Source: Cognatazoarcus halotolerans | Lineage (GTDB): Bacteria; Pseudomonadota; Gammaproteobacteria; Burkholderiales; Rhodocyclaceae | Assembly (NCBI RefSeq): GCF_009800965.1 | Contig: NZ_WUAF01000001.1 | Location: 1 to 64,000 of the forward strand | DNA length: 64,000 nt | Direction of reading: 5' to 3' | Shown: piece by piece, positions 1 to 64,000 of the stretch | Position numbering within the stretch: position 1 is the stretch's first letter | Layout of the letters: the number at the start of each line of letters is the position of its first letter | Translations under genes and position numbers: made by a program | Notes under the pieces: generated by a model | Database searches by the model: none | What the model was told of the DNA's origin: nothing | The model's input: only the letters and a program-made list of their open reading frames with translations

Positions 1-97
1 GCTTGTCAATACATCCAGCGAATTATTTTTAACAACCCGCCGCATCCATCAACCCCTCATCGCCCCGCAAAACCCCGCCAAGCAACGAGAGCGGCGA

Positions 98-125
98 ATT
101 ATACACACCAAATCTAGACCGTCAA
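98..125 (-). promoter_or_regulatory. Strong sigma70-type promoter pointing out of the window
   Basis: On the minus strand TTGACG (120-125) and TATAAT (98-103) are separated by 16 bases, close to the sigma70 consensus. The promoter lies just beyond the end of tyrS and reads leftward off the window edge, so its gene is not visible. Such a strong promoter next to tyrS would suit an rRNA operon, but this is inference. The rest of 1-214 has no coding frame. Confidence 0.65.
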
Positions 126-214
126 CAAGATAAAACACTGCACATAGCCATCATCTTAAAATCGCCCCGATCTCCGTCAAGAGACTTGGCAGGTGCAGAG
201 TCATCCACTTCCGG

Positions 215-1423
215 TTAAATCAGTGCTTTTAGGACCACGCGAGCGAACTTTCGTTTTCCCACCTGCAACACAAGGGCCTCACCGTGGGTCAGCGACAGCC
301 CCTTGTCCGTTATCCGCTCGCCGTTCAGCCTGACTCCACCCTGCTCGATCATGCGCAGCGCTTCAGACGTACTACCTGTGAGCCCCGCCTGCTTCAATAC
401 TTGGGGCAGCGACAAGCCTAGCTCATCGACCACAAATTCAAACTCCGGCATCTTGTCAGGCATAGCGCCCTTCTGAAAGCGCGCCAGAAAATCGCGAATC
501 GCATCGTCTGCTGCAGCAGCTCCATGAAATCTGGCCACCAATTCCTGGGCGAGAAGAATCTTGGCGTCGCGGGGATTTGCACCTTCGCGCGCCCCCCTAC
601 GCAACCCGTTGATGTGCTCGCTTGACCGGAAAGAGAGCAGCTCGTAATAGCGCCACATCAAATCGTCAGAGATCGACATGACCTTGCCAAAAATCTCGAA
701 GGGGGGCTCATTTATGCCGATGTAGTTGCCCAAAGACTTTGACATCTTGTTGACCCCGTCCAGCCCTTCGAGAAGCGGCATCATCAACACACATTGCGGT
801 TTTTGCCCCTGATGCTTCTGCAATTCGCGCCCCATCAACAGATTGAACCGCTGGTCCGTCCCGCCCAGCTCTACATCCGCTCTCATGGCAACCGAATCGT
901 AGCCTTGACAAAGTGGGTACAGAAATTCATGTATGGCGATTGGCTGGCCACCTGCGTAACGTTTGGCGAAGTCATCCCGCTCCAACATCCTTGCTACGGT
1001 CTGCTGCGCAGCAAGCCGGATCATGCCCGCCGCCCCCACACTTTCCATCCAAACCGAGTTGAAGCAAATCTCAGTACGCTCGGAATCAAGGACCTTGAAG
1101 ATCTGCTCTTGGTAAGTACGTGCATTCTCGAGGATCTGCTCGCGAGTCAGCGGTGGGCGCGTAGCGTTCTTCCCCGAGGGGTCGCCAATCAGGCCAGTGA
1201 AATCGCCAATCAGGAACATCACATGGTGCCCAAGCTCCTGAAAATGCCGAAGCTTGTTAATCAGCACAGTATGGCCGAGATGAAGATCCGGCGCAGTTGG
1301 GTCAAAGCCCGCCTTAACTCGTAGCGGCCTGCCCGATGCAAGCTTCTCCAACATCTCGGACTCGAGCAACAGCTCCTCTGAACCACGCTTGATGAGACTC
1401 AGCGCGTCGGCGAATTCGGTCAT
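215..1423 (-). CDS. tyrS: Tyrosyl-tRNA synthetase
   Basis: Class I aminoacyl-tRNA synthetase that charges tRNA-Tyr in the cytoplasm. The HIGH-type motif HLGHTVL follows FDPTAPDLH near residue 50, and the KMSKS loop is present about residue 230. An S4-like RNA-binding domain follows at the C-terminus ([14 protein letters not shown]). I start the gene at the internal ATG giving [14 protein letters not shown] (402 residues), since the six upstream codons are not family-like. It is divergent from the M23 peptidase gene, with about 80 bp between them. Base composition is clearly less GC-rich than the nif genes further right. Confidence 0.97.
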
Positions 1424-1502
1424 CCCAAAATTTCTCCACACAGGTTTTGTTTGATCGGCCTGCTTTGATAGACTTCACCAAGTTTTGCGCCATGGAAATG
1501 CA

Positions 1503-2837
1503 ATGCCGACAGCCAAGCCCAGAATCTTAGCCGATAACCCGGAAATGCCTACGCGTCTTCACCTGCCTCGAAAACTGATGTTTATAGGCCCCATCGCGGC
1601 AACGCTTTCCTTGGGCGTCATGACTGCGCTGGCAACGGCACCTGGACAACACCTTGGCGACATCTCGGTTCGCGAGGTTGTGGAGAATCTTGCAGTAAAC
1701 ACAAATGCCCCCCTTCCCCTGGATGACGATGCATTTGTGCGCCTCGTTCGGATCCGCTCTGGCGACAGCATTTCGTCCCTTCTGGAACGGCTTGGCGCTT
1801 CAGATGACGAGATTCGGAAGACCATTACCGGATCGGAGGAAGGCCAGGCTGCAGTCAGGGGAATGCGAGCCGGCGAACCCGTCACCGCGACAGTTACTTC
1901 GAGCGGTCGAATCCTGTCGCTCGATATTCTTATGAATGCCGGAGCTGAGCGTTACAGCGTAATCAGGGACGGAAATCTCGTCCGCGAATCGGTGCAGCAG
2001 CGGAGCACGGACACGGCCATTCAGGTGCGCGGAGGTACGATCCAGAGTTCGCTCTTCGCCGCAACCGATGAGGCAGGCCTTTCGGATGATGTCGCGATGA
2101 AGCTCGCCGAGCTCTTTGGAACTGAGATTGATTTTCACACTGATCTACGCAAGGGGGACAAATTCAGCGTGGTCTTCGAGTCGGTGACCGAAAGCGGCGT
2201 CGAGATTTCGACGGGGCAGATACTGGCAGCCGAATTCATCAACAAGGGAAAGCGCTACGCCGTCGTGCTTTTCCGGGAAAAGGGCGGCCGCGAAAGCTAC
2301 TACACGCCGGATGGCAGAAGCCTGCGTCAGGCGTTCTTGAGATCCCCGCTTGAATTTTCGCGTGTAACGTCTGGCTTTGCCATGCGCTTTCATCCCATAA
2401 GAAAAATGTGGCGACAGCACAAAGGCGTAGATTTCGGCGCCCCGACAGGTACCGCGGTTAAAGCCACATCCGACGGCACCGTCGAATTTGTCGGCGAACA
2501 GCGTGGTTACGGCAACGTTATCAAACTTCGTCATCGCAACGATATTTCGACGCTATACGCCCATCTCAACGGATTCGCAAAAGGCCTACGCAAGGGAGAA
2601 AGCGTCGAACAAGGTGAAATCATTGGCTACGTTGGCCAGACTGGTTGGGCAACCGGTCCGCACCTGCATTACGAATTCCGGGCCAGCGACGAGCCGCTGG
2701 ACCCAATGTCCGCCGACCTTCCAACAGCCCAACCGCTTTCGAAAGAAGAAATGGCACGCTTCGACGCTCAAGTGTCGCCAAGCTTGGCCCGCCTTGCAAC
2801 TCTCAACAGAGCCACTGCCCTCGTTTCAAACAAATAG
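1503..2837 (+). CDS. M23 family murein endopeptidase (MepM-like)
   Basis: Predicted periplasmic zinc peptidase that cuts peptidoglycan cross-links. An N-terminal hydrophobic segment (about residues 25-45) acts as a signal anchor. A LysM/OapA-like region follows (SGDSISSLLERLGAS), then a C-terminal LytM/M23 domain with the metal ligands HKGVDF and GPHLHYEF. At about 444 residues it matches the MepM/YebA family length. I prefer the ATG at 1503; a TTG six codons upstream is the alternative. It is divergent from tyrS and convergent with erpA, with a long palindromic terminator between. Substrate specificity cannot be read from sequence. Confidence 0.9.
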   Translation: MPTAKPRILADNPEMPTRLHLPRKLMFIGPIAATLSLGVMTALATAPGQHLGDISVREVVENLAVNTNAPLPLDDDAFVRLVRIRSGDSISSLLERLGASDDEIRKTITGSEEGQAAVRGMRAGEPVTATVTSSGRILSLDILMNAGAERYSVIRDGNLVRESVQQRSTDTAIQVRGGTIQSSLFAATDEAGLSDDVAMKLAELFGTEIDFHTDLRKGDKFSVVFESVTESGVEISTGQILAAEFINKGKRYAVVLFREKGGRESYYTPDGRSLRQAFLRSPLEFSRVTSGFAMRFHPIRKMWRQHKGVDFGAPTGTAVKATSDGTVEFVGEQRGYGNVIKLRHRNDISTLYAHLNGFAKGLRKGESVEQGEIIGYVGQTGWATGPHLHYEFRASDEPLDPMSADLPTAQPLSKEEMARFDAQVSPSLARLATLNRATALVSNK

Positions 2838-2845
2838 ACACGGAT

Positions 2846-2899
2846 CTACGTCTTAAATGGAAAAAGGGCCGAAAGGCCCTTTTTCCATTTAAGACGTAG
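2846..2899. terminator. Bidirectional terminator, perfect 25-bp stem
   Basis: Two 25-base arms (2846-2870 and 2875-2899) are perfect reverse complements around a GAAA loop. Runs of A and T inside the stem flank a GC core (GGGCC/GGCCC), so either strand can form a hairpin followed by U-rich sequence. It lies between the convergent M23 peptidase and erpA genes. The stem is longer than a usual intrinsic terminator. Confidence 0.85.
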
Positions 2900-2907
2900 C
2901 GAAAAAC

Positions 2908-3258
2908 TCACGCCGAGAACGACGAACCACAACCACAGGTTGTCGTTGCATTGGGATTTCTGATAACGAACTGCGCTCCCTCAAGGCCCTCGGAATAGTC
3001 AATCTCGGCACCAACCAGATATTGATAACTCATCGAGTCGATGAGAAGCATCACACCGTTCTTTTCCATGGTGGTGTCGTCTTCGTTAGTCACCTCATCG
3101 AACGTGAAGCCATACTGGAAGCCCGAACAGCCTCCACCGCTCACGAAGACCCTGAGCTTGAGCTCGGGATTTCCTTCTTCTTCAATCAACTCCTTGACCT
3201 TGTTTGCCGCACTGTCCGTAAAGACGAGCGGGGCCGGCATGTCTGCAGCTGTATTCAT
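2908..3258 (-). CDS. erpA: Iron-sulfur cluster insertion protein ErpA
   Basis: A-type Fe-S carrier that delivers clusters to apoproteins in the cytoplasm. The three conserved cysteines are visible: one in [12 protein letters not shown] and two in the C-terminal CGCGSSF. The length of 116 residues is normal. The start at MNTAAD is supported by an AGGAG Shine-Dalgarno seven bases upstream; codons before it would be an unsupported extension. This is the housekeeping A-type carrier, distinct from the nif-linked one at 22428-22751. It ends against the long palindromic terminator shared with the peptidase gene. Confidence 0.93.
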
Positions 3259-3470
3259 GATTTCTCCTGATGCCAATCCAGCCGACTGGCTGGCGCCCCA
3301 CCCGACGGCGAAGCAAAAAATAATGACGCAAGAGCCACAACGGCAATTGAGCGGACTAGATACATTGCCGCATTCGCAGCATCAACTCATGGTGCAATCA
3401 TAGCCCGGATCCGACGAGGCTGCAGCATGGCTCACAACACTACGACATTCGGGGCAACATTCGGTCGACG

Positions 3471-3497
3471 AAACAAAAACGCCCCGCAAAGCGGGGC
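3471..3497 (-). terminator. Intrinsic terminator of rplM-rpsI
   Basis: On the minus strand GCCCCGC-TTT-GCGGGGC is followed by GTTTTTG, a classic rho-independent terminator about 40 bases past the rpsI stop codon. Confidence 0.88.
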
Positions 3498-3536
3498 ATT
3501 CTTGTCCAGCCGGGAAAGCATCCCGACAACCGGACA

Positions 3537-3929
3537 TCAGCGCTTCGAGAATTGCTTGCGGCGACGAGCTTTACGGAAGCCAACTTTCTTGCGCTCGACT
3601 TCACGGGCGTCGCGAGATACGAACCCCGCTTTCTTAAGCATGCCCTTCAGCTCAAGATCATAGTCGATCAGAGCCCGCGTGATGCCGTGACGAACAGCAC
3701 CGGCCTGGCCGGACTCACCACCGCCAATTACGTTGACCATCACATCGAAGGTTGCCTCGTGATTGGTCAGAGCGAGCGGTTGACGAACCACCATACGTCC
3801 CGTTTCACGCGAGAAAAACTCGTCGAGCGGCTTGCCATTCACAACGATGTTGCCCGAGCCCTGCTTGATAAAGACACGAGCAACCGCAGTCTTGCGGCGA
3901 CCCGTACCATAGTTGTAAGTCACAGCCAT
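3537..3929 (-). CDS. rpsI: 30S ribosomal protein S9
   Basis: Small-subunit ribosomal protein whose basic C-terminal tail reaches the P site. The family signature is clear: the N-terminal [13 protein letters not shown], the [19 protein letters not shown] core and the terminal [11 protein letters not shown]. The length of 130 residues is standard. It is the second gene of the rplM-rpsI operon, 12 bases after rplM, and is closed by an intrinsic terminator. Confidence 0.98.
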
Positions 3930-3941
3930 CGATAGCTCCTG

Positions 3942-4370
3942 TTAGATCTCGAGAACTTTGGGCTGCTGGGCAGCGTGCGGATGCTGAGTGCCTGCATAGC
4001 ACTTCATCTTCTTCAGCATCGCGTAACCAAGGGGGCCCTTCGGCAGCATGCCCTTGACGGCTTTCTCGAGAACACGAGCCGGAAAACGCTGCTGCAGCTT
4101 CGTAAAGTTGGTTTCATAGATACCGCCAGGATACCCGGTGTGACGGTAGTACTTCTTGTCCTGAGCCTTGGCACCAGTAACGCGGATCTTCTCTACGTTC
4201 ACCACGACAATATAGTCCCCGGTATCCACATGGGGGGTGTATTCAGGCTTGTGCTTGCCACGAAGGCGTCGTGCAACCTCGGCAGCAAGCCGACCAAGGA
4301 CTTTATCCGCCGCATCAACGACGAACCAGTCGCGCTTGACCTCGTGCGGCTTGGCAGAAAACGTTTTCAT
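3942..4370 (-). CDS. rplM: 50S ribosomal protein L13
   Basis: Early-assembling large-subunit ribosomal protein. The N-terminus [20 protein letters not shown] and the internal [16 protein letters not shown] and [13 protein letters not shown] segments are diagnostic, and 142 residues is the family length. An upstream in-frame extension of 70 codons is rejected because it runs through a promoter and lacks family similarity. It is the first gene of the rplM-rpsI operon, with a sigma70 promoter at 4427-4456. Confidence 0.98.
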
Positions 4371-4426
4371 CTCGTTCCTCGAACTTGACTGGCCTAGGGT
4401 GACGGCCTCTGAACAGAAAGCGGGCG

Positions 4427-4456
4427 ATACTACGAGAAATTGACCTACATTGTCAA
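4427..4456 (-). promoter_or_regulatory. Sigma70 promoter for rplM-rpsI
   Basis: On the minus strand TTGACA (4451-4456) and TAGTAT (4427-4432) are 18 bases apart. Transcription would start about 50 bases before the rplM ATG. Confidence 0.7.
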
Positions 4457-4483
4457 TCGGGATTCGCCAAAATCCCTGCATGC

Positions 4484-4512
4484 AAAAAAAACGCGGCTCG
4501 GGAAGAGCCGCG
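4484..4512 (-). terminator. Intrinsic terminator with no upstream gene
   Basis: CGCGGCTC (4492-4499) pairs with GAGCCGCG (4505-4512) around a five-base loop, and eight A on the plus strand (4484-4491) give an eight-U tail on the minus-strand transcript. No protein gene precedes it on the minus strand, which is the main reason to suspect a small RNA. It also insulates rplM from upstream transcription. Confidence 0.85.
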
Positions 4513-4577
4513 CTAAATCCACACCAAAGGAGGAGGGTGGAGGAGACACAGGATGGATCGAACAACGGATCCGGTTG
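4484..4577 (-). ncRNA. Candidate small RNA, CUCCU-rich
   Basis: An intergenic transcription unit on the minus strand, about 94 bases long. A promoter-like pair (TTGCCA at 4607-4612, 17-base spacer, GATAAT at 4584-4589) predicts a start near 4577. The end is a strong terminator (stem 4492-4512, then eight T). The body carries repeated CUCC/CCUCCU motifs (4530-4548 on the complement), which are complementary to Shine-Dalgarno sequences. No coding frame fits between promoter and terminator. The architecture resembles trans-acting sRNAs with anti-Shine-Dalgarno loops, but I do not recognise a named family. Expression is inferred. Confidence 0.5.
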
Positions 4578-4612
4578 CATCCGATTATCAAGAAAGCCCT
4601 CGCCAATGGCAA

Positions 4613-4851
4613 ATGGTTTTTGTGCGCCGCAGCAAAATTGTTTCTATCGACGAATCAATCTCTGCAATGAACTTCACGTGGGGGCACGTTCCAGACACGC
4701 GGACTCAATCACGCCTTACCCGAAAAACGGGGCAAGATGCCATCACCTCAAAACCGCTAAACTCTGCTGCTCGAATCGGGGCAACCTCACCGACCCGCTC
4801 CAGATCGCAACGCGCGCGCCTTCGGGTTTCGGAAACGTAACGGAGAATCAG
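4613..4851. other. Intergenic space before the OsmC-like gene
   Basis: Together with the rplM promoter and the candidate small RNA, this completes a roughly 480-base stretch (4371-4851) without a protein gene. Apart from a small hairpin near 4718-4731 I see no further element that I can name. The promoter of the OsmC-like gene should lie here. Confidence 0.5.
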
Positions 4852-5298
4852 ATGGATTGCACAGTCAAGTGGCTAGATGGAATGGCATTTATCGCCGAGA
4901 CGGGTACTGGCCACCTTGTCACAATGGACGGGGCTCCAGAAGCCGGCGGACGCAATCTTGCGCCACGTCCCATGGAATTGCTGTTGGCGGGAGCCGGGGG
5001 GTGCTCGGCCTTCGATGTAGTATTGATTCTGAAACGCGCTAGACAGGCAGTCACCGGTTGCGAAGTCCGCCTCGACGCCGAACGAGCGGATGCAGACCCC
5101 AAGGTGTTCACGCGCATCACCTTTCACTACACCGTCTCGGGCCACAATCTCAAACCGGAGGTGGTCAAACGTGCAATCGATCTTTCCGCAGAAAAGTACT
5201 GTTCGGCTTCGATCATGCTCAGCAAAACGGCCGAGATGTTGCACGAATGGACAATCGTCGAGACCGGTCCGCAAGCGGCAATCGAGTCAACCGACTGA
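4852..5298 (+). CDS. OsmC family protein (YhfA-like)
   Basis: Member of the OsmC/Ohr thiol-dependent peroxidase-related superfamily, probably cytoplasmic. The family layout is visible: LAPRPMELLLAGAGGCSAFDV contains the first conserved cysteine, and the second lies in SAEKYCSASIML. The length of 148 residues matches YhfA-type proteins. The ATG at 4852 follows a GGAG sequence; a longer reading frame begins far upstream but runs through the intergenic small-RNA region and is rejected. The real substrate of this subfamily is not known, so peroxide reduction is only a family-based suggestion. It is convergent with coq7. Confidence 0.85.
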   Translation: MDCTVKWLDGMAFIAETGTGHLVTMDGAPEAGGRNLAPRPMELLLAGAGGCSAFDVVLILKRARQAVTGCEVRLDAERADADPKVFTRITFHYTVSGHNLKPEVVKRAIDLSAEKYCSASIMLSKTAEMLHEWTIVETGPQAAIESTD

Positions 5299-5307
5299 TC
5301 CCTTTCA

Positions 5308-5928
5308 CTAAACCCAGTATGCGGTCCGGGTCATCACGGCGGACGCCGCACGCATGAGCTGCCTCACGGGCGTCGGCAGCTCATGGGCACCAAGCTTGAC
5401 CGCCGTTTCGGCATGCGCAACCTCATCACGCTGCATCTGATCGAGAATCGCCCGTGACTTTTTGTCGTCTGGTGACAGGCGCTCCAGATGCCCCTTGAGG
5501 TGAGCTTCGACCTGTCGCTCCGTTTCGGCCAAAAACCCGAGGCTCCAGCCATCCCCCATTTTCCCGGCCAAGGCTCCCAGACCAAATGACCCGGCGTACC
5601 ACAGGGGATTAAGCAGACTTTTGCGGCCTCCAAGCTCGGCAATCCGCTGCTCCGTCCATGCAAGGTGCTCCGTTTCCTCTGCTGCTGCCCCTTCCAGAGC
5701 CTTTCTCGTGCTCGGATCGCGCGAAGTCAGCGCCTGCCCCTGATACAGCGCCTGCGCACACACTTCACCACAGTGATTCACCCTCATGAGCGAGGCCGCG
5801 TCCTTCCTTGACCTTTCATCAAGGTCTGTCTCCGGAAAGTCTCGCCCTGGCACCGGGCGTATCGTCCGCGCGCTAGCAAAAACGGTCCTGAGTGCCTTGT
5901 CGAATTCGACAATCGCCCGATCAATCAT
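5308..5928 (-). CDS. coq7: Demethoxyubiquinone hydroxylase Coq7
   Basis: Di-iron monooxygenase of ubiquinone biosynthesis that adds the last ring hydroxyl using O2. The ferritin-like iron ligands are visible as [33 protein letters not shown] and [10 protein letters not shown]. The length of 206 residues fits the bacterial Coq7 type used by many betaproteobacteria in place of UbiF. It lies ten bases from the end of the convergent OsmC-like gene. It shows the organism makes ubiquinone aerobically, which fits a respiratory diazotroph. Confidence 0.93.
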
Positions 5929-5944
5929 GACGCCCGACCTCCGT

Positions 5945-6505
5945 TTAATAACGACTCATGCTGCGCCTGAGCTTGGTCAGGATCTCGGGCACGCTTCTCA
6001 CTTGTATACCGTTGTCGCAGATATACTCTTTCGCAAGTGCAGCGCGGGCGCGGTTCAGGTTGCTCTCCTCGATCAGACGCCACGCCGAAGCCCTGACCGG
6101 GATCCATTGCCCACTCCGAGAAGCCGTTGCGTACATTTTCCACTCGGCCGATTGACAGCGGATTCCCTCGAAAGTGGCCGTTTCAGCACCAGACGACGAA
6201 CGAACCACCATCGTATAGCGCGTGACGCCATCGTCCCCAATGGCAAGGGTGTGCCGGTCCAGGTAAAAGTCGTTGTTGGTAACTGCGCTCACGTAAAAAG
6301 GCTCAAACGCCGTCTTGTCGGGAGGAGGCGGCAAGGTAAACGTACCCTCGACCCACGGCGCAGGCGGCTCAAAGTCGTTTTCGACCACCGCATTAGCGGA
6401 ACAGCAAAACATGCACAACGACAACACTGCCAAGCGCGAAGCTGATTTCAAAACGGCACTCCCGACTCCCACCCGCCAACCGCGGCGGCAACACCTTTGA
6501 CGCAT
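5945..6505 (-). CDS. CNP1-like family exported protein
   Basis: About 186 residues with an N-terminal signal peptide (hydrophobic run [11 protein letters not shown], then SANA). The mature part resembles the CNP1-like family of betaproteobacterial proteins of unknown function: [14 protein letters not shown], then [14 protein letters not shown], and [22 protein letters not shown] further in. Two cysteines in the mature part (IRCQ and YICDNG) may form a disulfide. The start at [10 protein letters not shown] gives a proper basic n-region; ten more codons upstream are possible. It follows coq7 upstream on the same strand with a 16-base gap, so the two may be co-transcribed. No function can be assigned. 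Confidence 0.75.
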
Positions 6506-6637
6506 AACAACATTCCGCCACGCGTACGCCCACAATGAGCGAACAATGGAATGGCTCTACACCCTGAAAAAGCACACATTACAAGCCCCAGGGGTCCGGC
6601 ACCGGGCCGCCGAAGCATAGCCAGCACAACGGACCAA

Positions 6638-7231
6638 TCAGGTATGTAACGCGGCCTCGATCTCAGCAAAAGTTCTTGCGACCTCGGTCGTCTGAACCGG
6701 AATCCCCAATTGCCGGGCAATCTGGGATGAGGAAAAAATCCCCCTCACCAGAACGTTCGAGGCTCTATCCCGCTCGACAACCAGCATATGCTGTCGTCCA
6801 CAATGGCGAAGGGTAGCTACCACATCGCCAACGACGGCCTTCATCACCTCGGTCAAGGTCACCGCCTGAACAGCCGAGATCGGCGTCATGGCATCTCGGA
6901 CCGTCAGATCCTGCATCCTGACCCCACGTTGATTGCAGAGCTGAAGTGGGCGTTCGCCAAGCAGATCGGATGCGGTGATGAGACCTATCATGCTGCGTGC
7001 TCGGTCCACCACCAGCAGTGACCGCACTGCCCTGAGGACCATGATTCTCTGAGCGTCGGCCAAGCCGGTATCCGGATCGACCGTCGCCGCCGCGACCTGG
7101 CGCAGATCCGTCATGACGTCCACTGCCGGCGAGCTTGCCGTGACAGGCCCAACCCTGCTTGCATCCACGATCGCGCAAGACTCGCCATTGATTCCGACGA
7201 GCGCCATTGGCATATTGCTTTGGTGTCCCAT
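6638..7231 (-). CDS. CBS-domain protein
   Basis: A 197-residue soluble protein with two CBS motifs. The first ends at LLVVDRARSMIGLITASDLLGERP (about residues 90-115) and the second spans VRDAMTPISAVQAV through VRGIFSSSQIARQLGI. Paired CBS motifs form a Bateman module that usually binds adenosine nucleotides and regulates a partner. No enzyme or channel domain is attached, so the partner is unknown. It stands alone, between the CNP1-like gene and rppH. Confidence 0.8.
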   Translation of the reverse strand: MGHQSNMPMALVGINGESCAIVDASRVGPVTASSPAVDVMTDLRQVAAATVDPDTGLADAQRIMVLRAVRSLLVVDRARSMIGLITASDLLGERPLQLCNQRGVRMQDLTVRDAMTPISAVQAVTLTEVMKAVVGDVVATLRHCGRQHMLVVERDRASNVLVRGIFSSSQIARQLGIPVQTTEVARTFAEIEAALHT

Positions 7232-7344
7232 GCGTCCCTCCTTCCTGTCTGGATAGTGGAGCGGAACGGGTGCCCTCCCGCCACCGCTTCAGGGAAAAAC
7301 CGCCGCGACCTGCTGACCGGTGCTCAATCGACAAGTATCAGACT

Positions 7345-7869
7345 CTAACCACCAACGCTCGCGCTGCGGTACTCCTTCGGAAACTCACGGCACCGCTCGC
7401 GAAACACGATCCGAGCAAGCTCGGTCAGCGCCATTTGGTAAACCTGCCGCTTGAACTCTATTACTGCTTCCAGCGGAACCCAGTATTCACTCCACCGCCA
7501 AGCGTCGAATTCGGGATGGCTGCTTGCGCGCAAACACACGTCGTTGTCGCGACCCACGAGCCTGAGCAGATACCATATCTGCTTCTGCCCCCGATACGTA
7601 TTGCGCCACTCGCGCTTGATCCAGTTTTTTGGAACGTCGTATCGCAACCAGCCACGCGTACGCCCAAGAATCTTCACATGCTCCGGGCGCAGTCCGACTT
7701 CCTCGAAAAGCTCCCGGTACATGGCTTGCTCGGGAGACTCCCCGTGCTTGATTCCGCCCTGCGGGAACTGCCAGGAATGCTCGCGAATGCGTTTGCCCCA
7801 GAACACCTCGTTGCGCGCGTTAACCAGAATGATGCCGACGTTCGGGCGATAGCCTTCACGGTCGAGCAT
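7345..7869 (-). CDS. rppH: RNA pyrophosphohydrolase RppH
   Basis: Nudix hydrolase that removes pyrophosphate from the 5' end of mRNA and so triggers decay. The Nudix box is complete: [23 protein letters not shown] (G-x5-E-x7-REUxEExGU). The N-terminus [15 protein letters not shown] is typical of RppH, which decides the start; 14 upstream in-frame codons are excluded. The length of 174 residues matches the family. It is divergent from proS, an arrangement I have often seen in betaproteobacteria. Confidence 0.95.
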
Positions 7870-8007
7870 GGTTAAACCTTCAAAATCATGAACTGAGAAC
7901 GATTCTTTCACACTTCAGGTTGAATTGAAAGGCGCCGCCAATGCGGCCGAAGCCCAGCAAACACGCTAGAATCGGGCGCTTCGACAACGTCCCTTGCGAT
8001 TCCCCAG

Positions 8008-9759
8008 ATGCGCGCCTCCAAGTTTTTCGTTTCGACCCTCAAGGAAGCCCCCTCCGACGCCGAGGTAACCAGCCAGAAGCTGATGCTGAGAGCCGGCATG
8101 ATCCGGAAAGTTGCAGCAGGCATATACAGCTACATGCCGATCGGCCTGCGGTCCATTCGCAAGGTCGAAGGGATCATTCGCGAGGAAATGAACCGCGCCG
8201 GCGCTATGGAACTCACGATGCCGATGATTCAGCCTGCAGAGCTGTGGCAGGAGACCGGCCGCTGGGAGAAGATGGGGCCAGAATTACTGCGCCTCAAGGA
8301 CCGCCACGACCGCGATTTCGCGATGCAGCCCACGTCGGAGGAGGTCGTCACCGACATCGCTCGCCAGGAACTAAAGAGTTATCGCCAACTGCCGAAGAAC
8401 TTCTATCAGATCCAGACCAAATTCCGCGACGAGCGCCGGCCAAGGTTCGGCATCATGCGCGGACGCGAGTTCACGATGAAGGACGCCTACTCCTTCGACC
8501 GCAGCGAAGAAGCCGCTGGTCGAAGCTACGACACCATGTACGCTGCCTACATGCGCATCTTCGACCGGCTCGGGCTCGAATATCGTGCGGTGGCGGCCGA
8601 TACCGGCGCAATCGGTGGCGACCGCTCGCACGAATTCCAGGTAATCGCCGACACCGGCGAGGACGCCATCGTTTACTGCCCGGATTCGGACTACGCAGCG
8701 AACATCGAACTCGCAGAAGCCGTCTCACTGCTGCCCTCGCGTGCATCGGCGGCCATGTCACTCGAGAAGACACCGACGCCGGGCAAGGCGACCTGCGCGG
8801 AAGTTGCCGAACTCCTCGGGGTTCCCCTCGATACCACAGTGAAGTCGCTGGTCCTTGCCACGGACGAAGTGGACGCAACCGGCACCCCGGTAGGCAGCAC
8901 GGTCTGGTTGCTGCTGGTGCGTGGCGACCACGCGCTCAACGAAGTAAAGGCGGGCAAACTCGAACCTCTGAAAGGCGGCTTCCGCTTTGCCACCGAGGCC
9001 GAGATCGTCGAGCACTTCGGCTGCAGGCCGGGCTACCTCGGCCCGATCGGACTCGCAAAGCCGGTCAAGGTGATCGCAGACAGAACGGTTGCCGCCATGG
9101 CCGACTTCATATGCGGCGCGAACGCCGAGAACTTCCACTTCACCGGTGCGAACTGGGGCCGCGACATGCCCGAGCCCGACTTCGTCGCCGACATCCGCAA
9201 CGTGGTCGAGGGTGACCCCTCCCCGGACGGCCAGGGGCCGCTGGCAATCCAGCGAGGCATCGAGGTGGGCCATGTCTTCTATCTTGGCACCAAATACTCG
9301 AAAGCCATGAACGCCACTTTCCTGGACGAGGACGGTCGTCCCAAGCACTTCGAGATGGGTTGCTACGGGATTGGCGTAACCCGCATTCTCGGCGCGGCGA
9401 TCGAGCAGAACAATGACGCGCGCGGCATCATCTGGCCGGCGGCGATCGCGCCCTTCGAAGTGGTCATCTGCCCGGTCGGCTGGAGCAAATCGGAAGCTGT
9501 CCGCGAAGAGGCAAACCGAATCTACACGGCCTTGCTGGATGCCGGCGTGGACGTCATTCTCGACGATCGCGACGAGCGCCCCGGGGTGATGTTTGCCGAC
9601 TGGGAGCTGATTGGCGTCCCCCATCGCGTGACGGTGGGCGATCGCGGCCTCAAGGAAGGCCTTGTCGAATACCAAGGGCGCCGTGATGCGGAGGCGGTGA
9701 AGCTGCCGATCGCCGAAATCGTCTCGTCGATCGTTACCCGCCTCGGGGCACTCGTGTAA
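8008..9759 (+). CDS. proS: Prolyl-tRNA synthetase
   Basis: Class II synthetase charging tRNA-Pro in the cytoplasm. Motif 2 is seen in [27 protein letters not shown], and motif 3 in [17 protein letters not shown]. Between motifs 2 and 3 sits the bacterial INS editing domain (about residues 225-405), which clears mischarged alanine. A C-terminal anticodon-binding domain (about 470-583) completes the bacterial-type enzyme. Its stop overlaps the ATG of the transglycosylase by one base (TAATG), suggesting translational coupling. Confidence 0.97.
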
Positions 9760-10430
9760 TGCAGACACGGCGGGCAAGCAGCGATTTGCGCACCATTCGA
9801 CGCGGCCTGTGCTGCCTCGGCGCGGCGCTGGCGCTGCTGCTTGCCGGACAAGCCCACGCGGGCAACCAGCAATACGAACCACTCGCCGCGAGTGTCCAGG
9901 CGGCACTGCAAGCCGCGGTAAGCGATGCCGCCTCACCCGAGCCGATCTTCGCCAGCGAAGCTGAAAAGCAACGCTGGATCGGAGAAATGTCGGCACGCCT
10001 CGCACGCCGCATTCCCAACGAGGATTACAGGATCGATCTCCTCAAGACCGTGCATTATGAAGCGACCCGCGCGGGGCTCGATCCGCAGCTGGTGCTGGGC
10101 CTCGTGCAGGTCGAGAGCAACTTCAGGAAATATGCGGTGTCGAGCGCCGGCGCGCGCGGCTTCATGCAGGTCATGCCGTTCTGGACCAAGCTGCTCGGCC
10201 GGCCAGACGACAACCTGTTTCACCTGCGCACAAACCTGCGCTACGGCTGCACCATCCTGCGCCACTATCTGGACGTGGAAAAGGGCAACCTGTTCCGCGC
10301 CCTCGGCCGCTACAACGGCAGCCTCGGCAAAGCCGAATACCCCAACCTGGTGCGTGCCGCCTGGGAAAGAAGCTGGTCTTGGCAGCCTCAACGGCTGGCC
10401 GCCGGCGAGACCCGCCAGCGAACCAACTGA
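9759..10430 (+). CDS. Lytic transglycosylase (SLT family)
   Basis: Predicted exported muramidase-like enzyme that cleaves glycan strands of peptidoglycan. A signal peptide ends near AGQAHAG. The Slt domain has the catalytic glutamate in VQVESNFRKYAVSSAGARG, followed by GFMQVMPFW and the ALGRYNGSLG segment. At 223 residues it is a compact single-domain form. It overlaps the proS stop codon by one base and is followed 16 bases later by a metallopeptidase-like gene, so the three may form one transcript. Confidence 0.88.
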   Translation: MQTRRASSDLRTIRRGLCCLGAALALLLAGQAHAGNQQYEPLAASVQAALQAAVSDAASPEPIFASEAEKQRWIGEMSARLARRIPNEDYRIDLLKTVHYEATRAGLDPQLVLGLVQVESNFRKYAVSSAGARGFMQVMPFWTKLLGRPDDNLFHLRTNLRYGCTILRHYLDVEKGNLFRALGRYNGSLGKAEYPNLVRAAWERSWSWQPQRLAAGETRQRTN

Positions 10431-10445
10431 ACGCGCCTTGGCGAC

Positions 10446-11216
10446 GTGTTCCGCAACCTGCGCGTCCTGCTGCTGCTTTTCATTCTTGCGACCGTCGCGG
10501 TCAATGCCTGGCGAGCGCGCGCCACGGTCTCTGGCTGGCAACGCTCCCTGATCGTCGGCATCTACCCGATCAACGGCGACGGCAGTCCTGTCAGCGATGC
10601 CTACCTCACGCGCCTCGAACGGGATCGATTCAAGCCGATCGAAACCTACCTTGCAGCTCAAGCCAGAACATATGGGGTGGCGGAGCTCCGGCCGGTGATG
10701 ATCAGCCTTGCCAGGCCGCGTTCGACAAGGCCACCGCAACCGCCCGCGGGTGGTAGCGCGATGGACGCGATCCTGTGGAGTCTGCAGATGCGCTACTGGG
10801 CTTGGCGCAACGACGACATCGCCGGCCCCAACCCGGACATCCGGATCTTCGTTCTTTTCCACGATCCGCAGGCATATCCATCGCTGAGCCATTCCGTCGG
10901 GCTCGAAAAAGGGATGATCGGGCTGGTCAACGCTTTTGCCAGTCGTGGCGAGGACGGTGGCAACATGGTAATCATCGCGCACGAACTGATGCACACCCTC
11001 GGCGCGACCGACAAATACGACCCGACCACCCTGCAGCCGCGCTTCCCCGGCGGCTACGCGGATCCGCACCAGGAACCCTTGTTGCCGCAGCATCGCGCCG
11101 AAATAATGGGCGGCCGCATCCCTGTGAGCCACAGCGAAGCAGCGATCCCGCGCTCGCTCGATAAAACGCTCGTCGGCCCCGCGACAGCCACCGAAATCGG
11201 CTGGAAACATCGCTGA
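10446..11216 (+). CDS. Exported HExxH protein, putative zinc metallopeptidase
   Basis: A 256-residue protein with an N-terminal hydrophobic anchor (VLLLLFILATVAVNAW). A zinc-binding motif, IIAHELMHTLGATDKYD (about residues 177-193), has the HExxHxxG-x-x-D form of metzincin-like peptidases, with an aspartate as possible third ligand. I do not recognise a named family. It starts with GTG and follows the lytic transglycosylase closely, so a role in the cell envelope is possible but unproven. The end of the protein reads TATEIGWKHR. Confidence 0.65.
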   Translation: MFRNLRVLLLLFILATVAVNAWRARATVSGWQRSLIVGIYPINGDGSPVSDAYLTRLERDRFKPIETYLAAQARTYGVAELRPVMISLARPRSTRPPQPPAGGSAMDAILWSLQMRYWAWRNDDIAGPNPDIRIFVLFHDPQAYPSLSHSVGLEKGMIGLVNAFASRGEDGGNMVIIAHELMHTLGATDKYDPTTLQPRFPGGYADPHQEPLLPQHRAEIMGGRIPVSHSEAAIPRSLDKTLVGPATATEIGWKHR

Positions 11217-11231
11217 ACGGACCGCCCGCCG

Positions 11232-11690
11232 CTAGTCGATCGGCAGTACCGTGTCGTACTTTATCTCCCGCAGGACCACCGCCGTTCGAACACTCGCCAC
11301 GCCCGGAATGCCGAAGATGCGCTTCTGCAGGAAAGCGTCATAGGCCTTCATGTCCGGCACCACCACCTTAAGGATGTAATCCGCGTCACCCGTGGTCGAA
11401 TAGCACTCGATCACTTCAGGGTGCGCGAGTACCGCGCGCTCGAACTCCTCCACGGTCTGCCCTGCGTGGCGCTGCAGGGTGACATGGGCAAGCAGACACT
11501 CCTTGAGTCCGAGCGCTTCGCGATCGAGAAGCACCGTGTAGCGCCGGATCAGACCCGCCTTTTCGATCTCCTTGAGCCTGCGCCAGCACGGCGTGGACGA
11601 CATTCCGACCTGATTCGCCAACTCCTGAACCGACAGGCGTGAATCCCTCTGCAGCTCAGCCAGCATGCGTCTGGAGACGCGATCAAGCAT
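11232..11690 (-). CDS. Lrp/AsnC family regulator
   Basis: Feast/famine DNA-binding regulator of 152 residues. The N-terminal winged helix (LDRVSRRMLAELQRDS through SSTPCWRRLKEIEKAGLI) is followed by the RAM ligand-binding domain ending FGIPGVASVRTAVVLREIKYDT. The start MLDRVS is chosen because Lrp proteins begin there; 18 upstream codons read as intergenic. It is divergent from the indolepyruvate oxidoreductase gene, with about 160 bases between, so it probably controls that gene in response to an amino acid. The effector is not evident. Confidence 0.9.
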   Translation of the reverse strand: MLDRVSRRMLAELQRDSRLSVQELANQVGMSSTPCWRRLKEIEKAGLIRRYTVLLDREALGLKECLLAHVTLQRHAGQTVEEFERAVLAHPEVIECYSTTGDADYILKVVVPDMKAYDAFLQKRIFGIPGVASVRTAVVLREIKYDTVLPID

Positions 11691-11848
11691 AAACCAACTC
11701 CAATGGCAAAAATATCTAGAACGTTCATTCTCAATAATCGCCAATCAAGAGTAAACAAGAAACCTCTGGACCACTGCGCTCCCCTAAGCTTCGGATATCA
11801 GAACAAACAAGTGGCGGCACCCCGACCGCCCCGACGGAGACAACAACA

Positions 11849-14800
11849 ATGCCGACCCCGGACCAACGTGCGGCCGAGTCCCTGCGACCTGAAAAGATTC
11901 TGCCCCGCGCCGACTACAAGCTCGCCGACAATCTCGACGCCAGCCGCGGCGTGGTATTTCTCACCGGCATCCAGGCACTGGTACGCCTTCCCTTGATGCA
12001 GGCACGGCTCGACGCCCTGCGCGGACTGAACACCGCGGGTTTCATCAGCGGCTATCGCGGCTCTCCGCTGGGCGGCTATGACCAAGGCCTGTGGAAGGCA
12101 CGCTCGCAGCTCTCCGAAGCAAAGATCGAATTTCTTCCGGCCATCAATGAAGAGCTCGGCGGCACGGCCGTACTCGGTAGTCAGCAGGTGGAATCCGACC
12201 CCGAGCGCACCGTCGATGGCGTGTTCGCGATCTGGTACGGCAAGGGGCCAGGCGTCGACCGCGCCGGCGATGCCCTCAAGCACGGCAACGCCTACGGTTC
12301 CTCACCACACGGCGGCGTGCTGGTGGTAGCAGGTGACGATCACGGTTGCGTTTCCTCGTCCATGCCGCATCAGAGCGACCTCACCATGCAGGCCTGGAGC
12401 ATGCCAGTGCTGCACCCGGGAAGCGTCGCCGAATACCTCGAATTCGGCCTCTACGGTTGGGCACTGTCGCGGTTCTCGGGCAACTGGGTCGGATTCAAGG
12501 CGATATCGGAAGTCGTAGAGAGCGGCATGACGGTCGATCTCGACCAGGTCAGGGTCGACTTCCCGCCCCCGGACACTTTCGATGGGCCCGCGGACGGCTT
12601 GCACTACCGCTGGCCCGACCTGCCGAGCCTCGCGCTCGAGCAACGCCTGGCCCGCAAGCTCGATGCAGTGCGCGCCTTCGCCCGCAGCAACAGCATCGAC
12701 CGCTGGATCGCACCTTCGCCGGGTGCCGATCTCGGGATCATCACCTGCGGCAAGGCCCATTACGACTTTCTCGAGGTGCTGCGCCGCCTCGAGCTCGATC
12801 TCGACGAGCTGGAAGCCGCGGGGATACGCGTCTACAAGGTAGGGCTGGTGTTTCCGCTCGAACCCAGCCGTATCGAAACCTTCGTCGATGGTCTCACCGA
12901 AATACTGGTCATCGAAGAAAAAGGAGCGGTGATCGAACGCCAGCTCAAGGAGCTGCTGTTCAACCGCGCCGGCCCGCGTCCTCGCGTCATCGGCAAGACC
13001 GACGCAAACGGACGCCCGCTGCTCTCGGCACTGGGCGAACTGCGCCCCTCGCGGATCATGCCGGTGTTCGCCAACTGGCTGGCCGGCCACAAACCCGCGC
13101 TGGATCGCCGCGCGCATGTCTGCGACTTCACCGCACCCGAGGTACTGTCCAACGCAGGCGACGCGGTTCGACGGCTGCCCTACTTCTGCTCGGGGTGCCC
13201 CCACAACACCTCGACCAAGGTGCCGGAAGGCTCCATTGCACAGGCGGGCATCGGCTGTCACTTCATGGCCTCATGGATGGACCGCGCCACCACCGGTCTC
13301 ATCCAAATGGGCGGCGAAGGCGTCGACTGGTCCGCCCACGGGCGCTTCACGCGCCGCAAGCACGTCTTCCAGAATCTCGGCGACGGCACCTACTTCCACT
13401 CGGGCATCCTCGCCATCCGCCAGGCAATCGCGGCACGCGCCAACATCACCTACAAGATCCTGTACAACGATGCGGTCGCGATGACCGGCGGCCAGCCGGT
13501 CGACGGCGTGATAGGTGTCGAGCGGATTGCCAGGCAGGTCGAGGCCGAAGGTGTCGAGCGCCTCGCCGTGGTGTCCGACGAACCCGAAAAGTACAAGGGT
13601 CAGGGAGGACTCTTCCCCCCGGGCACAAGCTTCCACCACCGCAGCGAACTGGATCAGGTGCAGCGCATGATGCGCGAGATCGCGGGTGTTACCTGCCTGA
13701 TCTACGACCAGACCTGTGCCGCGGAAAAGCGCCGCCGCCGCAAGAAAAAGGCCTTTCCCGATCCGGACCGCCGCATCTTCATCAATGCTGCGGTCTGCGA
13801 AGGCTGCGGCGATTGCGGGGACGCCTCCAACTGCCTGTCGGTGCTGCCGCTGGAAACGCCCCTCGGCCGCAAGCGGCAGATCGAGCAATCCTCCTGCAAC
13901 AAGGATTACGCCTGTGTTCAGGGCTTCTGCCCGAGCTTCGTCTCGGTCGCCGGCGCAACGCTGAAGAAGCGGGTCGGCAAGCTCGATCGCCAGCGCCTAG
14001 ACGAACTCATCACACACCTGCCGCTGCCGTCCGTGCATCTGGACGAGGCCCCGTACGACATGCTCATCACCGGCGTCGGCGGCACCGGTGTGGTCACCGT
14101 GGGCGCACTGGTCAGCATGGCCGCGCACCTCGACGGCATGGCGAGCTCGCAGCTCGACTTCATGGGCTTCGCCCAGAAAGGCGGCGCGGTGCTGGCCTTC
14201 ATTCGCTGGGCCAAGCGACCGGAACTGCTCAACCAGGTCCGCATCGACACCCAGCAGGCGGACCTCCTGCTGGCCTGCGACCTTGTAGTAGGCGCATCCG
14301 CCGATGCCCTGCAGACCGTACGCCACGGCCGCACCCGCATCGTCTCGAGCGAGCACCAGAACCCCACCGACAAGTTCGTTCGCGATCCCGACGCAAACCT
14401 CCACGCCGACGCACTGCTCGAGAAGATGCGCTTTGCCGCCGGCAGCGAGGCCATGGAATCGATCGACGCCTACGACCTTTCGCTACGCCTGCTCGGTGAC
14501 TCGATCGGCGCCAACATCCTGCTGCTGGGCTACGCCTGGCAGCGTGGCCTGGTCCCGGTGTCCTTGCCCGCCATCGAACGCGCCATCGAACTCAACGGCG
14601 TCGCCGTGGAAATGAACCGCATGGCCTTCCACCTCGGCCGCCTGACCGCGGAAAGACCGGACGATGTGCTCGAACTGGCCGACGAACCGACCGCCAAGAC
14701 GATGAGCCTCGACGCCCTGGTGGCCCACCGCGAAGCGCACCTCACCGCCTACCAGGACGCGGCCTACGCGGCCCGCTACCGCAAGCTGGTCGACATGACC

Positions 14801-15427
14801 CGGGATGCCGAGCGCCGCCTCGTTGGCGATGGCGCGGCGCTTGCGCTCACAGAAGCGGTGGCCTTCGGCTACGCCAAGTTGCTTGCCTACAAGGATGAAT
14901 ACGAAGTCGCCCGCCTGTTCACCGACGGGCGCTTTGCCGAGCAGCTGCGCGAAACCTTCGACGGGGCGCTGCGCCTCAGCTTCCACATGGCGCCACCACT
15001 GCTCGCGCGGGCCGACGCCTCGGGCCGGACGCGCAAGATCACGCTCGGCCCCTGGCTGATGTCGGCGATGAAGCTGCTCGCCAAGGCCAAAGGCCTGCGC
15101 GGGAGTCGCTTCGACCTCTTCGGTCGCACTGCCGAGCGGCGCATGGAGCGCGAACTCGCCGAGGCCTACCCGCGGCTGATCACCGCGCTGCTCGGCAAGC
15201 TCGACCGCGAAAGCCTGGCAGACGCCATTGCGCTTGCCGACCTGCCACGCTCACTGCGCGGCTACGGCCACGTGAAGCACGCCGCCCTGCACAAGGTGGC
15301 CGCACGGGAGAGCCGACTGGTCGGCCGCTTCGCCATCGAGCCCGTCTTCGCCAAGGCGCTGGAAAGGCTCCCGCCCCTCGCCCAGAATCAGGCCTTCAAG
15401 GGAATCTCGGTAGTCACCGGAAAATAA
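11849..15427 (+). CDS. Indolepyruvate ferredoxin oxidoreductase, fused
   Basis: Single-chain enzyme of 1192 residues that oxidatively decarboxylates aryl pyruvates (from Trp, Phe or Tyr) to aryl-acetyl-CoA while reducing ferredoxin. The N-terminal part carries the pyrimidine-binding segment (FISGYRGSPLGGYDQGL), the middle part the thiamine diphosphate region (CSGCPHNTSTK; GGEGVDWSAHGRF) and a ferredoxin-like Cys cluster (CEGCGDCGDASNC). The C-terminal half holds the gamma/beta-type domain (ITGVGGTGVVTVGALVSMA). Other bacteria often split this into iorA and iorB. In a diazotroph it could also feed reduced ferredoxin, which is inference. A divergent Lrp gene flanks it. Confidence 0.93.
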   Translation: MPTPDQRAAESLRPEKILPRADYKLADNLDASRGVVFLTGIQALVRLPLMQARLDALRGLNTAGFISGYRGSPLGGYDQGLWKARSQLSEAKIEFLPAINEELGGTAVLGSQQVESDPERTVDGVFAIWYGKGPGVDRAGDALKHGNAYGSSPHGGVLVVAGDDHGCVSSSMPHQSDLTMQAWSMPVLHPGSVAEYLEFGLYGWALSRFSGNWVGFKAISEVVESGMTVDLDQVRVDFPPPDTFDGPADGLHYRWPDLPSLALEQRLARKLDAVRAFARSNSIDRWIAPSPGADLGIITCGKAHYDFLEVLRRLELDLDELEAAGIRVYKVGLVFPLEPSRIETFVDGLTEILVIEEKGAVIERQLKELLFNRAGPRPRVIGKTDANGRPLLSALGELRPSRIMPVFANWLAGHKPALDRRAHVCDFTAPEVLSNAGDAVRRLPYFCSGCPHNTSTKVPEGSIAQAGIGCHFMASWMDRATTGLIQMGGEGVDWSAHGRFTRRKHVFQNLGDGTYFHSGILAIRQAIAARANITYKILYNDAVAMTGGQPVDGVIGVERIARQVEAEGVERLAVVSDEPEKYKGQGGLFPPGTSFHHRSELDQVQRMMREIAGVTCLIYDQTCAAEKRRRRKKKAFPDPDRRIFINAAVCEGCGDCGDASNCLSVLPLETPLGRKRQIEQSSCNKDYACVQGFCPSFVSVAGATLKKRVGKLDRQRLDELITHLPLPSVHLDEAPYDMLITGVGGTGVVTVGALVSMAAHLDGMASSQLDFMGFAQKGGAVLAFIRWAKRPELLNQVRIDTQQADLLLACDLVVGASADALQTVRHGRTRIVSSEHQNPTDKFVRDPDANLHADALLEKMRFAAGSEAMESIDAYDLSLRLLGDSIGANILLLGYAWQRGLVPVSLPAIERAIELNGVAVEMNRMAFHLGRLTAERPDDVLELADEPTAKTMSLDALVAHREAHLTAYQDAAYAARYRKLVDMTRDAERRLVGDGAALALTEAVAFGYAKLLAYKDEYEVARLFTDGRFAEQLRETFDGALRLSFHMAPPLLARADASGRTRKITLGPWLMSAMKLLAKAKGLRGSRFDLFGRTAERRMERELAEAYPRLITALLGKLDRESLADAIALADLPRSLRGYGHVKHAALHKVAARESRLVGRFAIEPVFAKALERLPPLAQNQAFKGISVVTGK

Positions 15428-15506
15428 GCGAAGCCACGACGCACCGCGCTGGATCTCGTGGCACCCGCGAGCAGCACCCAAACCTCAAAGAGAAGGAGTG
15501 AGACAC

Positions 15507-16307
15507 ATGAAGAAGACATCGCTATCGTTGACGCTCGCCCTGTTGCTCGGCGGCGCCGCACAGTTCTCGCAGGTTCATGCGGAAGGCCCCATGACGCTGC
15601 CCAACCGGCTCGACAGCGTTGTCGCCTCGAAGAAGCTGACCGCCTGCACCACCGGTGACTACAAACCCTACACCTACCTCAACCCCGAAAGCGGGGCATT
15701 CGAGGGCATCGACATCGATCTGGCCAAGGATCTCGGCAAGAGCCTCGACGCCGAGGTGGTGTTCATCAAGACCAGCTGGCCGACCCTCATGAAGGACTAC
15801 ACCAGCGGCATGTGCGACATCGCGGTGGGAGGCATCTCGGTCACTCTGGATCGCGCCAGACTGGCCTACTATTCGGCGCCGACCGCCCGCTCAGGCAAGA
15901 CCCCGATCACCCGCTGCGAAAACGTCGACAAGTTCCAGACGCTCGAACAGATCGACAGGCCCGGCGTCACCGCGGTGGTGAACCCCGGCGGCACCAACGA
16001 GCGCTTTGCCCGCGCCAATCTCAAGCAGGCCAGGATCGAGGTCTACAACGACAACGTCACCATTTTCGACCAGATCCTCGAAGGCAAGGTCGACCTGATG
16101 ATGACCGACGCCGAAGAGACCCTGCTCCAACAGAAGCTGCGCCCCGGTCTGTGCGCGGTGCACCCGGACAAGCCCTTCACCTTCTCCGAAAAAGCTTTCC
16201 TGCTGCCACGTGGCGAGGAAGTGTTCAAGCACTACGTGGATCAGTGGGTACATCTGATCAGCGAAAACGGCAGCCTCGAAAAGATTCGCAAGACCTGGCT
16301 ACCCTGA
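15507..16307 (+). CDS. Periplasmic cyclohexadienyl/arogenate dehydratase-like protein (PheC type)
   Basis: A 266-residue protein with a cleavable signal peptide (MKKTSLSLTLALLLGG then QVHA) and a solute-binding-protein fold. The segments SGKTPITRCENVDKFQTLEQ, VNPGGTNERFARANLKQA and CAVHPDKPFTF strongly resemble PheC, the periplasmic cyclohexadienyl dehydratase that makes phenylpyruvate or phenylalanine. A simple amino-acid ABC-transporter binding protein is the alternative, but no permease is nearby. An AAGGAG site places the start at the second ATG rather than the GTG at 15498. It follows the indolepyruvate oxidoreductase gene by 79 bases, which suggests a shared aryl-pyruvate pathway. Confidence 0.8.
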   Translation: MKKTSLSLTLALLLGGAAQFSQVHAEGPMTLPNRLDSVVASKKLTACTTGDYKPYTYLNPESGAFEGIDIDLAKDLGKSLDAEVVFIKTSWPTLMKDYTSGMCDIAVGGISVTLDRARLAYYSAPTARSGKTPITRCENVDKFQTLEQIDRPGVTAVVNPGGTNERFARANLKQARIEVYNDNVTIFDQILEGKVDLMMTDAEETLLQQKLRPGLCAVHPDKPFTFSEKAFLLPRGEEVFKHYVDQWVHLISENGSLEKIRKTWLP

Positions 16308-16345
16308 ACGACCGCGCCGATCGCGCAGCGCCTGCCCTCGCACAG

Positions 16346-16368
16346 AGGGCTGCGCCATGCGCAGCCCT
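16346..16368. terminator. Hairpin between convergent genes
   Basis: AGGGCTGCGC and GCGCAGCCCT form a perfect 10-bp stem with a CAT loop, between the convergent pheC-like gene and the Gly/Met-rich protein gene. There is no long T run, so termination strength is uncertain. Confidence 0.5.
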
Positions 16369-16376
16369 TCCCGCTG

Positions 16377-16766
16377 CTACTGGCGACCGCGACCCATGCC
16401 TCCACCGGGACCCATGCCACCGCCCGGACCCATACCGGCACCGCCACCCATGCCCTGACCGCGCGTCATCGGCATATCGGGCAGGCTCACGCCCTGTTCC
16501 TTGGCACGCGCCTGCATCGCGGCGTGATGCTCCACGCGGATCTGTTCACGCTCCTCGACGGTCCGCGCAGCGCGCATGCGTTGCCGGTACGCGTCACGCT
16601 CGGCCGGCGTCATGAGCTGATAGCCATACACCTGCTCACGGGCCTCGACTCGCTGCTCGCTGCGGACGCTCTGCCCGTCTACCGTCTGCACCTTGTCATC
16701 TGCCCATGCCGCGGCAGCCGTCAGCGCCGCCAGCGCCATCACGAACCCAGCCTTTCTTTGCCACAT
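16377..16766 (-). CDS. Small periplasmic protein with Gly/Met-rich tail
   Basis: 129 residues. A signal peptide (VMALAALTAAAAWA) is followed by a charged helical section (YQLMTPAERDAYRQRMRAAR) and a C-terminal tail built from GMGPGGG and related repeats. An AGGAGG site lies nine bases before the ATG. The helical part recalls small envelope stress or metal-sensing helices, but I do not recognise the family. It lies 27 bases after the cytochrome b561 gene on the same strand, so the two are probably co-transcribed. The Met-rich tail could bind metal; this is speculation. Confidence 0.7.
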   Translation of the reverse strand: MWQRKAGFVMALAALTAAAAWADDKVQTVDGQSVRSEQRVEAREQVYGYQLMTPAERDAYRQRMRAARTVEEREQIRVEHHAAMQARAKEQGVSLPDMPMTRGQGMGGGAGMGPGGGMGPGGGMGRGRQ

Positions 16767-16793
16767 GATGACCTCCTTGTCATGCGATCCGAC

Positions 16794-17489
16794 TCAATCG
16801 TCGTCGTAGCCTTCATGCCCGCCGTGCCTTTCCTGCATCACGGCCGGCACATGAACCGAAAAAACGCCCGTCGCGTAGCTCGCCCATCCAGCAACGACCG
16901 CGGCAACCAGCAGCGCTGCAACCCCGCGATGCGCCCGCCCGGCTGCATCACCTGGCGCCCCCTTCTTGTAGCCGCTCACCATTGCCCGGGCGAGGTTCTC
17001 GCGGTGCAGGAAGCTGCTCACCACCACACCGGCGATATGAACCAACACCACCGCGAGCATGGCATTGGCACAGAACTCGTGAATCTCCTTGAGCCATTCG
17101 CCGCCAAGCTCGAAATACATCGACAAGCCGGTGACCCCGGTAAGCAGCCCGAGCCCCAGCAACAGCACGATCGCGACACTGCCGGCCGGGTTGTGGCCGA
17201 CGTGATGCTCGGGCCTGGGGCCGAGCAGGCTTTTCAGGTAGCGCAGCACCGAAGCCGGCGCCAGCTGCAGACTCGTGAGACGGGCATGGCGGGTTCCGAA
17301 GATGCCCCACATCAGGCGGAACAGGATCAAGGCAACAAGCGTGACGCCACTCATCAAGTGAACGCCGAACCACGTTTCCGACTCGCTGGTGACATACGCA
17401 ACCAAGAAGGAGAGTGCCAGCATCCAGTGAAACGCGCGGGTCGGGAAATCCCACACCAGAACCGTCCCGTCGGAACGCACGTCATTCAT
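16794..17489 (-). CDS. Cytochrome b561 family protein
   Basis: Integral membrane di-heme cytochrome b of 231 residues. Four or more hydrophobic segments are visible with candidate heme histidines in FHWMLALSFLVAYV, FGVHLMSGVTL, IHEFCANAML and VVLVHIAGVV. Proteins of this family pass electrons between quinol and a soluble or periplasmic partner. The start MNDVRSDGTVLVWD follows a GAGGTG ribosome site; the long in-frame upstream extension is rejected because it covers the divergent gene region. The C-terminus ends in an acidic and histidine-rich tail (QERHGGHEGYDDD). It probably forms an operon with the Gly/Met-rich protein. Confidence 0.88.
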   Translation of the reverse strand: MNDVRSDGTVLVWDFPTRAFHWMLALSFLVAYVTSESETWFGVHLMSGVTLVALILFRLMWGIFGTRHARLTSLQLAPASVLRYLKSLLGPRPEHHVGHNPAGSVAIVLLLGLGLLTGVTGLSMYFELGGEWLKEIHEFCANAMLAVVLVHIAGVVVSSFLHRENLARAMVSGYKKGAPGDAAGRAHRGVAALLVAAVVAGWASYATGVFSVHVPAVMQERHGGHEGYDDD

Positions 17490-17657
17490 TTCGATCACCT
17501 CATGTTCGCCTTGATGGCGCCCACTCTGGCCCTCCTCCCTTAACTTCATATTAAGCCTCTGAAAAAGTACCGGACGACATCGGGCAGCGGTCCGCTTGAC
17601 CGGGGTCAACACTCGATCGAATATGTCCGTCGGCAATTCCGGCATCTGCGGGCAGAC

Positions 17658-18740
17658 GTGAGCGACACCAAGACACCCCCTCCTCCGCGCGGCCGCGGCA
17701 GCGCACTCAAACCGGACAGCCGCTTCGCCGAGTGGCAGCGCGAGCATTTCGACGACGGTTGGGACGATGCCGCGGAGACGCAGCCATCCGCACCGGCGAC
17801 GACGCTGACGGAGGACAAGGCACGATCGGTGATCACCTTCAACCGTTCCCCCGACGTCCCGTTCGATCGCTCGATCAATCCTTATCGCGGCTGCGAGCAC
17901 GGCTGCTCCTACTGCTTTGCGCGCCCAAGCCACGCCTATCTCGGCCTTTCACCGGGGCTCGACTTCGAGACCCGCCTGATCTGGAAGCCCGATGCCGCGG
18001 CACGCCTGCGCGAAGAGCTTGCGCGACCGGGCTATCGCTGCGCGCCGATTGCGCTCGGCGTGAATACCGACGCCTGGCAACCCGTCGAACGCAGGCTCGG
18101 CGTCACCCGCGCCATCCTCGAAGTCCTCGTCGAAACCCGCCATCCGGTCTCGATCGTCACCAAGGGCGTACTGATCGAGCGCGATCTGGACCTGCTTGCC
18201 AACCTCGCCGCCGATGGCCTCGCCCAAGTGATGATCTCGATCACCACACTCGACAATGCGCTCGCCCGGCGAATGGAGCCGCGCGCACCGACACCGGCGC
18301 GGCGACTCGAGATGGTCGCCCAGCTGCAACAGGCCGGTGTGCCGGTCGGCGTGCTGATGGCACCGCTGATTCCGGCGCTCAACGATCACGAGCTCGAGCG
18401 CGTCCTCGAAGCAGCCAGCGCGGCCGGTGCGCAGATGGCCGGCTACGTGCTGCTCAGACTGCCGCGCGAGCTCAGGGCGCTGTTTTCCGACTGGCTCCAG
18501 ACGCATTACCCGGAGCGCAGCGCGCACGTGCTCAACCGCCTGCGCGAGCTGCGCGGCGGCGAACTCAACAATGCGGAATTCGGCAAACGCATGCGCGGCG
18601 AGGGCGTGATTGCCGACCTCTACGCACAACGCCTGCGCAACATTGCCCGCCGGCTAGGCCTGAATCGACTGCGCCGCGAACTCGACTGCAGCCACTTCAG
18701 GCCGCCGCGCCAGCCCTCACCGCAAATGGATCTGTTCTGA
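17658..18740 (+). CDS. PA0069-family radical SAM protein
   Basis: A 360-residue radical SAM protein. The [4Fe-4S] motif is CEHGCSYC in the context NPYRGCEHGCSYCFARPSHAY, which is typical of the PA0069/SplB-like group. The remaining barrel follows with SIVTKGVLIERDLDLL and the MISITTLDNALARRMEPRAP segment. No substrate has been established for this family that I know of. The likely start is the GTG at 17658. It is divergent from the b561 gene and convergent with an Lrp-family gene. Confidence 0.87.
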   Translation: MSDTKTPPPPRGRGSALKPDSRFAEWQREHFDDGWDDAAETQPSAPATTLTEDKARSVITFNRSPDVPFDRSINPYRGCEHGCSYCFARPSHAYLGLSPGLDFETRLIWKPDAAARLREELARPGYRCAPIALGVNTDAWQPVERRLGVTRAILEVLVETRHPVSIVTKGVLIERDLDLLANLAADGLAQVMISITTLDNALARRMEPRAPTPARRLEMVAQLQQAGVPVGVLMAPLIPALNDHELERVLEAASAAGAQMAGYVLLRLPRELRALFSDWLQTHYPERSAHVLNRLRELRGGELNNAEFGKRMRGEGVIADLYAQRLRNIARRLGLNRLRRELDCSHFRPPRQPSPQMDLF

Positions 18741-18747
18741 ACGCCTT

Positions 18748-19218
18748 TCAGGAGGCTTTCGTGGCCTTCGATTTCTTCGGCGTCAACGCCTCGATCGGAC
18801 TGCGCGCGGGAATCGGCGTGGACAACACCACCGAGGTATTCGATCGACCGAACTGGCACAGCTTCTCGACCAATGCGGCGAGTTCCTCGACCGAGCGGGC
18901 CACCACGCGGGCAATCAGGCAGTCCTCGCCGGTGAGCCGATGCATTTCCACCACCTGTGGCTGCGCGCGCGCAATGTCCTCGAGACGGTACTGGTCGCGC
19001 GTGTCGGAGACGATGCGCACCACGGCGGAAATCGGGAAGCCCAGCTTGCCGTAGTCGAGCCGCAGGCTGCTGCCGAGGATCACCCCGCGCTCCTCCATGC
19101 GCCGTACCCGCTCCGCCACCGTGGGCTGCGAGACACCAAGCTCGCGGGCCAGTTCGGCGAACGGCCGCCTGGCATCGTCCGACAGCATGCCGAGAATCCG
19201 GTAGTCAAGTGCGTCCAT
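18748..19218 (-). CDS. Lrp/AsnC family regulator
   Basis: 156 residues, with the N-terminal helix-turn-helix (MDALDYRILGMLSDDARRPF; QPTVAERVRRMEERGVI) and a RAM-type C-terminal domain (VEMHRLTGEDCLIARVVA). The last residues are lysine-rich (TPKKSKATKAS). It is divergent from the DMT transporter gene with about 130 bases between, so it probably controls that exporter, as Lrp-type regulators often do for amino-acid exporters. It differs from the Lrp gene at 11232-11690 and is not a duplicate of it. Confidence 0.9.
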   Translation of the reverse strand: MDALDYRILGMLSDDARRPFAELARELGVSQPTVAERVRRMEERGVILGSSLRLDYGKLGFPISAVVRIVSDTRDQYRLEDIARAQPQVVEMHRLTGEDCLIARVVARSVEELAALVEKLCQFGRSNTSVVLSTPIPARSPIEALTPKKSKATKAS

Positions 19219-19351
19219 TTATTTTGAATCCCAGACAATACGATTGCCTTTAATTTTAATACTGATCGCGCAATCGTCTGCACGATCGCAATTCCAGTTC
19301 TCGCTGCGCCCTCATAAGATGAACCCCTCGAATCGCCCCAGAAAACACGCC

Positions 19352-20278
19352 ATGAGCCCCCTGCGCCTTCCCGTCCTTGCCAGCCTGCTGGCCGTCTACC
19401 TCGTCTGGGGTACGACCTACTTCGCGATCAGTGTCGCTCTCGAGGGCTTCGCGCCACTGTTCCAGATGGCCATCCGTTTCCTCGTCGCCGGCGCCATCCT
19501 CATGAGCTTCCAGCACCTGCGCGGCGCGCGTCTGCCAACGGTCCGGCAGTGGCGCGATTGCGGCGCAATCGGCGCCTTGCTGCTGGGCTGCGGAATGGGT
19601 GGGGTCGCCACCGCCGAACAATGGATCAGCTCCGGTGCCACCACCGTGCTGATCGGCGCCCTCCCGCTGTGCGCGGCCCTGTGGTCGGGCGTCTTCGGGC
19701 GCCGGCCCGGTGCGCTCGAGTGGCTCGCAGTGCTGCTCGGCAGCATCGGCGTGGTACTGCTCACCGGCGGCGCCGAATTCCGTGCCAGCCCGCTCGGCAC
19801 TGCGGCCATCCTCTTCGCGATCACCTGCTGGTCCTTCGGGTCGCAGTGGTCGCGCCGCCTCGACATTCCCTCGGGTGCCACCGGCTTCGCCGCCGAGATG
19901 CTGCTGGGCGGAACCGTGCTGCTGCTGGCAAGCGCACTCAAGGGCGAGGCCTGGACGCTCCCCGCCGACTGGCGCCCGCTGCTGGCGTGGGCCTACCTGG
20001 TGGTGTTCGGCTCCTTGATCGCCTTCTCGGCCTACATGTACCTGGTCGCCCACGTCTCGCCGGCACTCGCCACCAGCTATGCCTATGTGAACCCGCCGGT
20101 TGCGCTGCTGGTGGGTGCCTGGCTGGGTGGCGAGAGCATCGCGCCAGAAACCTGGGCGGCACTGCCGCTGATTCTCGGCGCCGTGGCCCTGCTGGCCTGG
20201 GCGGCATCGCGCCCGCAGGCCCTGCCGGACGAGGCCGAGGCCCCGCCCGCCGCGGGCGTTACGCGTAAGTCGGCGTAA
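19352..20278 (+). CDS. EamA/DMT family transporter
   Basis: Inner-membrane transporter of about 308 residues with ten hydrophobic segments arranged as two EamA repeats. The first begins LPVLASLLAVYLVWGTTYFA and the second TAAILFAITCWSFGSQW. Members export amino acids, nucleobases or similar metabolites; the substrate here is unknown. Another ATG at 19319 would add 11 hydrophilic residues, and neither start has a clear ribosome site. The gene overlaps the 3' end of the convergent nifS by 20 bases. The neighbouring divergent Lrp gene is its likely regulator. Confidence 0.88.
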   Translation: MSPLRLPVLASLLAVYLVWGTTYFAISVALEGFAPLFQMAIRFLVAGAILMSFQHLRGARLPTVRQWRDCGAIGALLLGCGMGGVATAEQWISSGATTVLIGALPLCAALWSGVFGRRPGALEWLAVLLGSIGVVLLTGGAEFRASPLGTAAILFAITCWSFGSQWSRRLDIPSGATGFAAEMLLGGTVLLLASALKGEAWTLPADWRPLLAWAYLVVFGSLIAFSAYMYLVAHVSPALATSYAYVNPPVALLVGAWLGGESIAPETWAALPLILGAVALLAWAASRPQALPDEAEAPPAAGVTRKSA

Positions 20279-21467
20279 AGGCCTGTTCGGGGGACGAAGC
20301 CGGCCCCTTGTCGCTCCAATAGGGCGAGAGCTTGCGCAGCTGGGCGATGATCGGCGGCACCGCCTCGATCACCCGATCCACCTCTTCTTCGGTGTTGTAG
20401 CAGGACAGCGAGAAGCGGATGGTGCCGTGCGCCGCGGTGTAGGGGATGCCCATCGCCCGCATCACGTGCGAGGGTTCGAGCGAGCCCGAGGTGCAGGCCG
20501 AACCCGAACTGGCGGCGATACCGAGCTTGTTGAGCAGCAGCAGGATCGCCTCGCCCTCGATGTACTCGAAGGCGATGTTGCTGGTGTTGGGCAGGCGGTT
20601 GGCCACGTCGCCAGTCGGGAAGCTGTGGCTGATCTGCGCGAGGATGCCCTTCTCGAGCTTGTCACGCAGGCGACGCACCTCGGTGTTCTCACGCTCCATG
20701 TTAGCCATCGCCAGTTCGCAGGCCTTGCCCAGAGCGACGATCGAGGCCGAGTTTTCGGTGCCGGCGCGACGCCCCCGCTCCTGGTGACCGCCACGCAGCA
20801 GCGGGCGGAAGCGGCAGCCCCGGCGCAGGTAGAGCACGCCGATGCCCTTGGGGGCATGGAGCTTGTGACCGGACAGCGAGAGCATGTCGATCTTGGTGTT
20901 CTTGAGGTCGATGGGGATCTTGCCGACCGCCTGCACCGCGTCGGTGTGGAACATGATGCCGCGTGCCGAGGCCAGCTCGGCCATCTCTTCGACCGGGAAG
21001 ATCGTGCCGGTCTCGTTGTTCGCCCACATCACCGAGACCACCGCCACCCGGTCGTGCAGCAGTGACTTGTATTCGTCCATGTCGATGCGGCCGCGCTTGT
21101 CGACCTTGAGCTTGTGGACTATGTAGCCCTCCTTCTCGAGCCAGTCGCAGAGGGTCAGGATGGCCGGATGCTCGACCACCGTGGTGATCACGGTGTTGCG
21201 CTCGGGCTGGGCCTTGAGCGCCGAGAGGATCGCGGTCGAGTCCGACTCGGTGCCGCACGAGGTGAAGATGATCTCGGAGTCGTGCTCGGCCCCGAGCAGC
21301 GCCTGCACCTGGCTGCGGGCATGCTTGAGGGCCCGCCCCACCTGGCTGCCGAAGGCATGCATCGACGACGCGTTGCCGAAATGCTCGGTAAAGAAGGGAA
21401 GCATCGCCTCCACCACCGCAGGGTCGACCCGGGTGGTGGCATTGTTGTCGAGATAGATCGGGTTCAT
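20259..21467 (-). CDS. nifS: Cysteine desulfurase NifS
   Basis: Pyridoxal-phosphate enzyme that takes sulfur from cysteine for nitrogenase Fe-S clusters. The N-terminus MNPIYLDNNATTRVDPAVV is diagnostic. The PLP lysine lies in LSLSGHKLHAPKGIG, and the persulfide cysteine in SSGSACTSGSLEPSHV. The length of 402 residues is standard. It is the last gene of the iscA-nifU-nifS operon, preceded by nifU with 46 bases between, under the sigma54 promoter at 22785-22799. Its end overlaps the convergent transporter gene. The linkage to nifU marks it as NifS rather than the housekeeping IscS. Confidence 0.96.
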   Translation of the reverse strand: MNPIYLDNNATTRVDPAVVEAMLPFFTEHFGNASSMHAFGSQVGRALKHARSQVQALLGAEHDSEIIFTSCGTESDSTAILSALKAQPERNTVITTVVEHPAILTLCDWLEKEGYIVHKLKVDKRGRIDMDEYKSLLHDRVAVVSVMWANNETGTIFPVEEMAELASARGIMFHTDAVQAVGKIPIDLKNTKIDMLSLSGHKLHAPKGIGVLYLRRGCRFRPLLRGGHQERGRRAGTENSASIVALGKACELAMANMERENTEVRRLRDKLEKGILAQISHSFPTGDVANRLPNTSNIAFEYIEGEAILLLLNKLGIAASSGSACTSGSLEPSHVMRAMGIPYTAAHGTIRFSLSCYNTEEEVDRVIEAVPPIIAQLRKLSPYWSDKGPASSPEQAFTPTYA

Positions 21468-21513
21468 GGCACGGTCCTTCGCTGGCTATGGGTTGGGTGC
21501 GGGCGGCGGAGGG

Positions 21514-22416
21514 TCAGGCTTCGACCGGCATGTGCGAGGCCGGCAGCACCTGCACCAGCTCGCCGAGCGTCTCGACCATCTTCTGCTGGATGCCGCCCAG
21601 CGTGGCCGCTTCCATCATGCAGCCCGAGCAGGCGCCCTTGAGGTGCACATAGATCATCTTGCCCTGCACGTCCGCGAGTTCGACGTCGCCGTGGTCGCGT
21701 TGCAGCATCGGGCGGACTTCCTCGAGCACTTCCTCGATCTTCCGGATCTTCTGCACCAGGGTCAGCTTCTTCACGGGAGCGGCCGGGGCGACCCTGGCCA
21801 GCGCCACCTCGGCTTCGGTCGGCGGGGAGACTTCGGCGCCGCTGGCGGTTTCACCCATCACCTTGGCAAGGATCTCCTCGATCCCTTCGTGGCAGGCAGC
21901 GCAGCCGCCACCGGCCTTGGTGTAATGGGTAACGTCCTGCACCGTCTTGAGGTTGTTGGCGCGGATGGTGTCCTCGATCATGACTGCGTCGATGGCAAAA
22001 CACTTGCACACCAGCGCCCCCTCTTCATGGTCGTCGCTCCACTCCTCGCCACGGTAGTTGGCCACGGCCGCCTGCAGCGCCTCGCGTCCCATCACCGAAC
22101 AGTGCATCTTCTCCGGCGGCAGCCCGTCCAGAAAATCCGCGATGTCCTGGTTCGAGACCTTGAGCGCTTCATCAAGGGTCATGCCCTTGATGATCTCGGT
22201 CAGCGCCGATGACGATGCGATTGCCGAGCCGCAGCCAAAGGTCTGGAAGTGCGCATCCTCGATGATCTCGGTCTCGGGATTGACCTTGAGCATCAGCCGC
22301 AGCGCGTCGCCGCACTGGATGGAGCCGACGTCGCCGGTGGCGTTGGATTCTTCGAGCGGGCCCGAATTGCGCGGATTGAAGAAGTGCTCGCGCACCTTGT
22401 CAGAGTATTCCCACAT
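21514..22416 (-). CDS. nifU: Fe-S scaffold protein NifU
   Basis: Modular scaffold on which clusters for nitrogenase are built. All three NifU domains are present in 300 residues: an IscU-like domain ([43 protein letters not shown]), a central [2Fe-2S] domain ([33 protein letters not shown]) and a C-terminal Nfu domain ([16 protein letters not shown]). A GGGAG site precedes the ATG. It lies between hesB-type iscA and nifS in one operon and works directly with NifS. Confidence 0.97.
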
Positions 22417-22427
22417 GGCGGTCTCCC

Positions 22428-22751
22428 TCAGACGGAAAAGGATTGTCCGCAGGCGCAGCTGGCGCTCGCGTTGGGGTTTTCGAACTTGAACCCGGTATGG
22501 GTCAGGGTATCGATGAAGTCGATGGTGACGTTGTCGATCATCGGGAAGCTCATCGGATCCACCAGCAGACGCACGCCGTCGACTTCGAACTCCCAGTCAT
22601 CCTCGGCCTTGTCCGCTTCGAGCTTCATGCTGTACTGCAGGCCCGAGCAGCCTCCGCCCGAGACCACCAGACGAAGCCCGGCAACAGGCGTTTCGGAACC
22701 GCGAATGAAGCGATCGACGGCTTTCACGGCAGCGGGAGTGAGATTGATCAT
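22428..22751 (-). CDS. nif-linked A-type Fe-S carrier (HesB/IscA-nif)
   Basis: 107-residue A-type carrier. The three cysteines of the family are in [13 protein letters not shown] and in the C-terminal [12 protein letters not shown]. It starts at [15 protein letters not shown], supported by a GGAG site; 22 in-frame codons upstream fall inside the promoter-proximal leader and are excluded. It is the first gene of the iscA-nifU-nifS operon with a NifA-dependent promoter about 35 bases upstream. It differs in sequence from the housekeeping ErpA at 2908-3258, so the window carries two A-type carriers with separate control. Confidence 0.93.
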
Positions 22752-22784
22752 GATGAGTCTCCGAGGGTTGATGAGACTCCATAC

Positions 22785-22799
22785 GCAATCCCTGTGCCA
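22785..22799 (-). promoter_or_regulatory. Sigma54 promoter of iscA-nifU-nifS
   Basis: On the minus strand TGGCACAGGGATTGC matches the -24/-12 consensus TGGCAC-N5-TTGC exactly. Transcription would start about 22774, shortly before the iscA ATG at 22751. Confidence 0.93.
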
Positions 22800-22854
22800 G
22801 CCAAAAAACAAGCTCAAGCCATTGTTTTATTGGAATTGTTGCAATGCGATGATT

Positions 22855-22870
22855 TGTCGCATGTACGACA
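22855..22870. promoter_or_regulatory. NifA upstream activator site
   Basis: TGT-N10-ACA (TGTCGCATGTACGACA) lies about 55 bases upstream of the -24 element of the iscA-nifUS promoter. It sits just past the stop codon of the unrecognised gene that ends the nifEN operon. Confidence 0.85.
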
Positions 22871-22871
22871 A

Positions 22872-23300
22872 TCAGCCAAGAACATGTTCATAGGCGCGAC
22901 GCAGCAGCAATTGCTCGATCTCGGGCAGCTCGCGGGCCTCGGTGATCGGCATGAAGCGCCCCTTGAGCCGCGCCGCCGCATCCGCCGGCGGATCGACCGT
23001 CGTGAATACACCGAGCAACACCGGCACATCGCCCTCGGCGGTATCGACCCAGGCGCGAAAGGCCGCCTCCGGCTGGATGCTGCCCTCGGCCAGACCGAGG
23101 CGCGTCTCCGCCTCGCGCACGATCGCCGCCGGATGCGCCTCGACCGTTGCCGAATAACGCTCGTCGCGCAGCTCGGCCTGCGCTGGCAGGGGCATGAAGG
23201 CAAGGATGCCGGCCGGCAGGCGCAGGAACCTCACCCTGGCGCTGGTGGATTGCTTGTGCAGCAGAATGAGCCGCGCCGAGCGCGTCGAAGTCATCATCAC
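22872..23300 (-). CDS. Unrecognised protein at the end of the nifEN operon
   Basis: 142 residues, no signal peptide and no cysteine. The sequence reads as a soluble mixed alpha/beta protein: a strand-rich first part (ARVRFLRLPAGILAFMPLP), then YSATVEAHPAAIVREAETRLGL, an acidic middle and a helical end (ARELPEIEQLLLRRAYEHVLG). I do not recognise the family. It follows the 119-residue gene with a nine-base gap and is the last gene before the next NifA-controlled promoter, so it belongs to the nifE transcript and may assist nitrogenase or an electron carrier. Confidence 0.7.
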   Translation of the reverse strand: MMMTSTRSARLILLHKQSTSARVRFLRLPAGILAFMPLPAQAELRDERYSATVEAHPAAIVREAETRLGLAEGSIQPEAAFRAWVDTAEGDVPVLLGVFTTVDPPADAAARLKGRFMPITEARELPEIEQLLLRRAYEHVLG

Positions 23301-23309
23301 AACCCGTCC

Positions 23310-23669
23310 TCAGTCGGGGAAGGCAACGATGACCGCGTCGCCGCGCAACTTGCCGGGATGCCCCCACACCTGCACCGACTCGACATAGCTGCCGGGCTGA
23401 GTCGGACACGGCTGCAGCACCTGGTACTCGGCAAAGACCCGGCCGTCCGCAAAGAAGGTGGCGCTGCCGAAGCGCGCCCCGCCCCGCCAGTTCGCGACCA
23501 GGCTGAGCTCGCGCGAGAACGGATCGACCAGCTCCTCGACGCTGGCCGCCAGCCACACCGGCTCGGCGCCGATCGACACGCCGAGCTTCTCGGCCTGACG
23601 GCGCAGCGCGCTGCAGACGGCCTCGCCATAGACAGGGTCGAGCAGGGACATCATCGCGTAGCGCTCCAC
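23310..23669 (-). CDS. Unrecognised nif-operon protein
   Basis: About 119 residues (113 if the second ATG, MMSLLDPVYG, is used). It has one cysteine near the N-terminus (EAVCSALRRQ) and one in the centre (LQPCPTQPG), with a strand-rich core (ELSLVANWRGGARFGSATFF; GRVFAEYQVL). No membrane segment or signal peptide is seen. I do not recognise it. It lies 40 bases downstream of fdxB and is followed closely by the 142-residue gene. Both appear to be cytoplasmic proteins co-expressed with the FeMo-co scaffold genes. Confidence 0.7.
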   Translation of the reverse strand: MERYAMMSLLDPVYGEAVCSALRRQAEKLGVSIGAEPVWLAASVEELVDPFSRELSLVANWRGGARFGSATFFADGRVFAEYQVLQPCPTQPGSYVESVQVWGHPGKLRGDAVIVAFPD

Positions 23670-23709
23670 GAATTCGGCAGGCTGTCCGACCTACGGCTCA
23701 GGGCTCGCA

Positions 23710-23982
23710 TCACGCCGGCGCGTAGGTATAGCAATCCTTCGGACAGACCCGGCCACAGGCACCGCAACCGATACAGTCCATCGCATCGGCGATGGCCATC
23801 ACCATCATGTTGTCGTCGTCCTCGTCGTCATCGTCATCGGCCAGTTCGCGCTCGACGAGATCGAGCACATTGCGCGGGCACACCTTGTAGCAGCGGCCAC
23901 AGCCGATGCACTTTTCCTGGTCGAGATTGGTAACGAATTGGGGGGTCCATTCGGTCCCGCCGCGGGTCAGTCCGGTCGTCAT
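23710..23982 (-). CDS. fdxB: nif-specific ferredoxin FdxB ([4Fe-4S] type)
   Basis: Small electron carrier of 90 residues with two [4Fe-4S] motifs, CIGCGRCYKVCP and CIGCGACGRVCP. Between them lies an unusual run of eleven residues, nearly all Asp (ADDDDDEDDDN). FdxB-type ferredoxins sit beside nifENX in many diazotrophs and are thought to supply electrons or clusters for cofactor assembly. The start MTTGLTRGGTEW is preceded by GAGAGCTGACC on the minus strand. It lies two bases after the DUF683 gene. Confidence 0.92.
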   Translation of the reverse strand: MTTGLTRGGTEWTPQFVTNLDQEKCIGCGRCYKVCPRNVLDLVERELADDDDDEDDDNMMVMAIADAMDCIGCGACGRVCPKDCYTYAPA

Positions 23983-23984
23983 GG

Positions 23985-24203
23985 TCAGCTCTCTGTTTCG
24001 GTCTGTGCCGCCTGCAGCCGCGCGCTCGCGTCGGCCCACGCCTGGCAGGCATCGAAGGTGGATTGGGCAATGCCCGGGATCTCCTGGTAGGCAGCCGGCA
24101 GCCGGTCCTCGACCAAGTCGTGCATCTGCGACGCCCACTCGGAGGCGATGCGCTTGAGCTTGCGCACCTCCTTATCGAGCGCCTTGATCTCGTCGTCGGT
24201 CAT
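23985..24203 (-). CDS. DUF683/CCE_0567 family small metalloprotein-like protein
   Basis: 72 residues, almost wholly helical and charged (MTDDEIKALDKEVRKLKRIA then MHDLVEDRLPAAYQEIP). This matches the small DUF683 (CCE_0567-type) proteins encoded beside nifX and DUF269 in many nif clusters. A known member binds metal through histidine and a few polar residues, but its role in nitrogen fixation is not settled. I start at the second ATG (MTDDEI), which is the family start. It sits between the DUF269 gene and fdxB with tight spacing on both sides. Confidence 0.88.
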   Translation of the reverse strand: MTDDEIKALDKEVRKLKRIASEWASQMHDLVEDRLPAAYQEIPGIAQSTFDACQAWADASARLQAAQTETES

Positions 24204-24215
24204 GACGGGCACTCC

Positions 24216-24677
24216 TTACAGGCCGGCGACGGCCGGATACTGGCCGATGCGCTCCAGGGCGACCGACAGCAACTTGTCCGACTCGTCCTTCATCTTCGAC
24301 AGACTCGCAAAGCCGAAGCGATGCACGTCGCGCAGCGTCCGGTCGACCGCCACCAGCTTGCCGACGGTGATCAGCGCGCGGCCGAAGCCCTCATGGGTGA
24401 GGTGGATCAGCGGTACCGCCAGCAGCCGGCACTCCTTCTCGATCAACACCGCAATGGCGTTGTAGAAGGCCTTCACCCGCGACAGGGTCTCTTCGTCGGG
24501 GTCGCCGACGAGCGGCACCGCGGCCTTGCGCTCCCTGGTCATCACGAAGGGGTCGAGGATCTTCTCGACCGACCAGCCGGCATAGGTGCCGTAGGTATCG
24601 AGTGCACGCATCTGGCGCGCCATCTCCTTGATGAAGTCGGTTTCGAAGATCGGATCTGCAAGTTCAGTAGTGGTCAT
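24216..24677 (-). CDS. NifX-associated protein (DUF269)
   Basis: 153-residue cytoplasmic protein of the DUF269 family, found almost only next to nifX. Recognisable segments are TDFIKEMARQMRALDTYGTY, ILDPFVMTRERKAA and VPLIHLTHEGFGRALI. The function is not known, but the strict neighbourhood implies FeMo-cofactor assembly or trafficking. Its start overlaps the end of the RseC-like gene by 14 bases, so it is translationally linked to it. The typical order nifX-DUF269-DUF683-fdxB is kept apart from the inserted RseC-like gene. Confidence 0.92.
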   Translation of the reverse strand: MTTTELADPIFETDFIKEMARQMRALDTYGTYAGWSVEKILDPFVMTRERKAAVPLVGDPDEETLSRVKAFYNAIAVLIEKECRLLAVPLIHLTHEGFGRALITVGKLVAVDRTLRDVHRFGFASLSKMKDESDKLLSVALERIGQYPAVAGL

Positions 24678-25146
24678 GGCGGGACTCCGTGGAAAGCATT
24701 GAAGAATTGAGAGGCTGGCCGGCGACCGGTGTCATCCGGGGCTCGGCCGACAGGTCGGGCAGGCGCTCGAAGCCGAGGCGCCCCACAAACAGTGCACCGC
24801 ACAGGCCGAGGCAGGCCCCCACAGCCGATGCGCCGTCGCTGCCGACAAGGGCCTGTCCAACCCAGGCCCCCACCAGCATTCCGACTGCGGGCATGAGATA
24901 GCCGAACAGCGCGGAGCGGTTGAGTCGTCGCTCCGAAAGCGTGACGGCAACGATATCGCCGACCTTCAGGCCGGGCGACGACTGCAGGCTCAGCAGTGTC
25001 GCGGGACGATCACCGGCGATCTTGCCGATGCCGCAACTCGCGCCGTGCCCACAGGAACGGCAGCCACCGGTGTCCATCGCCACCACGGCCCTGCCGTCCT
25101 GGATGCGACGGATCACGCCGCGATGTTCGACGAGGCCGGCGCTCAT
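24664..25146 (-). CDS. RseC/MucC-domain membrane protein inside the nifENX operon
   Basis: 160 residues of the SoxR-reducing/RseC type. The N-terminal part has the cysteine cluster CRSCGHGASCGIGK (compare the RseC CxxC-rich motif), then a beta-rich section (GLKVGDIVAVTLSE) and two membrane helices (ALFGYLMPAVGMLVGAWVGQ; AVGACLGLCGALFVGRLGF). Its ATG overlaps the nifX stop (ATGA). In Escherichia coli RseC works with the Rsx complex, which is the homologue of Rnf, to keep SoxR reduced. The nif-linked Rnf operon lies only 3 kb away, so a partner role for Rnf is a reasonable inference. Confidence 0.82.
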   Translation of the reverse strand: MSAGLVEHRGVIRRIQDGRAVVAMDTGGCRSCGHGASCGIGKIAGDRPATLLSLQSSPGLKVGDIVAVTLSERRLNRSALFGYLMPAVGMLVGAWVGQALVGSDGASAVGACLGLCGALFVGRLGFERLPDLSAEPRMTPVAGQPLNSSMLSTESRHDHY

Positions 25147-25616
25147 CCCTGCCACCCCTCTTCATCCATCTCGGCAAAGCGTTCGTCGCTGCGTTTCTGC
25201 GCGGCAATCGCGCGGTCGATCCAGGGCACACCGCCCTCGGTCATGGCGTTCGATACCTCGGCCAGCAGTTCGTGGATGAGATCGCACTGGTCCACCCGGA
25301 TCGGCTGGATGCCCTTGGCGAGCAACTGCTTGATCGCCGAACCGCCGATCGCCATCACGTAGACCGCGTGGCAGCCGGCGAGGAACTCGACCTTGGCGGC
25401 GAGCTTGCCTTCGTTGCCGTCCATGGCCTCGGCGGCGAACTGGCCGACGCCAACCAGGCTACCGCGGCCCTCCTCCACCTCGTAGATGGCAAAGGCCTCG
25501 GCCGAGCCGAAGTGCTGGTCGACCTTCTTGCGGTCGGTGGAGGCAAAGGCGATGCGCAACATGGCGGCAGGCTCCTTCTTAATGGACCACGCCAATTGCA
25601 GGCGGCGTGCAGACAT
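25143..25616 (-). CDS. nifX: FeMo-cofactor carrier protein NifX
   Basis: 157-residue cytoplasmic protein that binds NifB-co and the VK cluster during FeMo-co transfer between NifB and NifEN. The core reads [28 protein letters not shown] and the Nitro_FeMo-Co domain continues to [15 protein letters not shown]. The start [10 protein letters not shown] is supported by an AGGAG site and matches the N-terminal tail of known NifX. This start overlaps the end of nifN by 38 bases. It is third in the nifE operon. Confidence 0.93.
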
Positions 25617-26976
25617 GGCTTTCTCCTGCGGCGGGGTCGTCGCGGTAGAAGGATCGATAGGCTTCGATTTCATGGTGTTGCCCCAGTTGGATATTGGCGA
25701 GGTCGAACAAGGCCTGCCGCGCGGCGCGGTAGCCCACCCAGGTGCGGGCATAGCCGCCCACCAGGTCGTAGAGCGGAAAACCCGCGTGCAGCAAGGGGAC
25801 GCCCAGCCGCCGCGCGGTCTCGGTGCCGTGGGAATTGGCCACCAGCAGCTGCACGCCTGCGCCGCGGGCGTGGTTCTCGAGATCCTCGAGATCGCCGACG
25901 ATGACCTTCTCGCAAGGCACGCCGGCGAGTCGCTCGGCCTTCGCCGGGCTCACCGCGGCGACCACCTCCGCCCCCACACCGACCAGGAAACGCCCCATCT
26001 GAATCAGCAGGTCGGGGTCACCGGCCAGCGCCACGCGGGCGAAGCCGAGCATGAAGTGGCAATCGACCATGGCGTCCTGCAACTGCGCGCGATGGCGGTC
26101 GATACGCGGCGGCACCGGCCGGCCGGAAATCTGCGCCAGCGCCATGGTGAAGTCGTCGCAGGCATCCAGCCCCATCAGGCTGTCGAAGCGCCAGTCGGGC
26201 ACCCCGGTGCGCGCCTTGAGCAGGTCCGCCGCCTTGTTGAGCGAACCACCGATCACCAGCGTCGCGACCGATTCGCCCATGATGGCGATCTCGGAAGCCG
26301 GCGTGCCGCCGAGCGTCAGCGGCGAGAATTCGGCCTCGGTGAGGTGCCCGTCGAGGGCATCACCGATATCGGGCAGCACGATCGCGCGCAGGCCGAAGGC
26401 CTCGGTCCATTCGCGGATCGCCTCGATGTCGCCCGGGGTGAGCATCGACGAGGCCAGTACATTCACCTGCCGCTGGCGCCTGCCGACAGCGTCCGACTCC
26501 GCCACCAGCGTGTTGATGATCGCTTCGACCGCCAGCGCATGACCGCTCTCGAAGCAGCCCACGTAGTCCGGCGTATTCACCGCCACCACCGCGGTCGCGG
26601 CATATTCGGGATGGGCCGTGCGGAAATCCCGCACCGCACGGTGGATGTCGGTGCCCTGGGTCTCGGACAGGCCGGTCGTGACCAGCCCGATCACCTCGGG
26701 GCTGTTCTTCTCGCACAGCGTGCGCAGCGCCTCGACGACATTCTCGTCGGCACCCATGATCGTCGACACCTGGTCCATTGCGGTGGTCTGCAGCGGAATG
26801 GGCTCGCGGAAGTGGCGCACGAAGAACACCTTGCCGAAAGCGGTGCAGCCCTGCGAGCCATGCATCAGCGGCACCGCCCGGGCGAGGCCGAGAAAGGCCA
26901 GCGAAGCACCGACCGGCTGGCTGACCTTGAGCGGATTGACCGCCAGCGCCTTCTTGGGATGAACGATCTCTGCCAT
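25579..26976 (-). CDS. nifN: FeMo-cofactor scaffold beta subunit NifN
   Basis: Beta subunit of the NifEN scaffold, on which the cofactor precursor matures, and a relative of NifK. The N-terminal [20 protein letters not shown] and [24 protein letters not shown] are diagnostic, with the cluster-ligand cysteine in SQGCTAF. The length of 465 residues is normal. A GAGGAGA site precedes the ATG. It starts ten bases after nifE and its end overlaps the start of nifX. It belongs to the sigma54-driven nifE operon. Confidence 0.97.
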
Positions 26977-26986
26977 GCGGGTCTCC

Positions 26987-28384
26987 TCAGGCGCTCAGCA
27001 CCGCACCACTGATGGGTTGCGCCCAGGGCGCCGGACGCCGCACCGCCTGCCATACCGGGCTCTCCATCGACAGCGCCATCTGGCGCGCCAGCTCGACCAT
27101 GCCGGAGTAGCCGGCGTAGGCAAACTCGCGCTCCTGATTGATATCGAGGAAGGGAATGCGGGCCTTCAGGGCGGTGTAGAGGTTGCGGCCGCCGGCGATC
27201 AGGATGTCCGCCCGGTATTCGCGGAACACCGACAGCAAGGCCTTGGGGCTGCCGTCGTCGATCATCTTGGTGTCCTCGCCCATCAGCTCGCGGATGCGCG
27301 CCTTGTCCTCCTCGGTGGATTTCTTGGTGCCGGTGGCGACCACCTTCATGCCGAGGTCCTGCAGCGCCGAAACGATCGACCAGCTCTTGACGCCGCCGGT
27401 GTAGAGCAGCACCCGACGCCCCCGGAGGCGCTCGCGCCACGGCGCCAGCGCGGCGTCGGCGCGCGCCGATTCGCGGGCGATCACCACCTCGGTGCGGGCG
27501 ATCAGGTCGGGGTCGCCGATCAGCCGGGCAAAGTCCCGCAGCGCGTTGTTCATGTCGAGCACGCCGTAGAAGCTGCCCTCGAAGTAAGGCACGCCGTGCT
27601 GTTCCTGCAGCTTGCGCGCCACGTTGAGTAGCGCCTTCGCGCACACCACCATGGTCACTTTGGCGCGGTGCATGGTCTGCACGTCGGCAAAGCGCGCGTC
27701 GCCCGAGAGGGTGCACAGCACCCGGTAGCCGAGTTCGTCGAGCAGCGGCAGCACATGCCAGAACTCGCCGGCGATGTTGTATTCGCCGATCAGGTTGATG
27801 TCCCAGGTCGGCCGCCCGTCGGGCCGCGGCCGGGCGGGCGCGGGCTCGCGGGTACCGACCACGTACTTGAACATCGCCTCGCCGGCCAGGCGGTTGCCGA
27901 GATTCTTGGTGCCGTAGAAGCCGGCCGCATCGACCGGCACCACCGGGGTACCCCAGCGCTCGGTGGCGGCACGGCAGGCGGCCTCCACGTCGTCGCCGAT
28001 CAGCGCGGTGACGCAGGTGTTGTAGACGAAGACCGCGGCCGGCGAGTAGGTGTCGATGGCCTGCTTGATGGCATGGAACAGGCGCTTCTCGCCGCGCCCC
28101 ATGATCACGTCGGTCTCCGACAGGTCGGTGGTCATGCCGATGCGGTAGAGCGCCGGCCCCGACGAGCGGGTGCCGCGGTTGTCCCATGAGGACCCTGCAC
28201 AGGCGATCGGACCGTGCACGATGTGGGCCACATCCGCAATCGGCAGGAGCGCGATCTGCGCACCGTCGAACGAACATCCGCCCGCCGTCGCACCCGGCTT
28301 GGGGCGCGCGCATCCGGATTTTTCCTTGGTGTTGTGGCTGCAGGCCGGCTCGTCGAGCAAGGCCTGGATGTCGCTGGCTTTCAT
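26987..28384 (-). CDS. nifE: FeMo-cofactor scaffold alpha subunit NifE
   Basis: Alpha subunit of NifEN, related to NifD, of 465 residues. Recognisable segments are [54 protein letters not shown] and [15 protein letters not shown], which contain the cluster-ligand cysteines. The start [15 protein letters not shown] follows a GGAG site and is preferred over an ATG 19 codons upstream, which lies inside the sigma54 promoter region. It is first in the long nifE operon that ends near 22872. Confidence 0.97.
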
Positions 28385-28414
28385 CGCGCTCTCCAGAGTT
28401 TCAAGCACACAACA

Positions 28415-28429
28415 GCAATTTGAGTGCCA
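28415..28429 (-). promoter_or_regulatory. Sigma54 promoter of the nifE operon
   Basis: On the minus strand TGGCACTCAAATTGC matches the -24/-12 consensus. The predicted start near 28404 lies about 20 bases before the nifE ATG. Confidence 0.93.
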
Positions 28430-28472
28430 GAACAAAACCATTTATTTTCAATGACTTGACAATTAATTGTCG

Positions 28473-28488
28473 TGTAGCAAAGGCGACA
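28473..28488. promoter_or_regulatory. NifA upstream activator site of nifE
   Basis: TGT-N10-ACA (TGTAGCAAAGGCGACA) lies about 45 bases upstream of the -24 element. A perfect 14-base palindrome, GACAATTAATTGTC, sits immediately to its left at 28458-28471, between the UAS and the promoter. Confidence 0.75.
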
Positions 28489-28634
28489 ATTCGTGCATTG
28501 CAACAAAGCGTCGCGTGGCGCGCGCAGGCGACCGCACGGGTGCGAACCCCAGCGGGAAACGTTCGGAATGGATTCGTGTGCGCAGCGCGCATCGCCGCGC
28601 GCCGGCTTGGCCGACCAGAGCGGCGGCGGCCGGC

Positions 28635-28907
28635 TCAGTCGTCGTCGCCGGTGTCCTTGCGCGGCACGGTCGCCGGGTCGGCGATGATCGGCCGATAGAT
28701 CTCGACCCGGTCGCCGGGCTTGAGCGCAGCGTCGAGCTTGACCAGCCGGCCGAACACGCCGACCTTCTGGCTCGCCAGGTCGACATGCGGTAGCTGCTTG
28801 AGGATGCCGGAGCGGTCGATCGCCTCGCGCACCGTGGCATCGTCCGGCACCTCGATGTTGAGCCAGATCTGCTGGCCCGGCTCCGAATAGGCAACACCGA
28901 TCTGCAT
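28635..28907 (-). CDS. rnfH: RnfH family protein
   Basis: 90-residue ubiquitin-like fold protein of the RnfH (UPF0125) group. Key segments are MQIGVAYSEPGQQIWLNIEV and GRLVKLDAALKPGDRVEIYR, ending in an acidic tail (KDTGDDD). The molecular role is not established, although rnfH closes the rnf operon in several diazotrophs. It lies three bases after rnfE and is the last gene of the NifA-controlled rnf operon. The next 200 bases contain the nifE control region. Confidence 0.9.
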   Translation of the reverse strand: MQIGVAYSEPGQQIWLNIEVPDDATVREAIDRSGILKQLPHVDLASQKVGVFGRLVKLDAALKPGDRVEIYRPIIADPATVPRKDTGDDD

Positions 28908-28910
28908 GGT

Positions 28911-29600
28911 TCAGGCTCCCGCGTGGCTGGCCACCGAGCAGCCGGCGCTATCCGCCTGCGCGCCACGGGCCGAGCGACTGTCGAGGATGCGCTTGCCGGC
29001 GAGCAGGAAGCCGAGCACCGCGAAACCGCCGGGCGGCAGGATCATCAGCAGCGCACCGCCGTAGCCGGGCAGCTTCATCTCGAGAAAGGCGAAGGACGGG
29101 CCGAGCAACCCGGAGGCGTTTGCAAACACGGTGCCGGCGCCGAGAAATTCGCGGATCAGGCCGATCACCGTCAGCGCCCCGGTAAAGCCGAAACCCATCG
29201 CCAGGCCGTCGACCGCCGAAGCGAGCACGCCGGACTTGGCGGCAAAGGACTCGGCCCGGCCGAGGATGGCGCAATTGACCACGATCAGCGCGATGAACAG
29301 GCCGAGCACCTTGTAGAGCTCGTGCAGCCAGGCGTTCATCGCCATGTCGACGATGGTCACCAGCGAGGCGATCAGCACCACGAAGACCGGGATGCGCACC
29401 TGGCTGCTGACGGTCTTGCGGATCAGCGACACCAGGATGTTGGAGGCGGTGAGCACCGCGGTGGTCGCCAGCCCCATGCCGAGCCCGTTGGTGCCACTGG
29501 TGGTGACCGCCATGGCCGGACACAGTGCCAGCATCTGAGAGAAGACGACGTTCTGCTCCCACAGCCCGCCCTTGATGATCTCGCCGTACTTGTCGCTCAT
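28911..29600 (-). CDS. rnfE: Rnf electron transport complex subunit RnfE
   Basis: Polytopic inner-membrane subunit (229 residues) of the ion-translocating Rnf complex, which moves electrons between NADH and ferredoxin. The family signature includes GLWEQNVVFSQMLALCPAMA near the N-terminus and LVSLIRKTVSSQVRIPVFV further in, with six or so membrane helices. The start MSDKYGEIIKG overlaps the rnfG stop (ATGA), which decides it over a longer in-frame reading. In diazotrophs Rnf is thought to make low-potential ferredoxin or flavodoxin for nitrogenase. Confidence 0.95.
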   Translation of the reverse strand: MSDKYGEIIKGGLWEQNVVFSQMLALCPAMAVTTSGTNGLGMGLATTAVLTASNILVSLIRKTVSSQVRIPVFVVLIASLVTIVDMAMNAWLHELYKVLGLFIALIVVNCAILGRAESFAAKSGVLASAVDGLAMGFGFTGALTVIGLIREFLGAGTVFANASGLLGPSFAFLEMKLPGYGGALLMILPPGGFAVLGFLLAGKRILDSRSARGAQADSAGCSVASHAGA

Positions 29601-30292
29601 TGCGAACCTCCGAGAATCTGCGCGCGATGCCCGGCGAAGAACATCAGGCCACCCTTCACCGCCTTGACCACCGCCCGCGGCGTGATGGTGGCACCGGCAA
29701 ACTGGTCGAACACGCCACCGTCCTTCTTCACCGCCCAGCGCTCCGGCGCCGGGTCGCCAAGCGACTTGCCGCTGAAATCCTTTGCCCACTCCGACTTTCC
29801 GGCTTCGATCTTGTCACCGAGGCCGGGCGTCTCGCTGTGCCGGATCACCCGCACGCCCAGCGTCCGACCATCCACGCCGACCGCCATGAGCAGCTGGATC
29901 TCGCCCGCATAACCGCGCTCGGCAACCTTGAACACTGCGCCGGCCACGCTGCCGGCCTTGCGCGCCAGGTAGATCGTCACTGGCTTGCCATCACGCTCGA
30001 TCGACACGGTGTCGTGCAAGAAATCGTTGTCGGCGAAGCCCTGCGGCAGCACCTGCGCAAGCGAGTCGCGCAGGTCGCGTGCCTGCGCCTCGGCGATCGC
30101 GCCGCTGGTCGCACTCGACGCTGCGGTGAGCGCCGCGCTGGCTGCCAGGGCAACGATGCCGAGCAGCACCGGCTGATAGGCCAGCTGCTCGCGCAGGCGC
30201 TCGATCAGCGTGTAGAGGCCGCCGGTCTTCGGGACCTCTGCGTCACCGAGACCCTGTGGCGCGGCAGCCGCGGTTTCAAGGTTCTCGCTCAT
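29597..30292 (-). CDS. rnfG: Rnf electron transport complex subunit RnfG
   Basis: 231-residue subunit with one N-terminal membrane helix (YQPVLLGIVALAASAALTAA) and a periplasmic FMN-binding domain. The covalent flavin site is FAGATITPRAVVKAV, where a threonine carries FMN. The N-terminal cytoplasmic tail of about 50 residues is longer than usual. The start MSENLETA follows the rnfD stop by one base, and a few codons upstream remain possible. It forms part of the tightly packed rnf operon. Confidence 0.94.
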   Translation of the reverse strand: MSENLETAAAAPQGLGDAEVPKTGGLYTLIERLREQLAYQPVLLGIVALAASAALTAASSATSGAIAEAQARDLRDSLAQVLPQGFADNDFLHDTVSIERDGKPVTIYLARKAGSVAGAVFKVAERGYAGEIQLLMAVGVDGRTLGVRVIRHSETPGLGDKIEAGKSEWAKDFSGKSLGDPAPERWAVKKDGGVFDQFAGATITPRAVVKAVKGGLMFFAGHRAQILGGSQ

Positions 30293-30293
30293 C

Positions 30294-31403
30294 TCAGCCT
30301 CGCTCGCTGTCGGGAAGATCAAGCGCCTTGCCCCGACGGTCGCGGCCGAGGATGCGCGGCTTGAAGAAACGATCGATCACCGGCGTCATCGCATTCATCA
30401 GCAGTACCGCAAAGGCCATGCCCTCGGGGTAGCCGCCGTAGGTGCGGATCACCCAGGTCAGCAAGCCGACACAGAAGGCGAACAGCAGCTGCCCGCTCCG
30501 GGTGTTCGGCGAGGTGACGTAATCGGTGACGATGAAAAAGGCACCCAGCATGGCTGCGCCGGAGAGCAGATGCTGGGCGGCTCCCAGGTAACGGGTCGGG
30601 TCGACACTGCTGGCGATCGCAGCCGGGATGGCCAGGCCGGCCAGCATCGCCAGCGGCAGGTGCCAGCCGATCAGCCCGGTGCCGATCATGAACAGGCCGC
30701 CGACGAGGATCAGTCCGGCAGACGATTCACCCAGGCTGCCCGGCCGCACGCCCAGCCACGAGCTCGCCGGGGCATGCGCCCCGCCCAGCGCGGCCGCCAT
30801 ATCGACGCCGCGTGACAGCTCGGTCTTGACGTGGCCCAGCAGCGAGGCGCTGCTGATCGCATCCGGCATCGGCAGGTCGGACAGGAAGATGCGCAGCCCG
30901 TCGACGAAATCCGGCCCTGCAACGGCGCTCAGCGGCATCGGCGTGACCCACTGGGTGAGCGACACCGGGAACGACACCAGCAGCGCGACCCGCGCCACCA
31001 TCGCCGGGTTGAAGACATTCTGGCCGATACCGCCAAAGACCTGCTTGCCGATGACGATGGCGATGAACCCGCCGACCAGCGCGACCCACCACGGTGCCCA
31101 CGGCGGCAGCGTCATCGCCAGCAGCCAGCCGGTGAGCACCGCCGAACCGTCGAGCAGGGTCGGCCGAACCCGCGCACTGCCTGCAAGACGCAGCGACAGA
31201 GCCTCCCAGGCGATGCAGGACAGGATGGTGCCGGCCCACAGGAAGAACGCCGGCCAGCCATACAGCCAGAATCCGAACAGGGTCGCCGGCACCAGCGCCA
31301 CCTGCACCTGCAGCATGGTGCGCCGCACCGAGTTGCCGCCGTGGGCATGGGGCGACGCGACCGCCTGGCCGCCGCTCGGCATCTGCAGATCGACCTGCGT
31401 CAT
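30294..31403 (-). CDS. rnfD: Rnf electron transport complex subunit RnfD
   Basis: 369-residue polytopic membrane subunit. Visible are many hydrophobic helices and the segment around TELSRGVDMAAALG near the middle. RnfD normally carries a covalently bound flavin on a threonine in an S(T/G)AT-type site; here the candidate is in the DPTRYLGAAQHLLSGAAML region and I cannot name the residue with certainty. The ATG overlaps the rnfC stop (ATGA). It is followed by rnfG with a one-base gap. Confidence 0.93.
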   Translation of the reverse strand: MTQVDLQMPSGGQAVASPHAHGGNSVRRTMLQVQVALVPATLFGFWLYGWPAFFLWAGTILSCIAWEALSLRLAGSARVRPTLLDGSAVLTGWLLAMTLPPWAPWWVALVGGFIAIVIGKQVFGGIGQNVFNPAMVARVALLVSFPVSLTQWVTPMPLSAVAGPDFVDGLRIFLSDLPMPDAISSASLLGHVKTELSRGVDMAAALGGAHAPASSWLGVRPGSLGESSAGLILVGGLFMIGTGLIGWHLPLAMLAGLAIPAAIASSVDPTRYLGAAQHLLSGAAMLGAFFIVTDYVTSPNTRSGQLLFAFCVGLLTWVIRTYGGYPEGMAFAVLLMNAMTPVIDRFFKPRILGRDRRGKALDLPDSERG

Positions 31404-32926
31404 GCTGACTCTCCTTCCGTCACCGAAGCGGTCTTCGTCTGCGCCTTCGCCTCGGCGGCAGCGGCAGCCTGCGCCGCGCGTTCGGCCTTGCGCCGCGCCG
31501 CGGCCTCGAGTTTCTCGCGCGCCTCGCGTTCGAGCCGCTCCTGGCGCTGCTGGGCGAGCTTCCTGGTGGCGTCGTTGCGCAGCTTGGCGCGATCCTGCGA
31601 CGACAGCTCGCCCTTGGCATGAACGAAATACTGGACCAGCGGGATCCGCGACGGACACACCCAGGCACAGCAGCCGCAGGCGATGCAATCCTTGAGCCCG
31701 AGATCGACCGCATCGGTCAGCGCATCATTGCGGATGCGTGCCGCCATCTCCAGCGGCAGCAGCCCCATCGGGCAGGCCTTGACGCAGCTGCCACAGCGGA
31801 TGCACGGATCGGGTTCGGAATCGGCCGCTTCGTAGCCGTCGAGCAGCAGGACGCCGCTGGTGCCCTTGACCACCGGAATCTGCATGTGTGGCAGGCGCAT
31901 GCCCATCATCGGGCCGCCCATCACCAGCTTTGCGGGCTCGCCGCGGGTGCCGCCGGTAAAGGCCACCAGCTCGCTGATCAGGGTACCCAGCACCACTTCG
32001 TAGTTACCCGGTGCGGCCGCGGCGGCACCGTTCAGGGTCATCAGGCGGCTCACCAGCGGCCGCCCGAGGCACACCGCCTGCTGTATCGCGTAGGCGGTGC
32101 CGACGTTGTGCACGATCACCCCCACGTCGGCGGCGCGCGCATCGGCCGGCACCTCGCGACCGGTCAGTTCGATGATGAGCTGTCGGTCCGAACCCATCGG
32201 ATAGCGCGCCGGCACCGACACCACCTCGATTTCCGCGTGGCCGGAGGTCGCCGCACGCATCGCGGCGATTGCCGCCGGCTTGTTGTCCTCGATGCCGACC
32301 CTCGCCTGCTTCGCACCGGTCGAGATCAGCATCAGGCGGATGCCGGCGACGATGTCGTCGGTACGGTCGCGCATCAGCCGCTCGTCGCATGACAGGTAGG
32401 GCTCGCATTCGCTGCCGTTGATGATCAACGTATCGATGCTGGAACGCCGCCCGAGGTTGAGCTTGACCGAGGACGGGAAGGTGGCGCCACCGAGCCCGAC
32501 CACGCCCGCATCCGCTACCCGCCGGGCAATCTCCTCGGCTGACAGCGCGAACGGATCGGCCACCGGGTCGCAGTCGATCCACTTGTCCTCACCGTCGGTG
32601 TCGATGGTGATCGCCATCCCCGACAGGCCGGATGGATGCGGCGCGGCGATCTCGCCGATGGCGCTGACCACACCGGAGGTCGAGGCGTGCAACGGCGCCG
32701 AGATGTTGCCCTGCGCCGCCGCGATCAGCTCGCCCTTGAGCACCTTCTGGCCGATCAGCACCACCGGGCGCGACGGTGCACCGACGTGCTGCGAGAGCAT
32801 CAGGTGCACCCGCGGCGGGATCGGCAGCGCCCGCACCCGGGCATCGGCCGCCGGCCGCTTGTGATCGTCCGGATGAACGCCCCAGTCCTTGCCGGAGAGT
32901 TTGCGAAGGAACTTCCCGATATCCAT
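31400..32926 (-). CDS. rnfC: Rnf electron transport complex subunit RnfC
   Basis: 508-residue peripheral subunit where NADH meets flavin and Fe-S centres. An NADH/FMN-binding core (GVVGLGGATFPSSVKL; NGSECEPYLSCDERLM) precedes two [4Fe-4S] motifs, CIRCGSCVKACPMG and CIACGCCAWVCPSR. A long Ala/Lys/Glu/Arg-rich tail of about 80 residues follows and should form a charged coiled coil, as in other proteobacterial RnfC. The start MDIGKFLRKL lies eight bases after the rnfB stop. Confidence 0.95.
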   Translation of the reverse strand: MDIGKFLRKLSGKDWGVHPDDHKRPAADARVRALPIPPRVHLMLSQHVGAPSRPVVLIGQKVLKGELIAAAQGNISAPLHASTSGVVSAIGEIAAPHPSGLSGMAITIDTDGEDKWIDCDPVADPFALSAEEIARRVADAGVVGLGGATFPSSVKLNLGRRSSIDTLIINGSECEPYLSCDERLMRDRTDDIVAGIRLMLISTGAKQARVGIEDNKPAAIAAMRAATSGHAEIEVVSVPARYPMGSDRQLIIELTGREVPADARAADVGVIVHNVGTAYAIQQAVCLGRPLVSRLMTLNGAAAAAPGNYEVVLGTLISELVAFTGGTRGEPAKLVMGGPMMGMRLPHMQIPVVKGTSGVLLLDGYEAADSEPDPCIRCGSCVKACPMGLLPLEMAARIRNDALTDAVDLGLKDCIACGCCAWVCPSRIPLVQYFVHAKGELSSQDRAKLRNDATRKLAQQRQERLEREAREKLEAAARRKAERAAQAAAAAEAKAQTKTASVTEGESA

Positions 32927-32934
32927 GACGGTGC

Positions 32935-33462
32935 TCACGCCAGAGCCGGCTTGGGCATCACCCAGTGCTGCAGGGTGACCGGCACCGGCTTCATCACCAG
33001 CGCCTCGGTTGGACAGGTCTCGATGCAGCTCGAGCAGCCGGTGCAGGCCTCGCGCATCACGTTGTGAATCTGCTTGGCAGCGCCGATGATGGCGTCGGTG
33101 GGGCACACCTTGCTGCAGCGACAGCAGCCGATGCACAGCTCCTCGGCCACCGTGGCGATCTTCGGCCCCTCGTCGCGGATGGCGGTCAGGTCGAGCGTGA
33201 GGCCCAGCTTGGCCGCGATGGCGGCCGCCAACGCCTTGCCGCCGGGCGGGCAGCAGGTCGGCGCGGCGCTGCCATCCACGATGGCTTCGGCCGCGCCGGT
33301 GCAGCCCGGGAAGCCGCACTGGCCACAGTTGGAACCCGGCATGATGGCCACCAGCTCCTCGACGATCGGATTGCCCTCGACCCTCAGCAGGCGGTTGGCG
33401 ACACCGAGCAGCATGCCGAGCGCCGCACCGAGTGCGGCAAGGGCGAATATGGCGATCAGCAT
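32935..33462 (-). CDS. rnfB: Rnf electron transport complex subunit RnfB
   Basis: 175-residue ferredoxin-like subunit anchored by an N-terminal helix (MLIAIFALAALGAALGMLLG). A four-cysteine domain (NCGQCGFPGC...CCPPGG) is followed by two [4Fe-4S] motifs (CIGCCRCSKVCP and CTGCSSCIETCP). It links the membrane complex to soluble ferredoxin. The start is the ATG after an AGGAGG sequence, 11 bases past the rnfA stop; a longer reading frame upstream overlaps rnfA and is rejected. Confidence 0.95.
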   Translation of the reverse strand: MLIAIFALAALGAALGMLLGVANRLLRVEGNPIVEELVAIMPGSNCGQCGFPGCTGAAEAIVDGSAAPTCCPPGGKALAAAIAAKLGLTLDLTAIRDEGPKIATVAEELCIGCCRCSKVCPTDAIIGAAKQIHNVMREACTGCSSCIETCPTEALVMKPVPVTLQHWVMPKPALA

Positions 33463-33473
33463 CGAAATCCTCC

Positions 33474-34052
33474 TTAAACGTTCAGGCCGGAAAAGCCCAT
33501 GAATGCCATGGCCAGCAGGCTGATGGTCACGAAGGCCACCGGCGCACCGGCAAATGCCGCCGGCACGCGGGCCAGCGCGACCCGCTCCCGCAGGCCAGCG
33601 AAGATCAGCAGCACCAGGGTGAATCCGAGCGCAGAGCCAAAGCCGTAAAGCAGGCTCTTGAACAGGCCGAAGTGCTGCTCCACGTTGAGCAATGCAACGC
33701 CCAGCACCGCGCAGTTGGTGGTGATCAGCGGCAGGTAGATACCCAGTGACTGGTACAGGCCCGGGCTGCTCTTCTTGATGAACATCTCGGTGAACTGCAC
33801 CACCGAGGCGATCACGAGAATGAAGGTCAGGATGCGCAGGTAACCGAGGCCGAGCGGCTGCAACAACCAGTTGTCCAGCATCCACGAGGCAGCGCTCGCC
33901 AGAGTCAGCACGAAGGTCGTCGCCAGGCCCATGCCGAAGGCGCTGTCCATGCTCTTGGAGACGCCCATCACCGGACACAGTCCGAGGAACTTGATCAGCA
34001 CCACGTTGTTGACCAGGGCGGTCGAAAGCAGCAGTAAGAGGATGTCCTTCAT
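33474..34052 (-). CDS. rnfA: Rnf electron transport complex subunit RnfA
   Basis: 192-residue membrane subunit, related to RnfE. The N-terminus [20 protein letters not shown] and the segment [20 protein letters not shown] with its conserved cysteine are diagnostic; a second Cys is in [14 protein letters not shown]. It opens the rnfABCDGEH operon, which has a NifA-type UAS and sigma54 promoter upstream and diverges from nifL. The upstream in-frame extension crosses this control region and is rejected. Confidence 0.96.
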
Positions 34053-34085
34053 GGCTTCGCTTCGGAATGACTTGCCCGGTTCCGT

Positions 34086-34100
34086 GCATAAGACGTGCCA
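34086..34100 (-). promoter_or_regulatory. Sigma54 promoter of the rnf operon
   Basis: On the minus strand TGGCACGTCTTATGC matches the GG-N10-GC core and the TGGCAC element; the -12 box is ATGC rather than TTGC. It lies about 34 bases before the rnfA ATG. Confidence 0.82.
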
Positions 34101-34184
34101 GTTTCCGCAGTGCATCGCGACCCGCCGCAAAGCCCCCGATTTGGCGGAAACGCCCCGTTCTGGTGCCAGATTGGCGCTCGGAAT

Positions 34185-34200
34185 TGTCGTAAAACCGACA
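34185..34200. promoter_or_regulatory. NifA upstream activator site between rnfA and nifL
   Basis: TGT-N10-ACA (TGTCGTAAAACCGACA) lies about 85 bases upstream of the rnf -24 element and about 75 bases upstream of the weak sigma54-like site facing nifL. It could serve one or both directions. The rest of this 275-base divergent region has no coding frame. Confidence 0.8.
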
Positions 34201-34275
34201 CGACAAATCGTCGCGTTTGCTGCGAAGCACCAAAATACCGTGCTCGTGACATGGTTATTGCCCGGGGCACGAGGA

Positions 34276-34290
34276 CGGCACGAAACCTGC
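34276..34290 (+). promoter_or_regulatory. Possible weak sigma54 promoter of nifLA
   Basis: CGGCACGAAACCTGC keeps the GG-N10-GC core, but the first base of the -24 box and the -12 box differ from consensus. It lies 38 bases before the nifL ATG. A sigma70 promoter elsewhere in 34201-34327 is equally possible. Confidence 0.4.
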
Positions 34291-34327
34291 GTGTATCCAC
34301 GGCATCTCCTCATCGAGGCAACGCACC

Positions 34328-35857
34328 ATGTCGGCACTATCGCGCGGAAGGCACCCTGCCCAGGAATCCACCCCGGATCTTCCGACCGAGGCTTATCGCC
34401 AGGCGGTGGACCAGGCGGATATCGCAATCTCCATCACCGATCCGCACGCCAACATCCTCTTCGCCAACGAGGCCTTCTCGCGCGTCACCGGCTACGCGCC
34501 GACCGAACTGATCGGCCAGAACGAATCGGTGCTCTCGAATCACACCACCCCGCCCGCACTCTACAAAGAGATGTGGTCACGGCTGAGCGAGCAGCGCGCA
34601 TGGACCGGCCGCCTGCTCAATCGCCGCAAGGATGGCGCGCTCTATCTCGCCGACGTCAGCATCTCGCCGGTGGTCGACGCGGGTGGTCGCACCTCCCACT
34701 TCCTCGGCATCCACCGCGACGTCACCGAACTGCACCGCCTCGAACGCGTCGTGCGCAACCAGAAGCTGCTCATCGAAACCGCCGTGGACGCGGCGCCGAT
34801 GGCCCTCGCGCTGCTCGACCAGCAGGGTCGGGTCATCCTCGACAACCAGGAATACAAGAAACTGGTCTCCGACCTGCAGGTTCCCGAACCGGCCCACTGC
34901 ATCCTCGACGCGCTGGAACCCGCCTGGCGGAGCATCTTCACGAACGACCCCGCCCGATGCGCCGCATTCAGCGGCGAAGCGTGCATCGACCGCCTGGGCG
35001 GGCGCACGCGCTGGCTGTCCGCCACGGTATCGCCGGTCGATCTGCAGAGCGACTGCGCCGACAGCTATTTCTGCACCACCGGCCAGCCCGGGCTGCTGCT
35101 CGTGATCTCGGACGTCACCAGCCTGCGTGAAAGCCGCGAACGCGACCGTGCGGCGGCGTTGCGGGTGGCGCTCACCGAGGAGGAACGCACGGCGGCCGTG
35201 CGCGAGGGACTCTCCGCGGCGCTGTTCCGCCTCGACGGGCCGATGAACATGATGGCCTCGGCGATCGGCGTCCTGCGCCGCCGCGACCCGGTGGTTGCCC
35301 AGGTGCTCGAAGACGCGCTGGCCGAAAGCCGAACCCACATGGAGGAGTTGCGCAACGTGATCCCGCCGATGCCGCGCGAGATCCGCCTGGGCATCAACCT
35401 CAACGAGATCCTGCGCGACGTGCTCGAGATCAGCACCGCAAGGATGCTCGCCGCAGGCATCACCGTCGACTGGCGGCCGACCGGAACGCTTCCCGCGGTG
35501 CAGGGGTGTCCGCTGCAGCTTCGCATGCTCTTCAAGGCACTCGTGGATAACGCCATCGAAGCAATGAACGTCAAGGGCTGGAACCGGCGCGAACTCACCG
35601 TCGCCAGCGACGTCCGCAACGATCGCATCGTGGTGACGATTGCCGATTCGGGGCCAGGCATTCCGGCAGAGCTGCGTCACAAGGCCTTCGAACCCTTCTT
35701 CAGCAATAAGAGCAGCGGCCGCGCTCACCTCGGCACCGGGCTGTCGCGCGCCCAGCAGGTGGTGTCGGACCACGGCGGCATCATCGATCTGGTACAGAGT
35801 CCCGGCGGTGGCTGCACCGCGCTCGTCGAATTCCGGGTGGACGGCGATCCGATATGA
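34328..35857 (+). CDS. nifL: NifA antagonist NifL
   Basis: Anti-activator of 509 residues that blocks NifA when oxygen or fixed nitrogen is present. PAS1 spans about residues 22-135 ([19 protein letters not shown]), the fold that binds FAD in Azotobacter NifL. A second PAS-like domain follows ([18 protein letters not shown]), then a histidine-kinase-like part with [16 protein letters not shown], the N box DNAIEAMN and G boxes DSGPGIP and GTGLS. The phosphorylatable histidine of true kinases is absent at the H-box position, as in other NifL. It overlaps nifA (ATGA), so equal amounts are likely. Confidence 0.95.
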
Positions 35858-37497
35858 CGAAGACCGACTCCCGCACCCCCGCCTGCAACCAGATCCATCC
35901 GGTCGCCGACATCAATCCGGCCACCGGCTTCTGCCGCTCGCACGAGCTCAATCATCTGCTGCTCGGCGCGCTCTATGCGGTCAGTCGCGCCCTCAGCCGC
36001 TCGCTGGATTTCAACGAGACACTGAGCGAAGTGCTGCGCGTGCTGCACGAAGAAGCCTCGCTTGCATCCGGACTGATCGGTGTAGTCGACAACGACACGG
36101 GCTATCTCACCGCGCATGCGCTTCACAACCCGGACAGTGGCGTGTTGCCGGAAATCCGTTATCAGGCGGGCGAAGGCGTGCTCGGGCAGATGCTCGACAA
36201 ACCGCGCACCATCAAGCTGCGTCGCATTGCCGACGAACCGCGCTTTCTCAACCGGCTCGGCGTCTACCGGCCACAGCTGCCCTTCATCGCGGTGCCGATC
36301 CGCGTTGGCGGCGAACTCCAGGGCGTCCTCGCGGTCCAGCCGGAAACCCCCGACGACGGCCTGCTCGACGAGCGCGCACAGTTCGTCGAGATGGTGGCCG
36401 GGCTGATCGGCCAGAACCTTCGCCTCGCTACCGAGATCGAGCAGGAAAAGACGAGCCTGCTCGAGGAGCGCGACGATCTGCGCCGCACGGTGCGCCACCA
36501 GTACGGCTTCGACAGCGTGGTTGGCCGCTCGGCACTGATGCGCCGCGTGTTCGACCAGGCACGGCTGGTCGCCAAGTGGAACACCACGGTGCTGATCCGC
36601 GGCGAGACCGGCACCGGCAAGGAGCTCATCGCCAACGCCATCCACTACAATTCGCCGCGCGCGCGCAACCCCTTCGTCAAGCTCAACTGCGCCGCCCTGC
36701 CCGAGAACCTGCTGGAATCCGAACTTTTCGGCCACGAACGCGGCGCCTTCACCGGCGCGGTGGAGGCCCGCAAGGGCCGCTTCGAGCAGGCCCACGGCGG
36801 CTCGCTGTTCCTCGACGAGATCGGCGAGATCTCGCCCGCCTTCCAGGCCAAGCTGCTGCGGGTGCTGCAGGAGGGCGAATTCGAGCGGGTCGGCGGCAGC
36901 CGTTCGATCAAGGTGGACGTGCGGCTGATCGCCGCCACCCATCGCGATCTCGAGACCGCGGTCGAGATGGGCGATTTCCGCGAGGACCTGTTCTACCGCC
37001 TCAATGTCATGCCGCTCAACCTGCCCCCGCTGCGCGACCGCGTCGAGGACATCCCCGAGATCGCCCAGCACCTCATTGCCAAGATCGGGACCAACCAGCG
37101 GCGCAAGCTGACGCTCACCGACATGGCCCAGCGGCGGCTCGCCCACCATCCCTGGCCGGGCAACGTACGCGAACTCGAGAACTGCCTCGAGCGTGCCGCG
37201 GTGCTCTCCGAGGACGGCCTCATCGACGTGGACCTGATCCGCTTCCCCGGTGGGCGCGAGCGCAGCGCCCCGCGTCCGCCCTCCAACGTCGCACCGATGA
37301 CCCGCGCCGAGCCGCCCGGCGCTCAGCCGCCGATGATCGACCTCGACGACCCGAATCTGTCGGAACGCGAGCGCGTGATCGGCGCGCTGGAGCAGGCAGG
37401 CTGGGTCCAGGCCAAGGCCGCGCGGCTGCTCGGCATGACGCCCAGGCAGATCGCCTACCGCATCCAGACGCTCAACATCGAAGTGAAGCAGTTCTGA
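35854..37497 (+). CDS. nifA: nif-specific transcriptional activator NifA
   Basis: Sigma54-dependent enhancer-binding protein of 547 residues. An N-terminal GAF domain (about 40-195) precedes the AAA+ domain with Walker A GETGTGKE (residue 250), the sigma54 loop GAFTGA (297) and Walker B FLDEIGE. A C-terminal helix-turn-helix ([18 protein letters not shown]) binds the TGT-N10-ACA sites. The linker before the helix-turn-helix has no cysteine pair, so it lacks the O2-sensing motif of rhizobial NifA and should depend on NifL. Its targets are the six promoters listed here. Confidence 0.97.
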
Positions 37498-37515
37498 ACG
37501 GTGGTATGCGATGCC

Positions 37516-37704
37516 TCAGGCACGCTCGTCGGAGGACTCTGCCGTGGCCTGACCGGTCTCGCCATCCTTTTCAAGGGCAGCCTTCCGCTCACGTTCCACC
37601 ACCGCCTGCCACTGCGCTTCGCTCAGGCCATGGCTGCCATCGCAGTACTCCCGGCGCCCGCAGCCGCATTTGCCGATGTCTTCCGGAGATTGCTGAACGC
37701 GCAT
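37516..37704 (-). CDS. Small CDGSH-type iron-sulfur protein
   Basis: About 62 residues. The N-terminal part contains KCGCGRREYCDGSHG, which fits the CDGSH [2Fe-2S] motif (three Cys and one His ligand), though with a shorter spacing than the mitoNEET group. A charged helical tail follows (EAQWQAVVERERKAALEKDG). A TTGGAG sequence sits six bases before the ATG at 37704; a much longer upstream frame is rejected. It is convergent with nifA, only 18 bases apart. Function is unknown; a link to Fe-S or redox sensing is inferred from the motif. Confidence 0.65.
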   Translation of the reverse strand: MRVQQSPEDIGKCGCGRREYCDGSHGLSEAQWQAVVERERKAALEKDGETGQATAESSDERA

Positions 37705-38127
37705 CTTCCGCTCCAAAATAGCGCGATTATCGTTCAAAGCGGCCCGCAGGTCGCCCCGCCTCCGCCCTCCCGCCTTCCTCCGCAAACCGTTGCCGCGGCT
37801 TCGACCTCGCCACGAATGCCCGCTGCGCGCCACCGACGGGCCCGTCGCAATCGACGTTGAGGAAATTGCCGGAATGCACCGCGAAAGTGCGTCCGAACGC
37901 TTCGGCCGCAATGCGGAAGCCAGCCGGACATGTTTCACGCGTCATGCGGTACCGCATCGAGCCGTCGAGAATACGGAATGCGGGCGGATACGTCGGCAGC
38001 GGCCGGCACCTCCCCTGCCGGGTCCGCCGCGAGGCATGTATCTTGCTCAAAGATCCGCTGAGTACGGGAGCGCTTCGGCACACTTCGCGCCCCCGGGCGG
38101 AATCCGGAACAGCAAGCGGAGGCGCAC
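37705..38127. other. Intergenic region with no supported gene
   Basis: 423 bases between the CDGSH gene and the HAD phosphatase gene, which diverge from here. Overlapping open frames exist on both strands but none has family similarity or a ribosome site, and they overlap each other. The promoters of both neighbours must lie here, yet I see no clear -35/-10 or sigma54 match. Confidence 0.5.
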
Positions 38128-38937
38128 ATGAACTTGCCGGACAAACCCCAGGCCGTCCTGATCGACCTCGCCGGCGTGCTGCACGTTGGCGACGAGGCGA
38201 TCCCCGGCGCGGTTGCGGCGCTCGCCAGGCTGCGTGCCAGCGGCCTGCCGCTGCGCTTCCTGACCAACACCACCCGCTCGCCACGCCGGGCCATCGTCGA
38301 CCTGCTGCAAGGCCTCGGCTTTGCACTCGACGCTGCCGAAGTCCACACCGCCGCCCTCGCCACCCGCCAGATCGTGGCGGAACGCGGCCTGCGCGCGCAT
38401 TACCTGATCCACCCCGACATCGAAGCCGAGATGGGCCCCTCCGACCCCGACCCCGACGTGGTGGTACTCGGCGACGCCGGCCCGCACTTCAGCTTCGATG
38501 CGCTCAACACCGCCTTCCGTCTGCTCATGCAGGGCCTGCCGCTGATCGCGATGGCGCGCAACCGCTACTTCAAGGAAAGCGACGGCCTGACCCTCGACCT
38601 CGGCACCTTCGTCGCCGCGCTCGAGTATGCCGCCGGCACGCAGGCCGAAGTCGTCGGCAAGCCCGCCAGCCCCTTCTTCCTCAGCACCCTGCACGACCTC
38701 GGCCTTGCGCCGGCCGACGCGGTGCTGATCGGCGACGACCTTCACGACGACATCGGCGGCGCCCAGCGGGCAGGAATCCCCGGCATCCTGGTAAGAACCG
38801 GCAAGTTCCGCGCCGGCGACGACAGCAACCCGGACGTGCGACCGGCGCTGGTGGTGGACGACTTTGCTGCCGCAGTCGGGGTCATCCTGGGGGGATTGAG
38901 CACGCCTTGCCGGCGCAAACGCCCCGGCCTTGCATGA
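38128..38937 (+). CDS. HAD-family phosphatase (HAD-IIA, LHPP-like)
   Basis: 269-residue HAD-superfamily hydrolase of the cap type IIA. Motif I is LIDLAGVLHVGD (nucleophile Asp, acid Ala position replaced in the usual D-x-D), motif II is FLTNTTRSPRR, and motif IV is LIGDDLHDDIGGAQ. The layout resembles TIGR01458-type proteins such as mammalian LHPP and bacterial NagD relatives. The substrate is not known. The second Asp of motif I is replaced by Gly (DLAGVL), as in LHPP-like members. It stands alone between intergenic spaces. Confidence 0.83.
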   Translation: MNLPDKPQAVLIDLAGVLHVGDEAIPGAVAALARLRASGLPLRFLTNTTRSPRRAIVDLLQGLGFALDAAEVHTAALATRQIVAERGLRAHYLIHPDIEAEMGPSDPDPDVVVLGDAGPHFSFDALNTAFRLLMQGLPLIAMARNRYFKESDGLTLDLGTFVAALEYAAGTQAEVVGKPASPFFLSTLHDLGLAPADAVLIGDDLHDDIGGAQRAGIPGILVRTGKFRAGDDSNPDVRPALVVDDFAAAVGVILGGLSTPCRRKRPGLA

Positions 38938-39024
38938 CTCAGCAGAGGAACAGCGACGCGGGCAAGCGCCGGCCCGGCCACGCCGCCCGCAACGATGCTC
39001 GCCCACGAGTGCCCGGATGAAGAT

Positions 39025-39759
39025 TCATCGGTCCGAGGCAACCTGAGGGTAGCGCCACCAGATGCCGCCAAGCCACCCGGCGTAGCTGCCGATCATGCTC
39101 CGCTCGATGCCGACCCGGGCAGTACGGTAATTCACGGTCAGCGAGCCGTCCGCACCTCTGGACAGCAGAACGACAGCCGCGTCGCTTGGGTGGAACGCAT
39201 AAGGCACAGCAAAGCCTGGCCTCCGCGAACCATCGATCCCCAGCGCGGCGCCCTGCTCCAGCTTCAGGCACTGATACATCGCATCGGCGCCTTCGACCGT
39301 GCCGCCCCACCAGTGCTTCCACTTGAACCGAAGCTCGGCAGTGCCGCCGGCCTCGTTGCGGAACTGAACATGGAGCCAGTTCCCCTCCGACCTGAGCGTG
39401 GCCGTTGTTGCGCCGGGCAGCGCGGGCCAGGACTTGTCTCTCCCATACATATCACCCAGGCCGCCCGGCCCGAGTACCTCATCGAGCGTCGGAAAACTCC
39501 CCAACCCCGCCGGATGAGCCTGTGTCGCGCGAGTTTGATATGTGCCGGACAAATCCGGACAACCGTCCGCGAGAACGCCCTCTGCGCTTTTTCCCCAGTC
39601 TTCCGGATAGTCGATGCGATCGAAGTAGACGCAACTTGAAAGCACCAATGCGACGGGGGCCATCAGCACCACCCGCCACGCGGAGCTTGAGAAAGATATT
39701 GGCCTGACGAATCGGCTCGCCCCTCGCGCCGCCAGGCCTGGATCAAGGTGCTGGCGCAT
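39025..39759 (-). CDS. Putative lipoprotein of unknown function
   Basis: Up to 244 residues. A lipobox LVLSSC after the hydrophobic stretch VVLMAPVALVLSSC predicts a lipid-anchored protein, with Cys as the first mature residue. The mature part (about 200 residues) begins VYFDRIDYPEDWGKS and contains GCPDLSGTYQT, a strand-rich middle and Trp-rich segments (FKWKHWWGGTVEG; GWLGGIWWRY). I do not recognise the family. No ribosome site clearly supports the first ATG, and a start nearer the lipobox (about 39663) is possible. The next gene upstream on this strand is the reverse transcriptase, 350 bases away. Confidence 0.6.
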   Translation of the reverse strand: MRQHLDPGLAARGASRFVRPISFSSSAWRVVLMAPVALVLSSCVYFDRIDYPEDWGKSAEGVLADGCPDLSGTYQTRATQAHPAGLGSFPTLDEVLGPGGLGDMYGRDKSWPALPGATTATLRSEGNWLHVQFRNEAGGTAELRFKWKHWWGGTVEGADAMYQCLKLEQGAALGIDGSRRPGFAVPYAFHPSDAAVVLLSRGADGSLTVNYRTARVGIERSMIGSYAGWLGGIWWRYPQVASDR

Positions 39760-40110
39760 GGCGCGAGGGGCCGAGCTGGTTGAGCGACAAATCTGGAACC
39801 CCCGTTTGTAGCGGCGCCTTCACCATCGCCGCCTGCCCAATTCACCGTTTCTTCTCACTACTTGCGCCGAAACTGATCGCTCATCATGGCAAACCGGGTC
39901 GTACCCACGCGACAGAACACCGATAACACTTCCGGCTCTCCAGCAGCCGCCTGTAACGATTGGCGCTTCGCGGGCAGATTCGATGTCGGCACGGGTCACT
40001 CAGAACCCACCACAGATGCCGGATATACGACTGCAGGTGATTCATCCCGAAACGTCAAAAACACGATCCGTCTTGATTTACGAGGGAGTCCATATACGAC
40101 CGATTAGGCG
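39760..40110. other. Intergenic region downstream of the reverse transcriptase
   Basis: 351 bases, less GC-rich than the neighbouring chromosome. A short open frame at 39886-40107 on the plus strand (73 codons) has no ribosome site or family match, so I do not call it. I see no terminator for the reverse transcriptase and no clear promoter. A structured non-coding RNA belonging to the reverse transcriptase is possible but I cannot demonstrate one. Confidence 0.45.
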
Positions 40111-41631
40111 TCACGCCGTCTCCAGCACCCACTTCGCCACCCATCTGTCCAGAACGACAGGTGAGTTGTTAATGAACAGTTTCAGCCAGTGTTCACGTTC
40201 ATCGCTCGGTAGGACTCTCGATGCATTCAGTATCGCCCGGCGCGCCCAGCCGCCCAAGTTGTAGACGCCTGCTTTGTGGCTCCTCACCCAAGCGATGTTC
40301 TTGGTTGCTATGGCCGCAAGCGCCTGGTTTTCAATGTTAGGTCCACCGAACACAAGCCTGTGAAGCGTGGGCGTACCCATGTAAGTTGCGTGCTGCGCGA
40401 CATACCACTCCATCCAGAAGCGAACCAGCTGACTGTCTAGTGCGGTCGAATCGACAATGCCCTCGAGATGCGGAAGAAGCACTGTCGCTATTTCTTCGTC
40501 CGTCACTTCGTGGAGGTAAAGCGCAACGTCGTTCACCACCGGGACAAAAAAATCGAAATTCTCGAGTAGGTGCCCGGCTATAGCCGAGATTTTGTGTCGC
40601 CTGGCCGTACGAATAACGCTGCGGGCCAGCCCCAAGTCTAGGTGCTCGTATGCAAGAACCCTCTCGATCGCGGCCCGCAGTTGTACGTTCTCAATTTCCT
40701 CGTCGTCAATCTCAACCTCAACTTCCTCGATATCGTCGGTGTACGGGTTAAACACCTCTAAAGTTTCGAGAAGCGTGATCTTCTCTTCGGCGTATGTGTT
40801 GTGCAAATGCTCCTTGACGTAGGTTTCCGAGTCCATAACCAACGTCTTGTCAGAGGAGAGGGTCAGTCGGTGATTCTCATACAGGTATAAGGTGAGCCGC
40901 TCCAGCACCTGCAGCAACTGACGCGGCGAGTTGGAGAAGATGCGAAAGTCATCTACATACCGGGTATGAGGGACGCCTTGATCGCGCAAGAAGACGTCCA
41001 CGTCGATTAGCACTGCCTCTGCCATCACGATGCTGGCAGCCGGGCCTACTGGAACCCCTTGAGACGCCCTTTCGTTCAGCATCGACAGGAACGTCTCGAT
41101 GTCGTCAGCGGTCGGCTTGAGAGCAGGGTCTGCTGCCTCAATTCCGTTATTCAGACGGTGGAGGTAGATCTGGTTGTAGAAGTCGGTGATGTCCGTTACC
41201 AGGACTTGTGAGAACTTTGCGGCAAGTTCCTCGGTCTTGTTGGTGAAGTTCGTCCAGCCCGAGCCACCTGCGAAGTAGCTGCCGTCCGCAATATGAAAGC
41301 GGTACGAGCAGGCAATGTGCATTTCGATAGGCATTCGCGCGGCCTCGACGCCTGCAGCCACGTGACACGCGAGAGCCGAGTAGACCAGCGCGTCCAGCGG
41401 TTCCAGCTGATGCACGACCCGAAACCCTGCCTTGGGCTTCGCGATCGTCATAGCTCGAGGAGATGTGACCCAGAGCTTGTTTACGTTCTTGGACGTCAGT
41501 TCCTTCTTCACTTCGTCCCATTGGTGCCACAAGGCTCCGAATTCTGGCGGTTTGGGGAAGAAGTCCGAGTCGTAAAATTTCTCGATGTGCTCTCGAGCGA
41601 ACTCCAGCGCTTGAACAGTGAGGATAGTCAT
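40111..41631 (-). CDS. Abi-type reverse transcriptase, probable phage defence
   Basis: 506-residue reverse-transcriptase-like polymerase. Motif A is VTDITDFYNQIYLHRL (residues 145-160), motif B is QGVPVGPAAS (191-200) and motif C is RYVDDFRIF (224-232). This pattern is like the Abi-P2/AbiK/AbiA and other unknown-group reverse transcriptases that act in abortive infection. Retron-type YADD and intron-encoded maturase domains are absent. From residue 290 on the protein is helical and acidic (DDIEEVEVEIDDEEIENV), matching the alpha-repeat half of that class. The gene is clearly less GC-rich than its neighbours and sits beside an IS remnant, so it was probably acquired. Confidence 0.8.
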   Translation of the reverse strand: MTILTVQALEFAREHIEKFYDSDFFPKPPEFGALWHQWDEVKKELTSKNVNKLWVTSPRAMTIAKPKAGFRVVHQLEPLDALVYSALACHVAAGVEAARMPIEMHIACSYRFHIADGSYFAGGSGWTNFTNKTEELAAKFSQVLVTDITDFYNQIYLHRLNNGIEAADPALKPTADDIETFLSMLNERASQGVPVGPAASIVMAEAVLIDVDVFLRDQGVPHTRYVDDFRIFSNSPRQLLQVLERLTLYLYENHRLTLSSDKTLVMDSETYVKEHLHNTYAEEKITLLETLEVFNPYTDDIEEVEVEIDDEEIENVQLRAAIERVLAYEHLDLGLARSVIRTARRHKISAIAGHLLENFDFFVPVVNDVALYLHEVTDEEIATVLLPHLEGIVDSTALDSQLVRFWMEWYVAQHATYMGTPTLHRLVFGGPNIENQALAAIATKNIAWVRSHKAGVYNLGGWARRAILNASRVLPSDEREHWLKLFINNSPVVLDRWVAKWVLETA

Positions 41632-41818
41632 AGACCGGTGAAATGACGTCTAACGACGCTGTAGAAAAACCCGTTTCCGGGTCAAGTTGACGCCACCGGC
41701 CACGACCGGCTTTATCGAGAATTCCATCCTTCAGCGTCTCCGTTGTCGCACCGTCATATGCATTTCCTTGGCGCTATCTGACGGGGTTGGTGCGCCGTTC
41801 GACTCTGTTCCCGCCAAT

Positions 41819-42328
41819 CTATCCCGCATACCCGTGATACGCCAGCTTTTCGACGTTGTGCCCCATGTAGTAGAGCTCCCACTGCCCATCGACCTTGCCC
41901 TTTCCGCGTAGCGTAAAGCGAGTCAGCAGCTTGTTGTGCCTCAGGTTGCCGAACACCTGTGCGACCGTGGCAAAGCGCGCCGCGATCAAGCGCTTTCCTT
42001 CTTCTAAGTCGATCCGGCGTTTCATCCGGTCGGTATAGCTCTCGGTGCCGCTCCGCTTGGCCATTAAGAAGGCGACGTGGCGCGCCTTTGTTGTATCGGG
42101 TTTCCTCGGACACTGGCCACGTAACGCACACGGCAAGCAGTCACGTACCACCTTGCAGAATCTGCTTGCCTTGCGCCCGCCGATCGTGCAGTCCGATCCA
42201 TTGGAATGCAGCCGCTTGCGGGCCGAGCCGATGCAGTGGCTGTGATTGTCCGCGAGGCTGAAATCCTGCGGGCGGAAACATTTGGTCTTGCTCTCTTTCT
42301 TCGATGAGACCGTCCCGCGATCCTGTCT
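41819..42328 (-). pseudogene. IS1182-family transposase, 5'-truncated remnant
   Basis: An open frame of about 170 codons with no start, beginning just after an in-frame TGA. It encodes the C-terminal third of an IS1182-type DDE transposase: the cysteine-rich CPCALRGQC region after the zinc-like RKRLHSNGSDCTIGGRKAS segment, then YTDRMKRRIDLEEGKRLIAA, ATVAQVFGNLRHNKLLTRF, and the end HNVEKLAYHGYAG. The N-terminal two thirds are gone and I could not find terminal repeats. It cannot transpose by itself. It lies about 190 bases upstream of the reverse transcriptase gene, which marks this as an acquired segment. Confidence 0.8.
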
Positions 42329-42549
42329 GCTTCAGGACGGGGCTTGTATTCGCTCGCACGACTGGGCCGCACCGCACAGCGCGAGACGCGCCGGGTGCAT
42401 TTGCGTTAGCTCGGTACCGAATCTATACCGAAGAGTCGAGCCATCAATCGGCGAAGGGACGGGATCATTTTCGTGATGGCGATCCGCCTGCGCGGAATCC
42501 TCCGCGGCCTGTCCCGGATTGGGCACATCGGCTCGAAGAGGAGGGCGTC

Positions 42550-42924
42550 ATGTGGAAATGCAAAACTGGCCTGGCTCCGGTTGCTGCAGCATTTTGTGCA
42601 ACCGTGTTGTTCCTTCCATCCACCGTACAGGCTGGCCCGTCGGGTTCTGACGAAGCCTTCAACCAGATGCTCGGGACCATGATGAGTTCGCGGGACACCG
42701 GTTCAGGGTGGTTCGACTCGTACGTCGAGACGCTGAATCAGGAACTTGCCTACAAACAGCACAGCGAACCGTATGGTGCTGCCGGCCCCAATGGGCCGCT
42801 GGACGGTTTCGACGGCTATCTGGCGGGTTTCAGGCTTCCCGATACCGGATCGCGCTGGATGAATGGCTATGTTGATGCGGTGAATCGCGTGATCCAGGAA
42901 AAGCAGAGATACGAGGCGTATTAG
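42550..42924 (+). CDS. Small exported protein with internal duplication
   Basis: 124 residues. A signal peptide (APVAAAFCATVLFLPSTVQAG) is followed by a mature part containing two related segments: DTGSGWFDSYVETLNQE (about residues 49-65) and DTGSRWMNGYVDAVNRVI (about 98-115). They share DTGS-x-W-x3-YV-x3-N, so the mature protein is an imperfect duplication. A GGAGG site precedes the ATG at 42550; upstream in-frame codons read through the IS-flanking region. I do not recognise the family. Confidence 0.7.
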   Translation: MWKCKTGLAPVAAAFCATVLFLPSTVQAGPSGSDEAFNQMLGTMMSSRDTGSGWFDSYVETLNQELAYKQHSEPYGAAGPNGPLDGFDGYLAGFRLPDTGSRWMNGYVDAVNRVIQEKQRYEAY

Positions 42925-43143
42925 CGCGACGTCTTGATTGGCGCGAGCCTTGGGTGGCCTCTGCCGCGCGAGCCGTTGTCGGCGGAGCGTCGCTTCTCGA
43001 TGAGGCGCTCGTGCGGGCTCTGGCGAGCGCGGACGCCCCTGAGGTTCGTGCGCTCCACGTCAAGGTGGTCGGAGGTATCGGGGGGCGCTAGTGAGGACCG
43101 CCGCGGTGGCGAATTGCTCGTCAGCCCGTTGCGATCACCGCTG

Positions 43144-44133
43144 TCAGTCCCCGCCCGGGCCGAGAACGGCATTGTCGTGCGGAGCGGCCTGATTCTGCGT
43201 ACCCCCCGTCTTAGCGCCCTCGCCGGTATCCAAGGATGCCCCGGCGACGTTCTCAAGACCGAAGCGGGCGAACACCCGCGCCGGCAGCGCTTTGTCGGGG
43301 GAGGCTGCATACCAGTCGGCCAGATACGCGGCGAACGGTTTCGCGCTACTGGCCGCATTCGGGTTCAGATAGGCGATCGCCCTCCAGTATTCGGGATGTT
43401 CTTCAAAGAGCGGCAGCAGTTGGCCGGCGACGATCTCGTTCTTTTCCCTCATGTAGGGGTTGTGCCGTAAGGAATCGGAGTTCTCCGAATACCATTCGCT
43501 CAGCGAGCGGTGGCCCAGTTGGCGATGTGGCTCTTGAACGAGTTTTTCGGCGTAGGCAGCAAACGTGTCACCGTAGCCGATCCAGTTGCGTGTCGGCGGA
43601 AGCGTCCGCCACCTCACCGCGAGCCGCATCAGGGTATAGAGCGAGGCGGTCTCGCACAATGCCTCCTCAAACCACTGATTGGCGCTCCCGTGATCGTCAT
43701 CGACGCGCAGCTTGCGGTCGAAGTTCGATGCAACGTGACACAGCTCGTGGGCAAACTGGTACGCATACTGAAACCACCGCTCGTCGCGCGCGGTCAACAG
43801 GATCTGGTATTCACCGCTGACGCCCCGATCGTAAAGTACCCGGGGCGCCCCGCTACGGGGCATGACCCTGAACTTCAGATCCTTTTCCACGCCGACGCTG
43901 CCGGCCAGGAATTCTTTCGCGACTGATTCAAGTACGAGCTGCACGTCGCGGGGGTCGACATCGCCCCAATCGCCTGGCGCCACTTCCACCGTGATCGCAT
44001 GAACCTTCTCTCTCATCACACCGAGCGGATCGAGCGCGTCGAAGCCGGCGTGGCCCGACTGCGGTATCGATATGGAAGTCGCCACCATCAACATGGCCAT
44101 CCGCGTCCGCCGGCGCGAGCTACGACGCGACAT
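43144..44133 (-). CDS. Exported putative zinc metallopeptidase
   Basis: About 329 residues with a basic N-terminus (SRRSSRRRTR) and a hydrophobic signal segment (MAMLMVATSISI). The zinc motif FAHELCHVASNFD (HExxH) is followed 32 residues later by NQWFEEALCETASLYTL, in which a glutamate can be the third ligand, as in gluzincins. The rest is helical (YAEKLVQEPHRQLGH; NPYMREKNEIVAGQLL). I do not recognise a named family. It may cleave an envelope or secreted substrate. It lies in a run of secreted-protein genes. Confidence 0.72.
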   Translation of the reverse strand: MSRRSSRRRTRMAMLMVATSISIPQSGHAGFDALDPLGVMREKVHAITVEVAPGDWGDVDPRDVQLVLESVAKEFLAGSVGVEKDLKFRVMPRSGAPRVLYDRGVSGEYQILLTARDERWFQYAYQFAHELCHVASNFDRKLRVDDDHGSANQWFEEALCETASLYTLMRLAVRWRTLPPTRNWIGYGDTFAAYAEKLVQEPHRQLGHRSLSEWYSENSDSLRHNPYMREKNEIVAGQLLPLFEEHPEYWRAIAYLNPNAASSAKPFAAYLADWYAASPDKALPARVFARFGLENVAGASLDTGEGAKTGGTQNQAAPHDNAVLGPGGD

Positions 44134-44344
44134 CACGGTCTCCGTATCCAACGTAGACGGGCATGGTCAATCAGGGCACCTCGCAACAAGCGGATCACCC
44201 GGTCGGGCCTTCAAACATCACTCCACTCCTCTCTATTTAGTCGCATCCAACAGCGACCGCAAGACGCGGCGGCGGCCGCGGCTGCAATGCCGCAGCCCCT
44301 CGCCGGTCGGGTGAGCGACGGCCCCTCGCCGCGCGCTCTTGCGC

Positions 44345-44944
44345 TCAGCGCGACGGCAAATGCCCATCCGGGGCGAGCGACGGAAAGGGTGCGTCAGGCA
44401 GCGCCCCGACCGGCGCATCCGGCCCTGTTTCCAGACGCAGGATGCGCCGCTGATGGGCTTCGCCGGCGACGTCCTCGACATAGGTGACACGCACCATCAG
44501 CCCATCCCGGAAGGCCACCGGGGGCAGCTGCGCATTGGTGAAGGCCGGCTCCACTGCACCGGGGCTCCAGATGAAGGACGTCGTGCCGACGGTGATGGTC
44601 TCCCAGGTGCGGTAGCGGCGACCGATGTCCTTCTTCGGGTTGGTGATGTCCTCACGCCAAACCTGATGGGCACTCACCGGCCCTTCCACACTCAACACCT
44701 CGCCGCTCGCCAGCATCCGCGCAAGCCGCCCCTGGTCCCAGGTGTTCATGCCGTAGCCGAGTCCGGCGACGAGCACACCGAAGATCGCCACCACGGTGGG
44801 CGTGCCTCGCCCCCTTTTGGCAGCGCGGGCACGCAGGTAGAGGACGAGGGCAAGGAGCAGCGCGCCAAGCCCGACGTAGAGAAAGGGCAGGAATGAACTC
44901 CCGTCACCGGAGCCGTCGATCTGGTAAACCGTCTGCCAGTTCAT
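44345..44944 (-). CDS. Membrane protein of unknown function
   Basis: 199 residues. Two membrane helices near the N-terminus (FLPFLYVGLGALLLALVLYL and TPTVVAIFGVLVAGLGYGM) are followed by a soluble domain of about 130 residues with strand-rich character (YRTWETITVGTTSFIWSPGA; DGLMVRVTYVEDVAGEA). It resembles the DUF3592 arrangement of membrane helices plus a small beta domain, but I am not certain. Its ATG overlaps the stop codon of the upstream secreted-protein gene, so the three genes 45791-44345 form an operon. Confidence 0.65.
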   Translation of the reverse strand: MNWQTVYQIDGSGDGSSFLPFLYVGLGALLLALVLYLRARAAKRGRGTPTVVAIFGVLVAGLGYGMNTWDQGRLARMLASGEVLSVEGPVSAHQVWREDITNPKKDIGRRYRTWETITVGTTSFIWSPGAVEPAFTNAQLPPVAFRDGLMVRVTYVEDVAGEAHQRRILRLETGPDAPVGALPDAPFPSLAPDGHLPSR

Positions 44945-45333
44945 GGCGCGTCCTCTCCGTCCGCCGCGAATTCGTCGAGACGATAGCGGCCGTCATCGCC
45001 CTTGCGGAAATAGAAGGCCAGCGGCGGGCAGAACACGACCTGCGCGTCGTCCTCGACGAGCGGCCGCGCCGCGGCGAGGCAGCGCCGTACCGGCGCATCG
45101 AACAGGACCGGCATGATACGGGTGAAAGCGGCGCGGTCGTGGGGCTTGCCTTCGTAGAGAAAGGGAAGCCGGGTCAGATCGGCCAGACCAGCCGCATCCC
45201 CGGTTGCCACGGCGGCGCGAAAGCGCGGCAGGAAGGCCTCGAAGGCAGGGTCGGCCAAGGCCCCGCCTGACAGGAGCAGGCTGGCGAGCAAGGCGACGCC
45301 GAAACGGCCGATCACTCCGGCTCCGCGGAACAT
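44941..45333 (-). CDS. Small exported protein
   Basis: 130 residues with a signal peptide (VALLASLLLSGGALAD). The mature part (AFEAFLPRFRAAVATGDAAGLADLTRLPF) looks like a helical domain followed by a short beta section with two cysteines (VRRCLAAARP and VVFCPPLAFYF) that may pair. No family is recognised. It overlaps the upstream gene by 22 bases and the downstream membrane-protein gene by four, so it belongs to one operon. Confidence 0.68.
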   Translation of the reverse strand: MFRGAGVIGRFGVALLASLLLSGGALADPAFEAFLPRFRAAVATGDAAGLADLTRLPFLYEGKPHDRAAFTRIMPVLFDAPVRRCLAAARPLVEDDAQVVFCPPLAFYFRKGDDGRYRLDEFAADGEDAP

Positions 45334-45791
45334 GCAGGGGCTTCGGCGTTATCGATGCACAGCCGCGGCCAGGTCGCGAGGCGCAGGGCCGTCAGCGGCG
45401 AGTCGGCCACGCCCTCGCAGCCGGGGGCGTCGAAGGGTGCGGAGCATGTCGCCGACGCTGCACCGCCGCCGCGTCCGTCATAAGCTTCGGCCGCGGTGAG
45501 CCGCCCCTCGAGGAAGTACAGTCGCATCAGTCGCGGCAGCGAGCCCGGCCCCTGCACCACCCACAGCGTCTTACAGCCGCTGTAGTTGTCCGGAAGCGCG
45601 GCGTTTCGCGGATACACCAGCAAGAAGCCGCCCGGCGTGACGTAAGCGCCCGCATCCGGCGGAGGTGCATCAACGCCGCAACCCGGCGCAGCCGACGGAA
45701 TCGAGCCTGGCACACCACCGGCGCGTACCCCGCTGGAGAGCAACAGGCTCGCGAGCACGGCAAAGCGGATCAGCGTTCCATGAAAGCACAT
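45312..45791 (-). CDS. Small exported Cys-rich protein
   Basis: 159 residues with a signal peptide (FAVLASLLLSSGVRAG). The mature part contains six or more cysteines spread over the whole length (GCGVDAP; SGCKTLW; SATCSAPFDAPGCEGV; RLCIDNAEAPAC), suggesting several disulfides. I do not recognise it. It is the first gene of a three-gene operon with the 130-residue exported protein and the membrane protein, all read leftward. Confidence 0.66.
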   Translation of the reverse strand: MCFHGTLIRFAVLASLLLSSGVRAGGVPGSIPSAAPGCGVDAPPPDAGAYVTPGGFLLVYPRNAALPDNYSGCKTLWVVQGPGSLPRLMRLYFLEGRLTAAEAYDGRGGGAASATCSAPFDAPGCEGVADSPLTALRLATWPRLCIDNAEAPACSAEPE

Positions 45792-46007
45792 CGACGACTC
45801 CGTTTACTCGGCACCCGGGTCACACCACGCGCCCCGTGTTCGCCACGGAATTTGACCCGCCAGCGGTGGAAAGTAAAGACACCCGACAACGCGTCCCGCG
45901 CCCCATCCATCACGGGCCGCGGACACCCTCGCGCCGCCCAACCGGACGGCCCCAGGTGTACTCCTGCCAGGAGCGCTCGCGGCGTTCAGCCCCCGACCGG
46001 ACGAGCC

Positions 46008-47720
46008 TTACTGCTTGGGACTTCCGTCGCAATTGACCGTCTCGTCGCCATCGACCGCGGTCGTCGCGTAGTTCAGCCCCACAAAATCGGCCCCGACGCC
46101 GTATCCCGGCGTGAGAGTGAAGCCCTGGAATTCGTCGTGCGAGTTCGGATCGTTCTTGTCCGGATAGCTGAACCACAGGCCGAGCGCAATGCCGGGCCCC
46201 TTGCCGAAGGGGTTCTTCTTGAGCAAGGCCGCGCCGAGATCGTCCAGGCCGAAGGTCCAACCCCACACGTCGCCGCCGATCTTGTTGTTCTGGCACACCC
46301 AGAATCCGACGTTCACGCCACCGCTCGCGGCCATGCCCGGCCCCCAGTCATAGCCGGCCGCACCGTAGGCATACACTGGACGGCGCCCGGCCCAGTCGAT
46401 CGCGGCACCGGCTTCGGCACTGCCGCCGATGACCAGGATCTTGGTCGACACCACCGCGCCGACTGTCAGCGTTCGCGGGAAACTTCCAGTTGGCTGCGCG
46501 CTGCCGCCTTCACCTTCGCCTTCACCTTCGCCTTCGGCCTTGCGCACCGAACTCGCGATCCGCACGGGATCGCCAGCCTGCAGCTCTCTCGCCACCCCCT
46601 GATCGCGGCTGATGAGCGCAGCCACGTCGAGATTGGAAAGAATGGTGTCGCGCATCTCTTCGAGCTTTGCCCGCGCGATCGCCTCGCGGCGCGCATCCTG
46701 CGGCAGCTTGTCGGCGGTGCACCTGTTATCCGCAACAAGCCATTCGCCCCACATGCCGAGCGGCCCCTTGTTCACGCAGCGCGCCGGCGTCGTGGTGGCG
46801 CCGGCCACCGTCGCCGCCTTGGCGTGGCAGGCGGCGTTCCAGTCTTCGCGGCCCGCAATATCCCACAGGCGTGCGTAGTATTTGCGAACGTTCAGCGCGG
46901 CGCACTCGCCACGCACCACGCCGGCCGTACCGAGCTCGTTGCCCCAGAAGGGGCACGAATCGTCCCGGACGTGGAACTCGCCCCAGACGCCGCCCACGCC
47001 CAGATTCTTGCATCGCGTCGGCGCCACGAATCGCTGGCCATTCACCGTCGCAGCGGTTTTCTGGCAGGTGCGCAGCGGATCGGCACCGGCCTCCCAGAGG
47101 CGCGACGACCACTGCCGGTAGCCGCTGCGCACGCACTGATCTTTCTTGAAATCGCCCCAGCGCGCGGCGCAGGACGAATGATTCGAGTACTTCCACTCAC
47201 CCCAGACGCCATCCGGTGCGCGGTTGACGCAAACAGACGGCACTTTTCCGTCGCTCAGTGCGCTGACCCCACTTGCCTTGGTGCGGGAACAGATGCCGAC
47301 CCAGTCGGTACCCGGCTGCAAACCCCACAGGCGGGCATATTCGACGCGCACACCGTTCTCGCATTTGTCACCGACATTGGACCAGCTGAGGCTCGGCGCA
47401 GGCGGGGGCTGCACCTGGCAGGACGGATGATTGGAGAACTTCCATTCACCCCACACGCTGGAATCGACATGCTGCACACAGGTGGACGGGACCTTGCCGT
47501 CCGCCCTGGCGCTGACACCGGCCGCTTTGGTTCTCCTGCAGATGCCGACCCAGTCGGTCAGCGGCGCCAGCCCCCACAGCCGGGCGTAGTCGACCCGCTG
47601 GGTGCCATTGCACTTGCTGCCCTGGTCTCCCCAGCGCAGCGCCGCGTCGGCATCGGCGACATGGACAAGCACCCCAAAGACAAAGCCGCACACCATGATG
47701 CGGCGGATGAATCCGGACAT
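46008..47720 (-). CDS. Large secreted protein with Trp/Cys repeats
   Basis: 570 residues with a signal peptide. The first 320 residues are four tandem copies of a Trp/Cys repeat: each has YARLW or a variant, a segment such as DWVGICRRTKAAGVSA, a central Cys (CVNRAPDGVWGEW) and a final aromatic patch. The repeats are followed by a helical section, a Gly-Glu run encoded by a 6-bp microsatellite, and a C-terminal glycine-rich domain (AGYDWGPGMAASGGVNVGF). No family is recognised. Because the cysteines are regularly spaced, the repeats probably fold as disulfide-stapled modules. A lectin- or effector-like role is only a guess. Confidence 0.7.
   Translation of the reverse strand: MSGFIRRIMVCGFVFGVLVHVADADAALRWGDQGSKCNGTQRVDYARLWGLAPLTDWVGICRRTKAAGVSARADGKVPSTCVQHVDSSVWGEWKFSNHPSCQVQPPPAPSLSWSNVGDKCENGVRVEYARLWGLQPGTDWVGICSRTKASGVSALSDGKVPSVCVNRAPDGVWGEWKYSNHSSCAARWGDFKKDQCVRSGYRQWSSRLWEAGADPLRTCQKTAATVNGQRFVAPTRCKNLGVGGVWGEFHVRDDSCPFWGNELGTAGVVRGECAALNVRKYYARLWDIAGREDWNAACHAKAATVAGATTTPARCVNKGPLGMWGEWLVADNRCTADKLPQDARREAIARAKLEEMRDTILSNLDVAALISRDQGVARELQAGDPVRIASSVRKAEGEGEGEGEGGSAQPTGSFPRTLTVGAVVSTKILVIGGSAEAGAAIDWAGRRPVYAYGAAGYDWGPGMAASGGVNVGFWVCQNNKIGGDVWGWTFGLDDLGAALLKKNPFGKGPGIALGLWFSYPDKNDPNSHDEFQGFTLTPGYGVGADFVGLNYATTAVDGDETVNCDGSPKQ
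46507..46536. repeat. 6-bp microsatellite inside the Trp/Cys repeat protein gene
   Basis: Five consecutive copies of CCTTCA/CCTTCG, coding on the minus strand for an alternating Gly-Glu run. A gain or loss of units would change length without changing frame. Confidence 0.85.
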
Positions 47721-48092
47721 GAGACCTCCTTGTCGGTGACGTGTTGCGACGCACTGCGGGCGCGGTCAACCCAGCATCGCGGCGGGCCGTGCCGAAAACC
47801 ATGCCTCTGGCCAGCGCGGCGTGACATCGCGGAGTGACCACCACTGTTTCCATAACCACGCGCGGGCGAGTTGCGCGTCATGCGGGTTCCGGGGACTCAC
47901 CACCCTCTATAAAGCCAGCGTGAGGGCCAACCGCTCCGCAAGCCGCATCCCACCCACGCGAAGCCACATGCTGCGGCAATATGAAATGGATGACCAGAGG
48001 AAATGATGGCTTAAGTGGGTGAAGAGGCAAGGGCTCCATCTTGCTGGCATCGGCCCGGCGCATCCAGCAGTTCACGCAATCGGGAACTCAAG
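47721..48092. other. Intergenic region before the tandem repeats
   Basis: 372 bases between the 570-residue gene and the repeat array. Overlapping short frames are present on both strands but none is supported. The leftward promoter of the secreted-protein gene should be here; I see no clear match. Confidence 0.45.
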
Positions 48093-49320
48093 TCCCGGCC
48101 AATCACCGCCAGTCAGCGGCACACATCGCAGAAAACGGTAAAAACAAAAACCCTGGGCCCCGGCATTCGCCGGGGTGACGAATCAAAGAACACGCGCTCA
48201 GCCAATCAAAAGGCTCGTCACAGCGATACCGCAGCAACCACCGGCAAAGGCGAAGCCGAGCCACCAGCCCCTCCCCTTCTGCACCGCCGAGCGCAGGCCG
48301 TGGCCGGCGGGAATTGTCGCGTCGCTGTTTGAGCCCGCAGGGCGAGTTTCGACGCGACCCGCCGGACGCGGCCGGAGCGAGAGAACCGGCGTAGCCGGCG
48401 GTGCGGCAGGGGGCGCTTCTTTGGTGACTTTCTGGTCGCCACAAGAAAGTCACTCGCCCGCCGGGGCGAGTCCCGGCCAATCACCGCCAATCGGCACCAC
48501 ACACTCCGGAAAACGGTAAGAGCAAAAACCCTGGACCCCAGCATTCGCCGGGGCGACAAATCAAAGAACACGCGCCCAGCCAATCAAAAGGCTCGTCACA
48601 GCGATACCGCAGCAACCACCGGCAAAGGCGAAGCCGAGCCACCAGCCCCCTCCCCTTCTGCACCGCCGAGCGCAGGCCGCGACCGGCGGGAATTGTCGCG
48701 TCGCTGTTTGAGCCCGCAGGGCGAGTTTCGACGCGACCCGGCGGACGCGGCCGGAGCGAGGGAACCGGCGAAGCCGGCGGTGCGGCAGGGGGCGCTTCTT
48801 TGGTGACTTTCTTGTCGCCACAAGAAAGTCACTCGCCCGCCGGGGCGAGTCCCGGCCAATCACCGCCAATCGGCACCACACACTTCGGAAAACGGTAAGA
48901 GCAAAAACCCTGGACCCCGGCCTTCGCCGGGGCGACGAATCAGAGAACACGCACCCAGCCAATCAAAAGGCTCATCACAGCGATACCGCAACGACCATCG
49001 GCAATGGCGCAGCCGAGCCGGCAACCCCTTCCCCTTCTGCACCGCCGAGCGCAGGCCGTGGCCGGCGGGAATTGTCGCGTCGCTGTTTGAGCCCGCAGGG
49101 CGAGTTTCGACGCGACCCGCCGGACGCGACCGAAGCGAGGTAACCGGCGTAGCCGGCGGTGCGGCAGGGGGCGCTTCTTTGGTGACTTTCTGGTCGCCAC
49201 AAGAAAGTCACTCGCCTGCCGGGGCGAGTCCCGGCCAATCACCGCCAATCGGCGGCACACACCGGAAGACATCGAAGAGCGAAACCCTGGGCCCCGGCGT
49301 TCGCCGGGGCGACGAAGCAG
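48093..49320. repeat. Tandem array of about 3.2 copies of a 379-bp repeat
   Basis: Nearly identical units begin at 48093, 48471, 48850 and 49229 (period 378-379 bp); the fourth is cut at about 49320. Each unit contains a 12-bp inverted repeat (GTGACTTTCTTG and CAAGAAAGTCAC; for example 48803-48814 with 48821-48832), a palindromic CCCCGGC-rich section near its start, and TGTTTGAGCCCGCAGGGCGA within a second inverted repeat. The overall look is of chromosomal REP-like or integrative repeat elements. Long open frames across it repeat with the unit and are not coding. Confidence 0.85.
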
Positions 49321-49349
49321 GAACCGTATGTCCAGCCAGGCAGCAATCT

Positions 49350-49365
49350 TGTCACAAACCCGACA
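49350..49365. promoter_or_regulatory. NifA upstream activator site before the ferredoxin-nifZ-nifF operon
   Basis: TGT-N10-ACA (TGTCACAAACCCGACA) lies 44 bases upstream of the -24 element and only about 30 bases from the end of the repeat array. Confidence 0.78.
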
Positions 49366-49408
49366 ATCCACCAGAGCTTAAGCAACTGATTCATAACACC
49401 TTCCTCCA

Positions 49409-49423
49409 TGGCACTCCCCTTGC
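49409..49423 (+). promoter_or_regulatory. Sigma54 promoter of the ferredoxin-nifZ-nifF operon
   Basis: TGGCACTCCCCTTGC matches the -24/-12 consensus and lies 30 bases before the ferredoxin ATG. Confidence 0.92.
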
Positions 49424-49453
49424 TTTGCCCAAGGCATCAATAAGGAGCTCGCC

Positions 49454-49780
49454 ATGCCCAAACCCAAGAAACACGTCCTCGTCTGCGTCCAGGGCCGTCC
49501 GGCCGGACATCCTCGCGGCTCTTGCCAGGACAAGGCCTGCGGCCCGGTGTGGCAGGCTTTTTCGGATGAGTTCGCCGCCCGCAAGCTGTGGGAGTCGGGC
49601 CTGCAGTTGACCAACACCGGCTGTCTTGGCCCCTGCCAGGCCGGGCCGAGCGTGCTGGTGTATCCGGAGGGGCTGATGTACGTCGGCGTCACGCCTGCGG
49701 ACGTAAGCGCCATCATCGACGAGCACCTGCTCGGTGACCGCCCGGTCGAGCGGCTGCTGGCGCCGGCCGAGCTCTGGTAG
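49454..49780 (+). CDS. Thioredoxin-like [2Fe-2S] ferredoxin
   Basis: 108-residue thioredoxin-like ferredoxin of the Shethna I type. The cluster ligands are in CVQGRPAGHPRGSCQDKACGP and TGCLGPCQAGPSVLVYPEG. Proteins of this type in Azotobacter and other diazotrophs occur next to nif genes, and their exact redox partner is not settled. An AAGGAG site precedes the ATG. It is the first gene of a sigma54-driven operon with nifZ and nifF. Confidence 0.9.
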   Translation: MPKPKKHVLVCVQGRPAGHPRGSCQDKACGPVWQAFSDEFAARKLWESGLQLTNTGCLGPCQAGPSVLVYPEGLMYVGVTPADVSAIIDEHLLGDRPVERLLAPAELW

Positions 49781-49791
49781 GGGGAGCCGAG

Positions 49792-50058
49792 ATGAACGTC
49801 AAACAGTACGAGATCGGCGAGATGGTGTTCGCCGCTGAGCCCATCTTCAACGATGGCGGCATGCCCGGCTTCGACGAAGAGGCGGTGATTGCGCCGGCCG
49901 GCGCGCGCGGGGTGGTGGTGCATTTCGGCCACGCCCAGCTCGACCCCGAGCAGGAAATCTACCTGGTGCGCTTCGAGACCGGGCCGGATGGCACCCTGGG
50001 CAATCCAGTGGGCTGCCTGCCGGAAGAGCTGACCCAGACCACCCCGGCCGACGCCTAG
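49792..50058 (+). CDS. nifZ: NifZ family protein
   Basis: 88-residue protein of the NifZ type, which helps form the P-cluster in the MoFe protein. The sequence YEIGEMVFAAEPIFNDGG and GARGVVVHFGHAQL match the family's SH3-like fold. It is short, as for single-domain NifZ. It lies 11 bases after the ferredoxin gene and three bases before nifF, in one operon. Confidence 0.85.
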   Translation: MNVKQYEIGEMVFAAEPIFNDGGMPGFDEEAVIAPAGARGVVVHFGHAQLDPEQEIYLVRFETGPDGTLGNPVGCLPEELTQTTPADA

Positions 50059-50061
50059 GTC

Positions 50062-50607
50062 ATGGCCAGGATCGGCATCTTCTTCGGCACGGAAACAGGT
50101 CGCACCCGGCTGGTGGCCAAGCAGATCGGCCGAAAACTGGCTGCGCAGTGGGGCGTTGAGACCAATGCGCCGCTGAATATCGGCCGCGCCACGGTGGATC
50201 AGCTGCTGGCCTGCGATGCGCTCATCGTCGGCACGCCGACGCTGGGTGACGGCGAGCTACCGGGTGCGTCGGTCGGGCTGGATCAACCGAGTTGGGAAGA
50301 GTTCCTGCCCGGTCTCGAGGGTATCGACCTGGCCGGCAAGCCGGTGGCGATCTTCGGGCTCGGCGACCAGGTCAAGTACCCGGACGAGTTCGTCGATGCG
50401 ATCGGCCTGCTGCACGATGCGCTGCTGCTTCGCGGCGCGCGGCTGGTGGGGCGGTGGCCGGTGGCGGGCTACGCCTTCAATGCCTCGAAGGCGGTCGAGG
50501 ACGGGCATTTCCTCGGCCTCGCGCTCGACCAGGTGAACCAGCCGCTGCTTACCGAAGCGCGCCTTGACCAGTGGCTGGCGCAGATCCGCCCGGAGCTGCT
50601 GCCATGA
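50062..50607 (+). CDS. nifF: Flavodoxin NifF
   Basis: 181-residue flavodoxin that carries electrons to nitrogenase reductase. The phosphate-binding loop is FFGTETGRTRLVAKQIG, the FMN-contacting loops are IVGTPTLGDGELPG and IFGLGDQVKYPDEFVDAIG. Length and the insertion in the last strand fit long-chain NifF-type flavodoxins. In this window Rnf may supply its electrons. The stop is 20 bases from the end of the convergent molbindin gene. Confidence 0.94.
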   Translation: MARIGIFFGTETGRTRLVAKQIGRKLAAQWGVETNAPLNIGRATVDQLLACDALIVGTPTLGDGELPGASVGLDQPSWEEFLPGLEGIDLAGKPVAIFGLGDQVKYPDEFVDAIGLLHDALLLRGARLVGRWPVAGYAFNASKAVEDGHFLGLALDQVNQPLLTEARLDQWLAQIRPELLP

Positions 50608-50627
50608 CGGCGCCACAGGCCTCCTGA

Positions 50628-51068
50628 TCAGGCCGGCACCCCGAGGATCACATGACTGGCCTTGATCAAGGCGGTGGCCTGCACGCCGGGCTTGAGCCCG
50701 AGTTCGAGTACCGCTTCGCGGGTGAGCACAGCCTGCACCAGACTGCCACCGGGAAGGCGCAGCGAGACTTCGCAATTGACCGCGCCGTGGTCCACCGCTT
50801 CGACCACCCCGGCGAGCTGGTTGCGGGCGGAGAAGCGGATCTGCTGCCCGTCGCCATCCACCCCGGTGAGCATCATCACCCACGGTGCCTTGACGAAGGC
50901 AATCACCGGCTTGCCGATCGCGAGTCCGAGTTCTTCCGCGCTGTTGCGGGTCACCACGGCGACCAGGCTGTCGCCGCCGGCGGTGAGCACCACCACCTCG
51001 GTATTCACCTCACCTCCGGTGAGCTTGCTGACCGTCCCTTCAAAGACATTGCGTGCACTGACTTTCAT
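50628..51068 (-). CDS. Di-Mop molybdate-binding protein (ModG type)
   Basis: 146-residue cytoplasmic protein made of two TOBE (Mop) domains (SARNVFEGTVSKLTGGEVNT and SARNQLAGVVEAVDHGAVNC). Such molbindins store or buffer molybdate and assemble into hexamers or trimers. It is a stand-alone version of the C-terminal part of ModE. It is divergent from modE, and the three ModE-type operators lie in the spacer, so molybdate likely controls it. It supplies a molybdenum reserve for cofactor synthesis; this is inference. Confidence 0.9.
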   Translation of the reverse strand: MKVSARNVFEGTVSKLTGGEVNTEVVVLTAGGDSLVAVVTRNSAEELGLAIGKPVIAFVKAPWVMMLTGVDGDGQQIRFSARNQLAGVVEAVDHGAVNCEVSLRLPGGSLVQAVLTREAVLELGLKPGVQATALIKASHVILGVPA

Positions 51069-51107
51069 GATGCGCTCCTGCGGTGTTGATTGAGCTGGCC
51101 CGATTTT

Positions 51108-51131
51108 CGCTATATCTGCTACAACATAACG
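51108..51131. promoter_or_regulatory. ModE-type operator 1
   Basis: CGCTAT and ATAACG arms separated by 12 bases; arms are near-palindromic and follow the known ModE consensus CGnTAT...ATAnCG. It is the closest of three sites to the molbindin gene. Confidence 0.75.
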
Positions 51132-51165
51132 AATGTTCCGACCCGTGCCGCATTCTGTCGAGCAA

Positions 51166-51189
51166 CGCTATTCACAAGCAACCATAGCG
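51166..51189. promoter_or_regulatory. ModE-type operator 2
   Basis: CGCTAT and ATAGCG arms form a perfect 6-bp inverted repeat with the same 12-base spacer as operator 1. Centre-to-centre distance to operator 1 is 58 bases. Confidence 0.75.
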
Positions 51190-51236
51190 CAGAATCGGCA
51201 AATGACGATTTCAGGGTTTACGAAGAACCAGGACTA

Positions 51237-51260
51237 CGTTATGTATCTGACAATACAGCG
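51237..51260. promoter_or_regulatory. ModE-type operator 3
   Basis: CGTTAT and ACAGCG arms with a 12-base spacer (one mismatch to a perfect inverted repeat). It lies just 16 bases before the modE ATG, which suggests autorepression. Confidence 0.65.
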
Positions 51261-51276
51261 TAGGGGAAACGACAAA

Positions 51277-53255
<1,979 letters not shown>

Positions 53256-53259
<4 letters not shown>

Positions 53260-53792
53260 GACCTGCAATGAATCCCTACACCCTCCCCGATGCCGAGCTC
53301 GAACGGCTGCTGCTTGACGATGCGCCCTGCGGCGATGCCACCACCTTCGCACTCGGCATCGGCGAGCGCCCGGGTCGGTTGGTGATGCGCGCCCGCTACG
53401 ACATGACCGTGTGCGGTAGCGAAGAGGCCGTGCGCATGGGCGAGCACCGCGCCTTCCTGCCCGGCGAGGTGCCCGCCGATACGGTACGGCGGCTGCGCAG
53501 GCAATGGCCGGAGCGGCCGGTGGTGGTGGAGGTCTCCGGCGAGGCGGAAGCGATGCGCTGGATCGAGGCCGGCGCCGATGTGATCCAGCTCGAAAAGATG
53601 CCGCTCGAAGCGCTCGCCCGTCTGCGCGCCAGCCTGCCCGAGCGCCCCGGCCGGCCACGCCTCGCTGCCGCCGGCGGCATCACGCCCGCCAACGCGCATG
53701 CCCATGCCGCGGCCGGCGCCGACCTGCTGGTGACCAGCGCGCCCTACTTCGCCCCGCCACGTGACGTGGCGGAAAGCCTCACGCCCGACTGA
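53256..53792 (+). CDS. ModD-like protein with an internal deletion
   Basis: 178 residues of the quinolinate phosphoribosyltransferase-like ModD family, usually about 280 residues. The N-terminal part (ELERLLLDDAPCGDATTFALGIG; VCGSEEAVRM) and the C-terminal part (VVVEVSGEAEAMRWIEAGAD; ITPANAHAHAAAGADLLVTS) are both recognisable. The middle, which in full ModD carries the RKT-type phosphate-binding loop and the barrel start, is missing: the frame jumps from EEAVRM to EHRAFL. It is an in-frame loss of roughly 100 residues. The frame remains open, so a protein can be made, but catalysis is unlikely. Confidence 0.75.
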
Positions 53793-53803
53793 AGGACCCA
53801 ATC

Positions 53804-54196
53804 ATGAAGATCGCCATCGCCACCAGGGATTTCACCACCGTCAGCGGCCACGTCGGCAACGCCAGCCAGTGGCTGCTCTACGAGCTCGGCGAGCACCATT
53901 CCAGCCAGCTGCTGCCGGCGCCGCAGCGCATCGAGCTCACCCGCGACCAGCACTTTCACGTCTTCGAGGACGACCGCCCGCATCCGCTCGACGGGGTGGA
54001 CATCATCGTTGCAGCCAGCGCCGGCGACGGCTTCATCCGCCACATGAAGAAACGCCGCACTGAAGTGCTGCTGACCGGCGAGAGCGACCCCACCCTGGCG
54101 CTGACCCGCATCATGGCCGGCGAAGCCCTGCACGATCCGCGCTTCGACGCCAGCACCGTGCTGTGTAAAGTACGCGATCTGTTCTCCCGCTTCTGA
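53804..54196 (+). CDS. NifX/NafY-type dinitrogenase cofactor-binding domain protein
   Basis: 130-residue Nitro_FeMo-Co domain protein. The start MKIAIATRDFTTVSGHVGNASQW resembles the NifX/NifB C-terminal fold, including VDIIVAASAGDGFIRHMKKR. Proteins of this fold bind FeMo-co or its precursors. It lies between modD and modB, not beside nifEN. The position suggests a link between molybdenum uptake and cofactor trafficking. It differs clearly from nifX at 25143-25616. Confidence 0.8.
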   Translation: MKIAIATRDFTTVSGHVGNASQWLLYELGEHHSSQLLPAPQRIELTRDQHFHVFEDDRPHPLDGVDIIVAASAGDGFIRHMKKRRTEVLLTGESDPTLALTRIMAGEALHDPRFDASTVLCKVRDLFSRF

Positions 54197-54208
54197 CCCG
54201 GAACCCGC

Positions 54209-54895
54209 ATGACCGACGCCGCCACCGCCCAGGACCTCGCCGCCGTCTGGCTGACGCTCAAGCTGGCCAGCGTGGTCACCATGCTGCTGCTGATCATCGG
54301 CACGCCGATCGCCTGGTGGCTGGCGCGCACCCGCTCGCGACTCAAGGGCGTGGTCGGCGCCATCGTCGCGCTGCCGCTGGTGCTGCCGCCCACCGTCATC
54401 GGCTTCTACCTGCTCATCACCATGGGCCCGCACGGGCCGGTCGGCCGACTCACCGAAGCGCTGGGCCTGGGCGTGCTGCCCTTCACCTTCGGCGGCCTGG
54501 TGGTGGCCTCGGTGTTCTATTCGCTGCCCTTCGTGGTGCAGCCGATCCAGAACGCCTTCGAGGCCATCGGCGAGCGCCCGCTGGAGGTCGCCTCCACGCT
54601 GCGTGCCGGGCCCTGGGACACGTTCTGGTCAGTGGCGGTGCCGCTGGCGCGGCCCGGTTTCCTGTCCGGCGCGATCCTCGGCTTCGCACACACCGTCGGC
54701 GAATTCGGCGTGGTGCTGATGATCGGCGGCAACATCCCGGAAAAGACGCGAGTCGTCTCAGTGCAGATCTACGACCACGTCGAAGCGCTCGAATACACCC
54801 AGGCGCACTGGCTCGCCGGCGGCATGGTACTGTTCAGCTTCGCGGTGCTGCTGACCCTGTACACCCTCAACCCGAGCCAGCGAGCACGCACATGA
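54209..54895 (+). CDS. modB: Molybdate ABC transporter permease ModB
   Basis: 228-residue inner-membrane permease with five to six hydrophobic helices. The EAA loop is visible as [25 protein letters not shown] (about residues 135-158), where it contacts ModC. ModB passes molybdate from ModA into the cytoplasm. Its stop overlaps the modC start (ATGA). Confidence 0.95.
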
Positions 54896-55980
54896 GCGCC
54901 GCCGACAGCCGCATCCGCGCGCGGCTCAGGATCGCCCGCGCCGACTTCAGCCTCGATGTCGATCTCGACCTGCCCGGCCATGGCATTACCGCGCTGTTCG
55001 GCCACTCCGGCTCGGGCAAGACCACCTGCCTGCGCGCCATCGCCGGGCTGGAGCGGGCCGCCGACGGCTACGTGGCGCTCGGCGACGAGATCTGGCAGGA
55101 CGAATCGCGCGGCCTGTTCGTGCCACCGCACCGGCGGGCGCTCGGCGTGGTGTTCCAGGAAGCCAGCCTGTTCGCCCACCTGTCGGTGCGCCGTAACCTG
55201 GAATTCGGCCAGCGCCGCGCGCCGGCCGAGCAGCAGCACTTCTCGCTGCCCGAGGTAGCGGAGCTGCTCGGCATCGGCCACCTGCTCGAACGCGGTCCGG
55301 GAAGCCTCTCGGGCGGCGAGCGCCAGCGCGCCGCGATCGCCCGGGCCCTGCTCGCCGGGCCGCGCATCCTGCTCATGGACGAGCCGCTGGCCGCGCTCGA
55401 CCTCAGGCGCAAGCGCGAGATCCTGCCCTATCTCGAGCGCCTGCATCGAGAGCTGTCGATCCCGGTGATCTACGTGAGCCACGCGCCCGACGAAGTCGCG
55501 CGCCTTGCCGACCACCTGGTGCTGCTCGACGCCGGCCGGGCCATCGCCAGCGGGCCGCTCAACAGCGTGCTGTCACGCATCGACCTGCCCGCCGCCTTCG
55601 CCGACGATGCCGGGGTCGTGCTCGACACCGTGATCGACGGCCACGAGGAAGACCACCTCAGCCGCCTGCGCTTCCCCGGCGGGCAGATCTGGGTATCGCA
55701 ACGGCCGGAGCCGGTCGGCACCCCCTTGCGCTGCCGCATCCACGCCCGCAACGTGAGCCTCGCACTGATCCCCCAGCACCACACCTCGATCCTCAACTGC
55801 GTGTCGGCCACGGTGGTCGACCTCGCTGCGACCAGCACGCCGGGACAGCTGCTGGTGCGCCTCGACTGCGCCGGCGAGCCGCTGCTCGCGCGCATCACCG
55901 AACGCTCGGCGAAGCGCCTGGAGATCCGCCCCGGACTCGCGCTGCGGGCTCAGATCAAGTCGGTGGCGCTGCTCGACTGA
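54892..55980 (+). CDS. modC: Molybdate ABC transporter ATPase ModC
   Basis: 362-residue ATPase. Walker A is GHSGSGKTT, the signature is [17 protein letters not shown], Walker B is [12 protein letters not shown], and the H-loop is [18 protein letters not shown]-terminal TOBE domain (about 290-362) may sense molybdate. The start is the ATG overlapping the modB stop; a longer shifted frame upstream is rejected. It closes the mod operon. Confidence 0.96.
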
Positions 55981-56006
55981 GGGCTCGCAGGCGCATCGGG
56001 CGTGCC

Positions 56007-56022
56007 TGTAACGTTTGCGACA
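56007..56022. promoter_or_regulatory. NifA upstream activator site of nifB
   Basis: TGT-N10-ACA (TGTAACGTTTGCGACA) lies 63 bases upstream of the -24 element and 26 bases after the modC stop. Confidence 0.85.
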
Positions 56023-56084
56023 GAGACTCGACAAGGGCACCCCGACAAAAACCCAAGCATCTGTTTAATTTGATTTTTGTGCAC

Positions 56085-56099
56085 TGGCACATCTGTTGC
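56085..56099 (+). promoter_or_regulatory. Sigma54 promoter of the nifB operon
   Basis: TGGCACATCTGTTGC matches the -24/-12 consensus and lies 37 bases before the nifB GTG start. Confidence 0.93.
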
Positions 56100-56136
56100 T
56101 GAGGGAATACCGACATCTCTTCACAGGAGCTGGATC

Positions 56137-57648
56137 GTGGACCTCCCAGTCATCAGCAATGCCCCCGTCGCCGCCGAAGGTGGTGGCTGCGCGTCCAGCG
56201 GCTGCGGCAGCGCACCGGATGCGCTCGCCCACCTCCCGGACGAGATCCGCGCCAAGGTGCAGGATCACCCGTGCTACTCCGAGGACGCCCACCACTACTT
56301 CGCCCGCATGCACGTGGCGGTGGCGCCGGCCTGCAACATCCAGTGCAACTACTGCAACCGCAAGTACGACTGCTCCAACGAATCGCGGCCGGGCGTGGTG
56401 TCCGAGCTGCTCACCCCCGACCAGGCCCTCAAGAAGATCAAGGCCGTCGCGGCGGAGATTCCGCAGATGACGGTGCTCGGCATCGCCGGACCCGGCGATC
56501 CCCTGGCCAACCCCGGTCGCACCTTCGAGACCTTCCGCATGCTCTCGGAGCAGACGCCGGACATCAAGCTCTGCGTGTCCACCAACGGGCTCAACCTGCC
56601 GCAGTACGCGGACGAGATCGCCAAGCACAACATCGACCATGTGACGATCACCATCAACTGCGTCGATCCGGAAATCGGCGCGAAGATCTATCCGTGGATC
56701 TACTGGAACAACAAGCGCATCCGCGGCGTGGAAGGCGCGAGGATCCTCATCGAGCAGCAGCAGAAGGGGCTGGAGGCGCTGACCTCGCGCGGCATCCTGG
56801 TCAAGGTCAACTCGGTGCTGATCCCGGGCGTCAATGACGAGCACCTCAAGGAGGTCTCCAAGATCGTCAAGGCCAAGGGCGCCTTCCTGCACAACGTCAT
56901 GCCGCTCATCGCCGAAGCCGAGCACGGCACCTACTACGGCCTGATGGCGCAGCGCGGCCCCACCGACGAAGAGCTGCAGGCGCTGCAGGACGAGTGCGCC
57001 GGCGACATGTCGATGATGCGTCACTGCCGCCAGTGCCGCGCCGACGCGGTGGGCCTGCTGGGCGAGGACCGCGGTGACGAATTCACCATGGACAAGATCG
57101 ATGTCATGGACGTCGACTACGAAGCGGCCATGGTGCGTCGCAAGGCGGTGCACGACGACATCATCAACAAGCTCGAGTCCGAGCGCGCAGCCAAGGCCGC
57201 CAAGGTGCCGGTGCACCTGTCCATCGCGGCCGACACGCGGCCGGTGCTGATGGCCGTTGCCGGCAAGAATGGCGTGGTCGCGGAACACTTCGGCCATGCC
57301 AGGGAGTTCCTGATCTACGAGGCCTCGCCGGAAGGCGTGCGCTTCATCAGCCACCGCAAGACCGAGCTCTACTGTGCCGGCCTGGACACCTGCGGCGACG
57401 GAGGTGTGGCAGCGGAAGACGAGCCCGAATCCGTGCTCGAGCGCAACATCCGCACCCTCTCGGGCTGCGAGGTGGTGCTGTGCTCGAAGATCGGTTTCGA
57501 GCCCTGGGGCATGCTCGAGGCGGCGGGCATCCAGCCCAACGGTGAGCACGCCATGGAGCCCATCGAGGATGCCGTGATGGCGGTGTACAAGGAAATGTAC
57601 GACGCCGGCAAGCTCGCCGTACCCGGCCAGGCGCGCCAGGTGGCCTGA
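56137..57648 (+). CDS. nifB: FeMo-cofactor biosynthesis protein NifB
   Basis: 503-residue radical SAM enzyme that makes NifB-co, the carbide-containing iron core of the cofactor. The radical SAM cysteines are CNIQCNYCNRKYDC, with flanking CASSGCG and HPCYSEDAHHYFARMH. A C-terminal NifX-type domain follows (about residues 365-490; VAEHFGHAREFLIYEA). The start is GTG at 56137, seven bases after an AGGAG site. The sigma54 promoter and UAS upstream place it under NifA. It heads a long operon through draG. Confidence 0.96.
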   Translation: MDLPVISNAPVAAEGGGCASSGCGSAPDALAHLPDEIRAKVQDHPCYSEDAHHYFARMHVAVAPACNIQCNYCNRKYDCSNESRPGVVSELLTPDQALKKIKAVAAEIPQMTVLGIAGPGDPLANPGRTFETFRMLSEQTPDIKLCVSTNGLNLPQYADEIAKHNIDHVTITINCVDPEIGAKIYPWIYWNNKRIRGVEGARILIEQQQKGLEALTSRGILVKVNSVLIPGVNDEHLKEVSKIVKAKGAFLHNVMPLIAEAEHGTYYGLMAQRGPTDEELQALQDECAGDMSMMRHCRQCRADAVGLLGEDRGDEFTMDKIDVMDVDYEAAMVRRKAVHDDIINKLESERAAKAAKVPVHLSIAADTRPVLMAVAGKNGVVAEHFGHAREFLIYEASPEGVRFISHRKTELYCAGLDTCGDGGVAAEDEPESVLERNIRTLSGCEVVLCSKIGFEPWGMLEAAGIQPNGEHAMEPIEDAVMAVYKEMYDAGKLAVPGQARQVA

Positions 57649-57848
57649 TGGACGCGATGGTGACGGACATGCTCAGGCTCGCCAGTTTCGCCGCCGCCAT
57701 GATGCTGCCGCTGCTGGTGCACGCGGGCAGCAACATCGCGCGGCCGCTGCGGCCCCGGCCCCTGACCGTCACCACCGCCATCTGCACCGCCAGTCACGCA
57801 CGCCACCGCAACCCGGAGGGCAGCGGGCGCGCTGCCCGCCCCCACTGA
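57648..57848 (+). CDS. Possible small protein between nifB and fdxN
   Basis: An open frame of 66 codons whose ATG overlaps the nifB stop (TGATG). The encoded peptide has a hydrophobic segment (LRLASFAAAMMLPLLVHAG) like a signal peptide, followed by a basic Arg/Pro-rich tail. No family is recognised. The overlap supports translation, but the unusual tail and the absence of any known equivalent between nifB and fdxN make this call weak. Confidence 0.3.
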   Translation: MDAMVTDMLRLASFAAAMMLPLLVHAGSNIARPLRPRPLTVTTAICTASHARHRNPEGSGRAARPH

Positions 57849-57865
57849 ATGCCGGAGAACACGCC

Positions 57866-58156
57866 ATGGCACTGCAAATAACCGCCCAATGCGTCAATTG
57901 CTGGGCCTGCTACGACGTCTGCCCCAACGACGCGATCTACGAGGACAAGCCGCACTTCCTGATCGACGACGCCAAGTGCACCGAGTGCCTCGGCGATCAC
58001 GCCGACCCACAGTGCGCGGCGATCTGCCCGATCGAATGCGCCATCATCGACGAGCTCGGCGAAGCCCTGAACCCGCCGGGCTCGCTCACCGGCATCCCGC
58101 TCGAGAAGCTCGCCGAGCTGGCGGCTCAGGGCCTGGTCACCACGGAACTGCCCTGA
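57866..58156 (+). CDS. fdxN: Ferredoxin FdxN (two [4Fe-4S] clusters)
   Basis: 96-residue bacterial-type ferredoxin. The cluster motifs are CVNCWACYDVCP and CTECLGDHADPQCAAICP, the latter with the longer spacing usual for FdxN. It typically follows nifB and carries electrons for nitrogenase or for NifB. Its stop overlaps the nifO start. A C-terminal tail of about 35 residues follows the clusters. Confidence 0.94.
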   Translation: MALQITAQCVNCWACYDVCPNDAIYEDKPHFLIDDAKCTECLGDHADPQCAAICPIECAIIDELGEALNPPGSLTGIPLEKLAELAAQGLVTTELP

Positions 58157-58629
58157 TGGCCGAAGTGATCTTCTTCGAGAAGCCCGGCTGCCAGGGCAAC
58201 GCCCGCCAGAAGCAGCTGCTGCAGGCCGCCGGGCACAGCGTGCAGGCACGCAGCCTGAAGGCCGAGCCGTGGACAGCCGAGCGCCTGCGCGGATTTTTCG
58301 GCAGCCTGCCGGTGGCGACCTGGTTCAATCGCAGCGCGCCGGCGGTCAAGTCCGGCCGCGTCGTGCCCGAAACGCTCGACGCCGATCAGGCCATGGCGCT
58401 GCTACTGGCCAATCCGCTGCTGATCCGCCGCCCGCTCATGGAAGTCGGCGAGGAGCGCATGGTCGGCTTCGACACCGCCGCGGTGGAGGCCTGGATCGGG
58501 CTTGGCACGGCCGTGCGGCCCGCCGGCGACCTCGAGGCCTGCGTGCATGGCCCCGAAGGCCACGGCCACTGTGCCGAACCGGCCGCAGATCAACAGGAAG
58601 ACAGCCATGCGTGCAGCGGGACTGTCTGA
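58156..58629 (+). CDS. nifO: ArsC/Spx-like nitrogenase-associated protein NifO
   Basis: 157-residue thioredoxin-fold protein of the ArsC family. It starts MAEVIFFEKPGCQGNARQKQ with a single cysteine at the ArsC active-site position, and continues WFNRSAPAVKSG, RPLMEVGEERMVGFD. NifO affects how molybdenum is shared between nitrogenase and nitrate reductase in Azotobacter. Its ATG overlaps the fdxN stop. The 3' end overlaps the start of the flavodiiron gene by 23 bases. Confidence 0.85.
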   Translation: MAEVIFFEKPGCQGNARQKQLLQAAGHSVQARSLKAEPWTAERLRGFFGSLPVATWFNRSAPAVKSGRVVPETLDADQAMALLLANPLLIRRPLMEVGEERMVGFDTAAVEAWIGLGTAVRPAGDLEACVHGPEGHGHCAEPAADQQEDSHACSGTV

Positions 58630-59881
58630 AAAAGCCGTTGCGATCGCACCGGGTATCCACTGGGTGGGCGCCCTCGATCCGCATCTGCGCAGTTTCGACA
58701 TCATCCTCAGGACCGCCAACGGCACCACCTACAACGCCTATGTGGTCAGGGGCAGCGAAGGTGTGGCGGTGATCGACACCGTCAAGGAGAACTTCTCGGA
58801 CGACTTCTTCCGCCGGCTCGAATCGGTGGCCGGCTACGACGAGATCACCACCATCGTGCTCAACCACCTCGAGCCGGACCATAGCGGGGCGCTGCCCGAG
58901 CTGCTGCGCCGCGCGCCGCAGGCGCGGGTGTACCTGTCGAGCCGCGCGCAGATGATGCTCAAGGCCCTGCTCAAGCCCAGCGGCGGCGGCGCGCCCGACT
59001 ACACGCCGGTGACCACCGGCGACGAGGTGGACCTCGGCGGCCGCACCCTGCACTTCCTGCACACGCCCTACCTGCACTGGCCCGACACCCAGTGCACCTA
59101 CGTGGTCGAAGAGGGTGTGCTGTTCTCCGGCGACGTGTTCGGCTGCCACTTCTGCGGTGCGCGCCTGTTCAACGACAGCGTGGGCGACTTCCGCTTCTCC
59201 TTCGAGTACTACTACGCGCACATCATGCGGCCCTTCCGCGAGCACATTCTCGATGCGGTGAGCCTGATCGAGCCGCTCGAGCTGGCGACGATCGCCCCCG
59301 CGCACGGGCCGATCCTGCGCCACCTGCCGCGCGAATACCTGCACCGCTACCGCGAGCTCGCCACGCCGCGGCTCTACAACGAGGCACGCAGCGAGAAGAC
59401 CCTGGTGATCTTCTATCTCTCGGCGTACGGCAACACCCGCGCTATGGCCGAGGCGATTGCCGCCGGCGCCGAGCGCATCGGCGGCGTGCGCGTCTCGCTC
59501 TACGACCTGGAAGGCGGCGACGCGGAGATCTTCACCGATCTGGTGGAGGAAGCGGACGGCCTCGCCTTCGGCAGCCCCACCATCAACGCGGACGCGGTCA
59601 AGCCGATCTGGGACCTGCTCTCCTCGCTGACCAGCGTCAACATCAAGGGCAAGCTCGGCGTGGCCTTCGGTTCATACGGCTGGAGCGGCGAAGCGGTGCG
59701 GCTGATCGAGGACCGGCTGCGCGGCCTGAAGATGCGCGTGCCGGTCGAAGGCCTGCGCGTGAAGCTGGTGCCGGACCCGGGCGAGCTCGACGAGTGCGGC
59801 GCGCTCGGCGAGCAGATCGCCCGCCACCTCACCGGCCGCATCGAAGAGCGCGTCATCGACATGTCGGAGCTGGTCGGATGA
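58607..59881 (+). CDS. Flavodiiron protein (FprA type)
   Basis: 424-residue A-type flavoprotein that reduces O2 or NO. The N-terminal beta-lactamase-like domain has the diiron ligands in NHLEPDHSG (residues 86-94), GDVFGCHF and PAHGP. The C-terminal flavodoxin domain (from about residue 265) begins KTLVIFYLSAYGNTRAMAEA and binds FMN. Being in the nifB operon it may protect nitrogenase from oxygen. It overlaps nifO by 23 bases and is followed by two ferredoxin genes, which may supply its electrons. Confidence 0.9.
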   Translation: MRAAGLSEKAVAIAPGIHWVGALDPHLRSFDIILRTANGTTYNAYVVRGSEGVAVIDTVKENFSDDFFRRLESVAGYDEITTIVLNHLEPDHSGALPELLRRAPQARVYLSSRAQMMLKALLKPSGGGAPDYTPVTTGDEVDLGGRTLHFLHTPYLHWPDTQCTYVVEEGVLFSGDVFGCHFCGARLFNDSVGDFRFSFEYYYAHIMRPFREHILDAVSLIEPLELATIAPAHGPILRHLPREYLHRYRELATPRLYNEARSEKTLVIFYLSAYGNTRAMAEAIAAGAERIGGVRVSLYDLEGGDAEIFTDLVEEADGLAFGSPTINADAVKPIWDLLSSLTSVNIKGKLGVAFGSYGWSGEAVRLIEDRLRGLKMRVPVEGLRVKLVPDPGELDECGALGEQIARHLTGRIEERVIDMSELVG

Positions 59882-59983
59882 GCGCCAAGCGCCCTGAAGC
59901 CAAGACACCACCCCGGGCGCAGCAGCCGCATCGCCGCGCCATCGCACCACGCCTTCATCCCACGACCTGAACCGGAGTCCGCC

Positions 59984-60271
59984 ATGCCCAAAGCAAAAGT
60001 CACCTTCCAGGATATCGGCGTCAGCGTCACCGTCCCTGCCGGCACCCGTCTCATCGAGGTCTCGGAAAAGGTCGGCGCCGGCATCACCTACGGCTGCCGT
60101 GAAGGCGAATGCTGCACCTGCCTGACCAGGATCGTTTCCGGTGCGGAAAACCTCGCCGCGCCCTCGGTGCTGGAGGACCAGGTGCTCAAGGACAACCTCG
60201 CCCCGCGCGCGCACCGGCTGGCCTGCCAGGCGCAGATCCTCGGCGGCGACGTGGTCGTCAGACCGGCCTGA
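59984..60271 (+). CDS. [2Fe-2S] ferredoxin
   Basis: 95-residue plant-type ferredoxin. The ligands are CREGECCTC with a fourth Cys in RLACQAQI. It follows the flavodiiron gene by 102 bases and precedes a second [2Fe-2S] ferredoxin. It is a likely electron partner for the flavodiiron protein or for NifB/NifEN; this is inference from position. A start at MPKAKVTFQDIG fits the family. Confidence 0.9.
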   Translation: MPKAKVTFQDIGVSVTVPAGTRLIEVSEKVGAGITYGCREGECCTCLTRIVSGAENLAAPSVLEDQVLKDNLAPRAHRLACQAQILGGDVVVRPA

Positions 60272-60349
60272 GCGCAAAACCGCTACACAAGACACCCCCA
60301 ATCCGCAAACAGAGAAAACCCGCCCCACCCACTTTCTGGAGAATGCATC

Positions 60350-60712
60350 ATGGCACTCGTAACTTTCAGCAGCACAATGCACAAGGACAAGACGGTGTAC
60401 GCCGTCGCCGGCAGCCACACCCAGACGATCCTGTCGCTGGCCAAGGAAAACCACATCCCGATCGACTTCGGCTGCCAGGAAGGCGACTGCGGCACCTGCC
60501 TGGTCAAGGTCTCGTCGGTCGACGGCAAACGCAGCCCCATGGGCGGCCCGCTCAACATCCGCGAGGTCGCGGTGCTCAAGGAGATGGGCAAGGTCACCAA
60601 GGGCGAGATCGAGAAGATGTACGTCGACGATATCCCGCCCAACCACTGGCGGCTGGCCTGCCAGATGGTGGTCCGCGACGAGGACATCCTGGTCGAATAC
60701 CCGAGCAAGTGA
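60350..60712 (+). CDS. nif-associated [2Fe-2S] ferredoxin
   Basis: 120-residue ferredoxin with CQEGDCGTC and a further Cys in RLACQMV. A 45-residue insertion between the third and fourth ligand (GGPLNIREVAVLKEMGKVTK) sets it apart from its neighbour and fits the FdxD type found near nif genes, which protects nitrogenase from oxygen in some species. It precedes nifQ by 19 bases. Function here is inferred. Confidence 0.88.
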   Translation: MALVTFSSTMHKDKTVYAVAGSHTQTILSLAKENHIPIDFGCQEGDCGTCLVKVSSVDGKRSPMGGPLNIREVAVLKEMGKVTKGEIEKMYVDDIPPNHWRLACQMVVRDEDILVEYPSK

Positions 60713-60731
60713 GCGCCCGGAGGCCGCGCCG

Positions 60732-61304
60732 ATGAACGCCTTGGGTCGCATGGAAATCCGCGCAGCGATGCTGTCCGACCTGCTCGACGCGGGCGGCGCA
60801 CCGGCGCTCCTCAATGATCCGAACCGCCCGCTGCTGGCCAGCATGATCGCCGGCCAGGCGGCGGGCCAGGGCTGCCTTCCGGCACACCTCGGGCTCGGCC
60901 CGGCACGCTTCTCGGAGCTTCTCGCCCGGCTCTTTCCCGGCACGCCGGTGTTCCTGGTGCGGCGCGAAATCGAGGAGATCCCCGAACTCGACGACTTGCG
61001 CAAGCTGCTGCTCGACCACCGCGCCCACCCGGGCGTGAGTGCCGAATGGATGGCCGACATCGTCGCCACCGCCTGTGCCGGCCGCGACCACCTGTGGCAG
61101 GACCTCGGGCTCGCCAACCGCGACGAGCTCAGCCGCCTGATGCGTCTGAACTTCAAACCGCTGGCCGACCAGAACGTCGGCGACATGAAGTGGAAGAAGT
61201 TCCTCTACAAGCAGTTCTGCGCGGCGGAAGGCATCTATGTCTGCCCCGCGCCCTCGTGCGGCGAATGTGCCGACCACCCCAAATGCTTCGGCCCCGAAAC
61301 CTGA
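60732..61304 (+). CDS. nifQ: Molybdenum-processing protein NifQ
   Basis: 190-residue protein that supplies molybdenum to NifEN as a Mo-Fe-S cluster. The C-terminal cysteine motif is C-x4-C-x2-C-x5-C (CPAPSCGECADHPKC), which is diagnostic. It sits between the ferredoxin and draG, and its end overlaps the likely draG start by 22 bases. Molybdenum delivered through ModABC at 52-56 kb feeds this protein. Confidence 0.95.
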   Translation: MNALGRMEIRAAMLSDLLDAGGAPALLNDPNRPLLASMIAGQAAGQGCLPAHLGLGPARFSELLARLFPGTPVFLVRREIEEIPELDDLRKLLLDHRAHPGVSAEWMADIVATACAGRDHLWQDLGLANRDELSRLMRLNFKPLADQNVGDMKWKKFLYKQFCAAEGIYVCPAPSCGECADHPKCFGPET

Positions 61305-62221
61305 ACCCCACCGGCTCGCCGGCGCAGGGGGCCGACGACACCCTGCGCCGGCGAGCGATCGCCGCCTACCTCGGGCTCGCCATCGGCGACGCACTCGGCG
61401 CCACTGTCGAGTTCATGACACCCAACGAGATCCGTCACAAATTCGGCGAGCACCGCGAGATGGTCGGCGGCGGCTGGCTCAAACTCAAGCCTGGCCAAGT
61501 CACCGACGACACCTCGATGTCGCTCGCGCTGGGCGAGGCCATCCTCGCCAACGGCCGCGTCGACGCCCTCGCCACGGCCCGCGCCTTCGATGCCTGGATG
61601 CGCGCCAAGCCGGTGGACATCGGCAACACCGTGCGGCGCAACCTGATCAGCTGGCGCCGCAGCGGCGAGCCCGAGGCGCCGCCTTCCGAGCACGACGCCG
61701 GCAACGGCGCGGCGATGCGCGTGCTGCCGCTGGCGCTCGCCACCTACGGCCACCCGCCGGAAGACATCGTCGCCGCCAGCCGCGCCCAGGCCCACGTGAC
61801 CCATAACAACGAACTCTCCGACGCGGCCTGCGAGACCCTGGTCGCGATGCTGCACGCCTATTTTGCCGACGACCCGGCCGCCGCGAAGCGCCATATCGCG
61901 ACCCTCGTCGAAAACCGCCCCCAGTACGCCCACGACCGCAAACGCTGCGAGAACCCCAGCGGCTATGTTGTCGACACCCTGCACGCAGTTTTCCAGGCGC
62001 TGGCCGCGCACAACGATTTCGAAGGCTGCCTGATCGACGTGGTGAACCGCGGCGGCGACGCCGACACCACCGGCGCCATCGCCGGCATGCTGGCCGGCGC
62101 GCGTGCCGGGCTCGAGGCGATCCCGCCACGCTGGCTGAAGGCCCTCGATCCGCAGGTGCGAAGCCAGTGTGAGACGCAGGCGGTGGCACTACTGGTGCGG
62201 GTGGCACGGCGGCATGCCTGA
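61283..62221 (+). CDS. draG: ADP-ribosyl-dinitrogenase reductase hydrolase DraG
   Basis: ADP-ribosylglycohydrolase that removes the inactivating ADP-ribose from nitrogenase reductase. The dinuclear metal ligands are in the TDDTSMSLALGE segment and in GGDADTTGAIAGML. The length is about 312 residues with the ATG at 61283 chosen as the first in-frame start before the conserved domain, though it overlaps nifQ. Its partner DraT is not in this window. It ends the nifB transcript. Confidence 0.9.
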   Translation: MLRPRNLNPTGSPAQGADDTLRRRAIAAYLGLAIGDALGATVEFMTPNEIRHKFGEHREMVGGGWLKLKPGQVTDDTSMSLALGEAILANGRVDALATARAFDAWMRAKPVDIGNTVRRNLISWRRSGEPEAPPSEHDAGNGAAMRVLPLALATYGHPPEDIVAASRAQAHVTHNNELSDAACETLVAMLHAYFADDPAAAKRHIATLVENRPQYAHDRKRCENPSGYVVDTLHAVFQALAAHNDFEGCLIDVVNRGGDADTTGAIAGMLAGARAGLEAIPPRWLKALDPQVRSQCETQAVALLVRVARRHA

Positions 62222-62375
62222 GCCGGCTCGGCGCGCTTGATCAGCGCATTCCGTACAGCTAGGCTGACGCAGCAAGAGCCGCCCCGAAAAGGCAGTCGGG
62301 GCAACTGAATGCGCTGCGGAGGGCTGCGACAGGCCCGCTCCCCGCACACGAGCAACCCACACGAGAGACGCGTCC

Positions 62376-63926
62376 ATGACGGCCGAGATCATCGCGCGAT
62401 TGAAGGTCTTCGTGTCCTACGCGCGCAGCGACGGCAGCGCACTTGCCGAAGAGCTGGTGACGGCACTCGAGGTGGCGGGATTCGAGGGCTATCTCGATCG
62501 CCATGACATCTCCGCCGGCGAGGACTGGGAACAGCGCCTGGACACGCTGATCCGCCAGGCGGACACGGTGGTCTTTCTCATCACCCCCAGTGCGGTGGCG
62601 TCGGAACGCTGCACCTGGGAACTCGATCTGGCGCGGGCGCTGGCAAAACGCATCATCCCGGTCCTCGGCCTGCCATGCGCTGAGGCAACCATCCCCGTAG
62701 ACCTGCGCCGACTCAACTTCATAAACTTTGCACCGGGCAATTCGTTCGCGCGCGGACTCGGCCAGCTGGTCGGCGCCCTGAGACTCGACCTGGACTGGAT
62801 TCGCGAGCACACCCGCCTCGGAGAGCTCGCACAGCGCTGGGAGATCCGCGAACGCGTGGAAGCCCTGCTGCTGCGTGACGAGGAGCTCGCGGCAGCACAG
62901 GAGTGGCTGACCAACTGGCGAGCGGAGCTGCCCGCCGCCACGGAGGCCCAGCGCAGCTACATCGCTGCGAGTGCCGACGCGCAAGAAAGGCGGCATGACG
63001 AGGAGCGCAAGCGCAACGACGAGATGGCACGTGCCAACACCGAGCGCGCCGCCGCACTTGCCCGCCAGGAGCAGGCGATGCGCGCCCTGCGGCGCCGGAC
63101 CATCCTCGCGGGTATCGGCGTGGCCGCGCTCTCCGCCGGACTGGCAGGCACCACGGTGTGGGCGATGAAGCAGCGCGAGCGGGCGCTTGAGTTCTACATC
63201 CGCCGCGAGTCGCTACGCCGCGACATCGCGGGGCAGATCGTCGCCTACGCAGCAGCACCCGGGCAGTTCGCGATCGATAGCGGCCCGAGCGGGAGCTCGC
63301 CCTACACGACGGCCCTGCTCGAAGAGCTGGCTCCACCCGGGGTGTCCTTGTGGAGCGCCCTGTCGGCCACCTCGACCCGGGTGAACCGCAGCTCGAAGGG
63401 CGATCAGCGCCCCTTCATCTCGTCCGACATGAACGGCGACCTGTACCTGAGCCAGCCCTCCCCGACACGACGGCAGCATGCCCTGGTCATCGCGGTGGGC
63501 CGCTATCCGCAGATCCCGGGCGTCCAGTTCGACGGTGTCTACAAGGATCTCGCCGAATGGGAGAAATTCCTCACCGCACGGGGTTTCACGTTCGCGGGCC
63601 TGCGCGACCCGACCCTCGACGAACTGCGCCATGCGCTGGACGGACTGAGCATCGGCGCCACCGCCCCTCCGGCCGCGCCCGACAAGGGGAAGGCGTCTAC
63701 CGCTCCCGAAGCGCCGCCCGACACCCTGCTGCTGGTGGTGTACTCCGGCATGGGCTTCCACTTCGGCGGAGAAAAGTACATCGGCTGCAAGGACGTCACA
63801 CTCAAGGACGCCAGGGAAGCGACGCCGGCCCCGGATCTGCCCGGCGCGCTACGGGTGAGCGAACTTGAGAAACGTGCCCGCCGGCTGGCCGCCGCATCGG
63901 TGCTGGTCTACGACACCCAATTCTAG
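62376..63926 (+). CDS. TIR - helical - membrane - permuted caspase-like protein
   Basis: 516 residues. A TIR domain (9-100) opens with LKVFVSYARSD; the conserved Glu of TIR NADases is in CTWELDLARA (residue 82). A helical, charged linker (140-240) leads to one membrane helix (243-263). Then come two caspase-fold pieces in reversed order: a p10-like piece (about 284-360, VAYAAAPGQFAIDSGPSGSSPY) followed by a p20-like piece (365-516, HALVIAVGRYPQIPGV). The GHG of active caspases is SGMG (457-460) and the D-A-C site reads YDTQF at the very C-terminus, so both catalytic residues are missing. The gene is 154 bases after draG and appears separate. Confidence 0.78.
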   Translation: MTAEIIARLKVFVSYARSDGSALAEELVTALEVAGFEGYLDRHDISAGEDWEQRLDTLIRQADTVVFLITPSAVASERCTWELDLARALAKRIIPVLGLPCAEATIPVDLRRLNFINFAPGNSFARGLGQLVGALRLDLDWIREHTRLGELAQRWEIRERVEALLLRDEELAAAQEWLTNWRAELPAATEAQRSYIAASADAQERRHDEERKRNDEMARANTERAAALARQEQAMRALRRRTILAGIGVAALSAGLAGTTVWAMKQRERALEFYIRRESLRRDIAGQIVAYAAAPGQFAIDSGPSGSSPYTTALLEELAPPGVSLWSALSATSTRVNRSSKGDQRPFISSDMNGDLYLSQPSPTRRQHALVIAVGRYPQIPGVQFDGVYKDLAEWEKFLTARGFTFAGLRDPTLDELRHALDGLSIGATAPPAAPDKGKASTAPEAPPDTLLLVVYSGMGFHFGGEKYIGCKDVTLKDAREATPAPDLPGALRVSELEKRARRLAAASVLVYDTQF

Positions 63927-64000
63927 TGGGCCTTTGCAGGACGATGATCTCGCGCCGACGACACGAAACCGCAAAACTCGGGTGTTATAGAGGAGGCCCG
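63927..64000. other. Window end, no complete gene
   Basis: 74 bases follow the TIR-caspase gene. A GAGGAGG sequence near 63992 could be a ribosome site for a gene starting beyond the window. Confidence 0.4.

Follow-up and report, generated by a model that had tools for sequence, protein, structure and literature searches.

The stretch of Cognatazoarcus halotolerans DNA that we analysed (64,000 nt, the window) encodes, upstream of rplM, a new member of a known family of small RNAs, RF02278 (Betaproteobacteria_toxic_sRNA, which covers the double-hairpin RNAs, bdhR1 and S17). We consider it likely that this RNA acts in trans by blocking translation and that its promoter is, in betaproteobacteria, under the proposed control of PhaR and PHB granules. 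With somewhat less confidence, we also favour a wider reading: an ancient sRNA, located at rplM before the beta/gamma split, would in betaproteobacteria have been put under the PHB-granule sensor PhaR, so that stored carbon broadly restrains the translation of mRNAs for carbon uptake and catabolism. Such wiring would account for the repressor postulated for the S17 promoter and for the induction of the Burkholderia double-hairpin RNAs, and would have arisen in parallel to PhaR and MmgR of alphaproteobacteria. Our own analysis provides the family membership, the covarying structure, the class-wide conservation, the place at rplM, a separate rplM promoter (by motif) and the link between operator and PhaR gene. 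The sRNA locus consists of the following features.

4619..4635, no strand assigned: predicted PhaR operator TTTGTGCGCCGCAGCAA, 0 mismatches to YTKNTGCRNYGCANMAR
4607..4612, minus strand: -35 box TTGCCA of the sRNA promoter (promoter scan)
4584..4589, minus strand: -10 box GATAAT of the sRNA promoter (promoter scan)
4484..4577, minus strand: predicted primary transcript of ∼94 nt, start placed 7 nt past the -10 box
4555..4572, minus strand: small 5' hairpin GGAUC...GAUCC, within the part lost on processing (folding)
4484..4548, minus strand: predicted mature RNA of 65 nt, RF02278 match (Rfam scan and alignment)
4542..4548, minus strand: unpaired 5' end UGUCUCC, counterpart of S17 Site 1 (folding, alignment)
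4518..4541, minus strand: hairpin 1 (folding, covariation check)
4526-4534, minus strand: loop of hairpin 1, exposing the second CU-rich element (Site 2; folding)
4484..4514, minus strand: terminator hairpin and U run (terminator scan, folding; all 8 modelled pairs covary)

The sequence-only reading had placed here an unannotated small RNA. The promoter it described, TTGCCA-N17-GATAAT on the minus strand, is present at 4612..4584 by direct reading as well as by the promoter scan, and is followed on that strand by a leader of ∼30 nt, UGUGUCUCCUCCACCCUCCUCCUUUGGUGUGGAUUUA, a G+C-rich hairpin and eight U. The CUCC motifs it had seen in the RNA body are four overlapping ones within UCUCCUCCACCCUCCUCC. 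Its run of eight T was found at 4491-4484, but its 8-bp stem was not, since the scan gives 10 pairs for the G+C-rich hairpin at 4514-4490. It was right that no protein gene lies ahead of the terminator. A 212-aa frame (3942-4580, minus strand) with its ATG at 4580 does run through the sRNA into rplM, and gene callers could mis-start rplM there, but the actual rplM start is at 4370. Promoter-like sites (2 in 3 kb, shuffle mean 0.9) and terminator-like sites (3 in 3 kb, shuffle mean 3.5) do not go beyond chance alone; the locus is clear of chance because of the Rfam match and the folding z-score.

RF02278 matches the window at 4483-4548 (minus strand) with 61 bits, above the gathering threshold of 50 bits (E 8e-10 for the window), and apart from it no family passes its threshold in the Rfam scan of the 64-kb window. 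Two hairpins, the second of them a Rho-independent terminator, and a CU-rich unpaired 5' end and loop are as in the family. Match and folding thus uphold the small RNA itself, with the adjustment that Rfam already contains the family. We count it as a new member because the pairing inference agrees with the published relatives; the proposal of a trans-acting RNA of ∼94 nt, with CCUCC elements directed against ribosome-binding sites, finds support in the work on these. The founding paper of the family is reportedly Kimelman 2012.

The 66-nt form folds with a z-score of -6.6, and 0/200 shuffles were equally stable. Among 87 aligned rplM-linked sequences, CUCCUCCA is invariant and 8/8 modelled pairs of the terminator helix vary on both sides; hairpin 1 hardly varies and therefore says little on covariation. 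For the whole structure, which is the consensus of an alignment not fitted to it, the covariation score was 0.484 (0.221 in shuffles). Pairs filled 94.8% of the cells; shuffled alignments reached 80.5%, and slid versions did not exceed 55.5%. The GUGU context at the 5' end of the predicted mature RNA resembles the published RNase E site of S17, and the RNA probably works as its processed 3' part of 65 nt.

A close comparison is offered by B. cenocepacia. We take bdhR1 to be ncS27 and BCAL3348 to be rplM. The window RNA resembles ncS27/bdhR1 in sequence, in its two hairpins, CU-rich unpaired elements and terminator, and in length. The place is also much alike: ncS27 sits between BCAL3348a and BCAL3349, BCAL3348 being a ribosomal-protein gene (PMC5688073, available text). 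According to the accessible parts of the two Burkholderia papers (PMC4603805, PMC5688073), the family is named for toxicity on cloning in E. coli, ncS03, ncS05, ncS27 and ncS62 are expressed, predicted targets lie in carbon transport and metabolism, and overexpression of ncS27 leads to slower growth and its silencing to faster growth. ncS27 is described as a 92-nt primary RNA that is processed to a short form (PMC5688073). Four members are reported for H. seropedicae (PMC7011215). The window copy differs from the Burkholderia RF02278 RNAs in its predicted PhaR operator.

S17 of B. pertussis shares the core sequence and, according to the text at hand, lies next to coq7, is shortened to 67 nt by RNase E and needs Hfq (PMC11722255). 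It represses through pairing of Site 1, with Site 3 assisting, at or near ribosome-binding sites, as supported by compensatory mutations for one target (PMC11722255). Differences are its 190-nt form S17L, which carries a small ORF, and its control via the Bvg mode (PMC11722255). S17-type Bordetella loci also differ from the window copy in that rplM does not adjoin: in two of them (L064, L079), coq7 and osmC flank the copy and rplM is absent within the stretch. With coq7 and osmC beside the Bordetella copies, S17 appears to be the positional ortholog of the window copy, and the conservation of the rplM locus points to a common ancestral gene for S17 and ncS27.

When 4400-4700 was scanned permissively, NmsRb came up with 30 bits, along with a number of further CU-rich sRNA families, each below threshold. 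Neisseria NmsRb/RcoF1 (RF02877) aligns over the whole length, including both CU-rich elements and the terminator, but the score lies below the Rfam threshold of 52 bits, so that by Rfam's rule the window RNA does not belong to RF02877. For MmgR of Sinorhizobium (RF00519, alpha-r8) the window RNA reaches 18.6 of the 41 bits needed, so that by score it is not a member of RF00519 either. MmgR is a short sRNA repressed by PhaR (AniA), with a PhaR palindrome in its promoter; gel shifts showed S. meliloti PhaR bound to the mmgR promoter, and MmgR is repressed by it directly (PMC12542648, PMC8401924, as far as their available text goes). MmgR and the window RNA would thus be analogous in their control, and betaproteobacteria would use the same sensor as S. 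meliloti on an unrelated or distantly related RNA.

Three RF02278 copies score over threshold in the genome of C. halotolerans, namely the window copy and two tandem copies near C22:199200-199600. On one side of the tandem copies (L001, G000:C22:197697-200761, at 1501-1565 and 1835-1899, 334 nt apart) is a frame that by eye resembles YqaA/DedA, and on the other are yggT-like genes, likewise named by eye. A PhaR site precedes the core of the first copy by 33 nt, and the second copy has one with 3 mismatches. A possible fourth, weak copy (L308, G000:C26:37906-37962, minus strand; 41 bits with model R1, see below) has UGUCUCCCUCCCUCUCC and a terminator. All 6/6 genomes of the genus, our own counted, have an RF02278 match. 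At E <= 0.001, matches were obtained in 34/41 relatives, in 188/300 genomes of the order (114 over threshold) and in 83/274 genomes of the class (3 over threshold, all within the order). The sub-threshold loci that we inspected have CUCCUCCA[UC]CCUCCUUUGGUGG, a G+C hairpin and a U run in common, with small departures. Some genomes contain 8-9 matches (G280, G581), which indicates that the family can expand strongly.

We also used a model of our own, R1, which was built from rplM-linked sequences alone (89 non-redundant ones minus 2 truncated ones, that is 87) and may favour the rplM-linked copy over paralogs. It matched 109/274 genomes of the class and 29/299 drawn from the phylum, and a pattern scan found at least 119 stretches, including Thiothrix, Thiocapsa, Sedimenticola, Arenicella and many betaproteobacteria. 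Judged by sequence, the family extends across the Gammaproteobacteria below the Rfam threshold. The toxic sRNAs are stated to occur only in betaproteobacteria (PMC7011215, available part). Weak R1 matches of ∼31-36 bits in family f161 (L240-L247) have a similar UUAUCUCCUC element and a terminator. These we take to look like Pseudomonas PrrF; their resemblance to the sRNA is probably convergent, and because of them class-level matches below 37 bits were excluded from the PhaR-site scan.

The neighbourhood in the window is composed as follows.

3537..3929, minus strand: rpsI (Ribosomal_S9; domain search)
3942..4370, minus strand: rplM (Ribosomal_L13), conserved downstream neighbour (domain search, synteny)
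4427..4432, minus strand: -10 box TAGTAT of rplM's own promoter (promoter scan; kept in relatives)
4451..4456, minus strand: -35 box TTGACA of rplM's own promoter (promoter scan; kept in relatives)
4852..5298, plus strand: OsmC-like gene, divergent neighbour (domain search, synteny)
5308..5928, minus strand: coq7 (domain search, synteny)

The rplM product of 142 aa is a Ribosomal_L13 protein (159.7 bits). Among the best matches outside the order (one per genome; nine positive genomes there, scoring at most 33.7 bits, are omitted from the count), 69/97 are followed on the same strand by rplM at a distance of 90-691 nt, 26 have no rplM downstream and 2 are cut by contig ends. Matches below 45 bits follow the same rule (11/20), and with Rfam's own model rplM lies directly downstream in 22/27. 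Among the matches listed in the pattern scan, rplM was found in 64 of 119 stretches. On the far side of the sRNA, osmC and coq7 are present in many loci; in many relatives the names of the neighbours rest on tblastn with the window proteins. By way of the conserved rplM locus, the family can be followed through Gammaproteobacteria, in which the Rfam threshold conceals it. The lack of a conserved promoter and loops in relatives had been named as an outcome that would speak against the small RNA; we looked at both, and both are kept. A promoter scoring at least 9/12 lies upstream of the sRNA in 25/77 beta loci (expected 3.1) and 57/75 gamma-type loci (expected 10.7). Here, as in the gap and operator scans below, the two groups are told apart not by taxonomy but by what precedes CUCC, which is GU in the beta group and for the most part GA in the gamma group, so that Chitiniphilus (L098) counts as gamma.

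The conserved same-strand place upstream of rplM would also suit a terminated leader (attenuator) of rplM-rpsI, with one promoter for both and terminator read-through setting the supply of ribosomal protein. A class of short 5'UTRs with attenuation in B. cenocepacia includes the ribosomal-protein gene BCAL3348 (PMC5688073, available text). However, a σ70-type promoter of at least 9/12 is present between terminator and rplM in 75/77 beta gaps (expected 2.9). In the gamma-type gaps such a promoter occurs in 25/75 (expected 8.2), and CTTG-N19..21-TANNNT, followed by a G+C-rich stretch, in 62/77 (expected 2.8). A promoter shared with the gene, as expected for an rplM leader, is therefore not what these gaps contain. 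Since a promoter of rplM's own nearly always lies between the sRNA terminator and the start codon, the sRNA is a separate unit, and we rejected the attenuator role on this ground. Copies far from rplM, including the two tandem ones, also argue against it, as does the invariance of the loop letters in addition to the terminator. We regard an attenuator as very improbable; by motif and with predicted start sites, sRNA and rplM are separate units. In the gamma-type rplM promoters, the -35 boxes are of the TTGT type and the discriminators are rich in G+C (76%), a combination expected of growth-controlled ribosomal promoters.

In the upstream regions of the sRNA copies we noticed TTGCNNYGCANMA, which is the core of YTKNTGCRNYGCANMAR, the palindrome given for PhaR of R. 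eutropha (PMC12849132, available text). At 4619-4635 the window has a perfect 17-bp match to this palindrome, the published consensus of which rests on few sites. Its centre is located 15 nt ahead of the first -35 base and ∼50 nt before the predicted start, so that both repression and activation would be possible; PhaR of R. eutropha is described to do both (PMC12849132). We scanned -200 to -10 of the copies for this consensus, with the core TGCRNYGCA and up to 3 mismatches, omitting exact duplicates and loci with too short an upstream stretch. A site was found in 61/75 rplM-linked beta copies (shuffle 1.07; downstream control 0/75) and 43/66 other beta copies (shuffle 0.8; downstream control 2/64). 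The corresponding numbers for gamma copies were 4/75 rplM-linked (shuffle 0.67; downstream control 1/75) and 7/39 others (shuffle 0.3; downstream control 1/38). The distance from palindrome centre to -35 start in the 104 beta sites was exactly -5 in 48 (null 4.8), a class that arises in part by construction, since TTG is contributed by the palindrome itself, and +13..+16 in 28 (null 0.8), a class for which this does not hold and to which the window belongs. Other spacings were seen in 5 (null 14.1), and 23 had no scored promoter (null 84.5).

PhaR itself is encoded in the genome of C. halotolerans (PF07879, E 1.5e-30, G000:C14:144027-144206). Phasin genes are classical PhaR targets, and 6/7 of those in the same genome have PhaR-type sites upstream, at most 160 nt from the domain start, one only at 3 mismatches. 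A narrower 13-letter pattern occurs 51 times in this genome, compared to 8 times for the reversed control. We then compared the presence of site and PhaR gene in two genome sets, A and B, which overlap in part (identical PhaR coordinates, e.g. G948/G572) and in which related genomes are not independent. PHB_acc_N (PF07879) was detected in 55/61 beta genomes of set A, and among the 57 with scanned upstream regions a site was present in 40/51 with PhaR and 0/6 without (p 3e-4). The beta genomes of set A that lack PhaR are spread over several families, and one genus provides a contrasting pair, G567 without PhaR and site and G447 with both. For gamma genomes of set A, PhaR was over threshold in 19/80, and a site was found in 7/17 scanned genomes with PhaR and 1/60 without (p 6e-5). 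In set B, PhaR was found in 53/53 beta genomes with a site (these 53 stand against 62 site-bearing beta loci) and 16/20 without (p 0.004), and in 2/2 gamma-type genomes with a site and 14/25 without. No site was seen in the copies examined of 11/51 (set A) and 16/69 (set B) beta genomes with PhaR. One genome (G211) has a site and no detected PhaR; it is 86% complete, and a congener has PhaR. Since the gamma-type rplM-linked orthologs mostly lack the site even where PhaR is encoded, PhaR cannot be the general regulator of the family.

The palindrome might instead serve the divergent osmC, with which the intergenic region is shared, or another regulator with a PhaR-like site, and the sRNA would then be a normal RF02278 RNA. 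The PhaR consensus, which is short and derives from few sites (PMC12849132, available text), leaves some room for this. It is at odds with the fixed spacing to the sRNA -35 box, with the palindrome at the 43/66 other beta copies, including tandem ones without osmC, with the same palindrome at the phasin genes and with its co-occurrence with the PhaR gene, and we judge it unlikely. Still less probable, and the least probable of the readings considered here, is a growth-inhibiting toxin curbed by an antitoxin or by low expression. The family name and the slower growth on ncS27 overexpression (PMC4603805, PMC5688073) would fit; S17 overexpression, however, left exponential growth of E. coli BL21 unimpaired (PMC11722255, accessible part), the segment showed no antitoxin partner, and the growth effect is explained by broad pairing with ribosome-binding sites.

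PhaR control of a trans-acting RF02278 RNA would also bear on relatives with a known promoter. Both Bordetella genomes tested (G881, G882) have a PhaR gene. The operator overlaps, in the loci of Bordetella and Achromobacter, with a promoter that reads TTGCAT/TTGCAA-17-TACTAT or nearly so. The published S17 promoter has the -35 box TTGCAT and the -10 box TACTAT with a 17-bp spacer, and its authors postulate an unnamed repressor (PMC11722255, available text). For the Burkholderia RNAs, control is called unknown, and a supplementary figure gives a common upstream motif for three members (PMC5688073); this motif may be the PhaR palindrome. The predicted operator is thus a concrete candidate for the open control of these RNAs. 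The main texts of both papers (PMC11722255, PMC5688073), in their available parts, leave PhaR and PHB unmentioned. Our literature search, which covered mostly open-access papers, found no paper that joins the family to PhaR, PHB or rplM; as far as it goes, both the PhaR operator and the broad conservation of the place at rplM are new.

For the pairing, we compared ribosome-binding sites and in-gene windows of 182 heuristically called genes from the window's own genome. A pairing energy of -12 kcal/mol with the 5' element is reached by 24 of the former and 3 of the latter. Complementarity to ribosome-binding sites is generic. We rejected rplM and osmC as the sRNA's own targets, as their pairing energies are average, and found no support for phasins as special targets: 5/7 phasin ribosome-binding sites pair with the 5' element more weakly than -9 kcal/mol, the best reaching -10.6. 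GGAGACA occurs in 6/148 beta and 0/156 gamma GGAG sites (p 0.013, uncorrected for four motifs and from crude gene calling), and an earlier counting of GGAG flanks gave a weaker contrast between the groups. This is a hint that the letters before CUCC track the flanks of ribosome-binding sites genome-wide.

The proposed mechanism can be outlined as follows. The σ70-type promoter (4612-4584) would start the ∼94-nt transcript, which would end at its own terminator ahead of rplM's promoter and probably be trimmed by RNase E to the 65-nt double-hairpin RNA. The unpaired 5' end and the first loop (UCUCC/CUCCUCC) would pair with the purine-rich ribosome-binding sites found on numerous mRNAs and thereby block translation. 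RNase E processing, Hfq, pairing at ribosome-binding sites and carbon-related targets are taken over from the papers on relatives. In betaproteobacteria, PhaR would bind the palindrome, which adjoins the -35 box or covers it, and come off once PHB granules form; we infer both this binding and its sign. Through the RNA, the state of carbon storage would then reach translation, and uptake and breakdown of carbon compounds would be damped during storage. If so, carbon storage would be tied to post-transcriptional control in many betaproteobacteria, including industrial PHB producers. A second PhaR-type palindrome, with 1 mismatch, is located at 28490-28506 of the window, ∼50 nt upstream of a 484-aa frame (26987-28441, minus strand) that by eye looks like nifE, which points to a possible link between PHB state and nitrogen fixation.

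Follow-up and report, generated by a model that had tools for sequence, protein, structure and literature searches.

A predicted circularly permuted pseudo-caspase joined through a transmembrane helix to a TIR domain in Cognatazoarcus halotolerans

Caspases in which the p10 half precedes the p20 half are known from protein engineering (PMC7760212), and the same order occurs naturally in type III metacaspases such as GtMC2 of Guillardia theta, a group described as confined to algae (PMC5756287). Another account places the type III metacaspases in 'algae and bacteria' (PMC4357240), and by that wording a bacterial precedent for the p10-first order is possible. Bacteria also encode pseudo-orthocaspases and pseudo-metacaspases, which are caspase homologues without the His-Cys (HC) dyad; the usual substitutions in these variants are Tyr/Ser, Tyr/Ala and Phe/Ser, and a survey detected no such variants in photosynthetic Rhodocyclales (PMC6426788). 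Cooperation of TIR and caspase modules in bacteria has a precedent in type IV Thoeris: a caspase-like protease is switched on there by a molecule that the TIR protein makes, as stated in a passage of PMC12847820 that cites Rousset 2025. Here we describe a single gene of Cognatazoarcus halotolerans whose predicted product carries a TIR domain, a transmembrane (TM) helix and a caspase domain with reversed halves.

The gene occupies positions 62376-63926 on the plus strand (as do all features below) of the window, the 64,000-nucleotide stretch of contig NZ_WUAF01000001.1 that was analyzed, and runs uninterrupted for 516 codons from ATG to TAG; the coordinates and peptides quoted in a first-pass annotation of this DNA match the open reading frame (ORF). 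The 516-residue protein is ordered as TIR domain, helical linker, one TM helix, p10, nine-residue linker and p20. Could this order be an artifact of a local sequence error? In each segment of the ORF the annotated frame has the better codon preference, and GC3 lies between 0.79 and 0.90 throughout, which indicates that the junction of the two caspase halves is coding sequence and no frameshift patch. A frameshift or assembly patch is ruled out by this even coding signal through the junction, and a missing downstream p10 is likewise ruled out since none is encoded after the stop codon; nor is a p20 encoded ahead of the p10 half. A return of homologues to the ordinary order once an error is corrected, which the first-pass annotation had named as fatal to its proposal, was not observed. 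The codon preference of the gene is 0.24-0.44 versus 0.42-0.56 for its neighbors, on which the score was trained.

The Pfam Peptidase_C14 profile matches the protein twice, with the later part of the profile ahead of the earlier one (whole-protein E 6e-13). Profile positions 159-232 align to residues 285-356, within a p10-like half that spans residues 285-358 (63228-63449), contains A299 and D301, and is also delimited by alignments. The p20-like half follows at residues 368-516 (63477-63923) with D391, Met459, D513 and Gln515, is matched by profile positions 1-59 and is recovered in the AF2 model. Alignment and residue map place the linker SQPSPTRRQ (63450-63476) between the end of p10 and the start of p20. 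When submitted alone, the p10 piece scores E 1.5e-8, and the C-terminal piece matches profile positions 1-59 with E 3e-4 and 21.0 bits, slightly under the 21.4-bit cutoff. The p20-before-p10 order of C14 peptidases is therefore absent here, whereas 140 of 156 collected caspase ORFs possess it; the sole p10-p20 arrangement without a preceding p20 is the present ORF, and these counts exclude chance.

The active site is altered as the first-pass annotation had described, with Met459 (YSGMG) at the catalytic His position and Gln515 (DTQ) at the catalytic Cys position, each of which is occupied by the catalytic residue in 60 of 63 aligned p20 fragments. The His-Cys dyad of C14 peptidases is accordingly missing. 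The stop codon lies one residue past the Cys position, which places the cut point of the permutation in the inter-subunit loop of ordinary caspases. The two halves are conserved to different degrees: p10 scores about 60 bits to ordinary p10s, and p20 is much more diverged (37 bits or less), with its best match in a different C14 subgroup. The p20 half also holds a low-complexity Pro/Ala/Lys insert of about 18 residues (~430-447; 63663-63716) between a p20 helix and the SGMG strand, which is absent from ordinary caspases and is modeled with low confidence.

Residues 275-516 were folded with AF2 from an alignment in which p10 and p20 fragments of ordinary bacterial caspases formed separate rows. 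The alignment comprised 8 p10 rows, 60 p20 rows and a bridging row from the tandem caspase L084 described below; this choice of rows was made because MAFFT misplaced p20 fragments among many p10 rows. The resulting model has a pLDDT of 87.7 and a pTM of 0.86, and folding the same residues without an alignment gave a pLDDT of 39.5, so that the fold is a prediction leaning on homologues and not a measurement. The model has the caspase alpha/beta fold with its p20 and p10 parts, in agreement with Pfam. A Foldseek search of the whole PDB returned chains of the engineered, permuted caspase cpCasp2 as its best four matches (E 6e-8 to 1.9e-7, TM-score 0.64-0.70). In VIA-align, cpCasp2 superposed on the model over 197 residues with Z-scores of 23.1-23.2, and no ordinary caspase exceeded a Z-score of 11.9, with about 135 residues aligned. 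The assignment of residues 284-360 to the caspase C-terminal subdomain, on which the first-pass annotation had staked its proposal, is upheld by Pfam and by structure prediction, which set p10 at 285-358; its broader description of a TIR protein with one TM helix and a p10-like segment ahead of a p20-like one agrees with the ORF, the quoted peptides, the reversed C14 match and the predicted fold. The profile matches and the model together support residues 275-516 as a predicted circularly permuted caspase domain with a dead dyad.

A second question is what such a domain could do once the catalytic pair has gone. D301, D391 and D513 fall in columns that are invariant Asp in alignments of ordinary caspases, and by profile alignment they correspond to E500, D365 and D462 of MALT1, with numbering counted along MALT1 from the anchor C464. 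In MALT1 the P1-Arg pocket is formed by D365, D462 and E500 with Gly416 and Ala498 (PMC4357240). The positions of G416 and A498 are occupied by G460 and A299, and all five pocket positions are kept or conservatively replaced (D391, G460, A299, D301 and D513). Judged by residue identity, an acidic pocket for a basic residue (Arg/Lys) would be complete in a protein that has lost its catalytic pair. The retention of D301, D391 and D513 may instead reflect structural constraint rather than ligand binding, since the same residues also contribute to the architecture near the active site.

The first-pass annotation had offered two roles for this domain, a sensor or a scaffold for a TIR NADase. As a scaffold, the permuted domain would pair with itself or with another caspase and bind no peptide, a role compatible with the loss of the dyad and with the better conservation of p10, which is the dimerization half in animal caspases. 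Pseudo-caspases can act as partners in this manner, as does cFLIP (named in PMC8195603). We nonetheless regard the scaffold as doubtful, given that every P1-pocket residue is kept, two of them within the strongly diverged p20, and that an adjacent second caspase gene is absent. The sensor is the best-supported role that we can infer for the domain.

Relatives with the same order of halves were sought widely. None was found in overlapping sets totaling 1,995 genome searches, whose queries were single sequences, a permuted profile (for this one, among the matches listed) or a junction profile, in two pattern-based scans covering 84,980 species (for the second scan, among the matches listed), or in the plasmids, phages and viral contigs searched. 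The matches listed by the second species scan and the permuted-profile search were mostly ordinary caspases, such that a weak permuted relative could escape them. No same-order homologue was found, and the sequence is a single orphan in its genus and family. Two junction-like rows, G013:C99 and G515:C1, have a p20 ahead of them. Other candidates were rejected on inspection: the best matches from the phylum search have the ordinary p20-p10 order, a junction match in genome G072 is an ordinary caspase adjoining a second caspase gene, and that in L084 is a tandem caspase of the order p20-p10-p20'-p10'.

In the tandem protein (L084:2467-4053, from a Terriglobia MAG), an active-looking p20-p10 unit is followed by a degenerate p20'-p10' unit that carries SLSV for AGHG and DASHSG for DAC. 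In G072 (L179, contig C4, about 180.8-183.7 kb) two caspase genes lie back to back, the second beginning a few bases from the stop of the first, and this gene pair is possibly the two-gene counterpart of the tandem caspases. Duplication followed by truncation is the standard route to circular permutation. A tandem of the L084 type is a plausible precursor state, and we hypothesize that the permuted domain arose by loss of the outer halves of a p20-p10-p20'-p10' tandem, leaving p10-p20'.

The gene sits between draG (ADP_ribosyl_GH) and a porin gene in a nif cluster ordered nifB, flavodiiron-like protein, ferredoxin, nifQ, draG ... draT, nifH, nifD, nifK. Two congeners keep nifB-nifQ-draG with no TIR gene next to draG, and in one congener the full draG-draT interval, inspected by eye, holds acetyltransferase, hemerythrin-like and PAS/GGDEF proteins instead, so the locus looks like a single-gene, lineage-specific insertion. 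Adjacency makes a link to dinitrogenase-reductase ADP-ribosylation possible. Two further genes of this genome may be recorded here: a SIR2_2-like gene (L006:4770-5696; G000:C22, about 66.8-67.7 kb; 24.2 bits, just below the Pfam cutoff) adjoins draT between the porin gene and nifHDK, and elsewhere L002 (G000:C13:186463-189822) encodes a TIR protein that continues into an apparent caspase-like region of the CHAT type and ends in a TM helix (TIR-CHAT-TM), with domains assigned by eye.

An orphan in this position might also be a decaying gene. In that case chance recombination would have joined a TIR-linker-TM head to a tandem caspase truncated to p10-p20', and the C-terminal region would now be drifting. 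The isolation of the gene in genus and family, its absence next to draG in the two congeners, the diverged p20 with its insert, the lower codon preference and the existence of tandems such as L084, whose second caspase unit is degenerate, would all be expected of such a history. Decay would not readily leave an intact ORF of 516 codons with codon bias even across domains, nor a high-confidence predicted fold that has given up its catalytic pair yet retained its structural and pocket residues, and we consider it unlikely.

The N-terminal part of the protein resembles that of TIR-linker-TM-WD40 proteins. The TIR domain, at residues 11-132 within a segment of residues 1-135 (62376-62780), matches Pfam TIR_2 with E 1.2e-23 and 84.3 bits (cutoff 28), and PDB matches include SARM1, TIR-SAVED and the SPARTA TIR. 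Glu82 in the CTWEL motif, which we take to be equivalent to SARM1 E642, is invariant across six aligned TIRs, and for this reason the TIR domain is probably an active NADase. A helical or coiled linker (residues 136-242; 62781-63101), recognized by its identity to TIR-linker-TM-WD40 proteins of congeners, leads to a single TM helix at residues 243-261 (63102-63158), with a Kyte-Doolittle mean of 1.79 over 19 residues and a TM helix at the equivalent place in three homologues. Over the TIR-linker-TM part the protein shares 44-47% identity with counterparts from three congeners that end in a C-terminal WD40 propeller; TIR, linker and one TM helix are all present here, and C14 stands in place of WD40. 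A more distant relative on the Agrobacterium tumefaciens plasmid pAtCG920 (L181:3465-6395) has the order TIR-linker-TM-WD40-Peptidase_M23 with one TM helix. M23 enzymes act on peptidoglycan, and a TIR domain depends on the NAD+ of the cytosol; the most natural topology for this class is therefore N-in, C-out, an argument that comes from one protein. By analogy, the C-terminal pseudo-caspase is most likely periplasmic. Against this placement, WD40 domains are usually cytosolic; positive charges lie on both TM flanks, so that topology is not fixed by charge alone. In its favor, among ordinary caspase relatives with enough upstream sequence, 105 of 132 carry a hydrophobic signal-like segment ahead of p20.

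How would such a protein signal? We assign a probability of roughly 0.5 to a Toll-like receptor encoded by one gene, whose peptide-binding pseudo-caspase lies in the periplasm and acts through the linker and TM helix to control a TIR NADase in the cytosol. We infer a location in the periplasm, binding of a peptide, activation by clustering, an NADase output and a role in defense or cell death, and these elements would fit together as follows. The pseudo-caspase pocket would bind a basic (Arg/Lys) peptide or an exposed protein loop in the periplasm and would not cut it; binding, or the clustering that results, would bring TIR domains together; the joined TIR domains would start NAD+ cleavage; and the outcome could be growth arrest or cell death. 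An alternative is an all-in-one cytosolic feedback, where the pseudo-caspase senses the nucleotide made by its own TIR domain, much as the type IV Thoeris caspase does with N7-cADPR. Coupling of TIR and caspase through N7-cADPR is known from a passage of PMC12847820, yet a TM helix lies between the two domains here, and neither neighbors nor model scores fit Thoeris, all of which makes this feedback highly improbable. The two-gene Thoeris operon with a dedicated effector is absent, the neighbors being draG and the porin gene, and the ThcB4 model matches the TIR part only, at 62.5 bits against a cutoff of 220. Thoeris and other defense assignments were rejected, their matches lying below cutoff or covering only the TIR domain. 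The anti-phage function suggested by the first-pass annotation finds no direct support in a single gene of a nitrogen-fixation locus that has no adjoining defense gene and scores below the cutoffs of defense models.

Returning to the membrane receptor, we propose more tentatively that a natural bacterial permuted pseudo-caspase, its pocket kept and catalysis discarded, would serve as the half of a single-protein Toll-like receptor that binds peptides in the periplasm, with a cytosolic TIR NADase as its output. The literature searched contained no protein that combines a permuted and dead caspase domain, a retained pocket and a TM link to TIR. If the proposal is true, a caspase fold has turned from cutter to receptor in bacteria by the permutation that engineers built for single-chain caspases, and the protein would offer a membrane-spanning TIR receptor of Toll-like topology, a concrete test case for the idea that pseudo-proteases sense peptides with a retained substrate pocket, and perhaps a connection between TIR and caspase immunity in bacteria. 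Caspases with p10 first would then also occur beyond the algae. Type III metacaspases share the p10-before-p20 order, but they are active, Ca2+-dependent proteases reported from algae of secondary endosymbiosis, with the HC dyad that is missing here and without TIR, TM helix or dyad loss. Bacterial pseudo-orthocaspases and pseudo-metacaspases share a p20 without the HC dyad, but have the ordinary order, and orthocaspases have no p10, whereas this protein has Met/Gln at the dyad and a p10 at 285-358. Type IV Thoeris likewise brings TIR and caspase-like parts into one pathway, there through two genes, a soluble nucleotide and an active protease. The TIR-linker-TM-WD40 proteins have the same TIR domain, linker and TM helix, and their sensor end is a WD40 propeller where ours is a caspase domain. 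The engineered JF1cpCasp2 (PDB 8vp4, 9c2y) is alike in placing p10 first and p20 second in one chain; it is man-made, active and Asp-specific, whereas the present protein is natural, has lost His and Cys, carries an acidic pocket predicted to suit a basic residue and is fused to a TIR domain and a TM helix.
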